Part shown: positions 1 to 64,000 of the stretch, in pieces
Layout of the letters: every line of letters begins with the position of its first letter
How positions within the stretch are numbered: position 1 is the first letter of the stretch
Assembly: GCF_030464345.1 (NCBI RefSeq)
Contig: NZ_VCYH01000002.1
Location: 248,001 to 312,000 of the forward strand
DNA length: 64,000 bases
Direction: 5' to 3'
Source of the DNA: Methanoculleus frigidifontis
Lineage (GTDB): Archaea; Halobacteriota; Methanomicrobia; Methanomicrobiales; Methanoculleaceae
The notes under the pieces: generated by a model
The model's database searches: none
What the model was told of the DNA's origin: nothing
What the model saw: only the letters and a program-made list of their open reading frames with translations
Made by a program: the position numbers and the translations under genes

Positions 1-411
1 GCCGCAATCCTCGCCGTCATCGTCCCGTACTTCATTATCCGCGCCTGGGACCTCAACGTCCTCGCCGAAGGCGACGAGGTGGCGAGCAGCCTCGGCGTCC
101 CGGTCGAGCGGTCGATGACCGTCTTCATGATACTCTCCTCCCTCGTCACGGCGGCGATCATCTGCTTCACCGGGACGATCGGGTTCATCGGCCTCGTCGC
201 CCCCCACATCACCCGGATGGCCGTCGGCGGCGACCACCGGGTCCTCATCCCCGCATCGGGCCTGGTCGGCGCCGTCCTCCTCCTCGGCGCCGACAGCATA
301 GCCCGCAGCATCCTTGCACCCGAGATCCTGCCGGTCGGGATCGTGACCGCCTTCCTCGGCGTGCCGTTCTTCATGTATCTCTTCCTGCACCGGAGGGATG
401 GAGGATGGTGA
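1..411 (+). CDS. Iron/cobalamin ABC transporter permease (FecCD/BtuC family), C-terminal part
   Basis: The frame is open from base 1, so the gene begins outside the window and only the last 136 codons are seen. The visible part has the hydrophobic pattern of a BtuC/FecD permease. It includes the family segment GTIGFIGLVAPHITR (the loop that contacts the ATPase) and a late ADSIAR helix followed by VGIVTAFLGVPFFMYL. It would form the membrane channel for an iron-siderophore, haem or cobalamin-type substrate. The stop overlaps the start of the ATPase gene by 7 nt, so the two are translationally coupled. The substrate cannot be decided from this fragment. Confidence 0.93.
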   Translation, partial: AAILAVIVPYFIIRAWDLNVLAEGDEVASSLGVPVERSMTVFMILSSLVTAAIICFTGTIGFIGLVAPHITRMAVGGDHRVLIPASGLVGAVLLLGADSIARSILAPEILPVGIVTAFLGVPFFMYLFLHRRDGGW

Positions 412-1193
412 GGCTGTCGGTCAGCGATCTTGCGTTCTCCTACCGCGACCGCCCGGTGCTCTCGGATATCGCTTTCTGCGTCGACGCCGGTGAGGTGCTC
501 GGCCTTGTCGGGCCGAACGGGTGCGGCAAGACGACGCTGATCAAATGCGTCGACGGCATCCTGACCCCCTGCCGGGGGAGGGTGGCGCTGGAGGGGCAGG
601 ACCTTGCCCGGATGCACCGCCGCGAGGTCGCCCGGCTCATCGCCTACGTCCCGCAGTCCATCACGAATCACACCTCCTCGACGGTCTTTGAGACCGTCCT
701 GATGGGGAGACGGCCGTACCTGAACTGGTCGGTGCGACCGGAGGACGAAGAGAAGGTACAGGAAGCACTCTCGCTCCTCGACCTCGACGACCTGGCGTTC
801 CGGCAGGTCCGGGAACTTTCCGGCGGCGAGCGGCAGCGGGTGATGATCGCCCGGGCTATCGCCCAGGAGACGAAAGCAATTCTTCTCGACGAACCGACGA
901 GCAGTTTAGACGTCCACCACCAGATGGCGGTGATGGAGGTGATCCGCAGCCTTGCAGAAGAGCGGGACCTCTCGGTGGTCATTGCCGTGCACGACCTGAA
1001 CCTGGCGGCGGCGTTCTGCCACCGGCTCCTCGTGATGAAGCAGGGGTCTATCCAGGGCAACGGGATACCTGCTGATGTTCTCACCGCGGCCACGATACGC
1101 GATGTGTACGGCATCGATGCGGTCGTCAAGCACGATCTTGCGACGCCGTATATGGTTCCCGTGCCCTCGGGCAGGCGCCGGGGGAAGACCTGA
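405..1193 (+). CDS. ABC transporter ATP-binding protein (FecE/BtuD family)
   Basis: This 262-residue ATPase would power the adjacent permease in uptake of an iron complex or cobalamin. Walker A is GPNGCGKTT (about residue 36), the Q-loop is YVPQS, the signature is LSGGERQR, Walker B is AILLDEPTS, and the switch His is in IAVHDLN. Length and motif spacing are normal for the family. The ATG overlaps the permease stop, and GGAGGATGG just upstream serves as ribosome binding site. The periplasmic-binding-protein gene is not in the window and presumably lies to the left. Confidence 0.95.
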   Translation: MVRLSVSDLAFSYRDRPVLSDIAFCVDAGEVLGLVGPNGCGKTTLIKCVDGILTPCRGRVALEGQDLARMHRREVARLIAYVPQSITNHTSSTVFETVLMGRRPYLNWSVRPEDEEKVQEALSLLDLDDLAFRQVRELSGGERQRVMIARAIAQETKAILLDEPTSSLDVHHQMAVMEVIRSLAEERDLSVVIAVHDLNLAAAFCHRLLVMKQGSIQGNGIPADVLTAATIRDVYGIDAVVKHDLATPYMVPVPSGRRRGKT

Positions 1194-1430
1194 TCGTCTC
1201 CGCGTACGATCGGTGCAGGGCCGGAAAAAGAGAGATGACCGCGTTCTGAAGGCTCTTTCCCGTCCGGCCACCGGCGGCTTCCGGAACGCGGCGCCGATCG
1301 CCGGCCCTTGCCGCATGCCCCGGGCGGTGATGCGAGCGCCGTGCGGGAGACGGCCTGCCGGTAAGCCCCGCCGGGATCGTCCCGGCCGATGCTCCGCGGA
1401 GCACCACAGCGAGAATTGCCGAAAAAGGGT

Positions 1431-1877
1431 TTAATCGTAGGCGAGCCGGGTTTTTTCATCGGCAAGGGTGGGGGCGGTCAGGGCTTTCCAGAGTTCCGAA
1501 TCCCATGAGCCAAGCTCCGTGTGCGTGGTGTGGTACTTCTGGGGGATCGGGTGCGTTCCCACAACCACCTCCATGCCATACTTCTCCTGTATGAAGCGGG
1601 AAAAGTACGAAATCCGGGGACAGGGGGGATACCCGACAACCATGCCGGTGGCAAGGTGCACGACCTCGGCACCGTTGTTCTTCATCTCCTGCGGCACGTA
1701 TTCGACGTTCCCGCCGGGACAGCCGTTGCAGGTCGCAAATCCGACGAGTTCAACGTCTTTCCCTTTGTACCGTTCAAATGCGCCTTCGCGGTTGCGCAGT
1801 GCCCGCAGGCACTTGCCTCCGGCACAGGTCCGGTAGCGGTCGCAGATGATGATTCCCACTCTGATCGGATCTTCCAT
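1431..1877 (-). CDS. CGGC domain-containing protein
   Basis: This is a 148-residue cytoplasmic protein rich in cysteine. It has an N-terminal IICDRYRTCAGGKC segment, a central CNGCPGG motif and a later YPPCPRI. This is the layout of the CGGC family, where the clustered cysteines are thought to bind metal or act in redox chemistry; no reaction is established. The ATG at 1877 is preceded by GGGAGAGC. The gene converges on the ABC transporter operon and stands alone. Confidence 0.8.
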   Translation of the reverse strand: MEDPIRVGIIICDRYRTCAGGKCLRALRNREGAFERYKGKDVELVGFATCNGCPGGNVEYVPQEMKNNGAEVVHLATGMVVGYPPCPRISYFSRFIQEKYGMEVVVGTHPIPQKYHTTHTELGSWDSELWKALTAPTLADEKTRLAYD

Positions 1878-2338
1878 AGATATGCTCTCCCTGGTGCAGG
1901 ATGTTCAGTTATCAATTCTCTACCTGATACGAGAAATATGCTGTGCCGAACGCCTGCAGAGAGGCGGCGAAGAATGTTCCGATTCCCGGAGCACGTTCAC
2001 GCCTGAGATCTCTGCGACTACCCCCGCCCTCTTCCCGCAGGCAGTGCGCTCTCTGAGAGTCACGCGATTCCCCCGGGTTCGTCCTGCGAGCGTACGGGCT
2101 CCTTTGAGCCCGGCATTGGCAGCGCTGCATCGTCCGGACTGCGGCCTACTCCGGGCTGCCCGGGGGAAAGACGGCGACGGGGAGAAGAATCCACATGCCG
2201 GAATGTAGATCGCGGATCCGGCTTTCCGCATACTCCTGAACCGTCAACAAAGAAGTATTAGCGATTGACCTTCTTGCACCGGGCAGCAGCGGTCTTGCCG
2301 GGAGAGGCATCGGTACGGCAAAAAAGGGAGAGGAACGG
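1878..2338. other. Intergenic region without a recognisable gene
   Basis: These 461 bp separate two minus-strand genes. Frames open here on both strands show no family resemblance and look like GC-rich chance frames. The right end carries the A-run that ends the DUF3821 transcript. The left end should hold the promoter of the CGGC gene, but no clear TATA box was found. Confidence 0.5.
2319..2326 (-). terminator. Oligo-T terminator of the DUF3821 gene
   Basis: Six A on the plus strand give six T on the minus strand about 14 bp beyond the stop codon of the DUF3821 gene. Oligo-T tracts without a strong hairpin are the usual archaeal terminator. Confidence 0.5.
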
Positions 2339-5300
2339 CTATGTCAGCCCGGCAAGTTCCCCTTCTCCGGCCATATAGAGCCAGTAGCCCTGCCCCGGCA
2401 CCATCGTGCGGCTATCGGCGAAGATGCCGCTGCCGCCGTTGACGACGGCGATCTCGTACTCCTGCACCGCCGCGTTCCAACCGATCAGGTTCGTCCAGGC
2501 GCTCCGCACCGAGAAGAGTGCGTCCCGCGCCGATGCCGGAACCGTGCAGGGATGGCCGACAGCGTTCCAACCCGGCGCAAGGCTTCTGGCCGGCGGCACT
2601 GTCACGCTGTCGCTTGCAAAGAAGAGGCCGACTGAGGTGCTGCGGTTTGCATAGACCCAGTAACCGTCCAGGGGTTCGATCGCGCTGTCGGCGGCGAGAG
2701 CGCTCCAGGAGCGCGTCACCGCGTCATACCGGAAGAACGAGTGGCCTGCCGTATCGACGGCACCGAAGACCTTCGCTGCGGTGTTGTTCCCGTCGGAGAG
2801 GCGTTTCTGGACCGAGACGAAGTTCCAGCCGCGCGCGAGGCTGAGCGTGGCGTCGGGGACGGGAGCCGGCGGCGGGGCCGGGATAAACTCCCGGAAGATC
2901 GTGAAGGTCGCGTTCTCCACGGGTGCATGGGCGGCGTCCAGGATCTGCGACCGGAAGAGTGTCCTGTTCCCGGCCGCCTCAACCGCAGGGATGGTGCCGT
3001 CCAGCTGGATGGCAAGCTCGACGGTACCGGCGTAGGAGAGCTCGAAGGCGGTGATCTCGACCCGGCTTCCGCCACGGGTCTGTGAAGATATCAGGATGTC
3101 GTCGCGGTAGGTGTATATCCGCCAGCAGGGCTCTGCAAGGTCGGTGTACACTTCAAACGACGCGTTCGGATCGAACGTCTGCAGGAACCGCACCCTGACG
3201 GAGGCTGCGACATCCTCTCCGGCAGAGAGCCCTGCGTCCGGCGGGGAAACGGTCACCGAGCGTATCGTATATCCACTGCTGTCCGGGTAGACCGGCGTCG
3301 GTGTCGGGTAGGGCCCCTCGCCCAGCGCGAAGGTCGTAGAGCAGGTCACACCGGTCTCCACGCTCTCGACGTTGACGATGTACTCGTCCGGCCGGAACGT
3401 AGAGGCGTCGACCTCAAAGAACCAGGTATTGTTGGGTGCACCCCTCTGAACAGTTACTGCGCCGGAGGCGCCGCTAAACCCGATGTACGGCACCCCTGCC
3501 ATCGGGTCGAAAGACGCGCTCGTCACATCGATCAGCAGCTCGTCGCCGGGAGCCAGGTTGGTCGTGCCGGTGATGGTGAAGGTGCTGCCGGGAGTCTGGT
3601 TCCCGATGGGATCGATCCGGAGCCAGGGCTCCTCCACGAGGAATGTCAGCGCGACGTGGGTGTCTTCGACATACGGCGAGTTCAGGGCGTTCACGAGTGC
3701 GGCTGCAGCGTCGGACGCCTGCAGGTTGGACAGGTCGATGTTGGCCATACCGGGCGCGGTGATGGTTGCAGTTGTTCCGGGAGCGAGGCGGACGTCCTGC
3801 AGCCCGTTCTGCATCGGGTGCTGGACGACGACGAAGTACTGGCCGGTTGCGAGGTTCCCGGTCACGCCGGAGTCGAGGCCGTACTCAAAGGATCCGTCGG
3901 ACTCCACACTCACGGATTTACTGAGGAGGCGGTAATTCTTGCCGAAGATCCAGACGTAGACATTACCCGGGTTGCCCTCCGCCGTCCCGGAGATGGTGAG
4001 GGGATCGCCCTTCGCAACGGTGGTCGAACTCGCGGTCGCTGTTATGGTGGGGGTCTTCAGGACGACGGACTGGGTGGCGTACTGCGCATCTGATACATGA
4101 GCCTTGTCGCGCGGCGTGGATACGGCGTAGAGGGTATAGCAACCGGAGTCCAGCCAGGCATTGACCGACGATGTGTCCCACCGGTACTCCCAGGTGTCGT
4201 CGGTCTCGACGCTGACCGAAGTGAAGGTGCTGCCCACCTGATCCACAACTGCCGCGGTGAAATCGTTGAGCCTGACACCGCCCGTCGGGAGGTTCGGACC
4301 GCACACAAAGAGGTAGGTCGTCGCGGCCTCGGTGTTGGTGCCGGAGAGGACGATCTCCTCGCCGATATAGTAGACGCCGGTGCCGGATGCGGCCATGGTG
4401 ACGGTGCCCATCTCCACCCGCACCCTGACGTCATCCGACCGGCCGGGATCGGCCGGGTCGACGACCTTGATCGTGAAGGTCTGGTCAGCCGTGGCGACGG
4501 TGGTGGTAAACTGAACCGCCCGGGCGCCGGCTGCGCTGGTGATCACCTGAGCTCCCGCATAAGGGACGTCTGCAGCGTCAGGAACACCGTCCATCTGCAC
4601 GTTGGGCGTAACGGAGGGCTGCCCCGGCGCGATCAGCGGGTACTGATCCGCGTTGAGACCCGCGTCCCTGACGTAGAGCCAGTAGGCCTTTTTGGCCTCG
4701 CCGGTGACGGTCACGACGAAGGGATTGCCGCGGACAACGGCGTCCTTGTTCGCCGCCAGCGAGAGAGACCGGATACTGACCTCGAACGAGACCGTGTTCG
4801 AGTCATACCCCTTCCCCGCAAGCCCGGTCGCGTCGTTCCAGCGTGCCTGCGCGGTGTAGGTGCCGGCGGCCGCATCGGTAAGGGCTATCCCGCCGACGTA
4901 GACCGTGGACGCGTTGATCGGAACGTTGTCGGTGCCGACGCCGCCAAGCTGCGTGAGCCTGCCTCCGGCAGGGGTGGTCACCTCGATATCCACGAAAGCG
5001 ACCGCCGGGGTGGCGTAGAGCCCATTGACGTTGTTCTGCACCTCGAAGGCGAGCGGCGTGCTCCGGGAGACGGATTTCCCGGCCACGGAGTCGGTGCGGG
5101 AGGTATCAAGGACGACGTCGAGAGTTACGGCAGGGGTCTTGACGACGACGTACGGGTTGCCGGCGGCGAGGCCGGAACTGTCCCACGCGTAGTAAGTGCC
5201 GGTGATGCCGCCGGCGTCCGCTGCGGAGAGGTCGAAGGTGTTCGCGCTCGGAACATCGATGATGTTGTCGGCGGCACCCGCCGCGAAATCACTGTAGTGG

Positions 5301-5479
5301 ACGAGGCGGGTGATGCCGGGGGCGACGCCGGTCAGGTCCAGGCCTTCCTCGCCGGTGTAGATCGTATCCCCGACACCGATCCCCGCACGTCCGTCCCGGG
5401 CCGCGGCCGGGGAGGAGAGGAGGGCGACCACGATCAGGGCGGCAAAGAGCAGGATAGTCTTTCGTGTATGGTTCTGCAT
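2339..5479 (-). CDS. DUF3821-type secreted surface protein
   Basis: This is a 1046-residue exported protein. From the chosen ATG it starts with a signal peptide (MQNHTRKTILLFAALIVVAL, cleavage after SPAAA). It continues with GDTIYTGEEGLDLTG, typical of the DUF3821 N-terminus found almost only in Methanomicrobiales. The middle is a series of beta-sandwich-like repeats with phrases such as VAKGDPLTISGTAEGN. The last 180 residues (LARGWNFVSV, GYWVYANRS, GYWLYMAGEG) form two related C-terminal units seen in such surface proteins. The open frame continues 69 codons upstream, but only this start gives a signal peptide, and GTGAT lies just before it. Role inferred: cell envelope or adhesion. Confidence 0.85.
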   Translation of the reverse strand: MQNHTRKTILLFAALIVVALLSSPAAARDGRAGIGVGDTIYTGEEGLDLTGVAPGITRLVHYSDFAAGAADNIIDVPSANTFDLSAADAGGITGTYYAWDSSGLAAGNPYVVVKTPAVTLDVVLDTSRTDSVAGKSVSRSTPLAFEVQNNVNGLYATPAVAFVDIEVTTPAGGRLTQLGGVGTDNVPINASTVYVGGIALTDAAAGTYTAQARWNDATGLAGKGYDSNTVSFEVSIRSLSLAANKDAVVRGNPFVVTVTGEAKKAYWLYVRDAGLNADQYPLIAPGQPSVTPNVQMDGVPDAADVPYAGAQVITSAAGARAVQFTTTVATADQTFTIKVVDPADPGRSDDVRVRVEMGTVTMAASGTGVYYIGEEIVLSGTNTEAATTYLFVCGPNLPTGGVRLNDFTAAVVDQVGSTFTSVSVETDDTWEYRWDTSSVNAWLDSGCYTLYAVSTPRDKAHVSDAQYATQSVVLKTPTITATASSTTVAKGDPLTISGTAEGNPGNVYVWIFGKNYRLLSKSVSVESDGSFEYGLDSGVTGNLATGQYFVVVQHPMQNGLQDVRLAPGTTATITAPGMANIDLSNLQASDAAAALVNALNSPYVEDTHVALTFLVEEPWLRIDPIGNQTPGSTFTITGTTNLAPGDELLIDVTSASFDPMAGVPYIGFSGASGAVTVQRGAPNNTWFFEVDASTFRPDEYIVNVESVETGVTCSTTFALGEGPYPTPTPVYPDSSGYTIRSVTVSPPDAGLSAGEDVAASVRVRFLQTFDPNASFEVYTDLAEPCWRIYTYRDDILISSQTRGGSRVEITAFELSYAGTVELAIQLDGTIPAVEAAGNRTLFRSQILDAAHAPVENATFTIFREFIPAPPPAPVPDATLSLARGWNFVSVQKRLSDGNNTAAKVFGAVDTAGHSFFRYDAVTRSWSALAADSAIEPLDGYWVYANRSTSVGLFFASDSVTVPPARSLAPGWNAVGHPCTVPASARDALFSVRSAWTNLIGWNAAVQEYEIAVVNGGSGIFADSRTMVPGQGYWLYMAGEGELAGLT

Positions 5480-5834
5480 AGTATCACGCATGCATGGCAG
5501 CAGGCCGACGGGCGGCAGATCCCGGAGGGCACTATCAGGGAAGAGGCCAGGTCGCAGATCTCGACGGCCGGGATCGTCCCCGCAGCCCCCCACATGCCCG
5601 GAACCGGCAGGAGCTGTCCGGTAGCGGAAGATTGACCGACGCGGGTACTTAACGCTTGTGAAATGGTATGCAACGGACATGTACACAACCAGCGAAACTG
5701 TACGTATTCAACCGTGCTGCATGCCCTTGCGCACCTCCTGAAGGCAGGCACCCGCAAGAAGCCTCACCCCCCATCTCCCGCCGAACCGATACGCTCATAA
5801 CACCGGGCACCCTCTTGTCGATAGGTGATACCAC

Positions 5835-6461
5835 ATGGCACAGGAACAGATGCAGATACAGAAACGGTATGAACTTCCCCCGCTCCCCTACGATGCTGCC
5901 GCGCTCGAACCGCACATCTCCCGGGAGCAGCTCTCCCTGCACCACGACAAGCACCACCAGGGCTACGTCACGGGCGCCAACGCCGATCTCGAGAAGCTCG
6001 AGCAGGCACGGCAGGAAAATGCCGATATCGACGAAAAAGCGATCCTCAAAGAGTTCGCGTTCAACATCGGCGGGCACATCCTCCACTCGCTCTTCTGGCC
6101 AACGATGGCGCCCGCGGGCAAAGGCGGCGGGACGCCCGGAGGGGCGGTTGCAGACGTACTCGACCGGGAGTTCGGCACCTTCGACCGGTTTAAAAAAGAG
6201 TTTTCCCGGGCCGCATCCAGCGTCGAGGGGTCGGGATGGGCAGCTCTTGTTATGGAGCCCCTGAGCGGGCGGCCGCGCATCATGCAGATCGAGAAGCACA
6301 GCAACAACGTCTATCCCACCGCCCCGATCCTGATGGTTCTCGATCTCTGGGAGCACGCCTACTACGTCGACTATCGGAACAACCGCGGCCAGTTCATCGA
6401 TGCATTCTGGAACGTCGTCAACTGGGACCAGGTGAACAGCCGGATGGAGAAGATGATCTGA
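5835..6461 (+). CDS. sod: Fe/Mn superoxide dismutase
   Basis: This 208-residue enzyme dismutates superoxide to oxygen and hydrogen peroxide in the cytoplasm. The family metal ligands are visible: a His in LHHDKHHQGYV, a His in GGHILHSLFW, and the pair in LDLWEHAYYVDY (D-x3-H). Length is normal for archaeal Fe/Mn-SOD; the metal cannot be fixed from sequence alone. A good AGGTGAT ribosome binding site lies 6 nt before the ATG. The gene stands alone, oxygen defence in a strict anaerobe. Confidence 0.95.
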   Translation: MAQEQMQIQKRYELPPLPYDAAALEPHISREQLSLHHDKHHQGYVTGANADLEKLEQARQENADIDEKAILKEFAFNIGGHILHSLFWPTMAPAGKGGGTPGGAVADVLDREFGTFDRFKKEFSRAASSVEGSGWAALVMEPLSGRPRIMQIEKHSNNVYPTAPILMVLDLWEHAYYVDYRNNRGQFIDAFWNVVNWDQVNSRMEKMI

Positions 6462-6591
6462 CCGGTCACGCCTGCGGCAAGAACCGACGAAATCCACTCA
6501 TTTTTTCCGCAATCCCGCCCGTATCTGCCAGAGACAGGCAGAGGGGGCATCTTTGGCAACGTTTAATCTGCTTCCCGCCCAACGTACGTAA

Positions 6592-6629
6592 TTCATTCAG
6601 GGGCCATTCATTGCTTTTTCTTGAATGAA
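6592..6629. promoter_or_regulatory. Inverted repeat upstream of the acyl-CoA ligase
   Basis: TTCATTCA and TGAATGAA form 8-bp arms separated by 22 nt, 50-90 nt before the start codon. The placement suits a regulator site or a leader structure. No regulator is known. Confidence 0.3.
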
Positions 6630-6679
6630 CCGGGCAGTAATGCCGAAAAATAACGTACCAGCACTACGAGGTGCATACC

Positions 6680-8722
6680 ATGTCACGACATATGTTGAGT
6701 GAATACGAGTCATACGATCTCCTGCGACAGTACGGAATTCCGGTGCCGGAGTACAGCATTGTACCATCGGCCGCGGAGGCAGGCGAAGCAGCGGAGAAGA
6801 TGGGGTTCCCCGTCGTCATGAAGATCTCCTCGCCGGAGATCATTCATAAGAGCGATGCCGGCGGCGTCATCGTCGGCGTCGGTTCGACGGCGGCAGCCCG
6901 CGAGGCGTTCGACCGGATCGTTGCAAACGCACAGGCATACAACCCGAACGCCGAGATCAGGGGGGTCATCGTCGAACAGCAGGCCGAACCCGGCCTCGAG
7001 CTGATCATCGGCGGGAAGACCGATCCTGCCTTCGGGAAGGTTCTGACGTTCGGGATGGGCGGGACGCTCGTCGAACTGATGAAGGACGTCACGCTGCGGA
7101 TCCTCCCGATCGATGAGGCGGAGATCCGCCGGATGGTCAGGGAGATCAACGGCTACCCCATCATCACAGGCTACCGGGGTATGAAACCGAGGGACGAGGA
7201 GACGCTTGTTGCGGCCATCGCCGCAGTCCACCGGTTCTTCACCGAGAACACCCACGTCGTGGAGTTCGACATCAACCCGCTCCGGCTCTACGAGTCCGGC
7301 GCCTGCATCGTCGATGCCCGGATCTTCGTCGACGACGAGGCCGAGGAGCGGACGGCGCAGGAACGCCCCTTCGTCCCGCTCGAGTACTTCTCTCCCCGGT
7401 CAATCGCCGTCGTCGGCGCATCCTCGGACCCGAAGAAGATGGGGTATGCCGTCATGCACAACCTCCTCCACTTCCCGGGGCAGCTCTACCCGGTGAACAA
7501 TAAGCGCTCCGACGTCCAGGGACTGAAGGCCTACCCCTCCGTGGCAGCGATTCCAAACCCGGTCGACATGGCGGTCATCACCGTCCCGGCAAACCACGTC
7601 CCCGCCGTCATCGAGGAGTGCGGGCAGAAAGGGGTCGCCATCGCCGTCATCATCACCGCAGGGTTCAAGGAGATGGGCGAGACAGGACGGGCGCTCGAGG
7701 AGCGGATCGTGGAGATCGCAAAGCGCTACGGCACCCGGATCGTGGGCCCAAACTGCCTCGGCCTGATCATTCCCCCGAAGGGGATCGACACGACCTACGT
7801 GCACGAGTCGCCGAAGGCCGGCAACATCGCCTTCATCTCCCAGAGCGGTGCGATCATCAACACCGTCGTCGACTGGAGCATCGTCCACGACATCGGGTTC
7901 TCGGCGGTCGTCTCGGTCGGCAACCAGGCGGACCTCAACTTCATCGACTACCTCCGGTTCGTGGAACGCGATCCGAAGACGAAGGGCATCATCCTCTACA
8001 TCGAGGAGCTCCAGGACGGCAAGACCTTTATGAAGGTCGTCAGCGAGGTCTCGAAGAGCAAACCGGTCGTGGCGATCAAGTCGGGATCGTCTGCAAAAGG
8101 TCAGGCTGCCGCCGCCTCGCATACGGGGTCGCTCTCCGGGTCGTACGACGTCTACATGGAGGCGTTCCGCGAGTCGGGCGTCATTCCGGTCCACACCCTG
8201 ACCGGCGCCTTCCAGGTCGCCGAGATGCTGGCATCCCCGAAGGGCTACCCCCGCGGCAAACGGGCGGTCGTCGTGACGAACGCAGGCGGGTTTTCGGTTC
8301 TCTCCTCCGACTACGCCGAGCGCTACGGGATCGAGATCATCGATCTTCCGCCGGAGCTCCTCGAGGAGCTCAACGAGTTCCTGCCCGACTTCTGGAATAA
8401 GGGCAACCCGCTCGACCTCCTCGGCGACGCCGGCGAAAAAAGGTTCGAGAAGGTCTTCGACGCGCTGATCCGTCACCAGGACTGCTGGGATCTCGCGTTC
8501 GTCATCGGGTTCCCGAACCTGGTGATGCAGTCCGACCAGCTGGCAAACCAGATCGTCCGGTTCGCCGGGAAGACCGAGAACATGATCGTCGGGGCGCTCC
8601 TCGGCGGCGACTCGATGGAGCGCGGCCGCGACATCCTGAAGGAGAACGGCATTCCGAGCTTCGAGGAACTGGACTTCACCTTCCGGGTGATGGGCAGGAT
8701 CCTCTGGCAGCGGTTCCGCTGA
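6680..8722 (+). CDS. ADP-forming acetate/acyl-CoA ligase, fused alpha and beta parts
   Basis: This 680-residue enzyme couples acyl-CoA and ADP + Pi to acid, CoA and ATP (reversible), as in archaeal acetyl-CoA synthetase (ADP-forming). The order is an N-terminal ATP-grasp domain (about 1-225; FPVVMKISSPEIIHKSDAGG), a CoA-binding Rossmann part (RSIAVVGASSDPKKMG) and succinyl-CoA-ligase-like domains. The phosphorylated His is probably the one in AAASHTGSLSGS. A GTG 9 nt upstream is in frame, but GAGGTG lies 6 nt before this ATG and decides the start. The beta-then-alpha fusion is common in methanogens. The acyl substrate is uncertain. Confidence 0.92.
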   Translation: MSRHMLSEYESYDLLRQYGIPVPEYSIVPSAAEAGEAAEKMGFPVVMKISSPEIIHKSDAGGVIVGVGSTAAAREAFDRIVANAQAYNPNAEIRGVIVEQQAEPGLELIIGGKTDPAFGKVLTFGMGGTLVELMKDVTLRILPIDEAEIRRMVREINGYPIITGYRGMKPRDEETLVAAIAAVHRFFTENTHVVEFDINPLRLYESGACIVDARIFVDDEAEERTAQERPFVPLEYFSPRSIAVVGASSDPKKMGYAVMHNLLHFPGQLYPVNNKRSDVQGLKAYPSVAAIPNPVDMAVITVPANHVPAVIEECGQKGVAIAVIITAGFKEMGETGRALEERIVEIAKRYGTRIVGPNCLGLIIPPKGIDTTYVHESPKAGNIAFISQSGAIINTVVDWSIVHDIGFSAVVSVGNQADLNFIDYLRFVERDPKTKGIILYIEELQDGKTFMKVVSEVSKSKPVVAIKSGSSAKGQAAAASHTGSLSGSYDVYMEAFRESGVIPVHTLTGAFQVAEMLASPKGYPRGKRAVVVTNAGGFSVLSSDYAERYGIEIIDLPPELLEELNEFLPDFWNKGNPLDLLGDAGEKRFEKVFDALIRHQDCWDLAFVIGFPNLVMQSDQLANQIVRFAGKTENMIVGALLGGDSMERGRDILKENGIPSFEELDFTFRVMGRILWQRFR

Positions 8723-8729
8723 CCCCCTG

Positions 8730-8735
8730 TTTTTT
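8730..8735 (+). terminator. Oligo-T terminator of the acyl-CoA ligase gene
   Basis: A run of six T starts 7 nt after the stop codon. Confidence 0.5.
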
Positions 8736-8901
8736 CCGCCGGGATCACCGGCATTCCCGCAAGCGGCTCGGCAGGCTACTGCAGATACAGCGTCTCCGCA
8801 GCACCCCGATCCGGTGAACCCGCGGGGCCATCCGGCATGGCATCCGGCCGGAAAAGGTCGTTTTCCGGGGATAATTACTTTAAACACCCCATCAAAACGT
8901 A

Positions 8902-8909
8902 TTTATAAT
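8902..8909 (+). promoter_or_regulatory. TATA box of the FKBP gene
   Basis: TTTATAAT, preceded by an A-rich BRE-like stretch, lies 30 nt before the start codon. Transcription would begin close to the ribosome binding site. Confidence 0.6.
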
Positions 8910-8938
8910 CTGGCCTCCCCCGGGAGGCGGTGAGTAGC

Positions 8939-9385
8939 ATGACGCAGGCAAAAGAAGGCGACACCGTCAAGGTGCATTACACCGGAAAACTGAGCGACGG
9001 AACGGTATTTGACTCTTCAGACGAACAAAGCCCGATAGAGTTCACCATCGGCGAAGGCCAGGTCATCCCCGGCTTTGAAGAGGCAGTCGTCGGAATGGAG
9101 CCCGGTGAATCAAAGACCGCAACCGTTCCTTCCGAGAAGGCCTACGGCCCTCACCAGAGCGAGATGATGTTCGAGGTCGGACGCGACCAGTTCCCGCCGG
9201 ATGTTCAGCCCGAAAGCGGACAGCAGCTGCAGATCCGCCAGCCCGACGGCAGGACGTTCTTCGTCGTCGTCAACGACATTTCGGAGTCGAGCGTGACGCT
9301 GGACGCCAACCACCCGCTGGCAGGCAAAGAACTGGTCTTCGACATCAGGCTCGAAGAGATCGTTTCACAGAGCGCTACGGCATAA
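8939..9385 (+). CDS. FKBP-type peptidyl-prolyl isomerase
   Basis: This 148-residue cytoplasmic isomerase and likely chaperone resembles short archaeal FKBPs (SlyD-like). The catalytic half is interrupted by an inserted flap. VKVHYTGKLSDGTVFDSS, FTIGEGQVIPGFEEAV and GMEPGESKT are FKBP hallmarks. A second part with LDANHPLAGKELVFDI is the usual FKBP strand after the insert-in-flap chaperone domain. The ATG at 8939 follows GGAGGCGGTGA; an in-frame GTG at 8930 lies inside that site and is rejected. It is convergent with DNA ligase, with only 8 bp between the stops. Confidence 0.95.
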   Translation: MTQAKEGDTVKVHYTGKLSDGTVFDSSDEQSPIEFTIGEGQVIPGFEEAVVGMEPGESKTATVPSEKAYGPHQSEMMFEVGRDQFPPDVQPESGQQLQIRQPDGRTFFVVVNDISESSVTLDANHPLAGKELVFDIRLEEIVSQSATA

Positions 9386-9393
9386 CCGAACGG

Positions 9394-11163
9394 TCAGCGG
9401 GCTTTGCCCCGCCCCCGGTGCATCGCGGCGACCTCTGCGGCGGTCGTCGCCTGCTCCGGATCTTTCTCTCTCCTCCAGCGGACGAACCGCGGGAACCGCA
9501 GGGCAAGCCCCCGCTGCCGCCCGGCATCCCAGCTGCAGGTGTGCACCGGGCTTTCGGTGATCTCTGATCCCAGCACCTCGAGCACGTACCGGGGCACGAA
9601 CCAGACGTCCGGGCGCGCCTGATCGGTGGCCATGACCCGTGCCGGCATGCTCCCGGCCTGCGCATCCCCGAACATCTCCGGGAGCGCCCGGAGTTCTTCG
9701 TCCGTAAACCCGGTGCCGAGCTTGCAGACGGTCTGGAAGATATCCTCCTCGTGGTTGTATGCGGCGCAGAGGAGTGATCCGTAGGTGCCGGCCCGCTTTC
9801 CCCTGCCGGCGTTGGCGCCGACGACCACGAGGTCGAGGGTGTCGGCAAGGCCCGGGCCGTAACTCTTCTTCCATTTTATCCACTGCCACTCCCGGCCGCC
9901 GGCACGGTAGGAGGAGCCTGATGCCGTCGACTTGCAGACGATTCCTTCGAGGCCGCGCCCGATACAGGCCTCGAAGAAGTCCGCGACCACGGCAGGGTCG
10001 GTCGTGACGACCCGGCCCGACGCGGCGATGAACGCCCCGGGGCGGAGGAGCGCCTCGAGGATGCGCCGCCGCTCCGGGTACGGTGCCGCAAGATGCGGCG
10101 CCCCGTCCGCCAGGAGCACGTCGAAGACCCGGTAGGTCGCCGGGATCCGCTCTGCAAACTCGGCGATCCGGTACTTCCGGCGCCGCCGCATCAGCCGCTG
10201 GAAGGGGTGGTACGACCCGGTCTCCGGGTCGTAGGCGACGGCCTCACCGTCGAGGATGCACGAGTCCGCGGCGATATGCGTCCTGACAAGATCGACAATA
10301 TCCGGGAACTGGCCCGTGACGTCGGTCAGCCGCCGCGAAAACAGCCTGACCTCCTCGCCGTCCTTGTGCGCCTGTATCCGCTCGCCGTCGTACTTCTCCT
10401 CTGCAGCAACGACTGCAGAACCGATCTTTTCGAAGATCTCGCCGAACCGGGAGACCCGCTGGGTGAGCATCGGCCGGACCGGCCGAAAGAGCGTGATCCC
10501 GATCCGCTCCACGGCCCCAGGCCCGCCCGCTGCGAGGGTGGCCGCCACGTAGCCGATGTCGGAGCAGAGGTTATAGGCGTGTTCGAGCAGCGGCCGCCGC
10601 TTCTTCGAGCCGAGAAACGCCGTTGCGAGCGCGTCCAGGAGCGTCATATCGCCGACGCCGAGCCGCATGGTGCCGGTCGCCAGCCGCAGAAGATACCGCC
10701 GCTCCGCCGCCGCGGCCCCGGCGATCATCGCGGCGAGGATCTCTCGCCGGACGTCTTCGGAGCCTGGCCCGGCGGCGACGGCGACCCGCAGCAGACCGCG
10801 GTGCACGTCATCGACCGTCAGGGCATCGCCGAAGGTGAAGACCCCGGGAAAGATGCGCGTCTCTGCCCCGCCGAGCGCCGCCGCCGCGTCGCCGGCATCA
10901 CCGGCGGAGCGCACCGCCGCATCGACCATCTCCTGCGGAAGACCAAAAGCAGAGGCGATGGCGGCGCTTGCGGTCCTGACGCCGACACCGAGCGTGATCT
11001 CCCGGTAGCCGGCGGCGATCTCGCCGAGCGTGATATAGCAGAGCGTAGCGAGCTCGTCCGGCTCTGCTTCGCGCAGGAGATCGGCAAGAATGGCCGTCAT
11101 CTCGCGTGAAGAGGCCGTCTCTTCGAGCCGCTCGAATGCGCGGACCAGGCGGGAGAACTGCAT
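9394..11163 (-). CDS. lig: ATP-dependent DNA ligase
   Basis: This 589-residue enzyme seals nicks in replication and repair through an AMP-lysine intermediate. The nucleotidyl motif is EEKYDGERIQAH with Lys257. An N-terminal alpha-helical DNA-binding domain precedes it (LGVGDMTLLDALATAF is typical of archaeal/eukaryal ligase I). Later motifs include DGEAVAYD, GLEGIVCKS and the WQWIKWKKSY motif before the OB domain. Length fits archaeal LigA. The ATG at 11163 gives the standard MQFSRLVRAFERLE start; no strong ribosome binding site is close, so the transcript may be nearly leaderless. Confidence 0.96.
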   Translation of the reverse strand: MQFSRLVRAFERLEETASSREMTAILADLLREAEPDELATLCYITLGEIAAGYREITLGVGVRTASAAIASAFGLPQEMVDAAVRSAGDAGDAAAALGGAETRIFPGVFTFGDALTVDDVHRGLLRVAVAAGPGSEDVRREILAAMIAGAAAAERRYLLRLATGTMRLGVGDMTLLDALATAFLGSKKRRPLLEHAYNLCSDIGYVAATLAAGGPGAVERIGITLFRPVRPMLTQRVSRFGEIFEKIGSAVVAAEEKYDGERIQAHKDGEEVRLFSRRLTDVTGQFPDIVDLVRTHIAADSCILDGEAVAYDPETGSYHPFQRLMRRRRKYRIAEFAERIPATYRVFDVLLADGAPHLAAPYPERRRILEALLRPGAFIAASGRVVTTDPAVVADFFEACIGRGLEGIVCKSTASGSSYRAGGREWQWIKWKKSYGPGLADTLDLVVVGANAGRGKRAGTYGSLLCAAYNHEEDIFQTVCKLGTGFTDEELRALPEMFGDAQAGSMPARVMATDQARPDVWFVPRYVLEVLGSEITESPVHTCSWDAGRQRGLALRFPRFVRWRREKDPEQATTAAEVAAMHRGRGKAR

Positions 11164-11255
11164 GGGAGACCAACCGGACGTTCCTCCGGCGGCGTGCTAT
11201 TTGTAGGTTGTGCTGCCGAAACACTTATCATTCGCACGCCACATCATGGCGCCGC

Positions 11256-13640
11256 ATGTATAAAAATGTGCGAATACTAGGAGTGCTCGTTCTTCTGGCG
11301 CTGTTCATCCCGATGGCTGGGTGTGCGCAGGAGAACGCCACCGGGAATGCCACAGAGGCAGTTCCACCGGAAGTGATCGAGTACGCGACCGACTGGCCGC
11401 TGCCGAACTACGACTACAACAACTCGCGTGCAACGATGGACTCGGCGATCGATGCCGATACCGTCAACGACCTCGGCACCGCATGGACGTTCGCCATTCC
11501 TGCCACCGGCACGTTCGGCGCAGCGTCCAGCAACCCGATCGTCATGGGCGAGACCGTCTACTTCCAGGACCTCAACGCGAGCGTCTTTGCCCTCGACCTC
11601 GGGAACGGTTCGGTGATCTGGGAGCAGCCCTACGACAACGCCTCGGTTGCCGGACCGAACGGGCCTGCGGTGGGCTGGGGCAAGGTCTTCGTGGCAAAGG
11701 ATCCCTTCAGCATGGCAGCCCTGAACGCGACGACCGGTGAAGAGATCTGGGCGCAGAAACTTGTCCTGAAGACCAACGAGACCGGAACGCTCATCGGTGA
11801 GGGGATCGACATCCAGCCGTCGGTCTACGACGGCCTCGTGCTCACCTCGACGGTGCCCGGAACCGGCGACGTCTTCTACGAGCCGGGGAGCATCGGCGTG
11901 ATCTACGCGCTCGACCAGGAGACCGGCGAGGTCGCCTGGAACTTCAGTACCGTCGATTCTCCGGACCTCTGGGGCAACCCCGACGTGAACAGCGGCGGCG
12001 GGTGCTGGTACTCGCCCGCCGTCGATACTGAGCGCAGCGTCACCTACTGGGGCGTCGGCAACCCCGCGCCCTGGCCGGGCACCGAGGAGTGGCCGAACGG
12101 AACGAGCCGTCCGGGCCCGAACCTCTACACAAACAGCATCCTCGCCCTGGGAGCGGAGAACGGCAGCCTGAACTGGTATACCCAGACGGTGCCGCACGAC
12201 CTCTTCGACTACGACCTGCAGATCCCGCCGATCCTGACGAACGCCAGCGTCGCCGGTGAGGAGCAGGACCTCGTCATCGGTGCGGGCAAGATGGGCAGGG
12301 TCTACGCCTTCAACCGCGACAGCGGCAGCCTCCTCTGGGTTGCGGTCGTCGGGGAGCACCAGAACGACCAGATCGCCGGCATCCCGCCGAACGAGACCGT
12401 GACGGTCTATCCGGGATACTTCGGCGGCGTCGAGACGCCGATGGCCTATGCCGACGGCGTCGTCTTCGTGCCGAGCCTCGATCTCTTTGCGAACTACACG
12501 TCCACGCAGGTGGGCGGCCAGGAGCCGTTCAACGAGTCGGTCGGCAGGCTGACGGCCATCGAGGTTGAGACCGGCAAGATCCTCTGGGACAAGGAGCTCG
12601 CGTCCCCGAACTTCGGCGGCGCGACGGTGGTGAACGATCTGGTCTTCACGGCGACGTTCGACGGCACGATCCTCGCCTGCGACCGTGCGACCGGTGATGA
12701 GGTCTGGAACATGACCGCACCGGCCGGGATCAACGCCTGGCCGGCCGTGGCGAACGACACCATCGTCTGGCCTGCCGGTGCCGGCGACGAGCCGGTGCTG
12801 CTCGCCCTCCGGCTCGGTGCGGCGGGCGGGAACGTCACGATGCCGCAGAACGTGACCGGGAACCAGACGGCGAATCAGACGCAGAACATGACTCAGAACC
12901 AGACGATGAATCAGACCGCGGGCATGGACAACATGACAATGAATCAGACGACGGGCAACGTGACCGGGATGCCGAACGTGACGATTACGATGCCTGAGAA
13001 CGGGTCGGGCGTGAGTGCCGGGAACGTGACGGTCGCGATCGAGGTCGCGAACTTCAGCCTCGTCGACAGCCTGGGACAATCGGCCGTGACCGGTGAAGGC
13101 CACGTCCACTACTACATGGACGTCGAGCCGCTCCCGACACAGCAGGGCAGCCCTGCGGTGCCGGAGAACGGCTCGTATGCCGTGAGCACCAACACGTCCT
13201 ATACGTGGGAGAACGTCACGGCCGGCAACCACACCTTTGCAGTCCAGCTCGTCAACAACGACCACACGCCCCTCGACCCGCCGGTGACCGCGGCCGTCAA
13301 CGTCACCGCAAACCAGACCGCCGAGAACGTGACGGAGAACCAGACGATGCAGGAGAACGTGACAGTCGGCCTTACGGCAGAGAACATCGCCTTCAACACG
13401 AGCACCATCACGGTTCCTGCCGGAGCGGCCGTGACGATGGACTTCACCAACCTGGACAACGTGCCGCATAACTTCGCGGCCTACGAGACGGCGGAGGCGA
13501 GCGATGCCATCTTCGTCGGCGAGGTCATCGGCCAGGGAGAGATCACCTACACCTTCACGGCGCCGGAGACGCCGGGCACCTATTTCTTCCGCTGCGACGT
13601 CCACCCGGTGGCAATGACCGGCGACTTCATTGTGGAGTGA
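11256..13640 (+). CDS. Secreted PQQ-dehydrogenase-like beta-propeller fused to a blue-copper domain
   Basis: This 794-residue lipoprotein (lipobox ...IPMAGC near residue 23) starts with a propeller (about 35-525) that resembles PQQ-dependent methanol/alcohol dehydrogenases. Aligned by eye to MxaF/XoxF it keeps a Glu (E209 in YEPGSIG), Asn (N269 in GNPAPW) and the catalytic-type Asp (D318 in HDLFDYD). Asp320 lies two residues on, the position that marks lanthanide-type enzymes. The vicinal Cys pair of MxaF appears absent. An NxT-rich linker follows, then a domain with HVHYYMDVEPLP, then a C-terminal cupredoxin with ligands His738, Cys780, His783 and Met787. It may pass electrons from the propeller to copper outside the cell. 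Activity is unproven; it could be a non-enzymatic propeller. Confidence 0.75.
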   Translation: MYKNVRILGVLVLLALFIPMAGCAQENATGNATEAVPPEVIEYATDWPLPNYDYNNSRATMDSAIDADTVNDLGTAWTFAIPATGTFGAASSNPIVMGETVYFQDLNASVFALDLGNGSVIWEQPYDNASVAGPNGPAVGWGKVFVAKDPFSMAALNATTGEEIWAQKLVLKTNETGTLIGEGIDIQPSVYDGLVLTSTVPGTGDVFYEPGSIGVIYALDQETGEVAWNFSTVDSPDLWGNPDVNSGGGCWYSPAVDTERSVTYWGVGNPAPWPGTEEWPNGTSRPGPNLYTNSILALGAENGSLNWYTQTVPHDLFDYDLQIPPILTNASVAGEEQDLVIGAGKMGRVYAFNRDSGSLLWVAVVGEHQNDQIAGIPPNETVTVYPGYFGGVETPMAYADGVVFVPSLDLFANYTSTQVGGQEPFNESVGRLTAIEVETGKILWDKELASPNFGGATVVNDLVFTATFDGTILACDRATGDEVWNMTAPAGINAWPAVANDTIVWPAGAGDEPVLLALRLGAAGGNVTMPQNVTGNQTANQTQNMTQNQTMNQTAGMDNMTMNQTTGNVTGMPNVTITMPENGSGVSAGNVTVAIEVANFSLVDSLGQSAVTGEGHVHYYMDVEPLPTQQGSPAVPENGSYAVSTNTSYTWENVTAGNHTFAVQLVNNDHTPLDPPVTAAVNVTANQTAENVTENQTMQENVTVGLTAENIAFNTSTITVPAGAAVTMDFTNLDNVPHNFAAYETAEASDAIFVGEVIGQGEITYTFTAPETPGTYFFRCDVHPVAMTGDFIVE

Positions 13641-13715
13641 TCCCCGAAAAACCCGACCCTTTTTCCGGCATCGCCGGAAGGTAGATACCGGAGCAGCGCA
13701 AGACGAAGAGTATCC

Positions 13716-14258
13716 ATGACCAGACGCGCCAGAGAGTCGGTTCCGGGCATCCTCATCTCCCGCATCGGCGGCTTCGTGATATTCCTGATCCTCCTCGGCA
13801 TCCTGAACCTCATCGCCGGGTCTTACCGGGGCGAGATCTTCCTCGAGGTCGTCGGGTTCCTGAACGCCAACCTCGGACTCCTGGTGCTGATCACCGCCGT
13901 CTTCCTCGTCGCCGACCTCTTCGGGGCGCTGCAGTTCCCCTTAAACCTCCCCGCGCCTCTCGTCAACGCCGCTGCAGCCGTCTTCCTGGTGGAGTTTCTC
14001 ATCCGGCTCTTTGGACTGGTGGCGGAGATCTCGGGCGTCCGGGTCTTCCTGCTCTTCGAGGAATTCTCGTTCCTGATCTATCCGGCGGTCTTCCTGATCG
14101 TCCTGATCGGCGGCTACGCCGTGCTGTTCACCTCGGCCGGCGAGAAGAGCGGGCGGGACGGCGGGGACACCAGATCGTGGGACGAGATCGGAGAAGACTT
14201 CCGGAAGGTGTTCACCGAGATCCTGCAGAAACTTCGCGAAGAGTTTGGCGGAAAGTAG
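13716..14258 (+). CDS. Four-helix membrane protein of unknown function
   Basis: This 180-residue protein has four predicted membrane helices (about 14-36, 52-75, 84-107 and 117-140). A charged cytoplasmic tail follows (KSGRDGGDTRSWDEIGEDF) with a short amphipathic helix. No family was recognised. It follows the PQQ/copper protein on the same strand by 75 bp, so co-expression is possible but not shown. Confidence 0.7.
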   Translation: MTRRARESVPGILISRIGGFVIFLILLGILNLIAGSYRGEIFLEVVGFLNANLGLLVLITAVFLVADLFGALQFPLNLPAPLVNAAAAVFLVEFLIRLFGLVAEISGVRVFLLFEEFSFLIYPAVFLIVLIGGYAVLFTSAGEKSGRDGGDTRSWDEIGEDFRKVFTEILQKLREEFGGK

Positions 14259-14269
14259 AGCCGGGAGGG

Positions 14270-14536
14270 CTATCGATTCCGCTCCATCTCCTCGAAGGTG
14301 AGAACCTCGGCATCCGTGACGGCTCCCGTCTCCGCATCCATCCGGATCAGGACGGCAAGCTCGTCTTCGAGGCTCTCCCAGCGGACCAGATCGGGTTTCG
14401 TCTCTTTTGCCTGAAACCCGAGATTGTGCAGCGTTTTGCGGAGCCCCTCGTATGTCGGGGTCTCGCGGACCACCGCCTCGACGATATCCTGCATACCCTG
14501 CTGCTGCCCGCGCTCGATACGTTCCATCCGGGTCAT
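14270..14536 (-). CDS. Small protein, paralogue of the neighbouring small protein
   Basis: This 88-residue soluble protein matches the next gene in layout: a helical start (MTRMERIERGQQQGMQDIV), then YEGLRKTLHNLGFQAKETKPD, a strand with ELAVLIRMDAETG, and an end with EVLTFEEM. The neighbour has YSGVREELESLQFIPQTDTPD, ILVMLRINLGG and RVASFEEL at the same places, so the two look like an old tandem duplication. No family was recognised. A GTG at 14554 is an alternative start. Confidence 0.65.
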   Translation of the reverse strand: MTRMERIERGQQQGMQDIVEAVVRETPTYEGLRKTLHNLGFQAKETKPDLVRWESLEDELAVLIRMDAETGAVTDAEVLTFEEMERNR

Positions 14537-14598
14537 GGATACACGATCAGGCACCCACTCCAGATAAACATGATCCGCAGAACTTTGCGGCGGCGGAT

Positions 14599-14859
14599 TT
14601 ACCGCTCCACCGGCGCCAGCTCCTCAAAGGATGCGACACGGTAGCCGGAGTAGCCGCCGCCGAGATTGATCCGGAGCATGACGAGGATCTGCAGGTCGGG
14701 CTGCACCCAGATCGCGTAATCGGGCGTGTCGGTCTGCGGTATGAACTGCAGCGACTCCAGTTCTTCCCGCACCCCCGAGTAGTCCGGGTTCGACTGGATC
14801 AGCTCCTCGATCTGCACCATGACCTGCCGCTGCTCAAGCGTTGTGATACCGTTCACCAT
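14599..14859 (-). CDS. Small protein, first copy of the tandem pair
   Basis: This 86-residue paralogue of the downstream neighbour starts MVNGITTLEQRQVMVQIEEL and contains PDYAIWVQPDLQILVMLRIN. The ATG at 14859 follows GGGTGGAGC; the frame stays open 46 codons upstream but the extra part looks random. It is divergent from the HTH-FHA regulator gene, and the palindrome at 14991-15007 lies between them. Function unknown. Confidence 0.65.
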   Translation of the reverse strand: MVNGITTLEQRQVMVQIEELIQSNPDYSGVREELESLQFIPQTDTPDYAIWVQPDLQILVMLRINLGGGYSGYRVASFEELAPVER

Positions 14860-14990
14860 GCTCCACCCGAGAGGCGATCGTCGGTAATAAGCGTGATCCC
14901 CGTGCGAAATTCCCGCCCTCCGCGGCGCTCTGCAGGAACATCGCAGCCGGAGTCTCGCGATCCGGGAGAGCGGATACCGGATAACCGGGC

Positions 14991-15007
14991 GGTTCAATGA
15001 TTGAACC
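14991..15007. promoter_or_regulatory. Perfect palindrome, candidate operator between divergent genes
   Basis: GGTTCAAT-G-ATTGAACC is a perfect 8-bp inverted repeat around one base. It lies 83 nt before the HTH-FHA start and 132 nt before the divergent small gene. This is where an autoregulated winged-helix protein would bind. That the HTH-FHA protein binds here is inference. Confidence 0.45.
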
Positions 15008-15089
15008 GGAACGTTGAGACAACCTTATTGGGAACGATTACCCACAGAACTGTACGAAGCTCCGGACGAGAGCGAGGCCGGGGAGTTTC

Positions 15090-15887
15090 ATGCACGAGGA
15101 CGAAGCAGGGGAAACCATCATTCTCCCGGACGAAGTGGATTCATTCAGGGAACTCTCGGAGTACCTGGACGTGCTCTCGAGCAGCACGCGGCTGAGGATC
15201 CTCAAGATCATCGAGAGAAAACCAAAAGACATCAGGCAGATATCCTCGGAGATCCGGACGAGTTACGAGAACACCAAGAAGCATATCGACAAACTGCTCA
15301 GTATCGGGGTCGTCCGCAAAGAGGCGGGGCTCTCGCGGCCGACGTCAAAAGGCATTCACCCGGTCTGGAAGTACTCGCTCGTCCCGGGAGGGATGGAAGC
15401 AATCGTCCGGAACCTCGGGCTCTTCTCCAATATGCGGCTGGCATCCGCGGACGCCGATCTCAGCGCACGGCTTGCGGCGGTGCGGGGGCAGGTCGCGGAG
15501 GAGTTTTCGGGCGGCGTGCCGGCGGTCACCCTCCTCGGCGGACCGGATGACGGGACGGTCTTCCCGCTCGAGGGAGAGCGCATCGCCGTGGGGCGGGGCG
15601 ACCGGGACGCCGCAGGAGACCTGTCCGCAATCCTCCTCTCCGAGGAGTACGCCGCCGTGACCCGCGTTTCGAAACCGCACGCACGGTTTACGCTGCAGAG
15701 CGGGGTCTGGCATATCGAGGACTGCGGGAGCACCGGCGGCACCTTCGTCAACGGTGCGGCTCTTGCGCCGCACCACAGGCAGCCCCTGCAGGACGGCGAC
15801 CTCATCGACCTTGCCCGGGGCGTTCACGGGGCGTCCTTCGTCTACACCGAGCGGGGCCGCTCGGAGCGGGAGGAGGAAGAGCCCTGA
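15090..15887 (+). CDS. Winged-helix transcription regulator with C-terminal FHA domain
   Basis: This 265-residue protein has an ArsR-like winged helix at about 20-105 (LSSSTRLRILKIIERKPKDI, then YENTKKHIDKLLSIGVVRKE). A linker and an FHA domain follow at about 150-255. The FHA core shows GERIAVGRGDRD, VSKPHARF and STGGTFVNG, the loops that bind phosphothreonine. GGGGAG 5 nt before the ATG is the ribosome binding site. Its stop overlaps the proposed start of the kinase gene, so a plausible circuit is that the kinase phosphorylates a partner or this protein and the FHA domain reads it out as transcription control. The circuit is inference; the domains are clear. Confidence 0.85.
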   Translation: MHEDEAGETIILPDEVDSFRELSEYLDVLSSSTRLRILKIIERKPKDIRQISSEIRTSYENTKKHIDKLLSIGVVRKEAGLSRPTSKGIHPVWKYSLVPGGMEAIVRNLGLFSNMRLASADADLSARLAAVRGQVAEEFSGGVPAVTLLGGPDDGTVFPLEGERIAVGRGDRDAAGDLSAILLSEEYAAVTRVSKPHARFTLQSGVWHIEDCGSTGGTFVNGAALAPHHRQPLQDGDLIDLARGVHGASFVYTERGRSEREEEEP

Positions 15888-17587
15888 CCGCATCTGCCGC
15901 GGCGGGGCGGCGGCTGATCGTCCTGCTCCTCTGCATCGCCCTCGCCGCCGCGGTATCGCCGGCGTTTGCGGCGACCTACACCGTCGGCACCGGTGAAGGC
16001 GACCTTCCGACGATCCAGAGCGCCGTCGACCTCGCGGCGGACGGCGATACGGTGATCGTGCAGGGCGGCACCTCCAGAGAGTCCGTCACCGTGCCGCGCT
16101 CCATCACCCTCCGGGGAACGGACGGGGCGGTGCTGATCGCTCCGGACAATTCTGCTGCGCTCCGTCTTGCGGCCGACGGCGTCCTGGTGGAAGGGTTCTC
16201 GATCCTGGCCGCGTCCGGAAACGGCATCGAGGTCGCCGGCGACCGCAGCACGATCCGGGAGAACCGCATCGACGGCGCGGAGATCGGCATCCTCTGCACG
16301 GCGGGCCGTAAGAACGAGATAACCGGAAACACCATCAGCAACGCTACCGTTGCGGCGATCGTCCTGCAGGACCCGGGCAGCAACACCATCACCGCCAACA
16401 CGTTTGCGGGCAACCTGCAGGACGTCCTCAGCGAGGGGCGCTCGAACGGCAACCAGATCAGCGGCAACGCGGAAGAGTCGCTGCCGGCCGCAGCAGCGCG
16501 CGCCGCTGCACAGGGGCGAAACCCGGAGAACTCCCGGGCACCGGCAGTAACGGCAGCGACGACAGCGGCGGCGACAACCGGATCGCCGGCCGCTCCCGCC
16601 GGCAGGGGCGACAGCGGCGGCGGCAGGATGAACCCGCTCCTCACAGCAGCCCTCCTGCTCGCGGCGGCCGCTCTCCTGGCAGGGGTCGCGTTCGCGTGGC
16701 ACCGCCGCACGCAGGAGAGACGCGAATCCGGGGATCCTGCCGGAACTCTCCGCTCCCCCGCCGCCACCCTCCCGGCAGCCCGCGCCTTCGGGTTCCCGGG
16801 CGAACTGCAGGACAGGTACGACCGGATCGAGTACGTCGGGGAAGGCGGCCTCGGCCGGGTCTTTGGCGCGGTGCGGCGGAGCGACGGGCAGGCCGTCGCC
16901 GTGAAGATCCCAATCGCCTTCGACGAAGCGACCGGCCGGGCGTTTTTGAAGGAGATGCAGCTCTGGGAGGAACTCAGGCACCCGAATATCGTGACCGTCT
17001 ACTCGGTCAACATCCTCCCGGTCCCCTACGTCGAGATGGAGTACGTCCCCCGAACGCTCGAGCAGCTCGAGAAACCCGTAGCGATCGGGACGGCCGTCCG
17101 GCTCGTCGCCGGCATTGCCGACGGGCTCGGATACGCCCACGCGTGCGGGGTGATTCACCGCGACATTAAGCCCCACAACATCCTCCTGACGGACGATCTG
17201 ACGCCGAAGATCACCGACTGGGGCATGGGCAAGGTTCTGCTCCGGGGCGCCGAGACGAGCGGGTCCGGGTTCTCCCCAACCTACGCGGCGCCCGAACAGC
17301 TGGCGCCGAAGCAGTACGGCTCGACCGGCCCCGGGACCGATCTCTACCAGCTCGGCGTCGTCCTCTACGAACTCCTGACCGGCGCCGCACCGTTCTCGGG
17401 CGAGAGCGTAGGGGAGATCAGCATGGCGATCCTCGGCGATGCGCCGGTCCCGCCGTCACAGGTCCGGCCGGGCACGGAGGCGCTCGACAGCGTTGTTCTC
17501 CGGTGCCTGGAGAAGGACCCGGAGCGGCGCTACCGGTCGGCGGCGGACCTCCGGGCCGACCTGACCGGCGACGCGGCCTCGCCGTAA
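15884..17587 (+). CDS. Membrane Ser/Thr protein kinase with secreted beta-helix ectodomain (probable CTG start)
   Basis: The protein is 567 residues if started at CTG 15884. A signal peptide with LLLCIALAAAVSPAFA leads into a parallel beta-helix (about 40-190; GNGIEVAGDRSTIRENRID, NSITGN-type repeats) as in NosD-like proteins. A Ser/Ala/Thr-rich linker, one membrane helix (about 250-271) and a kinase domain (about 310-567) follow. Kinase motifs are GEGGLGRV, VAVKI, HRDIKPHN, DWG in place of DFG, and APE. No ATG, GTG or TTG exists between the last upstream stop-free region and the signal peptide. GGAGGAGG lies 8 nt before the CTG, which overlaps the preceding TGA. A GTG at 16052 would remove the signal peptide. 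The ectodomain may sense a surface polymer. Confidence 0.8.
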   Translation: MTASAAAGRRLIVLLLCIALAAAVSPAFAATYTVGTGEGDLPTIQSAVDLAADGDTVIVQGGTSRESVTVPRSITLRGTDGAVLIAPDNSAALRLAADGVLVEGFSILAASGNGIEVAGDRSTIRENRIDGAEIGILCTAGRKNEITGNTISNATVAAIVLQDPGSNTITANTFAGNLQDVLSEGRSNGNQISGNAEESLPAAAARAAAQGRNPENSRAPAVTAATTAAATTGSPAAPAGRGDSGGGRMNPLLTAALLLAAAALLAGVAFAWHRRTQERRESGDPAGTLRSPAATLPAARAFGFPGELQDRYDRIEYVGEGGLGRVFGAVRRSDGQAVAVKIPIAFDEATGRAFLKEMQLWEELRHPNIVTVYSVNILPVPYVEMEYVPRTLEQLEKPVAIGTAVRLVAGIADGLGYAHACGVIHRDIKPHNILLTDDLTPKITDWGMGKVLLRGAETSGSGFSPTYAAPEQLAPKQYGSTGPGTDLYQLGVVLYELLTGAAPFSGESVGEISMAILGDAPVPPSQVRPGTEALDSVVLRCLEKDPERRYRSAADLRADLTGDAASP

Positions 17588-17588
17588 C

Positions 17589-17596
17589 GTTTTTAA
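17589..17596 (+). promoter_or_regulatory. TATA-like box of the channel gene
   Basis: GTTTTTAA lies 55 nt before the chosen start of the channel gene, directly after the kinase stop. A transcript from here would start downstream of the ATG at 17612, which argues for the later start. Confidence 0.35.
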
Positions 17597-17650
17597 CCCT
17601 CCCGGTGCGAGATGCCACGCGCAAAAGACGTGCCGGGAGATGCAAAAACG

Positions 17651-18316
17651 ATGTTTGATGCGATGAGAGCCTTTTTCAGACGGTGCCGTTCGCTGCAGTT
17701 TTACTATCTCGTCATCTCCCTCGTGCTCCTGCTGGCGCTCTACCCCTACGTGGGGCGGACGGGCGCCCTGCTGAAGGTGCTGACCTCGGTGGTGCTGATC
17801 ACCGGGGTCTATGCCGTGAGCAACCGGCGCCGGCAGATCGCCATCGCCCTTGTTCTCGCGCTCCCCGCCTTTGCCGCGGGATGGCTCTTCCTCATCACGG
17901 GGCTCCCCCTCCTCGACACCGTGGAGAGCGCTTTCACGCTCGCGTTCTACACCTTCACCACGCTGGTCGTCCTCTCCCGGGTGCTGACCTCAGAGGAGGT
18001 CACCTCCGATACCATCTCCGGGGCGGTATCGGTGTACCTGCTCCTCGGGATCACCTGGGCGACCGCATACGACATCGTCGCAGCGATACATCCCGGCTCA
18101 TTCGCCTCTGCCGGCATCCTCGCCTACCCGGACTATCTCTACTTCAGCTTCGTCACCCTCGCCACCCTCGGCTACGGCGACATCACGCCGCTCACCGATC
18201 AGACGCGGTCGCTCGCCATGCTCGAAGCGGTCACCGGCGTGCTCTACACCGCGGTGCTGATCGCACGCCTCGTCGCGGCGCGGGGCTGGTCACCCCGGCA
18301 GGGGAGGGGGCAGTAG
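17651..18316 (+). CDS. K+-channel-like membrane protein
   Basis: This 221-residue integral membrane protein has about six hydrophobic segments, the last two flanking a pore loop with TLATLGYGDITP, the K+ selectivity filter. It would form a tetrameric cation channel, and no cytoplasmic RCK/TrkA-N domain follows. The ATG at 17651 is preceded by GGGAGATG; an upstream ATG at 17612 has weaker support. It follows the kinase by 63 bp on the same strand, so regulation by that kinase is possible but unproven. Confidence 0.85.
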   Translation: MFDAMRAFFRRCRSLQFYYLVISLVLLLALYPYVGRTGALLKVLTSVVLITGVYAVSNRRRQIAIALVLALPAFAAGWLFLITGLPLLDTVESAFTLAFYTFTTLVVLSRVLTSEEVTSDTISGAVSVYLLLGITWATAYDIVAAIHPGSFASAGILAYPDYLYFSFVTLATLGYGDITPLTDQTRSLAMLEAVTGVLYTAVLIARLVAARGWSPRQGRGQ

Positions 18317-18396
18317 GCAGAAATCGGGCATCCGTTTGAGTATTCCCGGTTTTGCCGGCCAATAGGCTACGAATTTTCTCGAAGTCAAAGCAAGCC

Positions 18397-18405
18397 ATAT
18401 ATTTT
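18397..18405 (+). promoter_or_regulatory. TATA box of the SIMPL gene
   Basis: CATATATTT lies 27 nt before the ATG, so the transcript should be leaderless or have a very short leader. Confidence 0.5.
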
Positions 18406-18431
18406 CCGGAAGACAACAGATAGATGATACT

Positions 18432-19169
18432 ATGCGGGGAAAACTAGCACTCCTGATAGCAGCTCTCCTGGTGCTCTCTGCTGCGGCCATCGGCAGCGCA
18501 GCGGCACAGGTTGAGGAACCGAATGAGAAACTCATCTACGCATCGGGCACCGGAAAGGTGACCACCACGCCCGACCAGGCCGTCGTCGCGCTCGCGGTCC
18601 AGACCGAGAACGCCGACGTCACGGTCGCCCAGCAGATGAACGCGGAGCAGATGGACGCCGTCATCAACGCCGTCAAGGCGGCCGGGATCCCGGCCGAGAA
18701 GATCAAGACCACGGGATACTCGGTCACCCCGGTCACGGAGGACTCGGGCGCGGTCTGGAGCTCCGCGAAGGTCAAGTACTACCGGGTGACGAACACCGTC
18801 CGGGTAACCCTGGACGACGTCACGCGGGTGGGCGAGATCATCGATCTCGGGATTGCAAACGGCGCGAACCGCGTGGACTACATCTCGTTCACGGTGAGCG
18901 ACGAGACGCAGCAGGAGCTCCGGTCGCAGGCGCTGACCGCGGCCGTCCGGCAGGCCCGGAGCGACGCGGATGCGGTGGCGGCCGCACTCGGCAAGACCAT
19001 CATCGACGTCAGGGAAGTCAACATCGGCAGCAATTACATCCCCCTCCGCTACGACTCCGCCGCATCCTACGCCGGCGGCATGGAGAAGGCGGCAGGCGTC
19101 CCGACCCCGATCGAGGTCGGCGAGATGGACGTGACCGCAACGGTCTCGGTCACCTATATCATCAACTAA
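18432..19169 (+). CDS. Secreted SIMPL (DUF541) domain protein
   Basis: This 245-residue exported protein has a signal peptide (MRGKLALLIAALLVLSAAAI, cleavage near SAAAQ). One SIMPL domain fills the rest: IYASGTGKVTTTPDQAVVAL at the start, GYSVTPV in the middle, LTAAVRQARSDADAVAAALG and a closing VSVTYIIN strand. SIMPL proteins (YggE, BP26) form ring oligomers in the envelope and are linked to stress protection, mechanism unclear. It has its own TATA box and terminator, so it is monocistronic. Confidence 0.9.
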   Translation: MRGKLALLIAALLVLSAAAIGSAAAQVEEPNEKLIYASGTGKVTTTPDQAVVALAVQTENADVTVAQQMNAEQMDAVINAVKAAGIPAEKIKTTGYSVTPVTEDSGAVWSSAKVKYYRVTNTVRVTLDDVTRVGEIIDLGIANGANRVDYISFTVSDETQQELRSQALTAAVRQARSDADAVAAALGKTIIDVREVNIGSNYIPLRYDSAASYAGGMEKAAGVPTPIEVGEMDVTATVSVTYIIN

Positions 19170-19171
19170 CC

Positions 19172-19177
19172 TTTTTT
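19172..19177 (+). terminator. Oligo-T terminator of the SIMPL gene
   Basis: Six T begin 3 nt after the stop codon. Confidence 0.5.
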
Positions 19178-19203
19178 CAGAGAGCCGCCTGCCCGGAGTG
19201 ACA

Positions 19204-19212
19204 TCTATAATA
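19204..19212 (+). promoter_or_regulatory. TATA box of the metallo-beta-lactamase-fold gene
   Basis: TCTATAATA lies about 38 nt before the ATG at 19250. Confidence 0.5.
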
Positions 19213-19249
19213 TGATCCGGGCAGAACAGGTATCCGGGACGTGCTGGCA

Positions 19250-19915
19250 ATGGTTACCATCACCGAAGTCTACAACAATATCGAGTACAACCCGACCCTG
19301 ATCCCGGAGAAGGGGTTCTCCTGCTCCCTGCAGGAGGCGGACCTGCTCTTTGATACCGGCGGGCGGGGGGACGTGCTGCTCACCAACATGGAGCGGCTCG
19401 GCATCGACCCTGCGGGAGTCCGGCGCCTCGTGGTCTCCCACGACCACTGGGACCACACCGGCGGGATCGCCGCATTCCTCGCGGCAGACCCCGGCGCGGA
19501 CGTCTTCATCCCCGAAGGCTTTTCGCAGAAGACAGTGGATTTGATCGAAGAGTACACGACGCCGCAGGTCGTCACGGGATGGACGCGAATTTCGGACGGC
19601 ATCTTCTCGACCGGGCCGCTCGGGGACGCGATCCGCGAGCAGTCCCTCGCCGTTGCAACGCCGAACGGGTTTTTGATCGTGACGGGCTGCGCACACCCGC
19701 ACGCCGGCAGGATCATCGAGCGGGTCCGGGAGGAAGGACCGGTCTGGGGCATCCTCGGCGGGTTGCACACCGTATCGGAGGCGGATATGGACGCCCTCGG
19801 GAGCGTCGCGTACCTCTCGGCGTCCCACTGCACCGACCGCATCGACGACCTGCAGCAGCGCTACCCGGCGGCGTTCCGGCCGGGCGGCGTCGGCAGGATC
19901 CACCGGATGCCGTGA
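19250..19915 (+). CDS. Metallo-beta-lactamase-fold hydrolase
   Basis: This 221-residue cytoplasmic metal hydrolase has the HxHxDH zinc motif as SHDHWDH, then TGCAHPHAG and a GGLH segment that supply later ligands. The layout (MVTITEVYNNIEYNP, LLFDTGGRGDVLLTN) resembles the archaeal subgroup annotated as dihydropterin methyltransferase-like (beta-ribofuranosylaminobenzene 5'-phosphate-related) MBL proteins. The substrate cannot be named. An in-frame GTG 9 nt earlier is possible, but the TATA spacing favours this ATG. Confidence 0.82.
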   Translation: MVTITEVYNNIEYNPTLIPEKGFSCSLQEADLLFDTGGRGDVLLTNMERLGIDPAGVRRLVVSHDHWDHTGGIAAFLAADPGADVFIPEGFSQKTVDLIEEYTTPQVVTGWTRISDGIFSTGPLGDAIREQSLAVATPNGFLIVTGCAHPHAGRIIERVREEGPVWGILGGLHTVSEADMDALGSVAYLSASHCTDRIDDLQQRYPAAFRPGGVGRIHRMP

Positions 19916-19919
19916 GAAC

Positions 19920-19946
19920 GGGGCCCGAGTCCTCTCCTCGGGCCCC
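19920..19946 (+). terminator. GC-rich hairpin after the MBL-fold gene
   Basis: GGGGCCCGAG and CTCGGGCCCC form a perfect 10-bp stem with a 7-nt loop, starting 4 nt after the stop codon. There is no T-run, so it may stabilise the 3' end rather than terminate. Confidence 0.55.
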
Positions 19947-20040
19947 GCCGCCACGAAGACACGCACGCGGCCAATCCCAACGCAGGAATCCGCCCGCAGC
20001 AGCCTCCGGTACGATCGAGAAAGTTCACCGTATTTTGACA

Positions 20041-20103
20041 GGTGCGAGGGCGACCCCATACCGGAGCCGGCACACTCCTTCCGCGGAGACCGCTCAGCCC
20101 TGC
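20041..20103. repeat. 3' flank shared with the histidine kinase gene at 33.5 kb, copy 1
   Basis: This stretch beyond the kinase stop is almost identical to 33436-33497, with a single A/G difference seen by eye. The similarity continues into both kinase genes. It marks a recent duplication or gene conversion between the two loci. Confidence 0.8.
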
Positions 20104-21548
20104 GGCGCGGCCGTTTTGAGCGTGAACCGGAACGCCGCCCCTTCCTCCGGCCGGCCGCACGCCCGATCCTCGACCCAGATCCTGCCGCCGTAGCGCTCCA
20201 CGAGCGTCCGGACGATAAAGAGCCCGAGACCCTGGCCGCGGCCGGAGGCTCTCCCCCGCTCGAACCGGGTGAAGAGCCGCTCCTTCACCTCGTCCGGCAC
20301 CCCGGGCCCGGTATCCTCGACCGAGACCAGAACCTCCCGGCCCCGCTCCTCCACCCGGACGGTGACGGTGGCATCCGGGCCGCCGAACTTGACGGCGTTG
20401 CCGACGAGGTTCGTAACGATCACCGGCAGAAGGCTGTCCGCCAGCACGCTGACCGGCGTGCCGTCGTACCGGATCGCTGCATCGGGGAAACCTGCCACCT
20501 CCTCCCGGATGACCGCGTCGAGGTTCACCGGCACCAGACGGCCGGGTTCCTGCTGCACCCGCCGGAGGGTGGCGACGTTCTGCAGGATCTCGCTGCTCCG
20601 CTCAATACTGTCGTGCAGTTTCTCCACGTGCGGCTTTACATTTCCCCCCACCAGCTCCATCAGAAGGTCGGCGTACATGCTGGAGACGTTGTTGGCGTTC
20701 CGGACATCGTGGGTCATGATGTCCAGGTAGATGTTCGCCTCGTCGCGTGCCGCCTCGAGTTTTCTGCTCTGCCGGACAAGGTCCTCGGTGCGGCGGATGA
20801 GGGCTTTTTCCGCCCGCTTGCGCTCGGTGATGTCCCTGACCATCCAGCGGAGCGATGGAGCCGCGGCCTCCTCAAGGCGCACCGCCGCGATGCTCACGGA
20901 TACGCAGACGGGCTCTCCCTCAAGCGGCCGGAGGCGCAGCTCGACGTCCTGCTGGGGCTTCCCGTCCGCTGCCCGGGCAATATGGCTCCGAAACTCCTCG
21001 CGGCTCCCCTCCCCGATAAAGTGGACGAGATTGCGGTCCTGCAGGCTCTCCTTGTGGACGGCGAGGAGCAACGATGCGGCACGGTTCGCCTCCCGGATCG
21101 TCCCGTCCGGGTCCGTCTCCAGGTAGCCGTCCGGGGCTGCGTCGAAGAGATCGTAATAGCGCCGGCGCTCCGTCTCGGCGGTTCTCCGGGCAGCGATAAG
21201 CTCCTCTTTCTGCGCGGTGAGCGTCTCGTTGATCTGGTGAAGCTCCTCGTTTGTCAGGCGAAGTTCCTCGTTCGCTGCGGCCAGCTCTTCGGCATACGTC
21301 CGGACCTGCTCCAGCGCCTCCCGTGATTCGTGCCGGTGGCGGCGTTGGCACTCCTCCGCCTGCTCACGAAGCGTCGTGTTCTCCCGCCGGAGGTCTTCGA
21401 CGGTCCGGGAGTATTCCTCCGACGCTTCGTCCAGAAGATCCCGGACCGCGGCGAGCCATGCGGCGCAATCTCCCTCGTTCTCCCGGAAGATCGCCTGCAG
21501 GCGCTCCTGCTGCTCCTCCTTCTTGTGTAGCAGGTTCTCTGGGTTCAT
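20094..21548 (-). CDS. PAS-domain sensor histidine kinase
   Basis: This 484-residue cytoplasmic kinase has no membrane helix. A coiled coil (about 60-140; ELAAANEELRLTNEELHQIN) precedes one PAS domain (about 145-255; APDGYLETDPDGTIREANRA). A DHp helix follows with YLDIMTHDVRNANNVSSMY (phospho-acceptor His), then an ATPase domain with NLVGNAVKFGG, EDTGPGVPD and GQGLGLFIV. The frame opens 20 codons earlier, but MNPENLLHKK is the more natural start. It lies just after the first CheB-CheR-PAS gene, which lacks a kinase domain, so the two may work as a split sensor. No receiver-domain partner is in the window. Confidence 0.85.
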   Translation of the reverse strand: MNPENLLHKKEEQQERLQAIFRENEGDCAAWLAAVRDLLDEASEEYSRTVEDLRRENTTLREQAEECQRRHRHESREALEQVRTYAEELAAANEELRLTNEELHQINETLTAQKEELIAARRTAETERRRYYDLFDAAPDGYLETDPDGTIREANRAASLLLAVHKESLQDRNLVHFIGEGSREEFRSHIARAADGKPQQDVELRLRPLEGEPVCVSVSIAAVRLEEAAAPSLRWMVRDITERKRAEKALIRRTEDLVRQSRKLEAARDEANIYLDIMTHDVRNANNVSSMYADLLMELVGGNVKPHVEKLHDSIERSSEILQNVATLRRVQQEPGRLVPVNLDAVIREEVAGFPDAAIRYDGTPVSVLADSLLPVIVTNLVGNAVKFGGPDATVTVRVEERGREVLVSVEDTGPGVPDEVKERLFTRFERGRASGRGQGLGLFIVRTLVERYGGRIWVEDRACGRPEEGAAFRFTLKTAAPQG

Positions 21549-21830
21549 GAAAACGACCTGAAACGAACCACCGGCCGGAGCACCGGAAGGCCGGACATCG
21601 GCGATCAAAAGGGGATCTATCAGGGAGTCATATATACCTGTGGTTGATCCAAAACCGTCGGCGGTCCCGGGGATTGTACCGGCTCTCTTCGCCGGAAACG
21701 GGCGCAGGGCAGAAGATGCGCAGGAACGAGATGTGTGAGCGCGAGCGGATCGGCGGCGATGTTGCGGGATCGGTCGGGTGCGGACATACGATTTCTCGGA
21801 TTCGGCGTGCGCGGGATTGCCGGCCGGCGC

Positions 21831-24746
21831 TCACCCGGACGCCGGCCGCCCGCTCACGTCCTCGACGGCGAGGAGGATCAGGCCGGGCCCGGCATCCGGA
21901 CGGATCGACCGGGCGGAGAGCCGCATCCTCCGCCGCCCGATCCCCACCTCGGAGCCTTCGATCTCCGTCTGCCCGGAGGCGACCTCCTCGAGCAGCCTGC
22001 GGAGCTCCGTGGTGTCCCACTGCCGGTTCCCGAGATCGGAGAGGAGGTGCCCTTCCGCCTCCCCGGGAGCGAGCCGGAAGAGCGTGGAGAACGAACGGTT
22101 CGCCGAGACGATGCGGAGATCGGCGTCCAGCACCGCGAGGGGTTCGTGGACGGTGGCGACGACGCTCTCCGCGTACGTGCGCGCGCGGCGGAGGGATGAT
22201 TCGAGGTCTTTGAGCGGAGCAATGTCGATAAACGTGACGACCACCCCCTCGATCCGGTTCTCCTCCGTCCGGTAGGGCACGATCCGCATCTCAAACCACC
22301 GCCCGTCCCGGGTCTGCACCTGCTTTGTCCGCACCTGCAGGGAATCGAGCACTTCCCTGACGTCGGCCCTGAGCCGTTCGTCTTTCAGGTTGACCGCAAG
22401 ATCGGTGACCGGCCGGCCGACGTCGCCGGACTGCAGGTTGATGATCGGCCGGATAGGGTCGGTGAACCGCCGCACACGGAGGTCTTCGTCCAGGAAGAGG
22501 ATAGGTATCCGCGTGGTCCGGAGCAGGTTCTGCATGTCGTCGTGCGTCTCCGAGAGCTCCTCGATCTTCTTCTGGTGTTCGGCGTTGACGGTCAGGAGTT
22601 CCTCGTTGAGGGACTGCAGTTCCTCTTTGGAACTCGTCAGCTCTTCGTTCGTGCTCTGCAGTTCCTCGTTCGTGCTCTGGAGCTCCTCGTTCATAGACGT
22701 GAGCTCCTCCCGGGAGGCCTGCATATCCTCGATTGTATACTGGAGCCGGGCTCTCGTCTCCGCGAGTTCCTGCTCGAGGGGCGTCATACGGTCGTTCCCG
22801 GGAGTGTCGCGATCGGGTGCCTCTTTCGGAGCCGGCTCCCCGGGCGGCTCTTCAAGGTCCTGGAAGACGATACTGTAGAGCATCTCTCCTCTTCCCGCCC
22901 GTCTCCCGACCGGCCTGGCCGTGAGCAGGACCCGCCGCTCCCCGCCGTCCCCCCGCACGGAAACCCCCTTCTGAACGAATCGCTGTTTCTCCCGGACGGC
23001 CGCGTCGAGGACGGATTCCAGCGCGTCCCGGATCTCACCCTTCGCCATCGCAAAGACGTTCAGCGTCGCCCTTCCGGGCCCGGGTTCCAGGTACCTGCCG
23101 GTTCTCCCGTGGAAGTAGAATATGTCGCCGTTTTCGTTCACGATAACGGCCGGGGGGGCGAACTCCTGCAGCAGCCACTCCCGGGCGAGTTCGGAGGCTG
23201 CCTCCTCTTCCCGTGCAAAATCCCGCGTTTTCGGTTCCGCTGCCGCAGGGGGCGTGAGCACCGCCGGCAGCTCGAGCCGGGGCGCCTGCGGAGGCGTGAC
23301 GTCCCGCCGCTGGAAGATCTTCCATCTGCTCTCGACCGTCCTGAACGCGGCGCCGGACCCGGCAACCGATTCGGCCGTCCCGAGGAAGAGGTACCCGCCC
23401 GGGTTCAATGCGTACTGGAAGAGCGGGATCAGCCGCTTCTGCAGATCCGCCGAGAGGTAGATGAGGAGGTTTCTGCAGGAGAGGATGTCCAGGTGCGTGA
23501 AGGGCGGGTCCGAGATGACGTTCTGCGTGGCGAATATCACGCTGTCCCGGATCTCCTTGCGTATCCGGTACCGGCCGTCCTCCTTCACGAAGAAGCGTTC
23601 CAGCCGGCCGGGAGAGATGTCGGCGGCGATGTTGGCGGGATAGATCCCGTGCCGCGCCGTCTCGATCGCCCGCCGGTCCACGTCGGTCGCAAAGATCTGC
23701 ACCATGTCCGGCCGCTCCAGGGCGTCAAGGCACTCCCGGAGCACGATCGCCATGCTGTATGCCTCTTCTCCGGTCGAGCAGCCCACGACCCAGGCCCGGA
23801 GCACGCTTCCTTCCGGCTTTGCAGGGATCAGATCGCTGATCACCTCCTCCTGCAGCGTATCCCACGCCTCCGGGTCGCGGAAGAACCGCGTCACGCCGAT
23901 CAGAAGTTCGCTTGCAAGGATCTCGATCTCGTGCGGGTTCTCCTGCAGGAACCGCACGTATTCTCCGATGCTCGGGATCTGGTGTATGGCCATCCGCCGC
24001 TCGATGCGCCTCCGGATAGTGCTCCGCTTGTACTGGGAAAAGTCCTGGCCGCTCTGCAGGCGGATGAGGGTAAAGATCTTGCGCAGTTCGGCCTCGATCC
24101 GGGCTGTGGCGGGCTGCTCCCCCGCAAGAGCCGTGATGGAGAACTTCACGTACTGGACGAGCAGTTCGGGGAGCCTCTCCGCCGGGGCGATGTAGTCGAC
24201 AAGGCCGGTGGCGATCGCGCTCTCCGGCATGCCGGTGAATTGTGCCGAGTCCGGATCCTGCGCCATCACCATGCCGGTCCGCTCTTTTACGGCGCGGATC
24301 CCGAGCGTCCCGTCGCTCCCCGTGCCGGAGAGCACGATACCGATCGCTTTCCCGTTCTGGTCCTCTGCGAGGTGCTGAAAGAAACCGTCGATGGGCATCC
24401 GCATGCCGTGCGTCCGGACCGGCTCCAGGTGGCCGATGGTGCCGTGGAAGATGGAGAGATCCGCCGCGGCGGGTTTGACGTACACCGTGTCGGCCTCGAC
24501 CGTCATGCCGTCCTCGGTCTCCCGCACGGGCATGGCGGTGAACCGCCGAAGGATCTCCGGCAAAAGCCCTTTCTGGGCCGGATCCATGTGCGTGATCAGC
24601 ACGAACGCGATCCCGGTATCGGGGGGCATCTGCGTGAAGAACAGTTCCAGCGCCTCCAGTCCCCCTGCGGATGCACCGATGCCCACGATCGCCAGGGGTT
24701 CGCGCATCTCTTTCGGTTCGTCCTCTGTACGCTCTTCTTGGATCAT
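21831..24746 (-). CDS. CheB-CheR-PAS fusion protein, copy 1
   Basis: This 971-residue protein joins a CheB methylesterase-like domain (about 18-205; GIGASAGG with the catalytic Ser, ITHMDP with the His, GTGSDG with the Asp) to a CheR methyltransferase domain (about 215-490). CheR motifs are IGVTRFFRDPEAW, GCSTGEEAYS, FATDVD and SCRNLLIYL. A PAS-like region, a long signalling coil (NEELQSTNEELQSTNEELTS) and two PAS domains to the end follow. There is no receiver domain in front and no kinase behind, unlike many CheB/CheR/PAS hybrids. An open frame extends 199 codons upstream, but that part is a frame-shifted read of the neighbour's 3' end. Role inferred: protein-methylation-tuned sensing. Confidence 0.88.
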   Translation of the reverse strand: MIQEERTEDEPKEMREPLAIVGIGASAGGLEALELFFTQMPPDTGIAFVLITHMDPAQKGLLPEILRRFTAMPVRETEDGMTVEADTVYVKPAAADLSIFHGTIGHLEPVRTHGMRMPIDGFFQHLAEDQNGKAIGIVLSGTGSDGTLGIRAVKERTGMVMAQDPDSAQFTGMPESAIATGLVDYIAPAERLPELLVQYVKFSITALAGEQPATARIEAELRKIFTLIRLQSGQDFSQYKRSTIRRRIERRMAIHQIPSIGEYVRFLQENPHEIEILASELLIGVTRFFRDPEAWDTLQEEVISDLIPAKPEGSVLRAWVVGCSTGEEAYSMAIVLRECLDALERPDMVQIFATDVDRRAIETARHGIYPANIAADISPGRLERFFVKEDGRYRIRKEIRDSVIFATQNVISDPPFTHLDILSCRNLLIYLSADLQKRLIPLFQYALNPGGYLFLGTAESVAGSGAAFRTVESRWKIFQRRDVTPPQAPRLELPAVLTPPAAAEPKTRDFAREEEAASELAREWLLQEFAPPAVIVNENGDIFYFHGRTGRYLEPGPGRATLNVFAMAKGEIRDALESVLDAAVREKQRFVQKGVSVRGDGGERRVLLTARPVGRRAGRGEMLYSIVFQDLEEPPGEPAPKEAPDRDTPGNDRMTPLEQELAETRARLQYTIEDMQASREELTSMNEELQSTNEELQSTNEELTSSKEELQSLNEELLTVNAEHQKKIEELSETHDDMQNLLRTTRIPILFLDEDLRVRRFTDPIRPIINLQSGDVGRPVTDLAVNLKDERLRADVREVLDSLQVRTKQVQTRDGRWFEMRIVPYRTEENRIEGVVVTFIDIAPLKDLESSLRRARTYAESVVATVHEPLAVLDADLRIVSANRSFSTLFRLAPGEAEGHLLSDLGNRQWDTTELRRLLEEVASGQTEIEGSEVGIGRRRMRLSARSIRPDAGPGLILLAVEDVSGRPASG

Positions 24747-24850
24747 GCGTGCCCCCAGAACTCCCTGCTGCCGCGCCCAGCATCCCGAACGGGCAGACTG
24801 TGGAAGGTATGTTCGCGGTGAGCGGCAATGAACCCTTCCGCATCCCCCGC

Positions 24851-27800
24851 TTACCCGGCATCCTGCGGCTTTTGCCGCTCGCTCACGTCCTCGACGGCGA
24901 GGAGGATCAGGTCGGGCCCGGCATCCGACCGGATCTGCCGGGCATTCAGCTGCATCGTGCGCCGCCCGATCTCCGGGAAGTCGTGCTCCACCTCGTAGTC
25001 CTCGAGCTCCGTCTGCCCGGGCAGGATCTCTTCGAGCAGCCTGCGAAGGTCCGGGATGTCCCACTGCCGGTTCCCGATATCGTAGAGGAGGTGCCCTTCC
25101 GTCTCTTCGGGAGCGACGCGGAACATCGTGTAGAACGAACGGTTCGCCGAGACGATGCGGAGATCGGCGTCCAGCACCACGAGGGGCTCGCGGACGGTGG
25201 CGATGATGTTCTCTGCGTAGGTGCGGGTATACCGGAGAGACGCCTCGAGGTCTTTGATAGAGGTGATGTCGACGAAGGTGACCACCACGCCCTCGATCCG
25301 GTTCTCCCTTGTGCGGTAAGGCACGATCCGCATCTCGTACCACCGCCCGTCCCGGGTCCGCACCTGCTTGGTCCGCATCTGCAGGGTGTCGAGCACCTCC
25401 CGTGCGTCCTGCACGAGGTCCGCATTCTCGATGTCGATCATGAGATCGGTGATCGGCCGGCCCACGTCGCCGGCCCGCAGGCTGACGATCCGGGTCACGG
25501 GCTCGGTGAACCGCCGCACCCGGAGGTCTTCGTCCAGGAAGAGCATGGCTATCTCGGTGCTCTGCAGGAGGTTGCGCATGTCGTCGTTGGTCTGCGAGAG
25601 TTCCTCGATCTTCTTCTGGTGTTCAGCGTTGACGGTCAGGAGTTCCTCGTTGAGGGACTGCAGTTCCTCTTTGGAACTCGTCAGCTCTTCGTTCGTGCTC
25701 TTCAGTTCCTCGTTCGTGCTCTGGAGCTCCTCGTTCATGGATTTGAGCTCTTCCTGGGAGGCCTGCATGTCCTCGACCGTGTGCTGGAGCCGTGCCCTGG
25801 TCTCCGCAAGTTCCCCTTCGATATCCGAATGCCGGGCTTCTTTCGGGCGTTCTTCCCGCCGGTTATCCGTCGGCTGCCCGTGCTCCGGAACCGGTTTCTG
25901 CACCGGTTCGAAGACGACCACGAGCAGGTCGCTCGCTCCTTCGTGCCGGCGGATCGGGCGGACGGTCAGGCGGATCACCTGTTCGTCCCCGTTTATCCGT
26001 ATGGAGACCGGTTCCCGCACGATCACGCGCTTCTCCTGGGCTGCGGCCTTCAGGGCGAAGGTGAGCGGGTAGTGAAGACCCTCGCGTGCCATCGCGAAGA
26101 TGTTTAAGGTCGCCTTGCCCGGATGGGGTTCCAGGAACTTCCCGGTCCTCCCCTGGAAGTACAGGATATCGCCGTTTTCGTCCACGATGACGGCCGGCGG
26201 GGCGTACTGCTCCAGCAGCCACTCCTGGGCGAGCGCGGCGACGGAAGGCTCCGCGGCACCCCTCCGGGTTCCGGGCTCGCCCGCCTGCAGCCCCGCCGGC
26301 GGGGCGGTGAACGCGTGGGGCAGTTCCAGCCGGATGTCCATCCCTTCGGGTGTCGGCATGCGCCGGTAGATCTTCCAGGCGGCATCGATGGACCTGAAGT
26401 ATTCCGGCGGCTCCGGGGCGGCGTAATCGATGCCGAGGAAGAGGATCCCGCCGGGATTTAAGGCATACAGGAAGAGGGGGATCAGCTTCTGCACCACGTC
26501 GGGACTCGTGTACAGGAGGAGACTGCGGACGTCGAGGATATCCAGGTGGAGGAACGGAGGGTGGGTCAGGATGTTGTGCTGGGCGAAGACGGTCTTCTCC
26601 CGGATCTCCGGGCGGACCTGGTAGGTGTTGTCCCCCTTGGTGAAGAAGCGTTCCAGCCGCTCGGGAGAGACGTCGGTCTCGATGTTTGCGATATACGTGC
26701 CGTCCCGCGCCTCGACGACCCGGTCCCGGTCGATGTCGGTCGCAAAGATCTGGTAGCGGACTTCGTCGGTTCTGCCGAGCGACGCGATCGCCTCCTCAAG
26801 TTCGATGGCCATGCTGTAGGCCTGCTCGCCGGTGGCGCACCCCGAGACCCAGACCCGGAGCGTGCTGTCGTCCGGTTTCGACCGGATCAGGTCGGGCAGC
26901 GCCTGTTTGCGGAAGGTCCCCCATGCATCCGCGTTCCGGAAGAACCAGTTCGGGCCGGTGGGGATCTCCTGCGCGAGAATGTCGATCTCCCGGGGGTGCT
27001 CCTGGACGTAGCGCATGTACTCCTCGATCGTCCCGATCCGGTGCAGCCCCATCCGGCGCTCGATGCGGCCGCGTACGAGGCTCTCTTTGAACATCGAGTA
27101 ATCTTCCCCGGTCCGCGACCGTATCAGGGCGAGGATCTTGGAGCGGGCCTTCCCGTACTCCCTCCCCTCACGTTTCGCCTCGCGGATGCCGTGGTAGGAG
27201 GCGATGTACTCGCCGAGCAGTTTCGGGAGTTTGTCCGCCGGCGCGATGTGGTCGGCAAGCCCGGAGACGATCACGCTCCGGGGCATGCTCGGGAACTCCG
27301 CGGTGACCGGGTCCTGCACCAGCACCGTCCCGAGCCGCTCTTTTAAGGCGCGAAGACCCAGCACGCCGTCGTGTCCCATGCCGGAGAGGAGGATGCCGAC
27401 CGCCTTTGAGTCCTGGTCCTGGGCCAGCCAGCGGAAGAAGTGGTCGATAGGGAGCCGCATGCCCCGCTGCCGGGACGGTTTTTCGAGGCTGAAGGTGCCC
27501 CCGGAGATGCCGAGATCGGTGTTCGGCGGGATCACGTAGACGCTGTCCGGCCGGATCTGCATGCCCTGCTCTATCTGCATCACCGGCATTGTGGTGTGCC
27601 GCTGGAGGATCTCGGGCAGCAGGCTTTTGTGTTCGGGGTCCATGTGGGTGACCACGACGTAGCCCGCCCCGAGGTCGGGGGGGGTGTGCTTGAAGAAGAC
27701 CTCAAGGGCATCCAGCCCGCCGGCCGATGCCCCGATGCCGGTGATGATGAAAGGCCGCTCTTCCGGCGGCGCGGTCACCTCTTCCGGTGCCACGGCCTTC

Positions 27801-27853
27801 TTCGGCCCGTCTTCCGGGTCGGGTTCGCCCAGTTTTGCTTCTTTTTCTGTCAT
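24851..27853 (-). CDS. CheB-CheR-PAS fusion protein, copy 2
   Basis: This 1000-residue tandem paralogue of the downstream gene has the same order: CheB (GIGASAGG, VTHMDP, GMGHDG), CheR, PAS, signalling coil, PAS, PAS. The CheB triad looks complete. The CheR part is altered where copy 1 is canonical: GPNWFFRN for GVTRFFRD, DVRSLLLYTS for SCRNLLIYLS, and FLGIDYA for FLGTAES. Methyl transfer may therefore be weakened or lost. GGAGGTGG before the ATG at 27853 fixes the start, and an upstream in-frame start is ignored. It was probably produced by tandem duplication followed by divergence. Confidence 0.86.
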   Translation of the reverse strand: MTEKEAKLGEPDPEDGPKKAVAPEEVTAPPEERPFIITGIGASAGGLDALEVFFKHTPPDLGAGYVVVTHMDPEHKSLLPEILQRHTTMPVMQIEQGMQIRPDSVYVIPPNTDLGISGGTFSLEKPSRQRGMRLPIDHFFRWLAQDQDSKAVGILLSGMGHDGVLGLRALKERLGTVLVQDPVTAEFPSMPRSVIVSGLADHIAPADKLPKLLGEYIASYHGIREAKREGREYGKARSKILALIRSRTGEDYSMFKESLVRGRIERRMGLHRIGTIEEYMRYVQEHPREIDILAQEIPTGPNWFFRNADAWGTFRKQALPDLIRSKPDDSTLRVWVSGCATGEQAYSMAIELEEAIASLGRTDEVRYQIFATDIDRDRVVEARDGTYIANIETDVSPERLERFFTKGDNTYQVRPEIREKTVFAQHNILTHPPFLHLDILDVRSLLLYTSPDVVQKLIPLFLYALNPGGILFLGIDYAAPEPPEYFRSIDAAWKIYRRMPTPEGMDIRLELPHAFTAPPAGLQAGEPGTRRGAAEPSVAALAQEWLLEQYAPPAVIVDENGDILYFQGRTGKFLEPHPGKATLNIFAMAREGLHYPLTFALKAAAQEKRVIVREPVSIRINGDEQVIRLTVRPIRRHEGASDLLVVVFEPVQKPVPEHGQPTDNRREERPKEARHSDIEGELAETRARLQHTVEDMQASQEELKSMNEELQSTNEELKSTNEELTSSKEELQSLNEELLTVNAEHQKKIEELSQTNDDMRNLLQSTEIAMLFLDEDLRVRRFTEPVTRIVSLRAGDVGRPITDLMIDIENADLVQDAREVLDTLQMRTKQVRTRDGRWYEMRIVPYRTRENRIEGVVVTFVDITSIKDLEASLRYTRTYAENIIATVREPLVVLDADLRIVSANRSFYTMFRVAPEETEGHLLYDIGNRQWDIPDLRRLLEEILPGQTELEDYEVEHDFPEIGRRTMQLNARQIRSDAGPDLILLAVEDVSERQKPQDAG

Positions 27854-28211
27854 TGCCCGGCCACCTCCGCCCTCCGGGGATTTCCCATGAGTCGTACCTG
27901 GGTACCACGGGTTCATAAGACCTCCGGGTCAGGGGTACTTGCGCAAGGGAGGTTGATCAAACCGGGCCTTTGCGTGAATAGGCTCTCCCTTTTCTGTCTG
28001 TCTGCGTAGATTGCGGGTTTTTCGCAAGAACTCCGGCGGCGTTGCGGCCGAGGTTGCTCCCGGTGGTCGCTGCAGAACAACTGCCCTCCCCCCGGGAGGG
28101 GAGCGGGCGGAGGGGGGGAAACGCTCCCGGCCAGGTGATGGAAAAATGAGGATGGCGTAGCGCATTCAATACAGCGGCAGGAGATCGGAAAATGTTCCAT
28201 CCCAGGCCGTT
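27854..28211. other. Intergenic region with a GC-rich hairpin
   Basis: These 358 bp lie between two minus-strand sensor genes with no credible gene. At about 28083-28098, CCCTCC and GGAGGG arms around a short C/G core can form a strong hairpin, perhaps the 3' end structure or leader element of a sensor transcript. The left end holds the ribosome binding site of CheB-CheR copy 2. Confidence 0.4.
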
Positions 28212-31200
28212 TCACGCGGCTTTTCGAAGCGTGAACCGGAACACCGCCCCTTCCTCCGGCCGGCCGGAAATCCGATCCTCGGCCCAGATCCTGCCGCCGT
28301 AGCGCTCGACCAGGATCTGCACCAGGTACAGCCCGAGGCCTTCGCCGACGCCCCGTTTCTTCTGCTCGTAGCGGTGGAAGATCGCCTCCTTGTCCGCGTC
28401 CGGCACGCCCGGGCCGGTGTCCTCGACCGAGACCCGGACGACCCCATCCTCCTCTTCCACCTGTACAGCAATCTCGACGCCGGGACCGCCGTGCTTGACG
28501 GCGTTGCCGATGAGGTTGGTGAAGATCACGGAGAGGAGGTCGTCGCCCCGGACCTGCAGATCCGCTCCGCCGTAGAGAACGGTGCTGTCCGGGAAGTGAT
28601 GGAGGACTTCCCGGATTGCCGCATCGAGATCCACCGGTCGGAGTTCGAGGTTCGTCCGGTGGATCCGGCGGATGGTGGAGACGGCCTTTAAGATCTCAAT
28701 GCTCTTCTGGACGCTGCGCTGGAGCTTATGCACATAGTCGATCTCTTCCTCTCTCCCCTGGAGCGAATCGATCAAGAGGTCGGCATAGAGGTTCGAGACG
28801 TTCTCGGTGTTGCCGATGTCGTGGGTGAGGATGTCGAGGTAGAGGTTTGCCTCCCGGTTTGAGACCTCCAGATCGCTCTGAAGCCGGGTGAGGTCTTCGG
28901 TCTGTCGCCGGAGCGCTTCTTCGGCCTGCTTGCGCTCGGTGATGTCGTCAAAGATCACAATGGCGATGGTGATGGTGCCCTGGGCATCGCGGAGAGGGAC
29001 CGAGGATACAAGCAACGGCAACCGCACGCCGTCCTCCCTTTCAATGAACATCTCGACATTGCGTACATTCTCTCCGGCCAGCAGTGAGCGTCTTACCGGC
29101 ATCTCTTCGAGCGGGAGCGGCGTGCCGTCGGGTCGTAGGGCTTTCACTTTTGCTGCGTGTTCCTCAAGGTCAAACCCCACATGGTCCAACCCATAGAGCT
29201 CCATCGCCCGCCGGTTTACATATGAGAAAGTGCCATCCGCTTCAACGAGAACGACGGCCGAAGGGATGGCCTCTATGATGGTCTCCAGGCGTCTTTTGGC
29301 CAGTTTTATCTGCTCGTTAGCCTGTAAGAGCGCTTCTTCGGCCTGCTTGCGTTCGGTGATATCCGTGAACACGCCAAAGGAGCCGGCATAGTTCCCGCCC
29401 CTATCCCACTGCGGGGTTGCCGATACCAGAACCCACCGGGCGGTGCCGTCCCTGTGCTTCAGGCGGCACTCGTACCTGCCGCGAAGACCGTGCTGCCGCT
29501 GTGCCTGTTGGGCGGCATGGAGGGTCGGCATGTCCTCTTCAAAGAGGAACTCCGGCAACGGCTTTCCAATCATCTCATCGACACGGTAGCCCAGCATCGC
29601 TGCCATCGCAGGATTGACACGCAGGGTGCTATGCTGCTTATCCTGTTCCCAGATTCCCTCATTGGCAGTCTCGATGATCGTCCGGTAACTCTCCTCGCTC
29701 TCCCGCAGCGCCTCTTCCACCCGCTTCTGCTCGCTGATATCGTCAAAAACCACTACCCCATACCTGATGGCACCGCACGCGTCCCGAACGGGTGTGGAAC
29801 TGACCTGAACTACTCCCTGGGTTCCATCGCCCCGGAGGATCTCGATCTCCTCGTCCAGCACCACCTCGCCGGTGGTTAAGGATCGGGAGAGGGGCCACTC
29901 ACCAATCTCGTAGGGACGCCAATCGAGATGGAATCCAGAGCGATCCCAGTCCTGGAGGACGGATTCCTGATGAGGGAACGGCATGCCCCAGATCTCTTTC
30001 ATCCGCTGGTTGGTGAGGACGATCTTTCCGCTCGGCGCCTCGGCAATGATCACACCCGCCGGCAACTGCTCTAAGACCGTCTGGAGTAACGTGCGTTCAT
30101 TCTCAATTGCATGGAAGAGGCTCTCCCGCTCCTTCTCGGCCTGTTTGCGCTCGGTGATATCGCTCGCCGTCCCGAACCATTCAACGATCTCGCCGTTTTC
30201 GTCCAGTATCGGGATCGCCCGCGAGTGTGTCCAGCCCAGGGTGCCGTCCACGCGCAGGACACGGTGTTCCAGTTCACAGATGCTCTTCGTCCGGATGGCC
30301 TCGCTGATCACCTCCAGCACATCCGGTTGGTCGTCGGGGTGGATGTATAGGTCAATCCAGGCACTGTCCGGGCTGTCCGTGTCGGGGATGAACTCTTTGC
30401 CCTCCAGATGGCGCATCTCACGCCAGTCCGGACTCGTACGGTAGACAACCTCCGAACTTGCGGTCACGAAGGCGCGGAACCGCTCCTCGCTCTTCCGCAG
30501 GGCCTTTTCTGCCTCCCTGCGTTTGCGTATGTCGTTGAAGAGGATGCCGACCCGCCGCTGCCCGGGATCGCCGGTGCGAAAAGCGTAGACGTCATAGTAG
30601 TGGCCGAGCGCACAAGCAGGATTTTCGAAGCGCACAGGCTCGCCCGTGAGGGCGATCTTCCCGTAGATCTGAAACCAGTGTTCTTCGTGCTCGGGGGCGA
30701 TCTCTCGCATCCGTCGCCCAACAGCGTCCTTGATGCCGGTCTGCCTCTCGAACGCCCGGTTCGTCTCCAGGAACCGGTAGTCGACCGGGCAGTCTGCTTC
30801 ATCAAACAGCACTTCGATCACACAGAAGCCTTCATCAATCGCTTCGAAGAGCGTGCGGTACTTCTCTCCGCTCTCCCGCACGGCCTCTTCCATCCGCTTC
30901 CGGTCGGTGATGTCCCGCACCATCCAGCGGAGCGACGCGACGTCAGCCTCCTCCGGGTGTACCGCTGCAATGCTCACGGATGCGTGCACCGGCTCTCGCG
31001 CAAGCGGCTGAAGCTGCAGTTCAAAGTTTTGGCGGGGTCTTCCGCCCGCTGCCCGGGCAAGCCGGGTCAGGAACTCGTCCCTGCTCCCCTCCGCGACGAA
31101 ATGGATGAGGTTGCGGCTCTGCAGGCTCTCCCGGTGGACGGCGAGGAGCGACTGCGCGGCTTGATTGGCCTCCCGTATCGTTCCATCCCGGTCCGTCACC

Positions 31201-31592
31201 AGGTAGCCGTCCGGCGCACCATCAAAGAGATCGGAGTAGCGTCGCCGCTCCGTTTCGGCGATCACCCTGGCTGCACTCAGCTCGTCTCTCTGCGCGCTGA
31301 GTACTTCGTTGATCTGGTGAAGCTCCTCGTTTGCCAGGCGGAGTTCCTCGTTTGCTGCAGTCAGCTCCTCCAAGTATGCCTGGGCCTGGTACTCATGCCT
31401 GTGGAGGCCGCGGCATTCCTCCACACGCTCCTGCAGGGCGGCATTCTCCCGCAGGAGCGCCTCGTTTTCTTTCCGGATCTCCTGCGTCCGCTCGTGAACA
31501 AGCCGTTCGACTTCGGTGGAGATATCCTGCGCCGCTTCGTCCTGTCCGGTGGGGCTGGAGCTCTTCTGTGTGGTTCGTGGGGGCGCCGGCAT
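28212..31592 (-). CDS. Multi-PAS sensor histidine kinase
   Basis: This 1126-residue cytoplasmic kinase starts with a coiled coil (YLEELTAANEELRLANEELH). About six PAS/PAC units follow, recognisable from the openings APDGYLVTDRDGTIREAN, AIDEGFCVIEV, FVTASSEVVYRTSP, LEQLPAGVIIAEAPSGKI, ANEGIWEQDKQHSTLRVN and IEAIPSAVVLVEADGTFSYV. The kinase core has YLDILTHDIGNTENVSNLYA (His), NLIGNAVKHGG, EDTGPGVPD and GEGLGLYLV. The start is fixed by AAGGAGGAG 7 nt upstream. The core closely matches the kinase at 33.5-35.2 kb. The many PAS units suggest several small-molecule or redox inputs; ligands are unknown. Confidence 0.88.
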   Translation of the reverse strand: MPAPPRTTQKSSSPTGQDEAAQDISTEVERLVHERTQEIRKENEALLRENAALQERVEECRGLHRHEYQAQAYLEELTAANEELRLANEELHQINEVLSAQRDELSAARVIAETERRRYSDLFDGAPDGYLVTDRDGTIREANQAAQSLLAVHRESLQSRNLIHFVAEGSRDEFLTRLARAAGGRPRQNFELQLQPLAREPVHASVSIAAVHPEEADVASLRWMVRDITDRKRMEEAVRESGEKYRTLFEAIDEGFCVIEVLFDEADCPVDYRFLETNRAFERQTGIKDAVGRRMREIAPEHEEHWFQIYGKIALTGEPVRFENPACALGHYYDVYAFRTGDPGQRRVGILFNDIRKRREAEKALRKSEERFRAFVTASSEVVYRTSPDWREMRHLEGKEFIPDTDSPDSAWIDLYIHPDDQPDVLEVISEAIRTKSICELEHRVLRVDGTLGWTHSRAIPILDENGEIVEWFGTASDITERKQAEKERESLFHAIENERTLLQTVLEQLPAGVIIAEAPSGKIVLTNQRMKEIWGMPFPHQESVLQDWDRSGFHLDWRPYEIGEWPLSRSLTTGEVVLDEEIEILRGDGTQGVVQVSSTPVRDACGAIRYGVVVFDDISEQKRVEEALRESEESYRTIIETANEGIWEQDKQHSTLRVNPAMAAMLGYRVDEMIGKPLPEFLFEEDMPTLHAAQQAQRQHGLRGRYECRLKHRDGTARWVLVSATPQWDRGGNYAGSFGVFTDITERKQAEEALLQANEQIKLAKRRLETIIEAIPSAVVLVEADGTFSYVNRRAMELYGLDHVGFDLEEHAAKVKALRPDGTPLPLEEMPVRRSLLAGENVRNVEMFIEREDGVRLPLLVSSVPLRDAQGTITIAIVIFDDITERKQAEEALRRQTEDLTRLQSDLEVSNREANLYLDILTHDIGNTENVSNLYADLLIDSLQGREEEIDYVHKLQRSVQKSIEILKAVSTIRRIHRTNLELRPVDLDAAIREVLHHFPDSTVLYGGADLQVRGDDLLSVIFTNLIGNAVKHGGPGVEIAVQVEEEDGVVRVSVEDTGPGVPDADKEAIFHRYEQKKRGVGEGLGLYLVQILVERYGGRIWAEDRISGRPEEGAVFRFTLRKAA

Positions 31593-32118
31593 CGGGGACT
31601 CCTCCTTACTGAAGTATCAAGGGCTTTCTCATGAGCTTTAATAACGGTAGCTCTCCCGGTCTCTGTAGTCATCAAGAATGGTAAACTTTCAAGCAGCGTC
31701 CGCTTTTTCTGATCTACTGGTACCCCGAGTTGTGCATGCGAAGAGCCGGATTTTGACCGTCGGACGATCGGGCGAGCTTTTTTGCTCGCGCTGCTCGCTT
31801 CGGAACAACCGCCCTGCTCTTTTCGTGGTGTCCGGGAGCACGGACGCCCTCACTCACCCGGCACGATCTTGCGAGCACGTCCGGCTGCTCTCCGCCCGCC
31901 GCTCGCATCGCCGGCTCAAGGCCAGGGCATGCATCAGGGCTGATGGATCCCACCTGCGCCCCGCACTACCGGTTACCAAACACCCGGGAAAAATGCCCGG
32001 AGAGCACCCCATCGCACCACCGGGGGCGTGAGGGCGGCAGTCCCCCGCCACAGGGGGTGCCGGCCACCTCACAACGAGATCCTGCACTCCCGAAAACCCC
32101 CCAAAAAAGAGTATCTCT
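31593..32118. other. Intergenic region without a recognisable gene
   Basis: These 526 bp have no reading frame with family resemblance. The first 15 bp hold the ribosome binding site of the multi-PAS kinase. An A-run at 32103-32108 on the right end serves the downstream nuclease gene. The remainder may be decayed coding DNA, but nothing specific is recognisable. Confidence 0.45.
32103..32108 (-). terminator. Oligo-T terminator of the nuclease lipoprotein gene
   Basis: Six A on the plus strand read as six T about 11 bp after the minus-strand stop codon. Confidence 0.45.
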
Positions 32119-33123
32119 TCAATCCCCGTCGCGTCCCGTCCAGAAGACCGCATACACCGGGTAGTGGTCCGAGACCGCTTCCGTCATCGTCTGGTTCAGC
32201 CCATAGGCTGTGTCGAACCGGAAGACCCCGGCCTCGCCCGCATAGTCGGTGCCGGCGCCGTCGGTGATGATGATCCGGTCGTAGGTGGCGTTCGTGCTCT
32301 TCGTGGTGGTGTCGAGGTCGTTGGTGATCAGCCAGGTGTACTCTTCGCCCTTCATCGTCGTGGCACCGCTCTCGTTGAAGTACGACCCGTCGGCGTTCAG
32401 GTCGCCCAGGACGATGAAGTCCTGCTCTGCAGGGTAGATCCCGCGGGCGTAGTCCACCACGGCGTCGAGGGCATCGATCTCCTCGGCGGCCTCGTCCGGG
32501 TCGGTGTGGACGACGATGGTGACCGCGTCGAAGGTTCCGTCACGCGCCGCGAACGGGGCGATGAACGGCTGGCGGTGGAACGGGTCGGTGCCCTCCGGCT
32601 CCGGGTAGGTCGCGCCGGGCGCCGTCAGCGCGATGGTGCTCCGGTCGTAGAAGTAGGCGTACTGCTCCTTGCTGCTCGTCCGGCCGAGCCGCTCGCTCTC
32701 GATGTAGGTGTAGTCGGAACCGTCGGCGTTCACGGCCTCGAGGAGTGCCGGCAGGGCGGTGCCGGAACTGTCCCGGACCTCCTGGACGGCGACGAGATCG
32801 TAGGTCCGGATGATTTGGGCGAGCACCTCCATCACCTCGGGCTTTCCGGCCTTCGTGACGCCGAAGACCTGGATGTTGAAGGCGCCGATCCGGATCGTGC
32901 CGTTCGCCGCCGGCGGGGCTCCGGTTACGGTCGGCGTCGGGGTGGCGGTCTCCTCCAGGGTCGGGATGACGATCGGTGTCGGTGTCGGTTCCGGTGTGCC
33001 GGGGAGGGTTGGCACCGTGATATCCGGCACCGAGACGTTGACCGTGCACCCTGCGGTGCAGGTGATGAGCACTATGAGCACTGCACAGATGGGCAGCGCC
33101 CGGGAGAATGGAAGTCTGGTCAT
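32119..33123 (-). CDS. Exported endonuclease/exonuclease/phosphatase-fold lipoprotein
   Basis: This 334-residue protein of the DNase-I fold is anchored outside the cell: a hydrophobic start ends in the lipobox TCTAGC (Cys about 26), then a Pro/Thr-rich spacer to about 70. The catalytic domain shows IGAFNIQVFG, AVQEVRD (metal Glu), VVHTDPDEA (His), VLGDLNADGSYF (Asp-Asn) and a final SDHYPV. All fold residues appear intact. It would cleave nucleic acid or a phosphoester in the surroundings, for nutrition or surface defence. It sits inside the sensor block but has its own terminator. Confidence 0.85.
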   Translation of the reverse strand: MTRLPFSRALPICAVLIVLITCTAGCTVNVSVPDITVPTLPGTPEPTPTPIVIPTLEETATPTPTVTGAPPAANGTIRIGAFNIQVFGVTKAGKPEVMEVLAQIIRTYDLVAVQEVRDSSGTALPALLEAVNADGSDYTYIESERLGRTSSKEQYAYFYDRSTIALTAPGATYPEPEGTDPFHRQPFIAPFAARDGTFDAVTIVVHTDPDEAAEEIDALDAVVDYARGIYPAEQDFIVLGDLNADGSYFNESGATTMKGEEYTWLITNDLDTTTKSTNATYDRIIITDGAGTDYAGEAGVFRFDTAYGLNQTMTEAVSDHYPVYAVFWTGRDGD

Positions 33124-33487
33124 TGTTTCACACTACGCGGTGCAACGATAAAAATAGAGGGCGTTTGGTCAAGCAACACTTAAATATCAGCAATTCCAGC
33201 CGGATCCGGCGAAAAAAGCACCTTCACAGAAGCCCTCGCTCGATCGATCTCGAGCCGGCCCATACCCGACGTCGTCCAAAAATCACCTTCGCTCATACGG
33301 CCGCTATGGCCTCGCGATCCTGCCGTCTCCCGGCAATCGGAGCGCGATACGGCGGCTATTTTCAGAGCCTCCATCCGCCCGCAGAACCCTTCGTTAAAAT
33401 CGAAAAAGAACGCCAATTTGCCCGCATTTCGGTACGTGCGAGGGCGACCCCATACCGGAACCGGCACACTCCTTCCGCGGAGACCGC
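33124..33487. other. Intergenic region, right part shared with 20.0 kb
   Basis: These 364 bp hold the promoter region of the nuclease gene on the left and the 3' flank of the next kinase on the right. The last ~60 bp are nearly identical to the flank of the kinase at 20.1 kb. No gene is supported. Confidence 0.5.
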
Positions 33488-33497
33488 TCAGCCCTGC
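33436..33497. repeat. 3' flank shared with the histidine kinase gene at 20.1 kb, copy 2
   Basis: Near-identical partner of 20041-20103, running across the kinase stop codon into the 3' end of the coding region. Confidence 0.8.
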
Positions 33498-35179
33498 GGC
33501 GCAGCCTTCTGCAGCGTGAACCGGAAGGCTGCTCCTTCCTCCGGCCGGCCGCACACCCGATCTTCCACCCAGATCCTGCCGCCGTAGCGTTCGACCAGGA
33601 TCCGCGCCAGGTAGAGTCCGAGACCTTCCCCAACGCCCCGCTTCTTCTGCTCGTAGCGGCAGAAGATCTCGCTCTTCTCATCGTCCGGCACGCCCGGGCC
33701 GGTGTCCTCGACCGTTACCAGCACCTCGCCGTTCTGCTCTTCCACCCGGACGGCAACCTCGACACCGGGACCGCCGTGCTTGACGGCGTTGCCGATCAGG
33801 TTGGTGAAGAGTATGGGGAGGAGATCGTCTGCAAAGACCGGGTGGTTTGCCCCGTTGCAGAGAACGATGCTGCCCGGGAAGTCCCCGATCGCCCCCTGGA
33901 CAGCCGCATTCAGATCCACCGGTCTGCATTCGGGGTTCGTCCGGTGGATCCGGCGGACGGTGGAGACCGTCTTCAAGATCTCAATGCCCTTTCGGATGCT
34001 GCGCTGCAACTTCTTTGCCCGCTCCGCCGCCTCCCCGTCCAGGGACTCGATCAGGAGGTCGGCGTAGAGGTTCGAGACGTTCTCGGTGTTCCCGATGTCG
34101 TGGGTGAGGATGTCGAGGTAGAGGTTCGCCTCCCGCTGGGCGTGTTCAAGATCCTCGTTCAACCGGGCAAGGGTTTCGGCGTGGCGCAGCAGAGCCTCCT
34201 CGACCTGTCTGCGGCAGGTGATATCCCGCTGAATTGACCCGACGCAAAACCCTCGCTGGGTGGGAGTTACGAAGACGTTCTGCTGGACGTGGCGAACGCC
34301 TCCCTGCGGAGTACGTATCTGCACGTCCAGAAGACGATTGAGGTGCGGATAGGTACCGTCCTGCAGCACCCTTTCCCACAATGCACGATACCGTGCGCGC
34401 TGGTCCGATCTGGCCCACTCCTCATTCACAACCCGCGACTGGATCTCCCATGCCGGCTCTCCAAGCACATCCCTGGCTTTCAGCCCGGTTATCAGTTCCA
34501 TGCCCATGTTCCAGGTAGTGATCCGCCCTGCTTCGTCGGTAAAGAGAATGCCATCCATGGATTTCTCAATCAGGTTCCTCAATTGCTCGTCGCGCTCCAG
34601 GATGGCTTCTTCCGCCAGCTTGCGCCCGGTGATATCCGAGATAACGGCGACGCCGAACCGCGGGGCGCCTCCAGCACAGGTAACGGGCGCAGAACTGACC
34701 TCAAGGAATCCGGCGGTGCCGTCCGGCCGGGTGAATGCGATCTCTTCGCTCGCGACGCTCTCCCTTTGGGCGATCGACCGGGAGAGCGGCCACTCTTCAG
34801 GCGTGTACGGCTGCCCGTCAGGATGAAACCCGAGCTGCCCGAAGAGATCGCAGGCTGCCTCAGCCGGGAATGGGTGATGCCGCAGGATCTGATCTGCCTT
34901 CTCATTGCTGAGAATGAGCTCTCCTGACGGTGCGTCGACGACGATCACGCCGGCCGGCATCTGGTCGATCACGGCCCGGAGCATGGCACGCTTGTTCCGA
35001 ACCCTGTCCAGAAGCCGGTCGCGTTCCTCTTCGGCGTTCCGCGCGCGTTCGTCAAGTGCGTCGAACTGGTCCGCAAGGGTTTCGATGAGACGGCGATCGG
35101 CAGGATCGGCTTTTTCCCAGAGGCGCTGCAGGGTAGTCGGCAACCGCTCGCCGGAGGACATCACCCCAGATCTTTTCAT
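33488..35179 (-). CDS. Two-PAS sensor histidine kinase
   Basis: This 563-residue cytoplasmic kinase begins with an N-terminal helical region, then PAS 1 (VIDQMPAGVIVVDAPSGELI) and PAS 2 (IEKSMDGILFTDEAGRITTW). The kinase core has YLDILTHDIGNTENVSNLYA, NLIGNAVKHGG, EDTGPGVPD and GEGLGLYLA. The core is very close to that of the multi-PAS kinase at 28.2 kb, while the last ~60 residues and 3' flank match the kinase at 20.1 kb, so it looks like a mosaic. A second ATG 18 nt downstream (MSSGERL) is an equally possible start. The partner is unknown. Confidence 0.85.
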   Translation of the reverse strand: MKRSGVMSSGERLPTTLQRLWEKADPADRRLIETLADQFDALDERARNAEEERDRLLDRVRNKRAMLRAVIDQMPAGVIVVDAPSGELILSNEKADQILRHHPFPAEAACDLFGQLGFHPDGQPYTPEEWPLSRSIAQRESVASEEIAFTRPDGTAGFLEVSSAPVTCAGGAPRFGVAVISDITGRKLAEEAILERDEQLRNLIEKSMDGILFTDEAGRITTWNMGMELITGLKARDVLGEPAWEIQSRVVNEEWARSDQRARYRALWERVLQDGTYPHLNRLLDVQIRTPQGGVRHVQQNVFVTPTQRGFCVGSIQRDITCRRQVEEALLRHAETLARLNEDLEHAQREANLYLDILTHDIGNTENVSNLYADLLIESLDGEAAERAKKLQRSIRKGIEILKTVSTVRRIHRTNPECRPVDLNAAVQGAIGDFPGSIVLCNGANHPVFADDLLPILFTNLIGNAVKHGGPGVEVAVRVEEQNGEVLVTVEDTGPGVPDDEKSEIFCRYEQKKRGVGEGLGLYLARILVERYGGRIWVEDRVCGRPEEGAAFRFTLQKAAPQG

Positions 35180-35350
35180 TGGTGTACGCTTCGATCATCA
35201 CCGTTCCCCATTATGGCCTTTCCGATCCGGACCCGGCGTACTCCCGGCCGCTGCACGGGGAAAGAGATGGGTGTGGGATACCTGTACAAAGAAAGATAAA
35301 ATAGCGTGGGTGCATCCGTTCAGGACGGAAAGAGAGGGATATTCCCTCCC

Positions 35351-35854
35351 TCACGCCAGGGTCGGCACGGTGTCCGCCCAGGTCTCGACCGTGGTGCGGA
35401 TGGTGTCGCTCTGGTAGCTCGTGATCCGGACTGCATCGCGGGAGAACGTGACGTAGTAGATCTCCCCGGACGGGTCGTGGCACTTGAGCTGGCACGAGTA
35501 GGTGTCGCCCGCTGCGTCGCGAACGGCATCTCCACCCATCGCGGCCTCGAGCGCTGCGTTGCCCATCAGCTCGGTTGCCGCGGCACCGAACGCGGCGACG
35601 CTCGGCGCCCGTGCGGAGATCCGGCCGACGGTCTTGGCCGCGATGTCCTCGTAGATCACCTTCGCGGTGTAGGACTCGCGGTTCCGGCTGACGCCGTCAT
35701 ACGTGACGCCGCCCTCCACGTAGTCCACGCACCCAAAGGGGTTGTCAGAGAGCACCGACGCGATGAGTGCATCGAAGGTGCTGATGTCGGCGATCGGAGC
35801 GGTGAGTTCCCGGACCGCCGTCTTGGTGTTGTTGGTCTCGACAAAGTCTGCCAT
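35351..35854 (-). CDS. Hypothetical soluble protein
   Basis: This 167-residue protein starts MADFVETNNTKTAVREL after a CAGGAGC ribosome binding site; 37 upstream in-frame codons are rejected. It has an N-terminal helical part, GCVDYVEGGVTYDGVSRNRE, and a C-terminal beta-rich part (YSCQLKCHDPSGEIYYVTFS). No family was recognised. A/T-rich TATA-like sequences lie at about 35893-35912. It stands alone between a sensor kinase and a divergent small membrane protein gene. Confidence 0.7.
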   Translation of the reverse strand: MADFVETNNTKTAVRELTAPIADISTFDALIASVLSDNPFGCVDYVEGGVTYDGVSRNRESYTAKVIYEDIAAKTVGRISARAPSVAAFGAAATELMGNAALEAAMGGDAVRDAAGDTYSCQLKCHDPSGEIYYVTFSRDAVRITSYQSDTIRTTVETWADTVPTLA

Positions 35855-36120
35855 TGGTCTGCTCCTGCCTGCCGAGTCCCGGGATGACAGACAATCTAAA
35901 GATATTACCCTGAAGGATATTAATCTGCCTTGACCGGGCGGGCCTGGACGGCGATCCCGGGCCACCGGAGCAGGCGATCGAAGCCTTCCGGCGCCGATCG
36001 CATCGCCGAAAGGGTGCCGGCAGGGTGGGCGCGGAGCGGCATCCTGCCGCGCACAGAGATTACTTCAAGTAATACTTATCCCCCGCCGGCGCCTATGCAC
36101 TCTCACGGAGGAGTGCGTAC
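35855..36120. promoter_or_regulatory. Divergent promoter region with a perfect palindrome
   Basis: This gap separates two divergent genes. At 36059-36073, ATTACTT-C-AAGTAAT is a perfect 7-bp inverted repeat overlapping a TATA-like TAATACTTAT, 48-62 nt before the small membrane protein. A repressor bound here would block its promoter. No regulator gene is adjacent. Confidence 0.4.
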
Positions 36121-36366
36121 ATGCCGGAGGAGAAGACGACCCGGGAGATGGTCTACGAGATCAGCAGGGACGTGAAGTGGATCTGCACGACGCTGCAGCG
36201 GATGGAGAAGACGCACGAGGACTTCGAGGCCCGGCTCCGCGGCCTCGAGGGCTGGCGGCAGACGAAGACCGGCGAGGAGCGGCGGACGTGCCGGATCGGC
36301 GCCGGCGCCGGCGGCCTCGTGGGCGGGGTCGTGGCGGTGCTGGTCCGGGTGCTCGGCGGGTGGTAG
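36121..36366 (+). CDS. Small coiled-coil membrane protein (XhlA-like layout)
   Basis: This 81-residue protein has an acidic/basic helical part likely to form a coiled coil (VYEISRDVKWICTTLQRMEK, then HEDFEARLRGLEGWR) and a C-terminal glycine-rich membrane helix (GAGAGGLVGGVVAVLVRVLG). This layout recalls haemolysin XhlA and phage holin-associated proteins, but no firm family call is made. A ribosome binding site (GGAGG) lies 11 nt before the ATG. Confidence 0.65.
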   Translation: MPEEKTTREMVYEISRDVKWICTTLQRMEKTHEDFEARLRGLEGWRQTKTGEERRTCRIGAGAGGLVGGVVAVLVRVLGGW

Positions 36367-36675
36367 GGCGGCGGTTACGCGCACCGAACATCAGCTGTTC
36401 CGAACGCCGGAAAACAAAGGGATGCGTATGCCCGGCCCTGACCGCTTCAGGTAACGATCCTCCTCGTACAGAGCGTGCATTTCTTAGCACCCTCCCCATC
36501 TCCCTCCGTGCCTTGCACTGACTTCACCCAACAGCCCAACGGCGTGCGGCATGGTTACTCGCCACGTGCAAGCGCTGTCATGAGACAAGCCGACCCGGCA
36601 TGCACCGGATACGCGTGCAGGGTATGCGAAAGCCTCATATGCGAGGGGGAAAGTAAGAGGGGGCTGGAGGAATGC
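36367..36675. other. Intergenic region before the dodecin gene
   Basis: These 309 bp stay open in the dodecin frame, but the extra upstream codons do not resemble dodecin and no second gene is supported. The GGAGG at the right end is the dodecin ribosome binding site. Confidence 0.5.
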
Positions 36676-36909
36676 ATGAATATGGCAGCACTGGGTAAGC
36701 CCTCCGTGGCCAAAGTCATTGAATTGATCGGTGCTTCTCCGAACGGGTGGGAGGATGCCGCGGCCAATGCCGTGAAGGAAGCCGCGAAAACCATCAAACA
36801 GATCAAGGGAGTCTATCTGAAGGAATGCACCGCGAAGGTTGAAGGCGACAGAATTGTGGAATATCGTGCCACCGTAAAAGTGACGTTTGTCGTGGAACGG
36901 GAGAGTTGA
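36676..36909 (+). CDS. Dodecin family flavin-binding protein
   Basis: This 77-residue protein has the full dodecin pattern VAKVIELIGASPNGWEDAAA, then KEAAKTIKQIKGVYLKE, then a strand VEYRATVKVTFVVE. Dodecins form 12-subunit hollow spheres that bind flavin (riboflavin or its breakdown product in archaea) and buffer free flavin. The flavin-stacking Trp in NGWED is present. The ATG at 36676 follows GGAGG by 5 nt; a second ATG 6 nt later is possible. Confidence 0.92.
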   Translation: MNMAALGKPSVAKVIELIGASPNGWEDAAANAVKEAAKTIKQIKGVYLKECTAKVEGDRIVEYRATVKVTFVVERES

Positions 36910-37068
36910 CCCTTTCCCATCGTTCTTTTCGGGAGCCTTTTTCGAGGTGCCGATGCCAGGTCGGTGAAGATTGATGAAAACTCCTCATCGACTTCTTTAA
37001 CACCTCTAACGTCCTCCCGGATCGAGGAGATCGGAGACTCCGATATGAGGTTGCATTCCCGGTATCTA

Positions 37069-37637
37069 CCGGAGGAGTGTATCCGGTATACGACCTCCGA
37101 GTCGGTCAGGGTCGTGCAGAAGGCCTCGCCGGAGGGCGGGGCGACAGACCGGTGACGGCCGCAGAAGCGATCCGTGCAGGAGCCGGTGAGCAAACCATTA
37201 TCCCGGACGCCGCCGATCTCCTGGATGGAGCGTGCCGGATGCAGCTGACCGTCATCGCCGGGTTCGGTGTCGGCGATATCGACACCTCCGAGATCAGACC
37301 GGCAGTCCTGGAGATAGCGGTCGACCCGGAGCGAGGCCGCGTTGTGGGACGAGATCCTCCTCGGCCACGCGATCAGGGGGGACTTCCGCTGCACCGCAGA
37401 ACCGATCCTCGATCGATTCCGGATCGCCGTCGGCCAGTACAGCGACCTTGACCGCCTCGAGGAGGCGCTCGCGGAGATCGCGGAGCGGGAGTACGATGCG
37501 GCGGGATGCAACGCCGTCGATGTCTATACTGTGCGGGATCTCGTCAGGGGACCGCGGCAGCAGCGGGAGGAGGCGGTCACGAGAAAGGAGACCGACACGA
37601 TCGAGGACGAGATCGCGACGGGGATCTACGGCGAGTA
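37069..37637 (+). repeat. Partial duplicate of the recQ 3' end and downstream gene (left copy)
   Basis: From CCGGAGGAGTGTATCC onward this stretch matches 48385-49004 closely: the last ~28 codons of recQ, the spacer and the whole downstream small gene. It differs by a 47-bp deletion in the spacer, between two TGCAGG copies that are still present at 48491-48496 and 48538-48543, and by point changes. With the right copy it forms direct repeats about 10.7 kb apart around the antiporter operon and recQ. Confidence 0.88.
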
Positions 37638-37638
37638 G
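37239..37638 (+). pseudogene. Frameshifted copy of the small gene after recQ
   Basis: This matches the intact 134-residue gene at 48602-49006: it starts MQLTVIAGFGVGDIDTSEIR, then an extra G near 37345 (GTTGTGGGACGAG against GTCGTGGACGAG) shifts the frame. The rest (EILLGHAIRGDFRCTAEP to the end) continues in another frame. Short open frames remain on each side, but no full product is possible without frameshifting. Confidence 0.82.
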
Positions 37639-38089
37639 TAACGAGAACGCTCATGAGTCCACCCAGGAAGCGACGCCTCATAGTACTCATCCAGGTGAGT
37701 ACGAATCAGGGTTAGGAACTTCACCAACCGCAAAACGGAACGCACACTTCCGGAAGGGAATGGCGAAATGGCCGGGAGGCCGACCTTCCGATGCACGGGC
37801 ATTCCATTTTACCCGCCACGCCCAGGCGGTTCCAACCGGACGCTCTTTGAGAGCATGAGCAGAAACGCTCTGAAAAAGAACTTCCCAACTGAGCTGATCT
37901 CGTGATACGTCCGCTGAATGAACGCCACGGCATCCGTGGCCAGGCCCCTCCTTTTGCCAGATCCGGGCCTGATTCAGGGTCAATTCACTCTTACAGAACG
38001 CTCGTTACGCTACCGGGAACTGCTGCCGGAGGGCAATTTTGATAAGACGGGTAGGACAAAAGTAGCAGAGAGAGATGAGGTACAGTTCG
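37639..38089. other. Intergenic region before the antiporter operon
   Basis: About 450 bp with no recognisable gene. An open minus-strand frame at 37687-37983 has no family resemblance. The right end carries A/T-rich stretches (CAATTTTGATAAGA near 38035) that may form the operon promoter. Confidence 0.45.
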
Positions 38090-38581
38090 ATGACGGGAGA
38101 CGGAACGCTTGTAAAAATAATTGCGACGTTTGGCATCCTCTTCGCCTTCTGGGCGATGCTATCGACCTATTTTGACGCGTTTCACCTGATAGGAGGGGTT
38201 ATCTGCTCGGCGATCGTCGCAGTGCTCTCGCACGATCTGCTCATACCCGGGCGCAGGGCGGGCGTGATCAGGAAGACGGGACGATTTATCTTCTGGTATG
38301 TTCCCTGGCTCCTGGTGGAGATATTCCACGCGGGCTTTGATGTGGCATACCGGGTGCTCCACCCGTCGATGCCGATCGCTCCGTCGATCATCTCATTCGA
38401 TACCGGCCTTTCAGGCGATGTGTCACGTACCGTCCTTGCAAACTCGATGACGCTGACCCCCGGGACACTAACGGTAGATGTGGAAGGAGGGGTGTATATC
38501 GTGCACTCGCTCTGCCCGACATTCTCCAGAGATGCAACGATGCAGAAGAAGGTAGCGGCGGTCTTTGAGGAGAAGGAATGA
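38090..38581 (+). CDS. mnhE: Mrp-type Na+/H+ antiporter subunit E (MbhA-like)
   Basis: This 163-residue membrane protein is the first gene of the ten-gene antiporter operon. Hydrophobic segments near the start are followed by the MnhE pattern (FIFWYVPWLLVEIFHAGFDV, NSMTLTPGTLTVDVEGG, YIVHSLCP). GAGGTA 8 nt before the ATG supports this start; an ATG at 38075 is an alternative. Its stop overlaps the next start (ATGA). The order of the operon follows the archaeal Mbh/Mrp module, not the bacterial A-to-G order. Confidence 0.9.
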   Translation: MTGDGTLVKIIATFGILFAFWAMLSTYFDAFHLIGGVICSAIVAVLSHDLLIPGRRAGVIRKTGRFIFWYVPWLLVEIFHAGFDVAYRVLHPSMPIAPSIISFDTGLSGDVSRTVLANSMTLTPGTLTVDVEGGVYIVHSLCPTFSRDATMQKKVAAVFEEKE

Positions 38582-38841
38582 TCGACGTCTTCACCATATC
38601 AGGGATCGTCCTGATATTCACGATATTTCTCTGCCTGTACCGGGTAGTAGCCGGTCCGGATTCCTGCAACCGGTTGATTGCAGTAAATGCGATCGGAACA
38701 AAGACGATTATCCTGCTCATCATCATCGGATATATCTACGAGCGGCCACTCTTCCTTGACATCTCCCTCGCGTATGCGATGATCAGCTTCACAGCAACGC
38801 TTGCAATGGCCAAATATCTTGAGAAAGGGTGTATCTGCTGA
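38578..38841 (+). CDS. mnhF: Antiporter subunit F (MbhB-like)
   Basis: This 87-residue, three-helix membrane protein carries the MnhF core CLYRVVAGPDSCNRLIAVNA and IISFTATLAMAKY-type final helix. It overlaps the E subunit by 4 nt and the next gene by one codon (TGATGA), showing tight coupling. It is a small structural subunit of the antiporter complex. Confidence 0.9.
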   Translation: MIDVFTISGIVLIFTIFLCLYRVVAGPDSCNRLIAVNAIGTKTIILLIIIGYIYERPLFLDISLAYAMISFTATLAMAKYLEKGCIC

Positions 38842-39158
38842 TGAACCCTGTAATCGAGGTTCTGTTCTTCGTGCTGATCGCGCTCGGGCTGTTCTTTATG
38901 TTCATCGGACCGCTCGGGCTGATACGCATGCCCGACTTTTACACCCGGGCTCACGCATCAGGCAAATGCGATTCGCTCGGAGAGGGGCTGCTCCTGCTCG
39001 GGTTCATCCTCTACGAAGGGTTTACCTTCAACATGGTAAAGCTCGTCTTCCTGATCCTGTTCATCTACATACTCACCCCGACGGCCACCTACGCGATTGT
39101 CCGGGCCGCCTACGTTATTGGCCTCAAACCATGGAAGGTCGGAGATGAGCGGAGATGA
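38841..39158 (+). CDS. mnhG: Antiporter subunit G (MbhC-like)
   Basis: This 105-residue, three-helix membrane protein has the MnhG motif GLIRMPDFYTRAHASGKCDSLG. The ATG at 38841 overlaps the preceding stop, and an in-frame GTG four codons upstream is rejected. The 3' end overlaps the next gene by 4 nt. Confidence 0.92.
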   Translation: MNPVIEVLFFVLIALGLFFMFIGPLGLIRMPDFYTRAHASGKCDSLGEGLLLLGFILYEGFTFNMVKLVFLILFIYILTPTATYAIVRAAYVIGLKPWKVGDERR

Positions 39159-39400
39159 TCTGGGAATTTAACTTTGCCATGTTCCTCTTCCTCGTGATCT
39201 GCGCGATCGCGGCGATCACCGTGCGGAATCTCCTCTCTGCCGTGGTCATTTTTGCCGCATACTCCCTGATAATGGCGGTGCTCTGGGCGGAGATGAATGC
39301 GGTCGACGTCGCTTTTACGGAAGCCGCCGTCGGCGCGGGCATCACGACCGTGCTTTTTATTGCAGTGGTATCGCGAACAACACGGAGGTCAAAGGATTGA
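39155..39400 (+). CDS. DUF4040-type antiporter subunit (MbhD-like, part of split MrpA)
   Basis: This 81-residue, mostly hydrophobic protein has LLSAVVIFAAYSLIMAVLWA and DVAFTEAAVGAGITTVLFIA, the DUF4040 signature found in the C-terminal part of bacterial MrpA and as separate MbhD in archaea. It belongs to the ion-path part of the complex. The stop overlaps the next start. Confidence 0.85.
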   Translation: MIWEFNFAMFLFLVICAIAAITVRNLLSAVVIFAAYSLIMAVLWAEMNAVDVAFTEAAVGAGITTVLFIAVVSRTTRRSKD

Positions 39401-39672
39401 GGAAGTGGGCACTTTTTGCGGTGATCGTCGTCGGCGCCCTTCTCCTCTGGGCAGAAGGAGACATCCCGCCGTTCGGGGATCCCGATACTCCGGCAAACAC
39501 CTACGTCGCGCAATACTACATTGAGAACGCGTACGAGGATGCCGATATGGCCAATATCGTCACCGTGATCCTCACCGACTACCGTAGCTACGATACGCTC
39601 GGCGAGGCGACCGTGATCTTTACCGCCGGAATGTCGCTGCTGCTGCTGCTTCGACGGGGTGGACGGCTGTGA
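39397..39672 (+). CDS. MbhE-like antiporter subunit (TTG start)
   Basis: This 91-residue protein has one helix at each end and a polar middle with FGDPDTPANTYVAQYYIENA, matching MbhE, the other piece of a split MrpA C-terminus. The only start that gives the full N-terminal helix is TTG at 39397, overlapping the previous TGA, with GGAGGTC 7 nt upstream. The end overlaps subunit B as GTGA. Confidence 0.82.
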   Translation: MRKWALFAVIVVGALLLWAEGDIPPFGDPDTPANTYVAQYYIENAYEDADMANIVTVILTDYRSYDTLGEATVIFTAGMSLLLLLRRGGRL

Positions 39673-40097
39673 AGGAAGACGTCGTCATACGGACGGTCAC
39701 GCGCATGATCGTCCCCTTTATCCAGCTCTTCGGACTCTACGTGATTCTCCACGGAGCCTCCAGTGCAGGCGGCGGGTTCCAGGGCGGCGTGATATTCGCA
39801 TCCGCGTTCATCCTGTACGGTATCGCGTTCGGAATCACCGAAGCCCGGAAGCGGATCTATGAAAAGATCACCACCGTCGCCGCCAGTCTCGGGGTGTATA
39901 TCTTTGCCGGGATCGGCCTTCTCGCGATACTTTTTGGCGGAAATTTCCTCGGGTACTCTGCATTGCCGCTCCCGCTGCCCGGGCCTGAGATCCGGGGACT
40001 GATGGCAGAGTTCGTCGAGATCGGTATCGGCATAACCGTGATGGCAGTAATGACCTCAATATTCTACGATATGGCGTCAAAAGAGGAAGTGGAATGA
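39669..40097 (+). CDS. mnhB: Antiporter subunit B (MbhF-like)
   Basis: This 142-residue, four-helix membrane protein shows the MnhB core ILHGASSAGGGFQGGVIFAS and GLMAEFVEIGIGITV. Its GTG start overlaps the preceding stop, and its ATGA end overlaps subunit C, so the operon is read as one coupled unit. Confidence 0.9.
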   Translation: MKEDVVIRTVTRMIVPFIQLFGLYVILHGASSAGGGFQGGVIFASAFILYGIAFGITEARKRIYEKITTVAASLGVYIFAGIGLLAILFGGNFLGYSALPLPLPGPEIRGLMAEFVEIGIGITVMAVMTSIFYDMASKEEVE

Positions 40098-40471
40098 TCG
40101 AAGAGATAATCACCGCGATCTTTCTGCGGTACAACTACTACATGGCTGTAATCATTATGCTCGTCGGCCTGTATGCGATGATCGCAAAAAGCAACCTCAT
40201 CAAGAAGATCATCGGGCTCAACATCTTCCAGACGGCCATATTCCTCTTCTATATCTCAACCGCCGATGTGGTCGGGGGCACCGCACCGATTCTCGTCCCC
40301 GGCACCGACGCCGTATATGTCAACCCCCTGCCCCACGTCCTCATCCTGACGGCCATCGTGGTTGCCGTGAGCACGACAGCAGTCGCCCTTGCGCTGGTGA
40401 TACGGGTATATGAGTCCTATGGAACGATAGAAGAGGACGAGATCGTTGAGCAATGGCAGGAATCATCATGA
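40094..40471 (+). CDS. mnhC: Antiporter subunit C (MbhG/NuoK-like)
   Basis: This 125-residue, three-helix subunit is homologous to NuoK of complex I. Marks are GLYAMIAKSNLIKKIIGLNI, FLFYISTADVVGGTAPI and PLPHVLILTAIVVAVSTTAVAL. It overlaps the D subunit by 4 nt. Confidence 0.92.
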   Translation: MIEEIITAIFLRYNYYMAVIIMLVGLYAMIAKSNLIKKIIGLNIFQTAIFLFYISTADVVGGTAPILVPGTDAVYVNPLPHVLILTAIVVAVSTTAVALALVIRVYESYGTIEEDEIVEQWQESS

Positions 40472-41964
40472 TCACAGAGCACTTCCCGATCCTTGTCATT
40501 GTCATAGCCCTGGTGGCAGCATACACCACGCTCCTTGCCGGGTGGGTCGACAGGAGATACTCTTTCCCGATTGCTCTGGGCACCATCGCGGTCCAGTTCG
40601 CCATCTCGCTCTACCTCCTGTGGGAAGTGGTGACGAACGGGACGATCCACTACAATCTCGGCAACTGGCTCCCGCCGTGGGGTATCGAGTACGTCGTCGA
40701 CCGACTGAGCGCGTACGTGCTCGTCATACTGCTGCTGCTTTCGCTCCTCTGCTGTATCTACTCGAAGAGAAGCATCGCAAACGAGATCGAGGAGAAGAAG
40801 ACCGTCGGTTTCTACGTGGTCTTCCTCCTGCTGGTCGCCGGCGTCTGCGGCATCGCCATAACCGGAGATATCTTCAACCTCTACGTCTTCCTCGAGATCT
40901 CCTCGATTGCGGCCTATACCCTCGTCGCGGCCGGGCGCGAGAGGCGCGGGTTCATGGCGAGCTTCAACTACCTGGTGATGGGTTCGGTCTCGGCAGGGTT
41001 CATCCTGCTCGGCATCGGACATCTCTACGTCGCCACCGGCACCCTGAACATGGCGGATCTCGCCCGCCTGCTGCCGCCGCTCTACGACTCGACCCTCATC
41101 CATACGGCCTTTGTCTTCTTCATCGTCGGATTATCCATCAAGACAGCGCTCTTCCCGCTGCACATGTGGCAGCCGGATGCGTATACCTACGCACCGTCGG
41201 TCGTGAGCGCCCTTCTATCCACGATCGTCGCGAAGATGGGCGTCTATGCGACCATACGGATCCTCTTCAGCGTCTTTACCGTCGGGTTCATCGTCGACTA
41301 TCTCCCGATCATGGAGATCTTCGCCTGGGTCGCCGCAGTCGCCATTATTGCAGGATCCGTGCTCGCGATTGCGCAGTACGATATGAAGCGGATGCTTGCA
41401 TACTCGAGCGTCAGCCAGATGGGCTACATCCTGCTCGGCATCGGGATCGCAAACAGCGTCGCGATGACCGGGGGCATCCTGCACATCCTGAACCATGCCG
41501 TCATGAAAGGATGCCTCTTCATGGTGGCCGGCGCAATCGTGTACCGGACGGGCGTTCGGAACATCGACGACTTCAAGGGAATTGCAAAGAAGATGCCGTA
41601 TACCTCCGCCGCGTTCTTTATTGCCGCGGCGTCGATGATCGGCATACCGCCGACCGTCGGGTTCATGAGCAAATGGTATCTCGCGCTTGGAGCGCTGGAC
41701 GCGGGCCAGTGGATCTTTGTGACGGTCATCCTTGCAAGCAGCCTGCTCTCCGCGGTATACTTCTGGAGGATCTTCGAGTACGCCTACTTCCGGGCCGAGG
41801 AGGGGCACGACCCGCATGCACCCGGAGCGGTCGACGATGCGCCTGCCAGCATGCTCGCCCCGATGCTCGTGCTTGCCGCTGCATGCGTGCTCTTCGGCCT
41901 CTTCGTCATCGTGCCGCTCTCGATCATCGAACCCGTGGTAATGACCCTGCTTGGAGGCGGATAG
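40468..41964 (+). CDS. mnhD: Antiporter subunit D, first NuoL/M/N-like copy (MbhH-like)
   Basis: This 498-residue protein with about 14 helices is a proton/ion-translocating subunit related to NuoN/NuoM. The TM5 Glu (NLYVFLEISSIAAYTLV), the TM7 Lys (GLSIKTALFPLHMWQPDAY) and the later Lys/His-rich helices are in place, so it should be competent for ion transfer. The ATGA overlap at 40468 decides the start over the GTG-like upstream frame. It is the first of three D-type subunits in a row. Confidence 0.92.
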   Translation: MITEHFPILVIVIALVAAYTTLLAGWVDRRYSFPIALGTIAVQFAISLYLLWEVVTNGTIHYNLGNWLPPWGIEYVVDRLSAYVLVILLLLSLLCCIYSKRSIANEIEEKKTVGFYVVFLLLVAGVCGIAITGDIFNLYVFLEISSIAAYTLVAAGRERRGFMASFNYLVMGSVSAGFILLGIGHLYVATGTLNMADLARLLPPLYDSTLIHTAFVFFIVGLSIKTALFPLHMWQPDAYTYAPSVVSALLSTIVAKMGVYATIRILFSVFTVGFIVDYLPIMEIFAWVAAVAIIAGSVLAIAQYDMKRMLAYSSVSQMGYILLGIGIANSVAMTGGILHILNHAVMKGCLFMVAGAIVYRTGVRNIDDFKGIAKKMPYTSAAFFIAAASMIGIPPTVGFMSKWYLALGALDAGQWIFVTVILASSLLSAVYFWRIFEYAYFRAEEGHDPHAPGAVDDAPASMLAPMLVLAAACVLFGLFVIVPLSIIEPVVMTLLGGG

Positions 41965-41965
41965 C

Positions 41966-43444
41966 ATGGCGGCGATCCAGTCCTACGCCCCGGTGCTGGC
42001 TCTGGCCATACCGTTTGCAGCATCGCTCCTGATCCTGGCCTTCAGGAACCACGAGTTCATCCGCGAGAGCTGGACGGTCATCGCCTCGGTGGTGAACTTC
42101 GCGGTCGTGCTCTCCCTGCTGCCGCTCATCCTTGCAGGAAACACGGCCGAGTACGCGATCATGCAGCTCCTGCCCGGGCTTGAGGTGGCGCTCCGGGTCG
42201 ACGCGTTCGGCCTGATCTTCGCCCTTACCTCGTCAAGCCTCTGGGTCGCGAACTCGTTCTACTCGATCGGGTACATGCGGGCGCTGAAAGAGCACGGGCT
42301 GACCCGGTACTTCTTCTGTTTCGCGGTCGCAATCGCGTCGGCGATGGGCATCGCGTTCTCGGCAAACCTCTGGACGATGTTTATCTTCTACGAGATCCTG
42401 ACGCTCTCGACCTACCCGCTCGTCGTCCACAACGAGAACGAAGCGGCCCGGCAGGCAGGCAGGAAGTATATCGCCTACCTGCTTACGGCAGGGATCTTCT
42501 TCCTGTTCTCGCTCATTGTGACCTACGCCCTGACCGGCACCACCGCCTTTGAGCCCGGCGGCATCCTGGCCGGGCACGGGACCGCCCTCATGCAGCAGAT
42601 CCTGTTTGTGACGTTCCTGGTCGGGTTTGCAAAGGCGGCGTGGATGCCGCTGCACTCCTGGCTCCCGAGCGCGATGGTCGCACCGACGCCGGTCAGCGCC
42701 CTCCTGCACGCGGTCGCGGTCGTGAAGGCAGGCGCGTTCGGCATCATCAGGATCGTCTGCTTCATCTTCGGGATCGACCTGATGGCGAATCTCGGCCTCG
42801 GGGTGCTGCTCGCCGTCATCGCCTCGATAACCATCATCGTCGCATCGATGTTCGCGCTTGCGCAGGACAACCTGAAGCGGAGGCTTGCCTACTCGACCAT
42901 CGGGCAGCTCTCCTACATCCTGCTCGGGGTCGCCCTCTTAACGCCGCTCGGCATCACCGGGGCGATGATCCATATCCCCTTCCACGCGTTCATGAAGATC
43001 ACGCTCTTCTTCTGCGCAGGCGCGATCATCGTCGCCGCAGGCATCGAGAATATCAGCGATATGAAGGGGCTTGCCCGGTCGATGCCGGTCACCATGACGG
43101 CGTTCGCCATAGGCGCGATCGCGGTGATCGGGCTTCCGCCCGCCTGCGGACTGATCAGCAAGTGGTACCTCGTGCTCGGCACGGTGCAGGCGCACGAGAT
43201 CGCGCTGCTGCTGGTGCTCATCGGCAGCACGGTCTTAAACGTCGCCTACTTCTTCCCGATCCTCTATACGGCGTTCTTTGAAGAACCGGAAGGCGGCGCG
43301 AAAGGCATCCGGGAGGCGCCGATGATGATGCTCGCACCATTGGTCGCGACCGCGCTCATCTCGATTGCACTTGGCCTCTATCCGGACCTGCCGTTCCTGC
43401 GGCTCGCCGAGATGGCGGTCCAGAACCTCATGGGGGTTGTGTGA
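41966..43444 (+). CDS. Antiporter subunit D, second copy
   Basis: This 492-residue, ~14-helix subunit of the same superfamily has FYEILTLSTYPLVVHNENEA (TM5 Glu), GFAKAAWMPLHSWLPSAM (TM7 Lys) and SALLHAVAVVKAG. GGAGG 8 nt before the ATG fixes the start, only one base past the preceding stop. It is clearly different from the first copy, so the three copies are old paralogues rather than a recent duplication. Confidence 0.9.
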   Translation: MAAIQSYAPVLALAIPFAASLLILAFRNHEFIRESWTVIASVVNFAVVLSLLPLILAGNTAEYAIMQLLPGLEVALRVDAFGLIFALTSSSLWVANSFYSIGYMRALKEHGLTRYFFCFAVAIASAMGIAFSANLWTMFIFYEILTLSTYPLVVHNENEAARQAGRKYIAYLLTAGIFFLFSLIVTYALTGTTAFEPGGILAGHGTALMQQILFVTFLVGFAKAAWMPLHSWLPSAMVAPTPVSALLHAVAVVKAGAFGIIRIVCFIFGIDLMANLGLGVLLAVIASITIIVASMFALAQDNLKRRLAYSTIGQLSYILLGVALLTPLGITGAMIHIPFHAFMKITLFFCAGAIIVAAGIENISDMKGLARSMPVTMTAFAIGAIAVIGLPPACGLISKWYLVLGTVQAHEIALLLVLIGSTVLNVAYFFPILYTAFFEEPEGGAKGIREAPMMMLAPLVATALISIALGLYPDLPFLRLAEMAVQNLMGVV

Positions 43445-45235
43445 ATGATCGGTATTCCCCCTGCCTTCATCTTTATCATAGGAGCGCTTCTCGTCCCCCT
43501 CGTCACGGGGCGTGCCCGGCCGCCGTACCTGGCCGCAGTCGGCCTCATCGGGCTTGCTGCAACGCTTCTCATCAGCCCGCAGACCTCATGGGTCGTCGGG
43601 CTCCTGCCCGAGTTCGATCTGGTGCTGCTGCACGCGGACGGCCTGAGCCTGCTTGCAGGCGGTGTATTCGCCTTTGCCGGCCTGCTTGCGCTCATCTATG
43701 CGGGCAGACTTCCCTCGACCGCCCACCATACGGCGGCGCTGCTCTACATGGGCGGGGCACTCGGGGTGGTCTTTGCCGGGGACTTCTTTACGGTATTCTT
43801 CTTCTGGGAGATCATGGCGATCGCCTCGCTCGTCCTGATCTGGTTCGGGGGATACCCGCGGTCGGCGGATGCAGGATTCCGGTATATCCTGCTTCACATC
43901 TTCGGGGGCAGCTGCCTGCTCGGCGGGATTGCGATCCAGTACGCCGCCACGGGATCGATCGCGGTCGGCCCGGTAGATGCGGGAGCAGGATACATGCTCA
44001 TGCTGATCGGCATCGGGGTGAACGCAGCGTTCATCCCGCTCCATACCTGGGTGCCGGACGCGTACCCGGAGGCGACCATCTACGGGTCGGTCTTCCTCTC
44101 CATCTTCACGACAAAGGCAGCAATCTACCTCCTTGCCCGGACGTTCCCGGGACTGGAGGCGCTCGCGTACATGGGCGCGCTGATGGTCGTGTACGGCGCA
44201 GTCTTTGCGCTCTTCCAGAACGATATCCGGAGGATCCTCTCGTATTCCATCGTCAGTCAGGTGGGGTATATGGTCGCAGGAATCGGGATCGGCACCGCAA
44301 TCGGTTTGAGCGCAGGCGCCGCCCATCTGGTCAACGACATCCTCTTTAAGGCGCTCCTCTTCATGGGCATGGGCGCGGTCATTCTCTCGACAGGGAAGAG
44401 CAACCTGACCGAACTCGGCGGGCTAGCGCGGAAGATGCCGATAACAGCGGCGTTCTGCATCATCGGCGCCGCCGCCGCCGCAGGGATCCCGGGCCTGAAC
44501 GGGTTTGTCAGCAAGGGTATGGTCACCGAGGCGGCACACGCCGCCCACCTTGATCCGCTCTCCCTCGTCCTTGCGGGCAGCTCGCTGATCACGCTGGTCT
44601 ACATGGCACGGCTCATCTACTACACGTTCTTCGCACGAAATGATGCGATATCGGCAGAAGAAGCGCCGTTTCCCATGCTCGCCGCCATGGGCGGAACCGC
44701 GGCGGCCTGTATCATCATCGGCGTCTTCCCGGGGCTGCTGCTTGCGGTTCTGCCATTTGCCGAGCACTACGATCCCTTCAGCCTCGGTCACCTGCTTGAG
44801 AGCGGGGCCGTCATCCTCGGGGCGGCCGTCCTCTTCGTCCTCGGGAGGCGGGCGCTCGCGCCGCGGACATGGGTGCTCTCCGACGTGGACATCCTGTACC
44901 GGCGGGCGGGCACCGGGTTTGTCTGGTTCTGCCAAACCCCCCTGCCGGGATTTGCCGATGCGATCGGCACCGTCCAGCAGGCGATCATCGACCGGCTCGC
45001 GTGGTTCACCCAGAACCCGGTCGACGCCACCAAACTCATCGGGGGCTGGATCGTCCTGCCGGTGGCAAAGGTATTCCTGCCCGAAGAATCGGTACGCGAC
45101 TTTGAGGAGGACCTGATGAAAACGCAGGAGAAATACCCGGGCGATCCTGCACGGCTGCGGAGCACCGGGTACGGGATCTTTCTCGCCTCGCTCTTCTTCC
45201 TCTTCTACTTCGTCATCTTCTATTTGACGGTGTAG
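43445..45235 (+). CDS. Antiporter subunit D, third copy with C-terminal extension
   Basis: This 596-residue member is longer than its neighbours. The ion-channel part keeps FFFWEIMAIASLVLIW (TM5 Glu), but the TM7 position that carries Lys in the other two is Asn here (GIGVNAAFIPLHTWVPDAYP). A Lys is present in the next helix (SIFTTKAAIYL). After about residue 470 comes a soluble segment (VLSDVDILYRRAGTGFVWF) and a last helix, as in long antiporter subunits with a lateral arm. It starts directly after the stop of copy two and ends the operon. Confidence 0.88.
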   Translation: MIGIPPAFIFIIGALLVPLVTGRARPPYLAAVGLIGLAATLLISPQTSWVVGLLPEFDLVLLHADGLSLLAGGVFAFAGLLALIYAGRLPSTAHHTAALLYMGGALGVVFAGDFFTVFFFWEIMAIASLVLIWFGGYPRSADAGFRYILLHIFGGSCLLGGIAIQYAATGSIAVGPVDAGAGYMLMLIGIGVNAAFIPLHTWVPDAYPEATIYGSVFLSIFTTKAAIYLLARTFPGLEALAYMGALMVVYGAVFALFQNDIRRILSYSIVSQVGYMVAGIGIGTAIGLSAGAAHLVNDILFKALLFMGMGAVILSTGKSNLTELGGLARKMPITAAFCIIGAAAAAGIPGLNGFVSKGMVTEAAHAAHLDPLSLVLAGSSLITLVYMARLIYYTFFARNDAISAEEAPFPMLAAMGGTAAACIIIGVFPGLLLAVLPFAEHYDPFSLGHLLESGAVILGAAVLFVLGRRALAPRTWVLSDVDILYRRAGTGFVWFCQTPLPGFADAIGTVQQAIIDRLAWFTQNPVDATKLIGGWIVLPVAKVFLPEESVRDFEEDLMKTQEKYPGDPARLRSTGYGIFLASLFFLFYFVIFYLTV

Positions 45236-45310
45236 CGGGGGAGAAGCCCTTTCACCATTCTTTTCCCGTTCGCCGGGCAGAATAGACACCGGGTGGTCCG
45301 GGCTCCGGAA

Positions 45311-45910
45311 CTATTCCGTCACCGGCACCAGTTTCCCGTCGAGCTTCGCCTCGATATCAAGCTGCATGAACGCAATGACGTTGTTCACAACGCCCTGTGT
45401 ATGGCGGACGATCAGCTCGTCGTTCCGGAAGAACTCCCGGTCGGTACTGCTGTTGAACTGCGAACCGTGCGTCCGAAACGCGATCCCGAACGGGGCAAGT
45501 ACGTAGCCGAGCTGCTGGAAGTTCAGCCAGACGTCCATGGCGGTCTTGATTGCACCGTCTTCGTGGCCGCAGATAAGAATTCCGGCAGCCTTTCCCTCGG
45601 TCAGTCCGGGTTTGTTGAGGTGGAAGAGGTTCTCCATGCACGTGGGTCCGGTCGAGAAAGACCTTGAGCCGGGCCGACATGCCGTTCCAGTTGATCGGGG
45701 ATGCAACAATGACCGCCTTTGATGCGGCGAGCATCGCGCGGAACGCCGGCATATCGTCGTTCTTGTTTCTGCACGGGTAGACGCAGGACTCTGCCTGGAC
45801 CGCGTAAAAATTCAGGAGACGGGCTGTGGCATACGGGGCAGCCTCCGGGCGGCTTTTCTCCCGTGAAGATAAAACCGCAGACGGCACATCTCCATGCAAT
45901 CTTCTGATCC
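45311..45910 (-). pseudogene. Decayed rubredoxin-domain / NADPH-dependent FMN reductase gene
   Basis: Read on the minus strand in three frames. First, a rubredoxin-like knuckle WRCAVCGFIFTGEKPPGGCP (about 45825-45905). Then, after a frame change, flavodoxin-fold text CVYPCRNKNDDMPAFRAMLA and IVASPINWNGMSARLKVFLD. A second frame change near 45650 leads to GKAAGILICGHEDGAIKTAM and a clean stop at 45311. The usual N-terminal half of an FMN reductase is missing, replaced by the rubredoxin piece. At least two frameshifts make a full product unlikely. Confidence 0.78.
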
Positions 45911-46248
45911 GAGTTCGTACTATCGTGTGGGATGCGTTCCCATCTCCCTGACAGACACGTGGTCATCCCGTATTGATTCCGGTAACCGAAATAGGTATGC
46001 CCGGTGCACCGGGTGTAAGACCCCGAAAGCCGCGGCTGGGCAGGGTATCGATCGTGCAAAAGGTTTGAATAGAACCTGCATATGGTACGGGGATAAACGG
46101 GTTTTTTGGAAAAACAATCTGGGGGAGCATCATTTCGCTGCATTGTGCCGGGCAGAGGACTACCCGATCCGCGTCTGCCCCTGAACACACCCCTCCCCTG
46201 GCCGATTCCAGAAAAGCCATATCGCCCTGCGTACAACCTCTCATCCGG
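45911..46248. other. Intergenic region before recQ
   Basis: This 338-bp gap between divergent units shows no gene. It must hold the recQ promoter; TTGAATAGAACC near 46065 is A/T-richer than the surroundings, but no convincing TATA box or ribosome binding site could be assigned. Confidence 0.4.
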
Positions 46249-48471
<2,223 letters not shown>

Positions 48472-48601
48472 CGGCCGCAGAAGCGATCCGTGCAGGCACA
48501 GGGCGTCTGCACGCAGATACGTCCCTCCCGGACCTGCTGCAGGAGCCGGAGAGCAAACCATTATCCCGGACGCTGCCGATCTCCTGCATGGAGCGTGCCG
48601 G

Positions 48602-49006
48602 ATGCAGCTGACCGTCATCGCCGGGTTCGGGGTGGGCGATATCGACACCTCCGAGATCAGACCGGCAGTCCTGGAGATAGCGGTAGACCCGGAGCGAGGC
48701 CGCGTCGTGGACGAGATCCTCCTCGGCCACGCGATCACGGGGAACTTCCGCTGCACCGCAGAGCCGACCCTCGATCGATTCCGGATCGCCGTCGGCCAGT
48801 ACAGCGACCTTGACCGCCTCGAGCAGGCGCTCGCGGAGATCGCGGCGCTGGAATACGATGCGGCGGGATACAACGCCGTCGACAGCTATACTGTCCGGGA
48901 CCTTGTCAGAGACCTGCGGCAGCAGCGGGAAGAGGCGGTCACGCGAAAGGAGACCGACACGATCGAGGACGAGATCGCGACGGGGATCTATGGTGGCGAG
49001 TACTGA
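48602..49006 (+). CDS. Hypothetical small protein downstream of recQ
   Basis: This 134-residue soluble protein starts MQLTVIAGFGVGDIDTSEIR. A single Cys (GNFRCTAEP), a helical middle and a charged helical end (VRDLVRDLRQQREEAVTRKE) follow. No family was recognised. It lies 131 bp after recQ, and its frameshifted duplicate at 37.2 kb travels with a piece of recQ, so the two genes have moved together. No clear ribosome binding site is visible. Confidence 0.6.
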   Translation: MQLTVIAGFGVGDIDTSEIRPAVLEIAVDPERGRVVDEILLGHAITGNFRCTAEPTLDRFRIAVGQYSDLDRLEQALAEIAALEYDAAGYNAVDSYTVRDLVRDLRQQREEAVTRKETDTIEDEIATGIYGGEY

Positions 49007-49040
49007 GTGCCACTTGTATTCGTGTGAAGCGAATCGATCC

Positions 49041-49232
49041 TCACCCACCTTTTTCTCGCGCGTTCATCAATCCCAGTGCTGCCGTGAGCCAGTAAAACCC
49101 GAAGAGGAGCATCATATACGCATTCCGTGCACCGACGCATACACCACTCACAGCAGATTCCCCACAACACCGGCACCCAAACCCTGCTCGCCGCACCACC
49201 GCCGGCCCCTGCAGGGGATCGACCGCGTTCAT
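49041..49232 (-). CDS. Small Cys-rich membrane protein, last gene of the primase operon
   Basis: This 63-residue protein begins MNAVDPLQGPAVVRRAG. It has a cysteine cluster (FGCRCCGESAVSGVC) that may bind metal, then one membrane helix (AYMMLLFGFYWLTAALGLM). The ATG overlaps the primase stop (ATGA), and GGAGGGGGTG directly upstream is an excellent ribosome binding site, which makes this a real gene despite its size. Function unknown. Confidence 0.65.
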   Translation of the reverse strand: MNAVDPLQGPAVVRRAGFGCRCCGESAVSGVCVGARNAYMMLLFGFYWLTAALGLMNAREKGG

Positions 49233-52093
49233 CGCACCCCCTCCCTCGCGTTCCACTCCCGCACCAGCCGTGCGTAGCACCCCTGGCAGATATTCGCCTG
49301 CGCCTCGCGTGAGCGGTAGACTGCCTTTGCGCCGTCGCAGATCTCGCACCGGCCGAGCTCGACCTTCGTCCGCTCAAACGTCCGGTGATCGAGCAGCCCG
49401 GGCAGCGGCCGGATGCCGGTTGCAACACTGTTGTACAGGGTGTTGCAAACGGGGTTGTAAACGGGGTTGTAAACAGTTTTCGCGAGGAAAGTCTTCGATA
49501 CGTCAGGGAATTCCAGATTCCTCGATACATTCTCATTTTCGGGTTTTTCGTTTGCAACCGATCCGAAAACGCACGGCGCCGGGGGTTCGTGCAGGCGATC
49601 CGGCTGGCCTTCCAGTGGAGTCGGATCGGGCGTGCCGTGCGATCCGGAAAACGTTGCAAACGATACAGAATCGTCGCGATCGATCTCTGCCGTATCTCCG
49701 CCGTTTTCAGAATCCTCCCCGGACTGCCGCGAACACGCACCCGCGATCTCTTTACAACCCTGTTTACAACCCTGTTTACAACCCTGTTTGCAACCATCAG
49801 TACAACCACCGTCCGGCGGCGGCGGGGAGTCCTCGTCCCCCGCGTCCGTATCCCCGTCCTCCAGCCAGACCGTGAGCTCTGCCACCCATTCCCGGTAGCG
49901 CTCGACGTCGAACTGGAAGTGGTGCTCGTGCCAGCGAACGGTCGTCCCGGTGCTCTCGTCGATCACCGTCGCGTCCACCACACTGACGACCGGGCACTTC
50001 TCCAGGAGGCCGCAGTAGACCGTGCCCTTCGCGGTGTAGCCCTGCAGGATCCGCCGCGTCCGGTGGTAGGGCAGCCCGAGCGCCTGCTGCAGCATCCGGA
50101 CCGTGAACGTCGCCCAGCCCATCCGGGCGATCGTCGCGAGGGCCGCCGCTTCGTTCCGGGTCAGCTTCAAATCCTGCCCGCCCCCCTCACCGTTGATCGC
50201 ACTGTAGAGCCTGGCCGCCGCGTCGAAGTCCTGCCGGGTCGCCTCGATCCGGACCTCGCCGCCGGCCTCCCGCCGTTCGCGCTGCAGGAACCGCAGCGCC
50301 GCATGGCACTTGATCAGGTCGAAGAGCATCGCCGGGTTTCTGCGGTTTTCGACGCTGGAAAACTGGATCCGCCGGGCGAACGGGATCCGGACGAAGATCC
50401 GGTGCCGTTTCACGACCGCCCAGAGCGCCCGGGCGGTCAGGACGTCCGGATCGTCGCCCTCCGGCTGCTCGCCCGCTTCCACGCGCTTGAGGTGCTCGAG
50501 TACCGCCGCATCCTGCTCGGCCGAGTCGTCGATCCAGACCGTCAGCATCCGGTTCATCACCTGGTCGTCGCCCGGGTTCTCGACCTTCGCGAGCCACCAG
50601 ACGCACCGCTCCGGTATCGAACAGACCCGGAGCTGCCGGTCCGCCGTGACCGTCCGGTGCTCGATCGGTTCGTGGAAGGACGAGGTCGCTGCTTTCAGGA
50701 CCTCCTGCAGGTCGTCCGAGAGGGCGGTGTCGTCGAAGAGGATCACCGTCCCGGGCCGGAGATCGTCGGCGTAGTAGAGCGCTTTGTTCGAGACGGTGCC
50801 CTTCAGCCGGTAGTCCTCAGGGACGAGGTCGAGCATCGTCGTGCAGGCGTGGGACTTGCCTTTGCCGGAGTTCCCGGAGATGGTGACATGCAGCCCCTTC
50901 GTGTTCTCGATGCTCTGCGAGGCGACCGACATCGCCAGGCACTCCGCGACGACCCGGTCGCCGACGTGGGTTTTGTTGAAGGTATCGAGCAGGAATCCGA
51001 GCGGGTCGCCTTCTTTCAGGATCGCCATCGCCCGGCGACGGTGCTCGTCATCCGGTGGAGGAGGGGCGGGTCGCTCCTCCTTCGTCTCCGGCCGCTGCAC
51101 CCGTTTCTCCCGGGGCCGGTAGCGGCCCCGCAGTTCCGGCCAGCGCTGCGCCCCGGCGCCGCAGCTCGTGTGGTGGCAGCCGGCGAAGATCGCGCCGTTC
51201 GCGAACTGGATCGCAAACGCCCCGTCCTTGTGCGCCGGGGAGAACGGGCAGTCCTCGAGGACGTAGAGCGTGCCGCCGCGGTAGGGCTTTGCCGACCGGA
51301 CGGCGATCCCGTTGTCGCAGAGCCAGGCGGCGAGGTCAATGGCTCCGCCGGTCCGCTTCGGCGCCGGCTCTTCGGTCGGGAGCAGCCCGGCGAGGTGCCG
51401 GAGCAGTTCCACCGGAACGATGCCCACGTCCTCCGGCACGGAGAGGAGGTCTGCCCGCCGGTGCGGCCGCTCAGGCGTGTTGTCGCCCTTCCGCGAGACG
51501 GTGCCGTAGAGTTTCCAGATCCGGGCGGCGTTGTAGTTCGCGGTGTCGACGGTGACCTTTTCGTTCGAGAAGAGGGCGTCGAGGACGGCGAGACACCCTT
51601 TGACGAGGTCCGTCGCCGCGGTATCGTTCGGAAGATCGATCCGGTAGAGGAGGTGGGCGCCGTTGCCCGAGTCGGCGATGATCGGCGCCGGGAAGCCCTG
51701 CTCTGCGAGCCAGGCGGCGATCAGGCCTGCCGTCTCGAGAGCGAGGTTGTGCTCGGCGTCGGTCGAGGAGACGCCGCTCGGCCGGACCGGGTCGATGTCG
51801 ACCGGCAGCCAGCGGCGGCGGAGGATGTCGGCATCGGCGGTCGTCGCGTCTTTCCGGGAGAGCCGCATCTTGATCCGGTTCGCCCGGCGGGCGAGGAGCG
51901 CACCGTTGACGGGGTTGAGCGTCACATAGATCCCGGCGACCGAGGGGTCGGCGTCGAGGACTTCAGCTCTGCCGGCGAGCTCGGCAGGGTCGTCGAAGTA
52001 GCCGGAGTGGACGCCGGCGTCCCCGAGCACCCGTACCTCGACGACGCCGTCCGGGGCGAGCAGGGCCGCCGCCCGGAGGATATTATCCTGCAT
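49229..52093 (-). CDS. PrimPol-type primase fused to a helicase-like ATPase
   Basis: This 954-residue replication protein has an N-terminal archaeo-eukaryotic-primase core: WLPVDIDP (DxD), ADSGNGAHLLYRIDLP (sGxGxH) and VDTANYNAARI. A zinc-finger-like stretch CPFSPAHKDGAF...FAGCHHTSC follows, then an ATPase with Walker A TISGNSGKGKS and Walker B VILFDDTALSD. A winged-helix part comes near 680 (TFTVRMLQQALGLPYHRTRR). Past about residue 760 the protein is low-complexity, with GCKQ and VYNP repeats produced by the DNA repeats at 49419-49806, and ends in a CxxC pair motif (CEICDG...CQGC). Such primase-helicases occur in archaeal plasmids and proviruses. Confidence 0.85.
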   Translation of the reverse strand: MQDNILRAAALLAPDGVVEVRVLGDAGVHSGYFDDPAELAGRAEVLDADPSVAGIYVTLNPVNGALLARRANRIKMRLSRKDATTADADILRRRWLPVDIDPVRPSGVSSTDAEHNLALETAGLIAAWLAEQGFPAPIIADSGNGAHLLYRIDLPNDTAATDLVKGCLAVLDALFSNEKVTVDTANYNAARIWKLYGTVSRKGDNTPERPHRRADLLSVPEDVGIVPVELLRHLAGLLPTEEPAPKRTGGAIDLAAWLCDNGIAVRSAKPYRGGTLYVLEDCPFSPAHKDGAFAIQFANGAIFAGCHHTSCGAGAQRWPELRGRYRPREKRVQRPETKEERPAPPPPDDEHRRRAMAILKEGDPLGFLLDTFNKTHVGDRVVAECLAMSVASQSIENTKGLHVTISGNSGKGKSHACTTMLDLVPEDYRLKGTVSNKALYYADDLRPGTVILFDDTALSDDLQEVLKAATSSFHEPIEHRTVTADRQLRVCSIPERCVWWLAKVENPGDDQVMNRMLTVWIDDSAEQDAAVLEHLKRVEAGEQPEGDDPDVLTARALWAVVKRHRIFVRIPFARRIQFSSVENRRNPAMLFDLIKCHAALRFLQRERREAGGEVRIEATRQDFDAAARLYSAINGEGGGQDLKLTRNEAAALATIARMGWATFTVRMLQQALGLPYHRTRRILQGYTAKGTVYCGLLEKCPVVSVVDATVIDESTGTTVRWHEHHFQFDVERYREWVAELTVWLEDGDTDAGDEDSPPPPDGGCTDGCKQGCKQGCKQGCKEIAGACSRQSGEDSENGGDTAEIDRDDSVSFATFSGSHGTPDPTPLEGQPDRLHEPPAPCVFGSVANEKPENENVSRNLEFPDVSKTFLAKTVYNPVYNPVCNTLYNSVATGIRPLPGLLDHRTFERTKVELGRCEICDGAKAVYRSREAQANICQGCYARLVREWNAREGVR
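49419..49474 (+). repeat. Iteron-like array, left (direct orientation)
   Basis: GTTGTAAAC-type units begin at 49419, 49430, 49442, 49454 and 49466, the last four exactly 12 bp apart. Units four and five are identical 12-mers (GGGGTTGTAAAC). Read on the minus strand, they encode VYNPVYNPVCNTLYNS in the primase tail. Confidence 0.85.
49550..49661. repeat. Isolated iteron units between the two arrays
   Basis: One unit GTTTGCAACC at 49550-49559 has the orientation of the right array. One unit GTTGCAAAC at 49653-49661 has the orientation of the left array. Both lie in otherwise non-repetitive primase coding sequence. Confidence 0.7.
49750..49806 (-). repeat. Iteron-like array, right (inverted orientation)
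   Basis: Units of GTTTACAACCCT, the reverse complement of the left array unit, begin at 49750, 49762, 49774 and 49786, exactly 12 bp apart, with a degenerate fifth (GTACAACC) at 49800. On the minus strand they encode GCKQGCKQGCKQGCKE, a peptide unrelated to that of the left array. Confidence 0.85.
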
Positions 52094-52427
52094 AGCATCC
52101 CTCCTGCAGAAGGGGGAAGAGGGGGGCGCTTGCGGCCTCCCCGCGGGCCACCCGCTGGAAACTGACCAGCGGGATGACGTAGGAGCCGGCGCGGGTGTGG
52201 AGCGCCACCGCCCTGCCGCCGCCGGTCACCGCAGCGTGCCCCTCGATCGTCGTCCTGCCCATCGGCGCACTGCCGTCCCGCACGACCCGGACCTGCAGGA
52301 CCGGCGCCGCCCGGCCGGAGAAGAGCAGCGCCTGTGCGTCCCCGGGATCGATCCGGTAGTGCTCGGCGTCGACCATGACGTGCAGGGTGCCGCCGCTGCC
52401 GTAGGCGAGCGTCCCCGGTTCAGTCAC
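52083..52427 (-). CDS. Small beta-rich protein upstream of the primase (GTG start)
   Basis: This 114-residue protein starts MTEPGTLAYGSGGTLHVMVD and is mostly beta strands (VLQVRVVRDGSAPMGRTTIE, AGSYVIPLVSFQRVARG). The GTG start overlaps the stop of the 56-residue gene upstream (GTGACTGA), and its own end overlaps the primase start by 11 nt. This coupling, rather than homology, supports it. Function unknown, presumably replication-linked. Confidence 0.65.
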   Translation of the reverse strand: MTEPGTLAYGSGGTLHVMVDAEHYRIDPGDAQALLFSGRAAPVLQVRVVRDGSAPMGRTTIEGHAAVTGGGRAVALHTRAGSYVIPLVSFQRVARGEAASAPLFPLLQEGCYAG

Positions 52428-52590
52428 CGGCCTTCGCCCCCTGCCGGGTGATGGTGGTGACGGTATAGTAGTGGCCGGCGGCGGCGACGACGTGGATCTC
52501 CCGGACCGCCCTGCCGTGCCTGCCGACTGCGGCCGCCACCACCTGCGCAATGAGGTAGAGCGGGACCGTCTTCAATCTCTCATCGCTCAT
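52420..52590 (-). CDS. 56-residue protein, first gene of the primase operon
   Basis: This very short gene reads MSDERLKTVPLYLIAQVVAA to GHYYTVTTITRQGAKAGD. It is supported by a TATA box at 52619-52626 about 30 nt upstream, CGGAGCGTG before the ATG, and the overlapping start of the next gene. No family was recognised. Confidence 0.55.
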   Translation of the reverse strand: MSDERLKTVPLYLIAQVVAAAVGRHGRAVREIHVVAAAGHYYTVTTITRQGAKAGD

Positions 52591-53002
52591 CGCGGGCACG
52601 CTCCGGGGGCGGACACGCTTATATCGTTGCAGTCCCGAGTATCATTGGCGGTCTGGTGCATCCCGGTGCTGGAAACATTCGGTTGTGCCCGGCTGCCGCC
52701 GCAGAGTATTCTGTGGTCTCTTCTCGATCCGGCCGGGACGCAGGCGCCCCGGGGTTGGTTTTTCGGTTTTGGTTTCATGCGTTGCCTCTCTGCTGCTTGT
52801 CGCGGTGCACCGGCTCTCCCGGAGGAAGACGCAGCCGGAGCATCGCTTGATGCAGCGTGGGGACAGACGGCTTAAAAAGGTGCGGGGATGGTGGTGAGCG
52901 TGCGGCGAGGCGTTATTTAACCGTTGCTTGACCGCACAAGAGGGATATCCACGGAGATGCGCCAAACCGGGGATCGCGGGCGAAAATGAGGGGTTCGCCG
53001 GT
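52591..53002. other. Gap between orc1 and the primase operon, candidate origin region
   Basis: These 412 bp have no gene. The left end carries the primase-operon TATA box. Around 52671-52695, TGCTGGAAACATTCGGTTG resembles an archaeal origin recognition box only in part (the TGGAAAC core). At 52912-52925 there is an A/T-rich GCGTTATTTAACCG. The placement directly after orc1 fits an origin, but the sequence match is weak. Confidence 0.35.
52619..52626 (-). promoter_or_regulatory. TATA box of the primase operon
   Basis: GATATAAG on the minus strand, about 30 nt before the 56-residue gene. Confidence 0.5.
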
Positions 53003-54148
53003 TCAGGTACGGCCCGGCCGGCCGCAGGCGGCGAGCACCTGCTCGGGGTCGTAGCGGAGCAGGATCTCCCGCGTCCGCCCCCTGCCGGTCCGGAGCAGCA
53101 GGTCGACGATCCCCGCCTCCTCGAGCCGTTTTAACCGGGCGTTGTAGGTCGTCTTCCCGATCGGGGCGTACTCCTGCGCGGCTTCGTAGACCGCTCCCGA
53201 CGTCACCTCAGCACCGCCGTCCCGTGCGGCTTCGGCGATGCGGGAGAGGAGGGCACGTTCGCTCTCGCTGAGGTTCGCGGCCCGGGTCTGCAGGGCGGGC
53301 GCGATGATCGACCGGGAGGCCTCCGTCACGTCGTTTCGGGTGACTGTCCGGCGGCCGTCCGCCTCCGCCCGCACGGCCGCCTTCCGGACGAGGTCGATCC
53401 CGACCCGGACGTCCTCCTCCTCTGCGGCGATATCCGTGATGAGGGCGAGGGCCGCCCTCGGCACCACGTTCGGGTAGAGGCCCTGCCGGATGCGGGCGGC
53501 GAGGATCTCGCGGATCTCCGTCTTGGTGTACGGCGGGAAGAAGACCTCGGCCGGGTGGAAGACCGACCGGACGCGGACGTCGACTGCGGCGTAGAGGTTC
53601 AGGGCAAGGTCGCTCGAGACCGCGAAGACCCCGGCTCTGCGGACGTCCCACTTCTCGGAGAGGCGGAGGAGCCGGTAGAGGAGGTCGTTGAGGTGCCCCG
53701 ACTCGTGCAGGTAGTTGGCGTCGTCCAGGCAGACGAGGAGCGCGGCGTTCCGGTCGCGGAGCCGCCGGACGATGCTGCCGAGGACGTCGTCGACGTGCGT
53801 GCCGGTCGACGGCGGGGCGTAGCCGACGAGTTTTTCGAAGATGCACCGGAAGACGGCGAGCGGTGTGCGGTCCTGCTGGCAGTTCACGTAGACCGGGACG
53901 ATCGTCTGCGTCGCCTCTTCTATCTCGGAAAAGAGCCGGAGGACGGTGGTGGTCTTGCCGGTGCCGGGAGGGCCGCGGAGGATCGCGCTCTCCGGGCTGC
54001 CGCCCCGGACGGCCTGCCGGGCGAGGAGGGCGAGTTCGCGGCTCTGGGCGTCGCGGTGGTGGAGCTGATCGGGGACGTAGGCGAACTCGAAGACCTCGCG
54101 GTCGCGAAAGAGCGTCTGGTCGTAGCGGAGGGTGTCTCTCTGTCTCAT
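53003..54148 (-). CDS. cdc6: Orc1/Cdc6-family replication initiator
   Basis: This 381-residue AAA+ protein loads or recruits the helicase at origins. An N-terminal FEFAYVPDQLHHRDAQSREL lid region precedes Walker A GPPGTGKTTT, Walker B LLVCLDDANYL (a DDAN variant of the common LDEID), sensor region FAVSSDLAL and Arg-rich VRSVFHPAEVFFPPYT. A C-terminal winged helix starts near 285 (YAPIGKTTYNARLKRLEEAG). It is divergent from the winged-helix gene at 54210 and upstream of the primase operon on the same strand. Whether it serves the chromosome or an integrated replicon cannot be told from one gene. Confidence 0.92.
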   Translation of the reverse strand: MRQRDTLRYDQTLFRDREVFEFAYVPDQLHHRDAQSRELALLARQAVRGGSPESAILRGPPGTGKTTTVLRLFSEIEEATQTIVPVYVNCQQDRTPLAVFRCIFEKLVGYAPPSTGTHVDDVLGSIVRRLRDRNAALLVCLDDANYLHESGHLNDLLYRLLRLSEKWDVRRAGVFAVSSDLALNLYAAVDVRVRSVFHPAEVFFPPYTKTEIREILAARIRQGLYPNVVPRAALALITDIAAEEEDVRVGIDLVRKAAVRAEADGRRTVTRNDVTEASRSIIAPALQTRAANLSESERALLSRIAEAARDGGAEVTSGAVYEAAQEYAPIGKTTYNARLKRLEEAGIVDLLLRTGRGRTREILLRYDPEQVLAACGRPGRT

Positions 54149-54171
54149 AGGTAAGCGGTCAGGAGACGGGG

Positions 54172-54179
54172 TTATTTAA
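54172..54179. promoter_or_regulatory. Shared A/T box between orc1 and the winged-helix gene
   Basis: TTATTTAA lies 24-31 nt before the orc1 start on one side and 31-38 nt before the GTG of the winged-helix gene on the other. Being nearly palindromic, it can act as TATA box in both directions; both transcripts would be almost leaderless. Confidence 0.5.
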
Positions 54180-54209
54180 CATCGCGGCGGGGGCGGCGAA
54201 AGTAAACGA

Positions 54210-54437
54210 GTGGTTGGAATTACTCCGGCTATCGAGGCTCAACTCAATGAACGGCAGAGGAAGATGGTTGCTCTGCTCGCGACCGGCGAAACGCTGACCA
54301 GTCGCAGATGCGAAGAAGAATACGGCATCACCCGCGACACGGCAACGCGGGATTTTCGTCTGTTGATGAACGTGGGGTTGGCCGTCCGGAAGGGTCGCGG
54401 ACGCTCGACCGGTTACGTCCTTGCGGAGAGGAGATGA
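54210..54437 (+). CDS. Small winged-helix (DeoR/RecG-C-like) DNA-binding protein
   Basis: This 75-residue protein reads LNERQRKMVALLATGETLTS then RRCEEEYGITRDTATRDFRLL and ends in a wing (GRGRSTGYVLAERR). This is a compact winged helix as in DeoR regulators and the tails of AlbA_2/RecG-like ATPases. It starts at GTG 54210 with no ribosome binding site, as expected for a leaderless transcript. Divergent from orc1 and followed by a cluster of ATCGTC repeats, it is a candidate copy-control or autoregulatory protein. Confidence 0.72.
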   Translation: MVGITPAIEAQLNERQRKMVALLATGETLTSRRCEEEYGITRDTATRDFRLLMNVGLAVRKGRGRSTGYVLAERR

Positions 54438-54446
54438 GAAGCAAAC

Positions 54447-54557
54447 CGTCGGATAATCGTCGGATTTTATCCCATAATCGTCAGGGAGATCACTTCCGCC
54501 TTCCGGTACCGGATCGTCGGATAATCGTCAGATTTGTTCCGGGTATCGTCAGATCAC
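54447..54557. repeat. ATCGTC-type repeat cluster after the winged-helix gene
   Basis: CGTCGGATAATCGTC followed by RGATTT occurs at 54447-54467 and 54515-54535 (one mismatch, 68 bp apart). Shorter relatives ATAATCGTCAG (54474-54484) and TATCGTCAGATCAC (54544-54557) lie between and after. The cluster starts 10 bp past the stop codon, outside any recognised gene, and looks like repeated protein binding sites. Confidence 0.65.
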
Positions 54558-54770
54558 CTCCTGCCAACGGCCGGACGTATCGAGAAGATCAGGATGAGCA
54601 CGCGAAGGAAGAAACCATCACCATGAACAGCATGGCCGAAACGATCGGCAGCGCCGGCGGTGAGGATGCCTGCATCTTCGGTGACGACATCTCCATCCGA
54701 ACCCCGATTGAGCAAGGCTTCCGCCCTTCGATCGCACCGGATGGAAGCGTGTTCGCTCCGGCGGCGGCAT

Positions 54771-54905
54771 GACGGATCCGAACGGGACCCTGCGCAGGCC
54801 GGCATCGAACGTTTCATCGGCTCGGAGCACCTCGAGCCCGGCTCGCTGCACGTCCGCACCCGGGGCAACGCGGCGGCCGGCACCACCTTCATCCGCCGCT
54901 ACCGG
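54771..54905 (+). pseudogene. Fragment of a type I restriction specificity (HsdS-like) domain
   Basis: The reading AGIERFIGSEHLEPGSLHVR followed by GNAAAGTTFIRRY matches the strand-turn pattern of HsdS target-recognition domains (GIERYVGLEHIEP..., then GTTF..F). It lacks a start and runs straight into the EVE-gene fragment on the other strand. A remnant of a restriction-modification locus. Confidence 0.55.
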
Positions 54906-54907
54906 AG

Positions 54908-54984
54908 AGCACCCCGTCCCGCCCGCTCGAGGACGAGCCGATAGTCCTCTTCCACGATCTCCCGCATCGCCTGCCGGAGGCACC
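54908..54984 (-). pseudogene. Fragment of an EVE-domain gene
   Basis: The sequence around CGAGGACGAGCCGATAGTCC, up to CTGCCGGAGG, matches the C-terminal end of the intact EVE gene at 62585 and, more closely, the remnant at 58.5 kb. Only about 25 codons remain. Confidence 0.7.
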
Positions 54985-55308
54985 GGCCGCCGACGAGAGC
55001 GGCGTATCCTCATCTCCCTGGCCGCTCCAGAGAACGGCCGAAGACCGCGGGCAGCGGGACCGGGGACCCGTCCTTCGCGAGGCCTTCGATAGGACCGATC
55101 ATCTATCGCGGGCCCGCAGGTATCCACGCACCGACGGTGCGGCCCCGCGAGTATGCCGAAGAGGTGCCGGCGGTCTTCTCGATGATACCAGGGAATCGGT
55201 GCATCATTCATTCCTCCCTTTCAGCCTTGCCTGCTTCACGATACTGTTCGACGTCCCCGGAGCCGGATCGTCTGCCGGGCCCCGATCTTCGCCATCCGGG
55301 AAGGATGC
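54985..55308. other. Intergenic, probably decayed DNA
   Basis: This 324-bp gap between the EVE fragment and the HepT stop has no supported gene. A short stretch near 55035 (CGAAGACCGCGGGCAGCGGG) weakly recalls the middle of the EVE gene, suggesting further decayed remnants. Confidence 0.4.
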
Positions 55309-55710
55309 TCACTCCTTCTTTCCAGATACAGCGCTTCCACCCGGTGAACCCGGGTGCTGCCCGGAATTTTTTGTATCAGTGAGCACGGGAAGCAGCACCA
55401 CGAGCTCCTCCTTGAGTGCGGGGATATCTCGGTCGACAACCACCCACACCTCATCGAGATCAACACGGAAATATGCATGAACCAGAATATCCCGGAGACC
55501 GACGATCTGCTTCCAGGGAACCCTGGGACAGGCACTTCGTATCTCGGGCGGAAGGCGTGCAGCCGCTTCACCGATTATTTGAAGGTGGTGAACCATCCAG
55601 ACCTGCACCAGTTCCTCCTGCAGGAACACCTCCTTGCCCCGGACCGCATACCGTTCGATATCGTCGATCGCCTCCAGGATATCGAGGAGCCGCTCGCTCC
55701 CATCCCTCAT
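55309..55710 (-). CDS. hepT: HEPN-domain toxin (HepT-like)
   Basis: This 133-residue helical protein of the HepT/DUF86 family carries the RNase motif R-x4-H-x-Y in GLRDILVHAYF, plus the usual VHHLQIIGEAAARLP helix. HepT toxins cleave RNA and are silenced by MntA, which AMPylates the motif Tyr. The start overlaps the mntA stop (ATGA). The last ~20 residues (PGSPGGSAVSGKKE) are not typical and may be read-through into foreign sequence. Confidence 0.88.
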   Translation of the reverse strand: MRDGSERLLDILEAIDDIERYAVRGKEVFLQEELVQVWMVHHLQIIGEAAARLPPEIRSACPRVPWKQIVGLRDILVHAYFRVDLDEVWVVVDRDIPALKEELVVLLPVLTDTKNSGQHPGSPGGSAVSGKKE

Positions 55711-56000
55711 AGGGGCACCAGCTCACTCAGGATCCGTACGCGGTACCGCTCCTTGAGCGCCTTTTCGGTCACCACATCCACCCTGCACCCGAGATCTTCC
55801 TCCAGATCCTGGATGAGCGCGATGTGATCGAGAAGGCTTCTGCCCGGCTCCATCTCCACCAGAAGGTCGAGGTCGCTCCCAAAATCCGCCTCGCCCCGGG
55901 CGACCGAGCCGAAGACCCGCAGGTTCGTTGCGCCGTGCCGCTCGGCTATTGCAAGAATCCTGGATCGCTTCTTCCGGACTGCATCCAGTGTCACGGACAT
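55707..56000 (-). CDS. mntA: Minimal nucleotidyltransferase antitoxin (MntA-like)
   Basis: This 97-residue MNT-fold protein has GSVARGEADFGSDLDLLVE, containing the GS..RG...SDxDLLV active site. It pairs with the overlapping HepT gene as antitoxin through AMPylation. Such pairs are frequent in archaeal genomic islands. Confidence 0.9.
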   Translation of the reverse strand: MSVTLDAVRKKRSRILAIAERHGATNLRVFGSVARGEADFGSDLDLLVEMEPGRSLLDHIALIQDLEEDLGCRVDVVTEKALKERYRVRILSELVPL

Positions 56001-56111
56001 ACCTGTTCAAGGAATTCTATCGGGTGCGGGGGATATAAACCTGCCTCACGGGGGTGTCCATGCGTGAAAATATTCCCGAAGAAATGTTCCTCTTTTCGCC
56101 GAAGGCTACTC

Positions 56112-56205
56112 CCAGAGATACTTTCCGCCGACCGGCACGAATCCGCAGGCCTCTCCAGGCGTTCATACCGCCGGATATTCTCGAGCTCGAGCGCGAGCAG
56201 GGGTC
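56112..56205 (-). pseudogene. Fragment of a DUF365-like gene
   Basis: The minus strand reads LLALELENIRRYERLERP, nearly the C-terminus of the intact gene at 62153 (WLALELEDIRRYERPEKP); the reading frame then breaks. It is one of several pieces of the same two-gene module scattered over 8 kb. Confidence 0.75.
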
Positions 56206-56560
56206 TGCCTGTGGAGACCACAGGGTATGAACCCAGGGACCAAGTAGGGACTACGTCGGGACCAAGTCGACGTGCCGGACGACAGAGATGTTCATTCCCT
56301 GCCTCGTGGACGTTGTCGGGAGGGATACTTGACGGGTACGCGTTCGGAGTGCCAGCTCGTGGAGATCAATGCCGACAATGAAACAAACCACCGGTAAATT
56401 CTCTGAGATCCGCAGAGTTTCTCGTACTTGACGGGTACTTGATGAATCACCCCTTCCGTCGCGGACACTTTCGGGGCGCAGGCCGCAGGTATATACGTTC
56501 ATCCGGAAAGCCCTTTACAAGGGACAGGCCGGCGTTTCGGCACTCCCAGGGGGACGAAAT
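56206..56560. other. Intergenic region before the ComF-DprA pair
   Basis: This 355-bp gap has no supported gene. It contains two copies of ACTTGACGGGTAC (56327-56339, 56426-56438) and GGGACCAAGT-like repeats near 56236 and 56259. A TATA box GTATATAC at about 56488-56496 should drive the downstream pair. Confidence 0.5.
56488..56496 (+). promoter_or_regulatory. TATA box of the ComF-DprA operon
   Basis: AGTATATAC-like sequence (GTATATAC) 65 nt before the ComF-like start, implying a leader of about 40 nt. Confidence 0.45.
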
Positions 56561-57256
56561 ATGGAAAGAATCTTTATCCGGTCTGACGACACAGGACTTG
56601 AAATCCTCTATCCGCCGTATTGTGAAATCTGCGGCAATCCCATTCCCGATAGTTTTGCAGATACGTTTCCCTATTGCGCGGCGTGCAGGAACAGACCGGA
56701 TAGAGATGACCCTCCCGTCCGTATCCGGGCATTCGGAAAGTATCTCTATGAGAATGAGTTCCCGGGCGACACTCTCAGCAACGAGATCAGAGGGCTGAAG
56801 ACGGACCAGCGCTTTGTCCCGCGGCTCTGCGAATGCCTGTACTATGCGATCGAGCGCCAGTACCCGGATCTTCGCGATCTCGACGTCGTCATCCCGGTGA
56901 TGCGGGGCTCCGATGATAGAGCGTACAACCCGTCGGCACTTCTGGCAGAGGGTGTTGCCTCACGCTACGGTATTCCGTATCTGGACGTCCTGTATAAGAG
57001 CAAAGTATATCGCTCACTGCATAGTATCCATGATCACCGCGAAAAGGAGAAGGAGATAGCAGGTAATGTCGGGTGCAGGTACCGGTTCAACGGCGAATCG
57101 GTTCTCCTGATCGACGACACCTGTATCACCGGAGCGACAAAACGGGAGTGCGCCACGGTGCTGCAGGCGCATGGTGCAGGCGAGGTCTGGTCGCTCGTCC
57201 TCGGAAGACTGGTCAACCGGAAACACCTGGAGACACTGAGGAACTACAATGAATAA
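56561..57256 (+). CDS. ComF-like phosphoribosyltransferase-fold protein
   Basis: This 231-residue protein has an N-terminal zinc knuckle (CEICGNPIPDSF...YCAAC) and a type I phosphoribosyltransferase fold. The PRPP loop is VLLIDDTCITGAT and the region VVIPVMRGSDDRAYNPSALL is the ComF counterpart. AGGGGGAC before the ATG is the ribosome binding site. It overlaps dprA by 8 nt. ComF proteins act with DprA in DNA uptake in bacteria; in archaeal islands such PRTase-DprA pairs more likely serve defence, which is inference here. Confidence 0.82.
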   Translation: MERIFIRSDDTGLEILYPPYCEICGNPIPDSFADTFPYCAACRNRPDRDDPPVRIRAFGKYLYENEFPGDTLSNEIRGLKTDQRFVPRLCECLYYAIERQYPDLRDLDVVIPVMRGSDDRAYNPSALLAEGVASRYGIPYLDVLYKSKVYRSLHSIHDHREKEKEIAGNVGCRYRFNGESVLLIDDTCITGATKRECATVLQAHGAGEVWSLVLGRLVNRKHLETLRNYNE

Positions 57257-58205
57257 TCTTTCAACCCGGGAGATCGCATTTCTCGCCGCCCTCAATGACA
57301 GCCAGTTGCCGAAGAGGCAGGAGTATGCCGAATACTTCCGCGACCCGGCGTTCCTCCGCGATCTCTACGCCGCTGTTTTCGAAAACGATACGGACTCCCT
57401 GATGGCTTACCCCGACCATCTCCGCCCTCTCATCGCACGGGCGGAGGATCTTCGGGAGCGGGATCTTCTTCCATTCTTCGCCGACACGATCGCGGCATAC
57501 CGGCAGAACGGTACCCGGATCCTCCCAATCTTCGATGCAGGGTATCCGAAGAGACTTCCGGAGATCCCGGACCCGCCTCTCATTCTCTACCAGGCCGGCC
57601 GCGAGGAGAGCATCGCAAAGCCGGCGGCTGCCGTCGTCGGCACGAGACGGATCAGCAGCGAGGGTATCGCGAGAACCCGGGAAGCGGTTGCCATCCTTGT
57701 CCGTCTCGGCTACGTGATCGTGAGCGGCCTTGCCCTCGGGACCGATACCTGCGCTCATACAGCCGCACTGGAGTTCGGCGGCGAGACGATCGCGGTCCTG
57801 CCGGGAGATATCGAAGCCGTCGTTCCGCGGCAGAACCGGAACCTCGCCGTAGCGATCACCGCCTCCGGCTCTCTTCTGAGCGAGATAACTCCTCTCACAA
57901 AGATGCACAAGGGCAGGTACATCGAGCGGAACCGCATCACCAGCGGCCTCTCCGAAGGCGTGGTGGTCGTCGAAACCGCTGCGTCCGGCGGCTCCGTCCG
58001 GCAGGCAGAGGTCGCGTTCCGGCAGGGACGGCCGGTCTACGCCTTGAAGCCCGACGATTCGAACACGGAAGCCATGGCCGGATACCGGCGGCTCGTCTCG
58101 AGCGGAGCGGTTCCGGTCGAGTCCCCGCACGACCTTTCCCAGTATTTCGGAAAGCTGCAGCAGAGCCCTGCCTCGCGGGCGACGACGCTTGCGGATTTTT
58201 CGTGA
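57249..58205 (+). CDS. dprA: DprA/Smf-like DNA-processing protein
   Basis: This 318-residue protein has the Rossmann-like DprA core: YPKRLPEIPDPPLILYQAGR, AAVVGTRRISSEGIARTREA, VSGLALGTDTCAHTAALEFG, AVLPGDIEAVVP and RNRITSGLSEGVVVVETAAS. DprA binds single-stranded DNA and loads recombinase during transformation. No competence machinery is in the window, and pairing with a ComF-like gene inside a defence-type island suggests an immunity role. The N-terminal ~75 residues are family-specific. Confidence 0.9.
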   Translation: MNNLSTREIAFLAALNDSQLPKRQEYAEYFRDPAFLRDLYAAVFENDTDSLMAYPDHLRPLIARAEDLRERDLLPFFADTIAAYRQNGTRILPIFDAGYPKRLPEIPDPPLILYQAGREESIAKPAAAVVGTRRISSEGIARTREAVAILVRLGYVIVSGLALGTDTCAHTAALEFGGETIAVLPGDIEAVVPRQNRNLAVAITASGSLLSEITPLTKMHKGRYIERNRITSGLSEGVVVVETAASGGSVRQAEVAFRQGRPVYALKPDDSNTEAMAGYRRLVSSGAVPVESPHDLSQYFGKLQQSPASRATTLADFS

Positions 58206-58496
58206 CCGACGGAGGGGTGGAACCACCCTCCCGCGATCAAAAAAAGCCAGAATTGCGGTTCTTTTTCGATGTTCCCGCCCGTTTCGGATCCCGGATTCCG
58301 GCATTTTGAATGGCCGGCGAATCGCGCCCCGATTCACGAAATTCGCCAGGATCCGAGGGCCATATCGGCGATATGAGCGCGAGTAATTCCCGGACGATGG
58401 TTACTATGGCCCGCCCCGAGATCGTCCGTCTGAGGGCTTCTGTGAGGGTCGAAATTCCGGCGGATCTGCCCAGGATTCCTGATATTTAAGATTTGC
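58206..58496. other. Intergenic region after dprA
   Basis: No gene is supported in these 291 bp. A/T-rich spacing and a short run AAAAAAAG near 58240 may mark the end of the ComF-DprA transcript. Confidence 0.35.
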
Positions 58497-58499
58497 TGA

Positions 58500-58754
58500 A
58501 CCCGGAGGCGCCAACCGCCGACGATCTCGGACACCGGTTACGCACCCTGCCCCGCCCGCTCGAGGACGAGCCGATAGTCCTCTTCCGGGATCTCCCGCAT
58601 CGCCTGCCGGAGGTGCCCGCTCCACAGGGTTTTGTTGGTGACGAACGCAAGGTCCGGGATCAGCGGCTTGAACCCAGGGGTTCGGCGAAGACCGCGGCCG
58701 GCTCGACCTTCACGCGGCAGGGGAAGACTTCGTCGCCCATATGCTCCGGCGCCT
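58500..58754 (-). pseudogene. Truncated EVE plus DUF365-like gene pair
   Basis: This remnant has the same order as the intact pair at 62153-63034. The C-terminal ~75 codons of the EVE gene end in a stop (58540), and 7 bp later the start of the DUF365-like gene (GTG, MSEIVGG) breaks off. The EVE part shares long identical stretches with the intact gene (GATCTCCCGCATCGCCTGCC) but has frame changes. Confidence 0.8.
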
Positions 58755-58944
58755 TAATCCAGCTCGGGAAAATTGCGTGACGCCGGAGGTATCTGTCCGC
58801 CTCTCACATGTGGATGCCGGGTGGAAGCGGCTGGTATTTCCGTTCAGGTTATGCTCTTCTCCGACCGGCTGGAGGTGGGATCCCGTTTTTTGTGAATGGA
58901 TAGGCTCCGGGTCATTTTCTATAAGCTGATGCTTCAGTTTAAAA
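58755..58944. other. Intergenic region left of the nurA promoter
   Basis: No gene is supported; the base composition turns more A/T-rich towards the nurA-herA promoter. Confidence 0.3.
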
Positions 58945-58965
58945 TCGTAAATGTCTCATTTACGA
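58945..58965. promoter_or_regulatory. Perfect palindrome upstream of nurA-herA
   Basis: TCGTAAATG and CATTTACGA are perfect 9-bp arms around TCT. A third related element AAATGTCT follows at 58978-58985. The palindrome lies about 37 bp upstream of the TATA box CTTTAATAA (59001-59009), a typical spot for an activator or a repressor of the defence operon. Confidence 0.6.
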
Positions 58966-59000
58966 CGAAAAACGCCCTAAATGTCTGATTAAAATAGGAA

Positions 59001-59009
59001 CTTTAATAA
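59001..59009 (+). promoter_or_regulatory. TATA box of the nurA-herA operon
   Basis: CTTTAATAA 43-51 nt before the nurA ATG, in an A/T-rich stretch unlike the surrounding GC-rich DNA. Confidence 0.55.
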
Positions 59010-59051
59010 ATCTCCTCGTAAACCACTCCAATATTCAGGTTCCGTGAGTAT

Positions 59052-60191
59052 ATGCAGGCAGACTCTTCTGAAATTCAGCCATTCAACGAACTGCCTGAAG
59101 CTTTGGTAGAAGAGTTGCTCGATCAGTGCGGAACGATGGGAGAGACGCTCTCCCATTCGTTTCGGCATCTCCTCGAGAGTAAAGTCGAGATTCGGACTGC
59201 TTTGGCAGATAACGGTTTACTAAAACACGATTCTGATCTCCTCACGAACCATTCCTATCCGACGAGTTGTGGCGTAGACGGTGCGTACACCCTGGAGCGG
59301 CTGCTCTCCACCGACATGGTGGCAGTAGCCGGGGTCGCCGTTGAAGGACTGACGCCGCCGAGCGAGACCCGGCACTGGGAGTATCCCCATCATCTCTGTG
59401 AGGTGCTGCCCACCAAACACCATGGCAAAACAGGGCTCGTCACAAGAGCGATCATGTTTGCGATGGAGCTGCACCTGGCCAGTTCAGCGCCGCACGATGT
59501 CGTTTTTCTTGACGGGTCGTTCACCACGCCGCTCATCAACATCCAGCAGGCACTGTACACCATCGATGAGGTCGATACCAACCTCTCCAATCTCTTACTC
59601 GAACAACTGGAAAGCACACTGGAGGCATATGAGACACTCCTCTACGCCAGACGGTCTGACCAGCAGTTTGTCAGTGTGCCCAAATACACAACCCATAACC
59701 AGGTGGCAAAGATCCTCCTGAAAAGCGGCATGTATGAAGACCGGGCTCTCCTCTCCTTTGTATTGCAGGCAGGAGAGTACATCCGGCCGTTCCCCTATCA
59801 GGTGCCAGAGAGCATGTGGTCATTTGCAGAACCTTCTCTCAAGGAAATGGGAAATCTGAAGACGATCATCGATGGCATGAGCAACCTGTACGTGGTGTAC
59901 TACCGCCCCTTCCTCCACTCGCCGACCTTCAGGTTGGAGCTTCCCTACGCGGTTGCGACCAATAGAGACCGCCTTTCCAATGTATTTGAAGCAATAAAAC
60001 TGCAGAGCGGAGTTCCCGGGATCTTTGAACCCTATCCCCTCTACCTGGCGGACAGAATGGTGAAACAGATGGGTAAGGCCGTCCCTGCAATCAGAAAAGC
60101 CACTACGCAGGAGATGCTGCAGTTCTGGGACCAGGCGGAGGCGGAGGTATACCTACTGATGCACGGCTACCGGACCGAAATAGGACGATGA
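59052..60191 (+). CDS. nurA: NurA-domain nuclease
   Basis: This 379-residue protein has the two metal-binding NurA motifs: SCGVDGAYTLERLLS (motif with DG) and DVVFLDGSFTTPLINI (LDGS). A C-terminal Asp/His region follows (LELPYAVATNRDRLS). NurA is a 5'-3' exonuclease that works as a dimer on the HerA hexamer, used in end resection and in several anti-phage systems. The gene is A/T-richer than most of the window, suggesting transfer. The stop is 9 bp before the herA ATG. Confidence 0.85.
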   Translation: MQADSSEIQPFNELPEALVEELLDQCGTMGETLSHSFRHLLESKVEIRTALADNGLLKHDSDLLTNHSYPTSCGVDGAYTLERLLSTDMVAVAGVAVEGLTPPSETRHWEYPHHLCEVLPTKHHGKTGLVTRAIMFAMELHLASSAPHDVVFLDGSFTTPLINIQQALYTIDEVDTNLSNLLLEQLESTLEAYETLLYARRSDQQFVSVPKYTTHNQVAKILLKSGMYEDRALLSFVLQAGEYIRPFPYQVPESMWSFAEPSLKEMGNLKTIIDGMSNLYVVYYRPFLHSPTFRLELPYAVATNRDRLSNVFEAIKLQSGVPGIFEPYPLYLADRMVKQMGKAVPAIRKATTQEMLQFWDQAEAEVYLLMHGYRTEIGR

Positions 60192-60200
60192 GTGAGAACG

Positions 60201-61985
<1,785 letters not shown>

Positions 61986-62152
61986 GGGAAATCTTTGGAT
62001 CTGGCCTTATAGTGGAGAAATGTGTGGGAGTATGGCTATCTGGTGGAGTTTGGTGAGGGATCCACCAAGGGGGGAACTGCGCATAGGGAATGAAGGTGAC
62101 GGGATTCTGGGCGATGATCAGAACGAATTCGAAACCACCGCCACCCAAAGCG

Positions 62153-62581
62153 TCAATTCCGCAAGTACTTCCCGCCGACCGGAACGAATCGCTCCGGCTT
62201 CTCCGGGCGCTCGTAGCGCCGGATATCCTCGAGCTCGAGCGCAAGCCAGGGCCGCTTTTTCGCCTCCCCTTTCCGGACTCGCAACCCTTGCCATTTCTCC
62301 TGCTCGCTCTGGTAGGCCGTCACTTCGTCGCGGGTGAGGAAGACGGCGTCGCCGTAGGTAGCGAAGAAGGCGAGCGGATCGTCTGCTATGACAATCCGCT
62401 TGATGGTGGCCTCGCCAACATAGCCGGTATCCTCATGTGACTGGTAGAAGACGAGTTTCATGCCTGCGCGGAGATCTTTGAAGACGGTAGCCGGTTTGAT
62501 GAAGACGGTCTTCCCATCATCGAAGAATCGGGACATGTATTCTTTCGGCACCGGGAAGGTGACGCCGACGATCTCGGACAT
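62153..62581 (-). CDS. DUF365-like (ASCH/PUA-fold) protein
   Basis: This 142-residue protein starts MSEIVGVTFPVPKEYMSRFF and contains ATVFKDLRAGMKLVFYQSHE and GEATIKRIVIADDP. The pattern suits a small PUA/ASCH-type nucleic-acid-binding fold, as in archaeal DUF365; the family name is tentative. It follows the EVE gene with a 3-bp gap. Broken copies of it lie at 56.1 and 58.5 kb. Confidence 0.72.
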   Translation of the reverse strand: MSEIVGVTFPVPKEYMSRFFDDGKTVFIKPATVFKDLRAGMKLVFYQSHEDTGYVGEATIKRIVIADDPLAFFATYGDAVFLTRDEVTAYQSEQEKWQGLRVRKGEAKKRPWLALELEDIRRYERPEKPERFVPVGGKYLRN

Positions 62582-62584
62582 CGG

Positions 62585-63034
62585 TTACGCACCCTCCCCT
62601 GCCTGTTTGAGAATGAACAGATAGTCCTCCTCCGGGATCTCCCGCATCGCCTGCCGGAGGTGTCCGCTCCACATGGTTTTGTTCGTGATGAACGCCAGGT
62701 CCGGGATTAACGGCTTGAACTCCAGGGGTTCGGCGAAGACCGCGACCGGCTCGACCTTCACGCGGTAGGGGAAGACCTCGTCGCCCATATGCTCCGGCGT
62801 GACGAAGATGCGGCTCCGGTCTTCGTAGGGTTCCGACGCGACCGCATATGCGCCGGCTATCGCCGAGGGGAGAATTTCGTCGTCCCGTTTCTCCTGTCGG
62901 ACGAAGAAGAGGATGGTGTCACCAGGTTTCACCCGCTGCATGATATTCTTGTTTCGCTTTGGGACTCCCCAGACGTGCTTCGTTCTGACGACCTCCCAGT
63001 TGTCGCGGTTCGAGGAGGCGATCCAGCGTGTCAT
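62585..63034 (-). CDS. EVE-domain protein
   Basis: This 149-residue protein fills one EVE domain: MTRWIASSNRDNWEVVRTKH, then VWGVPKRNKNIMQRVKPGDT, ILFFVRQEKRDDEILPSAIA and [23 protein letters not shown] domains belong to the PUA group and often recognise modified bases; they are common near restriction genes. Partial copies at 54.9 and 58.5 kb show that this module has been duplicated and lost repeatedly here. Confidence 0.88.
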   Translation of the reverse strand: MTRWIASSNRDNWEVVRTKHVWGVPKRNKNIMQRVKPGDTILFFVRQEKRDDEILPSAIAGAYAVASEPYEDRSRIFVTPEHMGDEVFPYRVKVEPVAVFAEPLEFKPLIPDLAFITNKTMWSGHLRQAMREIPEEDYLFILKQAGEGA

Positions 63035-63057
63035 GCTTGATTCTTTGCGATGGCAAT

Positions 63058-63064
63058 AAAAAAA
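63058..63064 (-). terminator. Oligo-T terminator of the brxL-like gene
   Basis: Seven A on the plus strand give seven T on the minus strand, 14 bp beyond the stop of the BrxL-like gene, separating it from the EVE gene. Confidence 0.5.
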
Positions 63065-63077
63065 AGGATGCGATTAC

Positions 63078-64000
63078 TCATGCCTCGCTGATGGCCTTGA
63101 ACGCTGCCTGCATTGGATCCGAGAAGAACTCCACCCGCAGCTTGTCTAGCAACTCAGGTGGGATACCTCCAAAATCTGCCGCGTTTGTGGTCGGTATTAT
63201 CACCTGCTTTGCCCCGGCATCCATGGCAACTCTGATCCGATCTCCGAGATACTCGACTCTCGAAAGCACTCCATGGATAGTCATCTCACCAAGGATAATC
63301 ATGCCACCTGCAAGCGGTTTTTTGACAATTGCAGACAGGATGGCTACATAAAATGCAACGCCCATGTCTTCCGCTTCCTTCCCGTGGCCAGGGCTCATCA
63401 CCTGAATGTTGAGATCGTAACTTCCGATGTCCTGTTCAAGTCCAAGCTTTTTGCTGTTGACCCGCAGGTAGTTGTACGCCATCTGAGCGGACTCTCTGAT
63501 GGACTTTGACGTCAGTCCAACGATCTTAAACTTACCAGAACCCGGTATGGCGGCAACCTGTATCCGGAAGAGCATCACTCTGCCCAGTGTGGTGTCCCAT
63601 CCAATGCTGAAGACGTCGCCGGGCGCCATCGGCCCTTCGGGGATCAGCTTTGTCACTCCTATCTCCGAACATTCGGCGATGAACTCATCACCGTTTTCCT
63701 TATCAAGGTACGACAAATTCACCCGGGAGAATTCGATAGGGTTCATCCGCTTCAACTGCTCTTTGACCCGCCGCCGCATCTCCAGGCCGAGATTTATGTA
63801 CTCTGCCATCTCCTCTTTTGTGCATTTTCCATCGGGATGGATGAGTTTTACGAGGCCGGAGATCGTCCGGACCGCTGCCTTCCTGTCACGCTGGCCGACA
63901 TGGTTGCCGAATGAGAAGCATGCGTCGTAGGTGTCGGTATAGTTTAGGGGTCTGAGGCCGTTGTGGAAGATCTCTGCGATATAATCAGCAACAAACCCCA
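63078..64000 (-). CDS. brxL: BrxL-like Lon-related protein, C-terminal part (runs off the window)
   Basis: Only the last 307 codons are inside; the frame is open to base 64000. They read GFVADYIAEIFHNGLRPLNY, SFGNHVGQRDRKAAVRTISG, then a Lon-protease-like domain (GHGKEAEDMGVAFYVAILSA, GGMIILGEMTIHGVLSRVEY, QVIIPTTNAADF). This agrees with BrxL of BREX phage-defence systems, an AAA+ protein with a Lon-like C-terminus. The Ser of Lon (usually in DGPSAG) and the Lys are not apparent. The remainder of a BREX locus would lie to the right. Confidence 0.82.
   Translation of the reverse strand, partial: GFVADYIAEIFHNGLRPLNYTDTYDACFSFGNHVGQRDRKAAVRTISGLVKLIHPDGKCTKEEMAEYINLGLEMRRRVKEQLKRMNPIEFSRVNLSYLDKENGDEFIAECSEIGVTKLIPEGPMAPGDVFSIGWDTTLGRVMLFRIQVAAIPGSGKFKIVGLTSKSIRESAQMAYNYLRVNSKKLGLEQDIGSYDLNIQVMSPGHGKEAEDMGVAFYVAILSAIVKKPLAGGMIILGEMTIHGVLSRVEYLGDRIRVAMDAGAKQVIIPTTNAADFGGIPPELLDKLRVEFFSDPMQAAFKAISEA

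Follow-up and report, generated by a model that had tools for sequence, protein, structure and literature searches.

A predicted secreted propeller-cupredoxin protein of Methanoculleus frigidifontis with an apparently remodelled quinoprotein-like pocket

Analysis of a 64,000-nucleotide stretch of the Methanoculleus frigidifontis genome (here called the window) revealed a gene whose product is predicted to be exported and to combine an eight-bladed propeller, a DUF4399-like domain, and a C-terminal cupredoxin (Table 1). On the evidence of its fold, its family, residue conservation, domain fusions, and a genome in which no PQQ synthesis gene scores over cut-off, we regard the protein, with a confidence that falls just short of even, as a remodelled quinoprotein-like extracellular redox protein of PQQ alcohol dehydrogenase (PQQ-ADH) descent, probably attached to the envelope, that would exchange electrons with its own copper site.

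Table 1. Features of the gene, its product, and its surroundings in the window (family counts refer to distinct members among the matches listed)
Feature	Position	Strand	Basis or conservation
Whole gene	11256..13640	+	Open reading frame, 794 aa plus stop, M. frigidifontis window
Export signal with lipobox-like MAGC (Cys23)	11256..11324	+	By eye
Eight-bladed PQQ-ADH-type propeller, residues 36-522	11361..12821	+	PF01011 (2.8e-43), AF2 model, VIA-align 2 vs 6dam
Asp205	11868..11870	+	Acidic in 34/59 members among the matches listed (D 24, E 10); at GCD Asp354 by eye, ungapped
Glu209, metal Glu of the first-pass annotation	11880..11882	+	Glu in 2/59 distinct members among the matches listed (window, L069)
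Trp251, position of the Trp under PQQ in known enzymes	12006..12008	+	58/59 family members among the matches listed, 23/23 outgroup
Asn269, metal-ligand Asn position	12060..12062	+	59/59 family members among the matches listed, 23/23 outgroup
Asp318-Tyr-Asp320, catalytic Asp and Asp+2	12207..12215	+	Asp318 58/59, Asp320 59/59 among the matches listed
Lys345, position of the Arg/Lys near PQQ in known enzymes	12288..12290	+	58/59 family members among the matches listed; Lys493 in GCD
Linker, disordered, Thr/Asn/Gln-rich	12822..12971	+	pLDDT <50 at residues 533-570; composition of residues 521-572
DUF4399-like beta domain	12972..13313	+	PF14347 E 0.0026 (below cut-off); block pLDDT 71-92, residues 571-680
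Cupredoxin, ligands His738, Cys780, His783, Met787	13350..13637	+	PF13473, PF00127; block pLDDT 89-96
Neighbours, one side			Fe/Mn superoxide dismutase, CoA ligase, FKBP isomerase, DNA ligase
Neighbours, other side			180-aa frame (no Pfam match; hydrophobic by eye), FHA protein, kinase

The gene is real and more than a product of chance. An in-frame GTG at position 11106 would extend it to 844 amino acids; the closest relative (locus L005) has its own ATG and a hydrophobic start, which align with the ATG at 11256. The N terminus is hydrophobic in the other relatives as well, and the cysteine of the MAGC motif is mostly absent there. A frame of 775 amino acids lies antisense to 11256-13640 and is taken to be a shadow frame, since the homologues belong to the + strand. 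The methanogen origin of the gene is sound, because relatives of 50 to 84% identity occur in 16 further genomes out of 199 of the order Methanomicrobiales, one of which is a single contig.

The first-pass annotation had described a PQQ-dehydrogenase-like propeller, and this description was borne out by the match to PF01011 and by structure prediction. An AF2 model built from 42 sequences (mean pLDDT of 83.6 overall and 63 for residues 201 to 210, which hold Glu209), returned the quinohemoprotein alcohol dehydrogenases 1yiq, 1kb0, and 1kv9 as the top three Foldseek matches. Superposition on XoxF, which had been proposed as a check, gave a VIA-align Z of 41.0 for 6dam (rmsd of 2.3 Å over 464 residues), the same value as for 1yiq (475 residues). 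Across the listed PQQ dehydrogenases Z ranged from 36.3 to 41.0, and the model has the eight blades of these enzymes. Of two comparison propellers, BamB gave Z 34.8 over 331 residues; because the designed propeller Cake8 reaches 38.4 over 314 residues, alignment length weighs more than Z, and the fold Z by itself does not separate enzymes from other propellers. A profile of the family scored 1kb0 at 168.6 bits, 1kv9 at 164.3 bits, and PedH at 155.8 bits, and the best BamB chain at 84.7 bits.

The protein reached 181.7 bits (E = 2.2e-53) with NCBIfam TIGR03075 (PQQ methanol/ethanol dehydrogenase), below the curated cut-off of 480.05. With TIGR04528 (acido-empty-quinoprotein), whose cut-off is 650 bits, it scored 157.3 and is thus not a member. 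In a tree calculated by a quick method, in which E. coli GCD and L108 form long rows, a branch of length 2.78 (SH-aLRT support of 100%) sets the family apart from the PQQ-ADH-like rows. This tree took 67 of 92 rows, omitting 23 redundant-looking ones picked by eye and the divergent L021 and L022. Profile scores and tree suggest that the family is separate and descended from the PQQ alcohol dehydrogenase lineage.

Residue conservation was read from an alignment that combined the window protein, 18 relatives encoded elsewhere in the order, and a genome-wide scan contributing 72 of its 78 loci. These 78 derive from the best 80 of at least 526 confirmed relatives; the broken or partial loci L036, L076, L078, L082, L086, and L087 were omitted from the counts. 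The 68 family rows represent 59 distinct members among the matches listed. The outgroup consists of 23 rows and includes L021 and L022, with L021 aligning as Asp-Trp-Asp at the Asp318-Asp320 motif. Seven PQQ-ADH-like sequences have 154 columns in which at least six of them agree; at a threshold of 90%, the family retains 54 of these columns and has lost the other 100. Those kept include Trp251, Asn269, Asp315 (present in 58 of the 59 distinct members among the matches listed), Asp318, and Asp320. In phmmer alignments, Asn269 and Asp318/Asp320 fall on the corresponding PedH and XoxF motifs, gap-free nearby. In known PQQ enzymes, the positions of Trp251, Asn269, and Lys345 belong to the Trp beneath PQQ, a metal-ligand Asn, and an Arg or Lys close to PQQ.

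Other positions around the cofactor have changed. Among the matches listed, all 59 distinct members have gaps in the columns of the vicinal Cys-Cys pair, which lies over PQQ in known enzymes. In place of the PQQ arginine, 54 of the 59 have Asn and no member has Arg, and at a Glu55-like position close to the cofactor 58 have Ser or Thr. Measured against TIGR03075, the family has the catalytic Asp and the metal Asn and lacks the Cys-Cys pair, the PQQ Arg, and the metal Glu as a family trait. This pattern of conservation suggests a pocket in which the catalytic half (Trp, Asn, Asp, Asp+2, and Lys) is kept and the PQQ-gripping half has been rebuilt; fold match and alignment together imply that the pocket residues would converge in space.

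The metal Glu deserves separate treatment. Glu209, Asn269, and Asp318 had been assigned by eye to the metal/PQQ and catalytic positions of MxaF/XoxF, which is reasonable for the window sequence itself, least surely so for Glu209, but does not extend to the family, in which Glu209 is not conserved (Table 1). By phmmer, Glu209 is paired with the EFG-motif Glu of 1yiq but falls in a gap in the 1kb0 alignment. Elsewhere in the family, position 209 is Ala (17 members among the matches listed), Arg (10), Gln (9), Lys (6), or another residue, and Glu is found in 20 of the 23 outgroup rows. Because MAFFT placed the outgroup Glu at column 203 instead of 209, these counts refer to the residue that precedes the conserved Gly214 by five. 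Codon 209 reads GAG in the window and CAG (Gln) in the 84%-identical L005, a single-base difference. Asp205 was considered as the true metal ligand and rejected: its match to Asp354, a metal ligand in E. coli GCD, was made by eye, the MAFFT alignment to GCD has a gap there, and the position is not invariant.

The cupredoxin reported at the C terminus, with its His-Cys-His-Met ligands, was likewise recovered. Both PF13473 (1.3e-10) and PF00127 (9e-08) scored over cut-off, all four ligands are present, and PDB matches include auracyanin, plastocyanin, and amicyanin. The likeness is to electron carriers, auracyanin and plastocyanin among them, and copper binding is predicted. For the DUF4399-like domain, PF14347 scored over cut-off in the relative L014. 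Modelling of the C-terminal part alone gave a pLDDT of 76.5, and the matches listed by Foldseek for this model were two-domain laccases at an rmsd of 16 to 19 Å and a TM of ~0.34, which is uninformative.

Fusion to electron carriers recurs in the family. Besides that of the window protein, 32 tails were scanned with Pfam; they were chosen for length, leaving out members that end with the propeller, and some are near-duplicates (L032 of L007 and L079 of L014). A cupredoxin scored over cut-off in 19 of the 32, from methanogens, another Euryarchaeota record, Chloroflexi, and a CPR bacterium. One tail carries a sulfocyanin (SoxE; L064), one a cytochrome c (L055, with CASCH), and four, all in the Methanothrix group, a DOMON domain (L038, L041, L043, and L044), which may bind sugar rather than heme. 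The remaining 7 of the 32 scanned tails had no redox module over cut-off: L047 showed nothing, L049 and L019 DUF4399, L015 fasciclin and DUF4399, L053 a sub-cut-off cupredoxin, and L075 and L077 sub-cut-off PSCyt1 without CxxCH. Of the 17 members in the order, counting that of the window, 12 carry the cupredoxin. On the tree, gains and losses together amount to at least 6 changes for the cupredoxin and at least 7 for a one-electron carrier versus none, with L017, L083, and L053 omitted and L075, which has no CxxCH, not scored as a carrier. Half of the tree members that entered the count (27 of 54) were assigned no extra C-terminal domain; a fused carrier is therefore not required. The recurrent pairing with electron carriers is our main argument that the propeller may carry out redox chemistry.

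According to the reading that we favour, the protein would lie outside the cell, probably attached to the envelope, and the centre of the propeller would hold a redox cofactor or substrate. Candidate ligands are scavenged PQQ in an altered grip or another quinone-like or metal-bound molecule. Electrons would pass singly between this centre and the type-1 copper in the cupredoxin domain, in one direction or the other, and the cupredoxin may in turn serve a partner outside the cell.

The closest analogy for such a layout is provided by the type II quinohemoprotein alcohol dehydrogenases (1kb0, 1kv9, and 1yiq), in which a fused C-terminal cytochrome c domain passes electrons one at a time. They share with the window protein the eight-bladed propeller and the Trp, Asn, Asp, and Lys positions. 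The carrier is different, being a cupredoxin in the window protein (only L055 among the scanned family tails has a cytochrome c), and in contrast to these enzymes the window family lacks the vicinal Cys and the PQQ Arg and does not have the metal Glu as a family trait. With XoxF and PedH (6dam and 6zcw) the protein has in common the propeller fold and the Asn and Asp-x-Asp positions, whereas in its family the metal Glu is rare and the PQQ grip is lost; XoxF is not known to have a fused carrier. E. coli GCD (MG1655) also shows the Asp-x-Asp and the Trp and Lys positions (Trp404 and Lys493) but differs in having Val422 in the Asn269 column (MAFFT) and no fusion; its N-terminal helices serve as an anchor. 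On these comparisons, the protein is best filed as similar in layout to type II quinohemoprotein alcohol dehydrogenases, yet lacking some of the tested features of PQQ methanol/ethanol dehydrogenases. A further likeness, drawn by description, is to the HMT thaumarchaeal quinoproteins, which, in the portion of PMC7300363 concerned with them, are archaeal and PQQ-ADH-like, lack Cys-Cys, and in some cases have DYD/DXD. The same portion suggests blue copper acceptors for them and, unlike the situation in M. frigidifontis, reports that their genomes encode a PQQ synthase (PMC7300363).

As the first-pass annotation had anticipated for a methanogen, no PQQ synthesis gene scored over its family cut-off in the genome. 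PqqC gave no match (control genomes were likewise silent), PqqD gave none (the control was positive in three), PqqE gave sub-cut-off radical-SAM-type matches only, and PqqB gave one sub-cut-off match. None of the 199 genomes of the order has a PqqC over cut-off, whereas 3 of 38 genomes with family members do (two more were sub-cut-off), as do 3 of 8 with outgroup sequences (plus one partial sub-cut-off match); many of the genomes searched are metagenome-assembled genomes (MAGs), so that single absences are weak. PQQ, if used by the window protein, would have to be scavenged. E. coli is not known to make PQQ and can use scavenged PQQ.

Loss of the PQQ-gripping residues and a genome with no PQQ synthesis gene above its cut-off also speak for the best-surviving alternative, which we nevertheless think unlikely: a cofactor-free binding or scaffold propeller in an envelope protein (an 'empty quinoprotein'), whose cupredoxin merely binds or buffers copper. 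The TIGR04528 model, with the short name acido_non_PQQ, describes such a group of PQQ-ADH-like propellers (group A), and the score to it, although below cut-off, points in the same direction. So does the mosaic appearance of this surface protein, the linker and DUF4399 segment being 93% identical to a stretch of a fasciclin-bearing protein in the same genome, and so do the C-terminal modules, which vary and include none at all or fasciclin. Against a mere scaffold stands the conservation of six catalytic-half residues in 58 or 59 of 59 distinct members among the matches listed, across wide taxa, which would be unexpected; fusions to cytochrome c and sulfocyanin also speak against it.

Electron uptake or release for direct interspecies transfer or with humics, as proposed for the 'surface quinoproteins' of Methanothrix and Methanosarcina, is a narrower reading that we consider improbable. 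The family does have members in Methanothrix, four of them scanned with a DOMON tail, and the part of PMC10470525 that deals with Methanothrix thermoacetophila includes one PQQ protein and several proteins with copper domains among those expressed at the surface. That account, however, terms its own analysis, with its proposal of a surface quinoprotein (SqpA), speculative (PMC10470525, in the same part); the proposal recurs in a passage of PMC12072023. SqpA (Mthe_0878) and the M. acetivorans proteins are likened to the window family by description only. Cytochrome-less methanogens have no known path for electrons between surface and cytoplasm. Moreover, PQQ genes were little expressed and downregulated according to an excerpt of PMC11921357, and the humic-acid work is disputed in a section of PMC10945356. 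By what means methanogens exchange electrons with their surroundings is contested in the relevant sections of PMC10945356 and PMC10960953.

The least probable reading is the one with which the annotation began, in which Asp320 was taken as diagnostic of lanthanide enzymes. E. coli GCD, which works with Mg or Ca, carries Asp466-Met-Asp468 at the same place, and the Asp+2 position is Asp in all 23 outgroup rows too. Since GCD and all outgroup rows have the second Asp, the Asp-x-Asp motif is undiagnostic outside methanol/ethanol dehydrogenases, and caution is advisable in taking it as a lanthanide mark beyond them. Although the window protein combines Glu209, Asn269, Asp318, and Asp320 and its fold matches XoxF with Z 41.0, a XoxF/ExaF-like alcohol dehydrogenase that depends on a lanthanide and PQQ and brings its own copper acceptor is very improbable in view of a Glu209 that is present in 2 of 59 family members among the matches listed and lies in a poorly predicted loop, an unspecific Asp+2, the missing vicinal Cys, PQQ Arg, and Glu55-like Glu, a TIGR03075 score of 181.7 bits (cut-off, 480.05), and the lack of a PqqC over cut-off in all 199 genomes of the order. 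As a trait of the family, the lanthanide type is rejected on account of the unconserved Glu209 and the unspecific Asp+2.

We also analyzed how far the family extends. In Methanomicrobiales, 19 of 199 genomes have a match at E ≤ 1e-20 and 180 do not; 17 of the 19, including that of the window, reach at least 50% identity, and two are at ~30%. The titles of member records among the matches listed name Methanoculleus, Methanothrix, Chloroflexi, Collierbacteria, Daviesbacteria, Binatia, Acidobacteria, and Actinobacteria, nearly all of them MAGs. The family is sparse in Chloroflexota, since 3 of 251 genomes match at E ≤ 1e-70, the same three as in the genome-wide scan. Among plasmids, query coverage stays below 80% in every record, and the best are ~31% identical. 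In methanogens, the family is recurrent but patchy. The surprise expressed earlier at such a protein in a methanogen calls for qualification, given this recurrent but patchy family and methanogen surface PQQ proteins that are already in print (PMC10470525). Among the open-licence PMC papers listed, no title deals with a PQQ-type propeller-cupredoxin fusion in methanogens, and PMC4982221, the single match for Methanoculleus together with cupredoxin, refers to it solely in a table row on multicopper oxidases.

A wider proposal, which we put forward as a doubtful one, is that of a redox-propeller family in methanogens, Chloroflexi, CPR, and other bacteria, whose pocket would have been rebuilt to take some cofactor that is not PQQ of the cell's own making and whose carriers (cupredoxin, sulfocyanin, cytochrome c, and DOMON) would be interchangeable, giving cytochrome-free methanogens a copper-based extracellular electron transfer. 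Hydrogenotrophic methanogens of the order are usually described as being without cytochromes. For electron exchange outside the cell, a secreted propeller that is conserved and carries its own copper relay would offer a concrete and testable candidate. The altered pocket also counsels caution in labelling such proteins PQQ-binding before the pocket has been inspected.

The gene neighbourhood was compared by blastp clustering of the frames at 55 loci (flanks of at most 8 kb, often less) and the window. The clusters listed (at most 30, each of at least three loci) comprised the gene itself, overlapping shadow frames, an ABC-transporter-like protein at seven scattered loci, and a ligase-like protein at three. 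Among these clusters from the 55 loci and the window, no neighbour recurs in distant carriers that would mark an operon or an electron-transfer partner. Synteny is found among five Methanoculleus-like loci.

The linker and DUF4399-like domain of the window protein (residues 549-698) were found again, at 93% identity, in a different protein of the same genome, encoded at locus L002, which harbors fasciclin, DUF7282 and DUF4430 domains plus long NQT-type repeats. This near-identical segment suggests an exchange of modules between surface proteins of the genome. The genome also encodes an unfused, lipoprotein-like cupredoxin of 178 amino acids, which shows 57% identity to the cupredoxin fused in the window protein. 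Near the window gene, an FHA-domain protein adjoins a Ser/Thr kinase in this archaeal host, and the kinase is fused with a NosD-like beta-helix part.

Coordinates of additional features in the M. frigidifontis genome
Feature	Location	Position	Strand
Segment shared with window protein	L002, contig C1	near 19452-19907	
Stand-alone cupredoxin	L003	1498-2034	-
FHA-domain protein	Window	15090-15884	+
Ser/Thr kinase	Window	16052-17584	+

Another propeller family within Methanomicrobiales, represented by loci L021 and L022, shows about 30% identity to the window propeller. The Asn at the position of Asn269 is retained, and the Asp-Trp-Asp of its HDWD motif aligns with Asp318/Asp320; the L021 protein ends in a C-terminal cupredoxin that scores above the Pfam cut-off. 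In three Poribacteria (L091, L092 and L093), PqqC was detected in none of the three genomes searched, despite complete-looking PQQ alcohol dehydrogenase motifs (CC, NRG, SGAE, DWD). Full or partial members of the window protein's family also occur in CPR bacteria (L056, L058 and L087; labelled Collierbacteria, Daviesbacteria and Berkelbacteria in their record titles), which is unusual given their small genomes; the L087 member is partial and has a cupredoxin.

Follow-up and report, generated by a model that had tools for sequence, protein, structure and literature searches.

The window, by which we mean the whole 64-kb stretch of DNA that was analysed, carries a gene for a predicted replication initiator of 954 residues, and the coding sequence of that gene holds two inverted arrays of a short iteron with an inverted pair of single iterons between them (Table 1). 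The initiator has no significant Pfam match, and Pfam and PDB sequence searches with it gave nothing useful. Its domain order, read from AlphaFold models and Foldseek comparisons, is an AEP primase, an MCM-like AAA+ ATPase, a winged helix (wHTH), a linker bearing the iterons and a zinc ribbon. In the model built with 41 homologues, pLDDT falls below 50 over exactly residues 748-899, the iteron linker, and the other domains are confident, the ATPase core partly so. The best PDB matches of the AEP domain are the RSF1010 RepB' primase (3h20/3h25; for 3h20, E 5.4e-4, prob 1.00) and mycobacterial Prim-PolC, with several further Prim-Pol structures behind them, and its invariant residues D99/D101, S142-H147 and D183 correspond to the DxD, SxH and D motifs. 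Both by fold and by motifs, the N-terminal part thus qualifies as a predicted member of the AEP primase superfamily. The ATPase domain matches the MCM structure 4r7y (E 8.5e-9), and its Walker motifs GNSGKGK and LFDD are conserved, while the winged helix is supported by weak MarR_2/HTH_23 matches in family members. A match to replication protein O is absent from Pfam and from the listed Foldseek matches of the initiator, no Rep_3 protein was found in it, and the iteron region has no Rfam match. Upstream lie a small gene, also without a Pfam match, and an orc1/cdc6 gene; beyond the small gene and sometimes orc1, no conserved neighbours of the initiator recur.

Table 1. Features of the initiator locus, in window coordinates unless another contig is named.
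Feature	Coordinates	Strand	Basis or remark
Initiator gene, 954 aa	49229..52093	-	ORF; AlphaFold models, Foldseek; 78 related loci
AEP primase-polymerase domain with Zn motif, residues 1-330	51104..52093	-	model pLDDT 88; Foldseek; invariant residues
MCM-like AAA+ ATPase domain, about residues 356-640	50174..51028	-	Foldseek; Walker motifs
Winged-helix DNA-binding domain, about residues 643-745	49859..50167	-	weak Pfam matches; model helices 665-672, 676-684
Disordered-linker coding stretch holding the iteron region, residues 748-899	49397..49852	-	pLDDT <50
C-terminal CxxC...CxxC zinc-ribbon-like domain, residues 900-954	49232..49396	-	invariant Cys 916/919/936/939
Whole iteron dyad	49419-49806		~9-bp units at 12-bp steps
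Outer iteron array 1, 5' side in gene sense	49750..49806	-	12-bp steps; encodes GCxxGCKQGCKQ
Inner iteron of inverted pair	49653..49661	+	layout conserved
Inner iteron of inverted pair	49550..49558	-	layout conserved
Outer iteron array 2, 3' side in gene sense	49419..49474	+	12-bp steps; encodes VYNPVYNPVCNTLYN
GTTGYAAAC core units	49442, 49454, 49466	+
GTTGYAAAC core unit	49550	-
GTTGYAAAC core unit	49653	+
GTTGYAAAC core units	49762, 49774, 49786	-
A+T-richer spacer	49475..49549		56-58% A+T vs gene about 32%; possible unwinding region (inferred)
Small gene upstream of initiator	52083..52550	-	conserved in 38 loci; true start uncertain
orc1/cdc6 gene	53003..54148	-	relatives in 20 of the related loci; absent from the stretch common to L089 and L090
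Remnant C4, solo ~390-bp iteron region	L092 5917-6307 = own genome C4:202916-203306

Of the core GTTGYAAAC the window has 9 copies against 0.23 expected, and 8 of the 9 fall within 49442-49794; looser units widen the two outer arrays to the limits given in Table 1. Read in the sense of the gene, an array of forward units (49806 to 49750) comes first, then a reversed (49653) and a forward (49550) inner unit, and finally the array whose units are reversed (49474 to 49419). An initial annotation had described two inverted arrays of a unit at 12-bp steps inside a primase gene, one DNA unit giving two unrelated peptides, and had proposed that the DNA rather than the protein is conserved. All three claims held: the identical unit is translated as GCKQ in one array and as VYNP in the other, and the evidence for the third is given below. 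Counting both strands, GTTGYAA is found 11 times in the linker; over 5000 synonymous-codon shuffles it averages 3.8 occurrences and never exceeds 9. The iterons therefore go beyond what chance or codon choice would give. In many loci the inner iteron of each arm is succeeded by a second conserved box, resembling GGATCACACAG or GAATCATGGAGA (in the window at 49548-49577 and 49634-49663); it might be a second binding site or might reflect a constraint on the protein.

A scan recovered 78 homologous loci, mostly from Methanomicrobiales. In a sample of 295 genomes from the phylum, 52 matched, with 1-5 matches per genome that often lay in large chromosomal contigs, and the full-length form of the initiator was found in the same order, the Methanomicrobiales. 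No free plasmid or virus with a full-length initiator was present in the collections searched, and no circular contig was found among the homologues. Across about 90 Methanomicrobiales homologues most linkers contain an iteron dyad, and in most a repeated motif that differs between clades (GTTGCAAA, TGCTGTAA, TGCTGTCA or GGTGCAAA) occurs on both strands; further linker motifs include GCTGCAAA, TGCTGAAA, TGCTGCCA, GATGAAAA and others. A 7-mer repeated more often than in synonymous shuffles was detected in 48 of 59 linkers at p<=0.05 and in 40 of 59 at p<=0.01, leaving about 11 of 59 homologues without a significant motif by this test (e.g. L010, L014, L022, L042 and L050). The usual arrangement is a mirror layout (----+ / - / + / -+++) with steps of 8-11 bp, and the clade of the window has longer inner arrays and 12-bp steps. 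Spacing between the two inner units is 101-105 bp in the window clade and mostly 76-80 bp in other clades. The same mirror layout, again with clade-specific motifs, reappears in a second set of genomes. The comparison with homologues that the initial annotation had proposed thus has a clear outcome, in which the layout persists across clades, the motif turns up in every frame and on either strand, and synonymous sites within iterons are conserved (see below). In the linkers of L012 and L013 (in L013 from about 10221), the right-hand cluster has been amplified in frame by tandem duplications of ~153 bp, giving 20-22 iterons.

That the iteron sites are constrained as DNA is shown by the frames in which they are read, by synonymous rates and by a pseudogene copy. 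Among the homologue linkers, each of the three reading frames is found to pass through the motif, which also occurs on either strand. Synonymous codon differences amount to 91/1751 (5.2%) inside iterons and 1867/7763 (24%) outside, making synonymous changes about fivefold fewer within the sites. Because the pairs compared are related rather than independent, and because conserved sites are preferentially picked up by the motif finder, we also give the figure obtained when iterons lost in one partner are counted, which is 276/2805 (9.8%).

The host genome contains three full copies of the initiator and several remnants, and the copies share the small upstream gene and the initiator but not orc1. 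Genome-wide, GTTGYAAAC occurs 53 times, compared with 5 for the reversed control, and clusters at the copies of the gene; the core is not common across the genome, as it would have to be under a refuting condition named in the initial annotation. Closely spaced iteron pairs number 33 in the 3.17-Mb genome, compared with 1 for the reversed control, and 30 of the 33 fall in copies or remnants of the initiator gene. One of the three iteron-like pairs outside them (GTGTAAACGGCGGTGTAAA, at C1:619981-619999 of the same genome) lies about 100 bp from a contig end, and a further copy may have been lost there in the assembly gap. Copy C3 is frameshifted and internally deleted and has kept its iterons. 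Remnant C4 is a solo iteron region with in-frame stop codons, in which the iterons are intact and the rest of the initiator gene is missing; compared with C3, its iterons are 91% identical and its spacers 67%. C4 adjoins a large, repeat-rich ORF resembling a surface protein and lies upstream of ABC-transporter-like genes. It could be a mere remnant, a decoy, or a satellite origin using the initiator of other copies.

The iteron varies together with the winged helix encoded beside it. Where residues 688-689 of the wHTH are SR, AR, AK, TR or CR, base x of GxTG in the iteron is C or T, and where they form an N-containing pair (NN, NG or NS) this base is G. The agreement extends to 46 of 46 loci, with the iteron classes assigned by hand and loci with unclear motifs left out; there are no binding data. 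On the tree the iteron base switches five times, and all five switches are concordant with residues 688-689 (sign test p=0.0625, the minimum possible with five). The rule was derived from L007 and then applied to a later batch of sequences fetched for another purpose, which obeyed it: L119, L134, L135, L136 and L137 came out in the G class, and the clear GCTG loci in the opposite one. L007 itself falls with the GCTGTCA clade by its N-terminal part (support 99) and with the GGTG clade by its winged helix (support 95); the case for a chimera is not significant on its own (AU p=0.11 against the other placement). L119, for its part, is a clear swap of the wHTH and iteron segment in a gene that elsewhere shows 90-94% identity. 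Over the 600 bp up to about residue 655, DNA identity between L119 and L011 is 93-97%; it drops to 73% and then, from the second half of the winged helix through the iterons, to 50%, before returning to 93-98%.

We consider it likely that the arrays form an intragenic replication origin that is bound by the winged helix of the initiator encoded there. The layout, the constraint on the DNA, the confinement to the initiator gene, the co-variation with the wHTH and one cassette swap are shown by the sequences, and binding, opening, priming and origin activity are inferred. Among the possibilities raised by the initial annotation, replication iterons or an origin are the best supported. Taken jointly with this reading, the replicon carrying the arrays is likely to represent a mobile replicon family of the Methanomicrobiales. 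In three genomes that hold few such genes, an initiator copy has a tyrosine integrase at a distance of about 1 kb, which fits an integrative element. Orc1, which had been suggested as a binder of the arrays, is an unlikely one: the intact copies L089 and L090 in the same genome retain the iterons without having an orc1 in common with the window, and it is the winged helix of the initiator itself that the iteron follows.

In the mechanism that we propose, the winged helix, encoded right beside the iterons, would bind the two mirror-image clusters and the inner inverted pair, two oppositely oriented complexes would assemble with two ATPase rings, the MCM-like ATPase would melt the duplex, the spacers richer in A+T being the probable place, and priming would fall to the AEP domain. 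Origin specificity would be exchangeable as a cassette, because the binding domain and its sites share one stretch of ~0.6 kb. The linker spacers contain 54, 45 and 51% A+T, compared with 36% for the gene, and no single, strongly A+T-rich unwinding element stands out. A model with one such element on a fixed side was rejected, as the side is inconsistent across clades. Iteron plasmid origins of the Rep_3/RepE kind are marked by direct repeats spaced at about one helical turn together with an A+T-rich region; iteron steps across the window family are 8-12 bp.

The closest functional parallel is the origin of phage lambda, which lies inside gene O, where iterons are bound by O and adjoin an A+T-rich region (PMC7466680). 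Lambda, like the Stx phages, shares with the window family the placement of repeated sites inside the coding sequence of an initiator. O is, however, an unrelated and much smaller protein, whereas the window family combines AEP, MCM-like and wHTH domains and additionally has mirror-image arrays with an inner inverted pair, clade-specific iterons and exchange of the wHTH and iteron cassette. By analogy of function, the locus would work like lambda ori without having an initiator homologous to O or being a member of that group. ORF904 of the Sulfolobus plasmid pRN1 is likewise encoded by an archaeal mobile element, unites an AEP primase, an ATPase/helicase and a winged helix in one protein and has a gene-linked origin. 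In pRN1 the origin lacks iterons and consists of a stem-loop of ~100 bp located downstream of the gene (PMC4234260), and the helicase is of SF3, whereas the best fold match of the window initiator is MCM. The window locus does not qualify as a replicon of the pRN1 type, since its iteron dyad is intragenic, although the strand can fold. SaPI Rep and SCCmec Cch2 are self-loading helicases whose C-terminal domain reads short iterons beside the gene (PMC7581432); they differ in being bacterial, in their domains and in having origins downstream of the gene rather than inside it. The Rep helicase domain of the small Methanothermobacter plasmids pMTBMA4 and pMTB1 resembles the ATPase region (24% identity, E 6e-9 to 5e-8), but these proteins lack full-length similarity to the initiator. 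We found no repeats inside the rep genes of pMTBMA4, pMTB1, a Leptospira plasmid, an M. hollandica plasmid and two phages. Origin recognition by the winged helices of related primases has been proposed by Kazlauskas et al. (PMC5862659). What is new here is an archaeal PrimPol/MCM-like family with intragenic mirror-image iterons, iterons specific to clades, and natural exchange of the winged helix together with its sites; in the literature searched we found no paper describing this initiator gene family or an archaeal origin embedded in a primase gene.

Several other explanations of the arrays deserve consideration. Firstly, the inverted arrays and inner arms might form a long stem-loop or cruciform that is recognised by its shape, as is reported for the origin of the crenarchaeal plasmid pRN1, rather than as duplex iterons. 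In favour of this, strand folding is strong in every clade tested and far exceeds that of shuffles (z -6.8 and -7.3 for the window, -2.5 to -9.4 for 14 relatives), the inner arms are about 60-77% complementary within the window clade, and pRN1, with a similar domain set, uses such a structure. However, mirror-image iterons fold well regardless of function, and the register of the outer arms, 87% paired in the window, is only 43-68% paired in relatives, where a 12-bp slip pairs better. Outside the core, inner arms match their own partners at 12.98 of 35 positions and the arms of other loci at 12.5; extended inner-arm pairing beyond the core, not rising above mismatched loci, was rejected. Shape also leaves the association of wHTH and iteron unexplained. 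We regard this alternative as unlikely, without being able to exclude it.

Secondly, the arrays might be a centromere or partition site, or another protein-binding site without a role in initiation, such as autoregulatory operators or an incompatibility or copy-number site. Inverted iteron arrays are also found in partition and copy-control sites, and in C4 a repeat region has survived alone, with no intact initiator close by. Against this, the iterons are placed at the gene's 3' end, a long way from the initiator promoter, the only recurrent neighbours are those named above, and the iterons track the initiator's own winged helix. A partition site, which the initial annotation had also offered, is without support though not excluded, and we hold explanations of this kind to be very improbable. 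Lastly, the view that the repeats serve no purpose as DNA and merely result from selection on the protein or from tandem expansion within a disordered tail can draw on a linker that is disordered and tolerates expansions such as the ~153-bp duplications, but is virtually ruled out by the use of several frames and both strands, the conserved synonymous sites and the iterons kept in pseudogenes.

Returning to the origin reading, a bolder version of it is that, throughout the family, the stretch that codes for the DNA-binding domain and the disordered linker at the same time holds the sites read by that domain, so that specificity and origin diversify together and are exchanged as a recombining cassette of ~0.6 kb, giving many specificity groups in the same archaeal hosts. 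We hold this version to be about as likely as not. If true, it would give a reason for keeping an origin inside the initiator gene, namely that recombination cannot easily part the binding domain from its sites. With dozens of initiator-origin pairs found in nature, a residue predicted to govern recognition and a domain exchange that occurred naturally (L119 vs L011), the family makes the DNA-recognition code of an initiator directly testable; little is known of the origins of methanogen mobile elements.

Some minor features of the surroundings were also recorded. The part of the window adjoining orc1 (55309-63809) holds genes for DprA, NurA-like and HerA-like proteins and a Lon-like protease, and a pair of small ORFs which, on inspection only, resembles a HEPN/MNT toxin-antitoxin pair; the region resembles a defence island or cargo of the element. 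An interspersed repeat of ~250 bp with 70-73% identity occurs in the window at about 58224-58497 and in L092 at 1294-1537 and 6348-6605. Another interspersed repeat, of 160-250 bp, is present in L091, L093 and L090 of the host genome, twice in L091 about 5.5 kb apart, and one of its copies abuts an initiator remnant.
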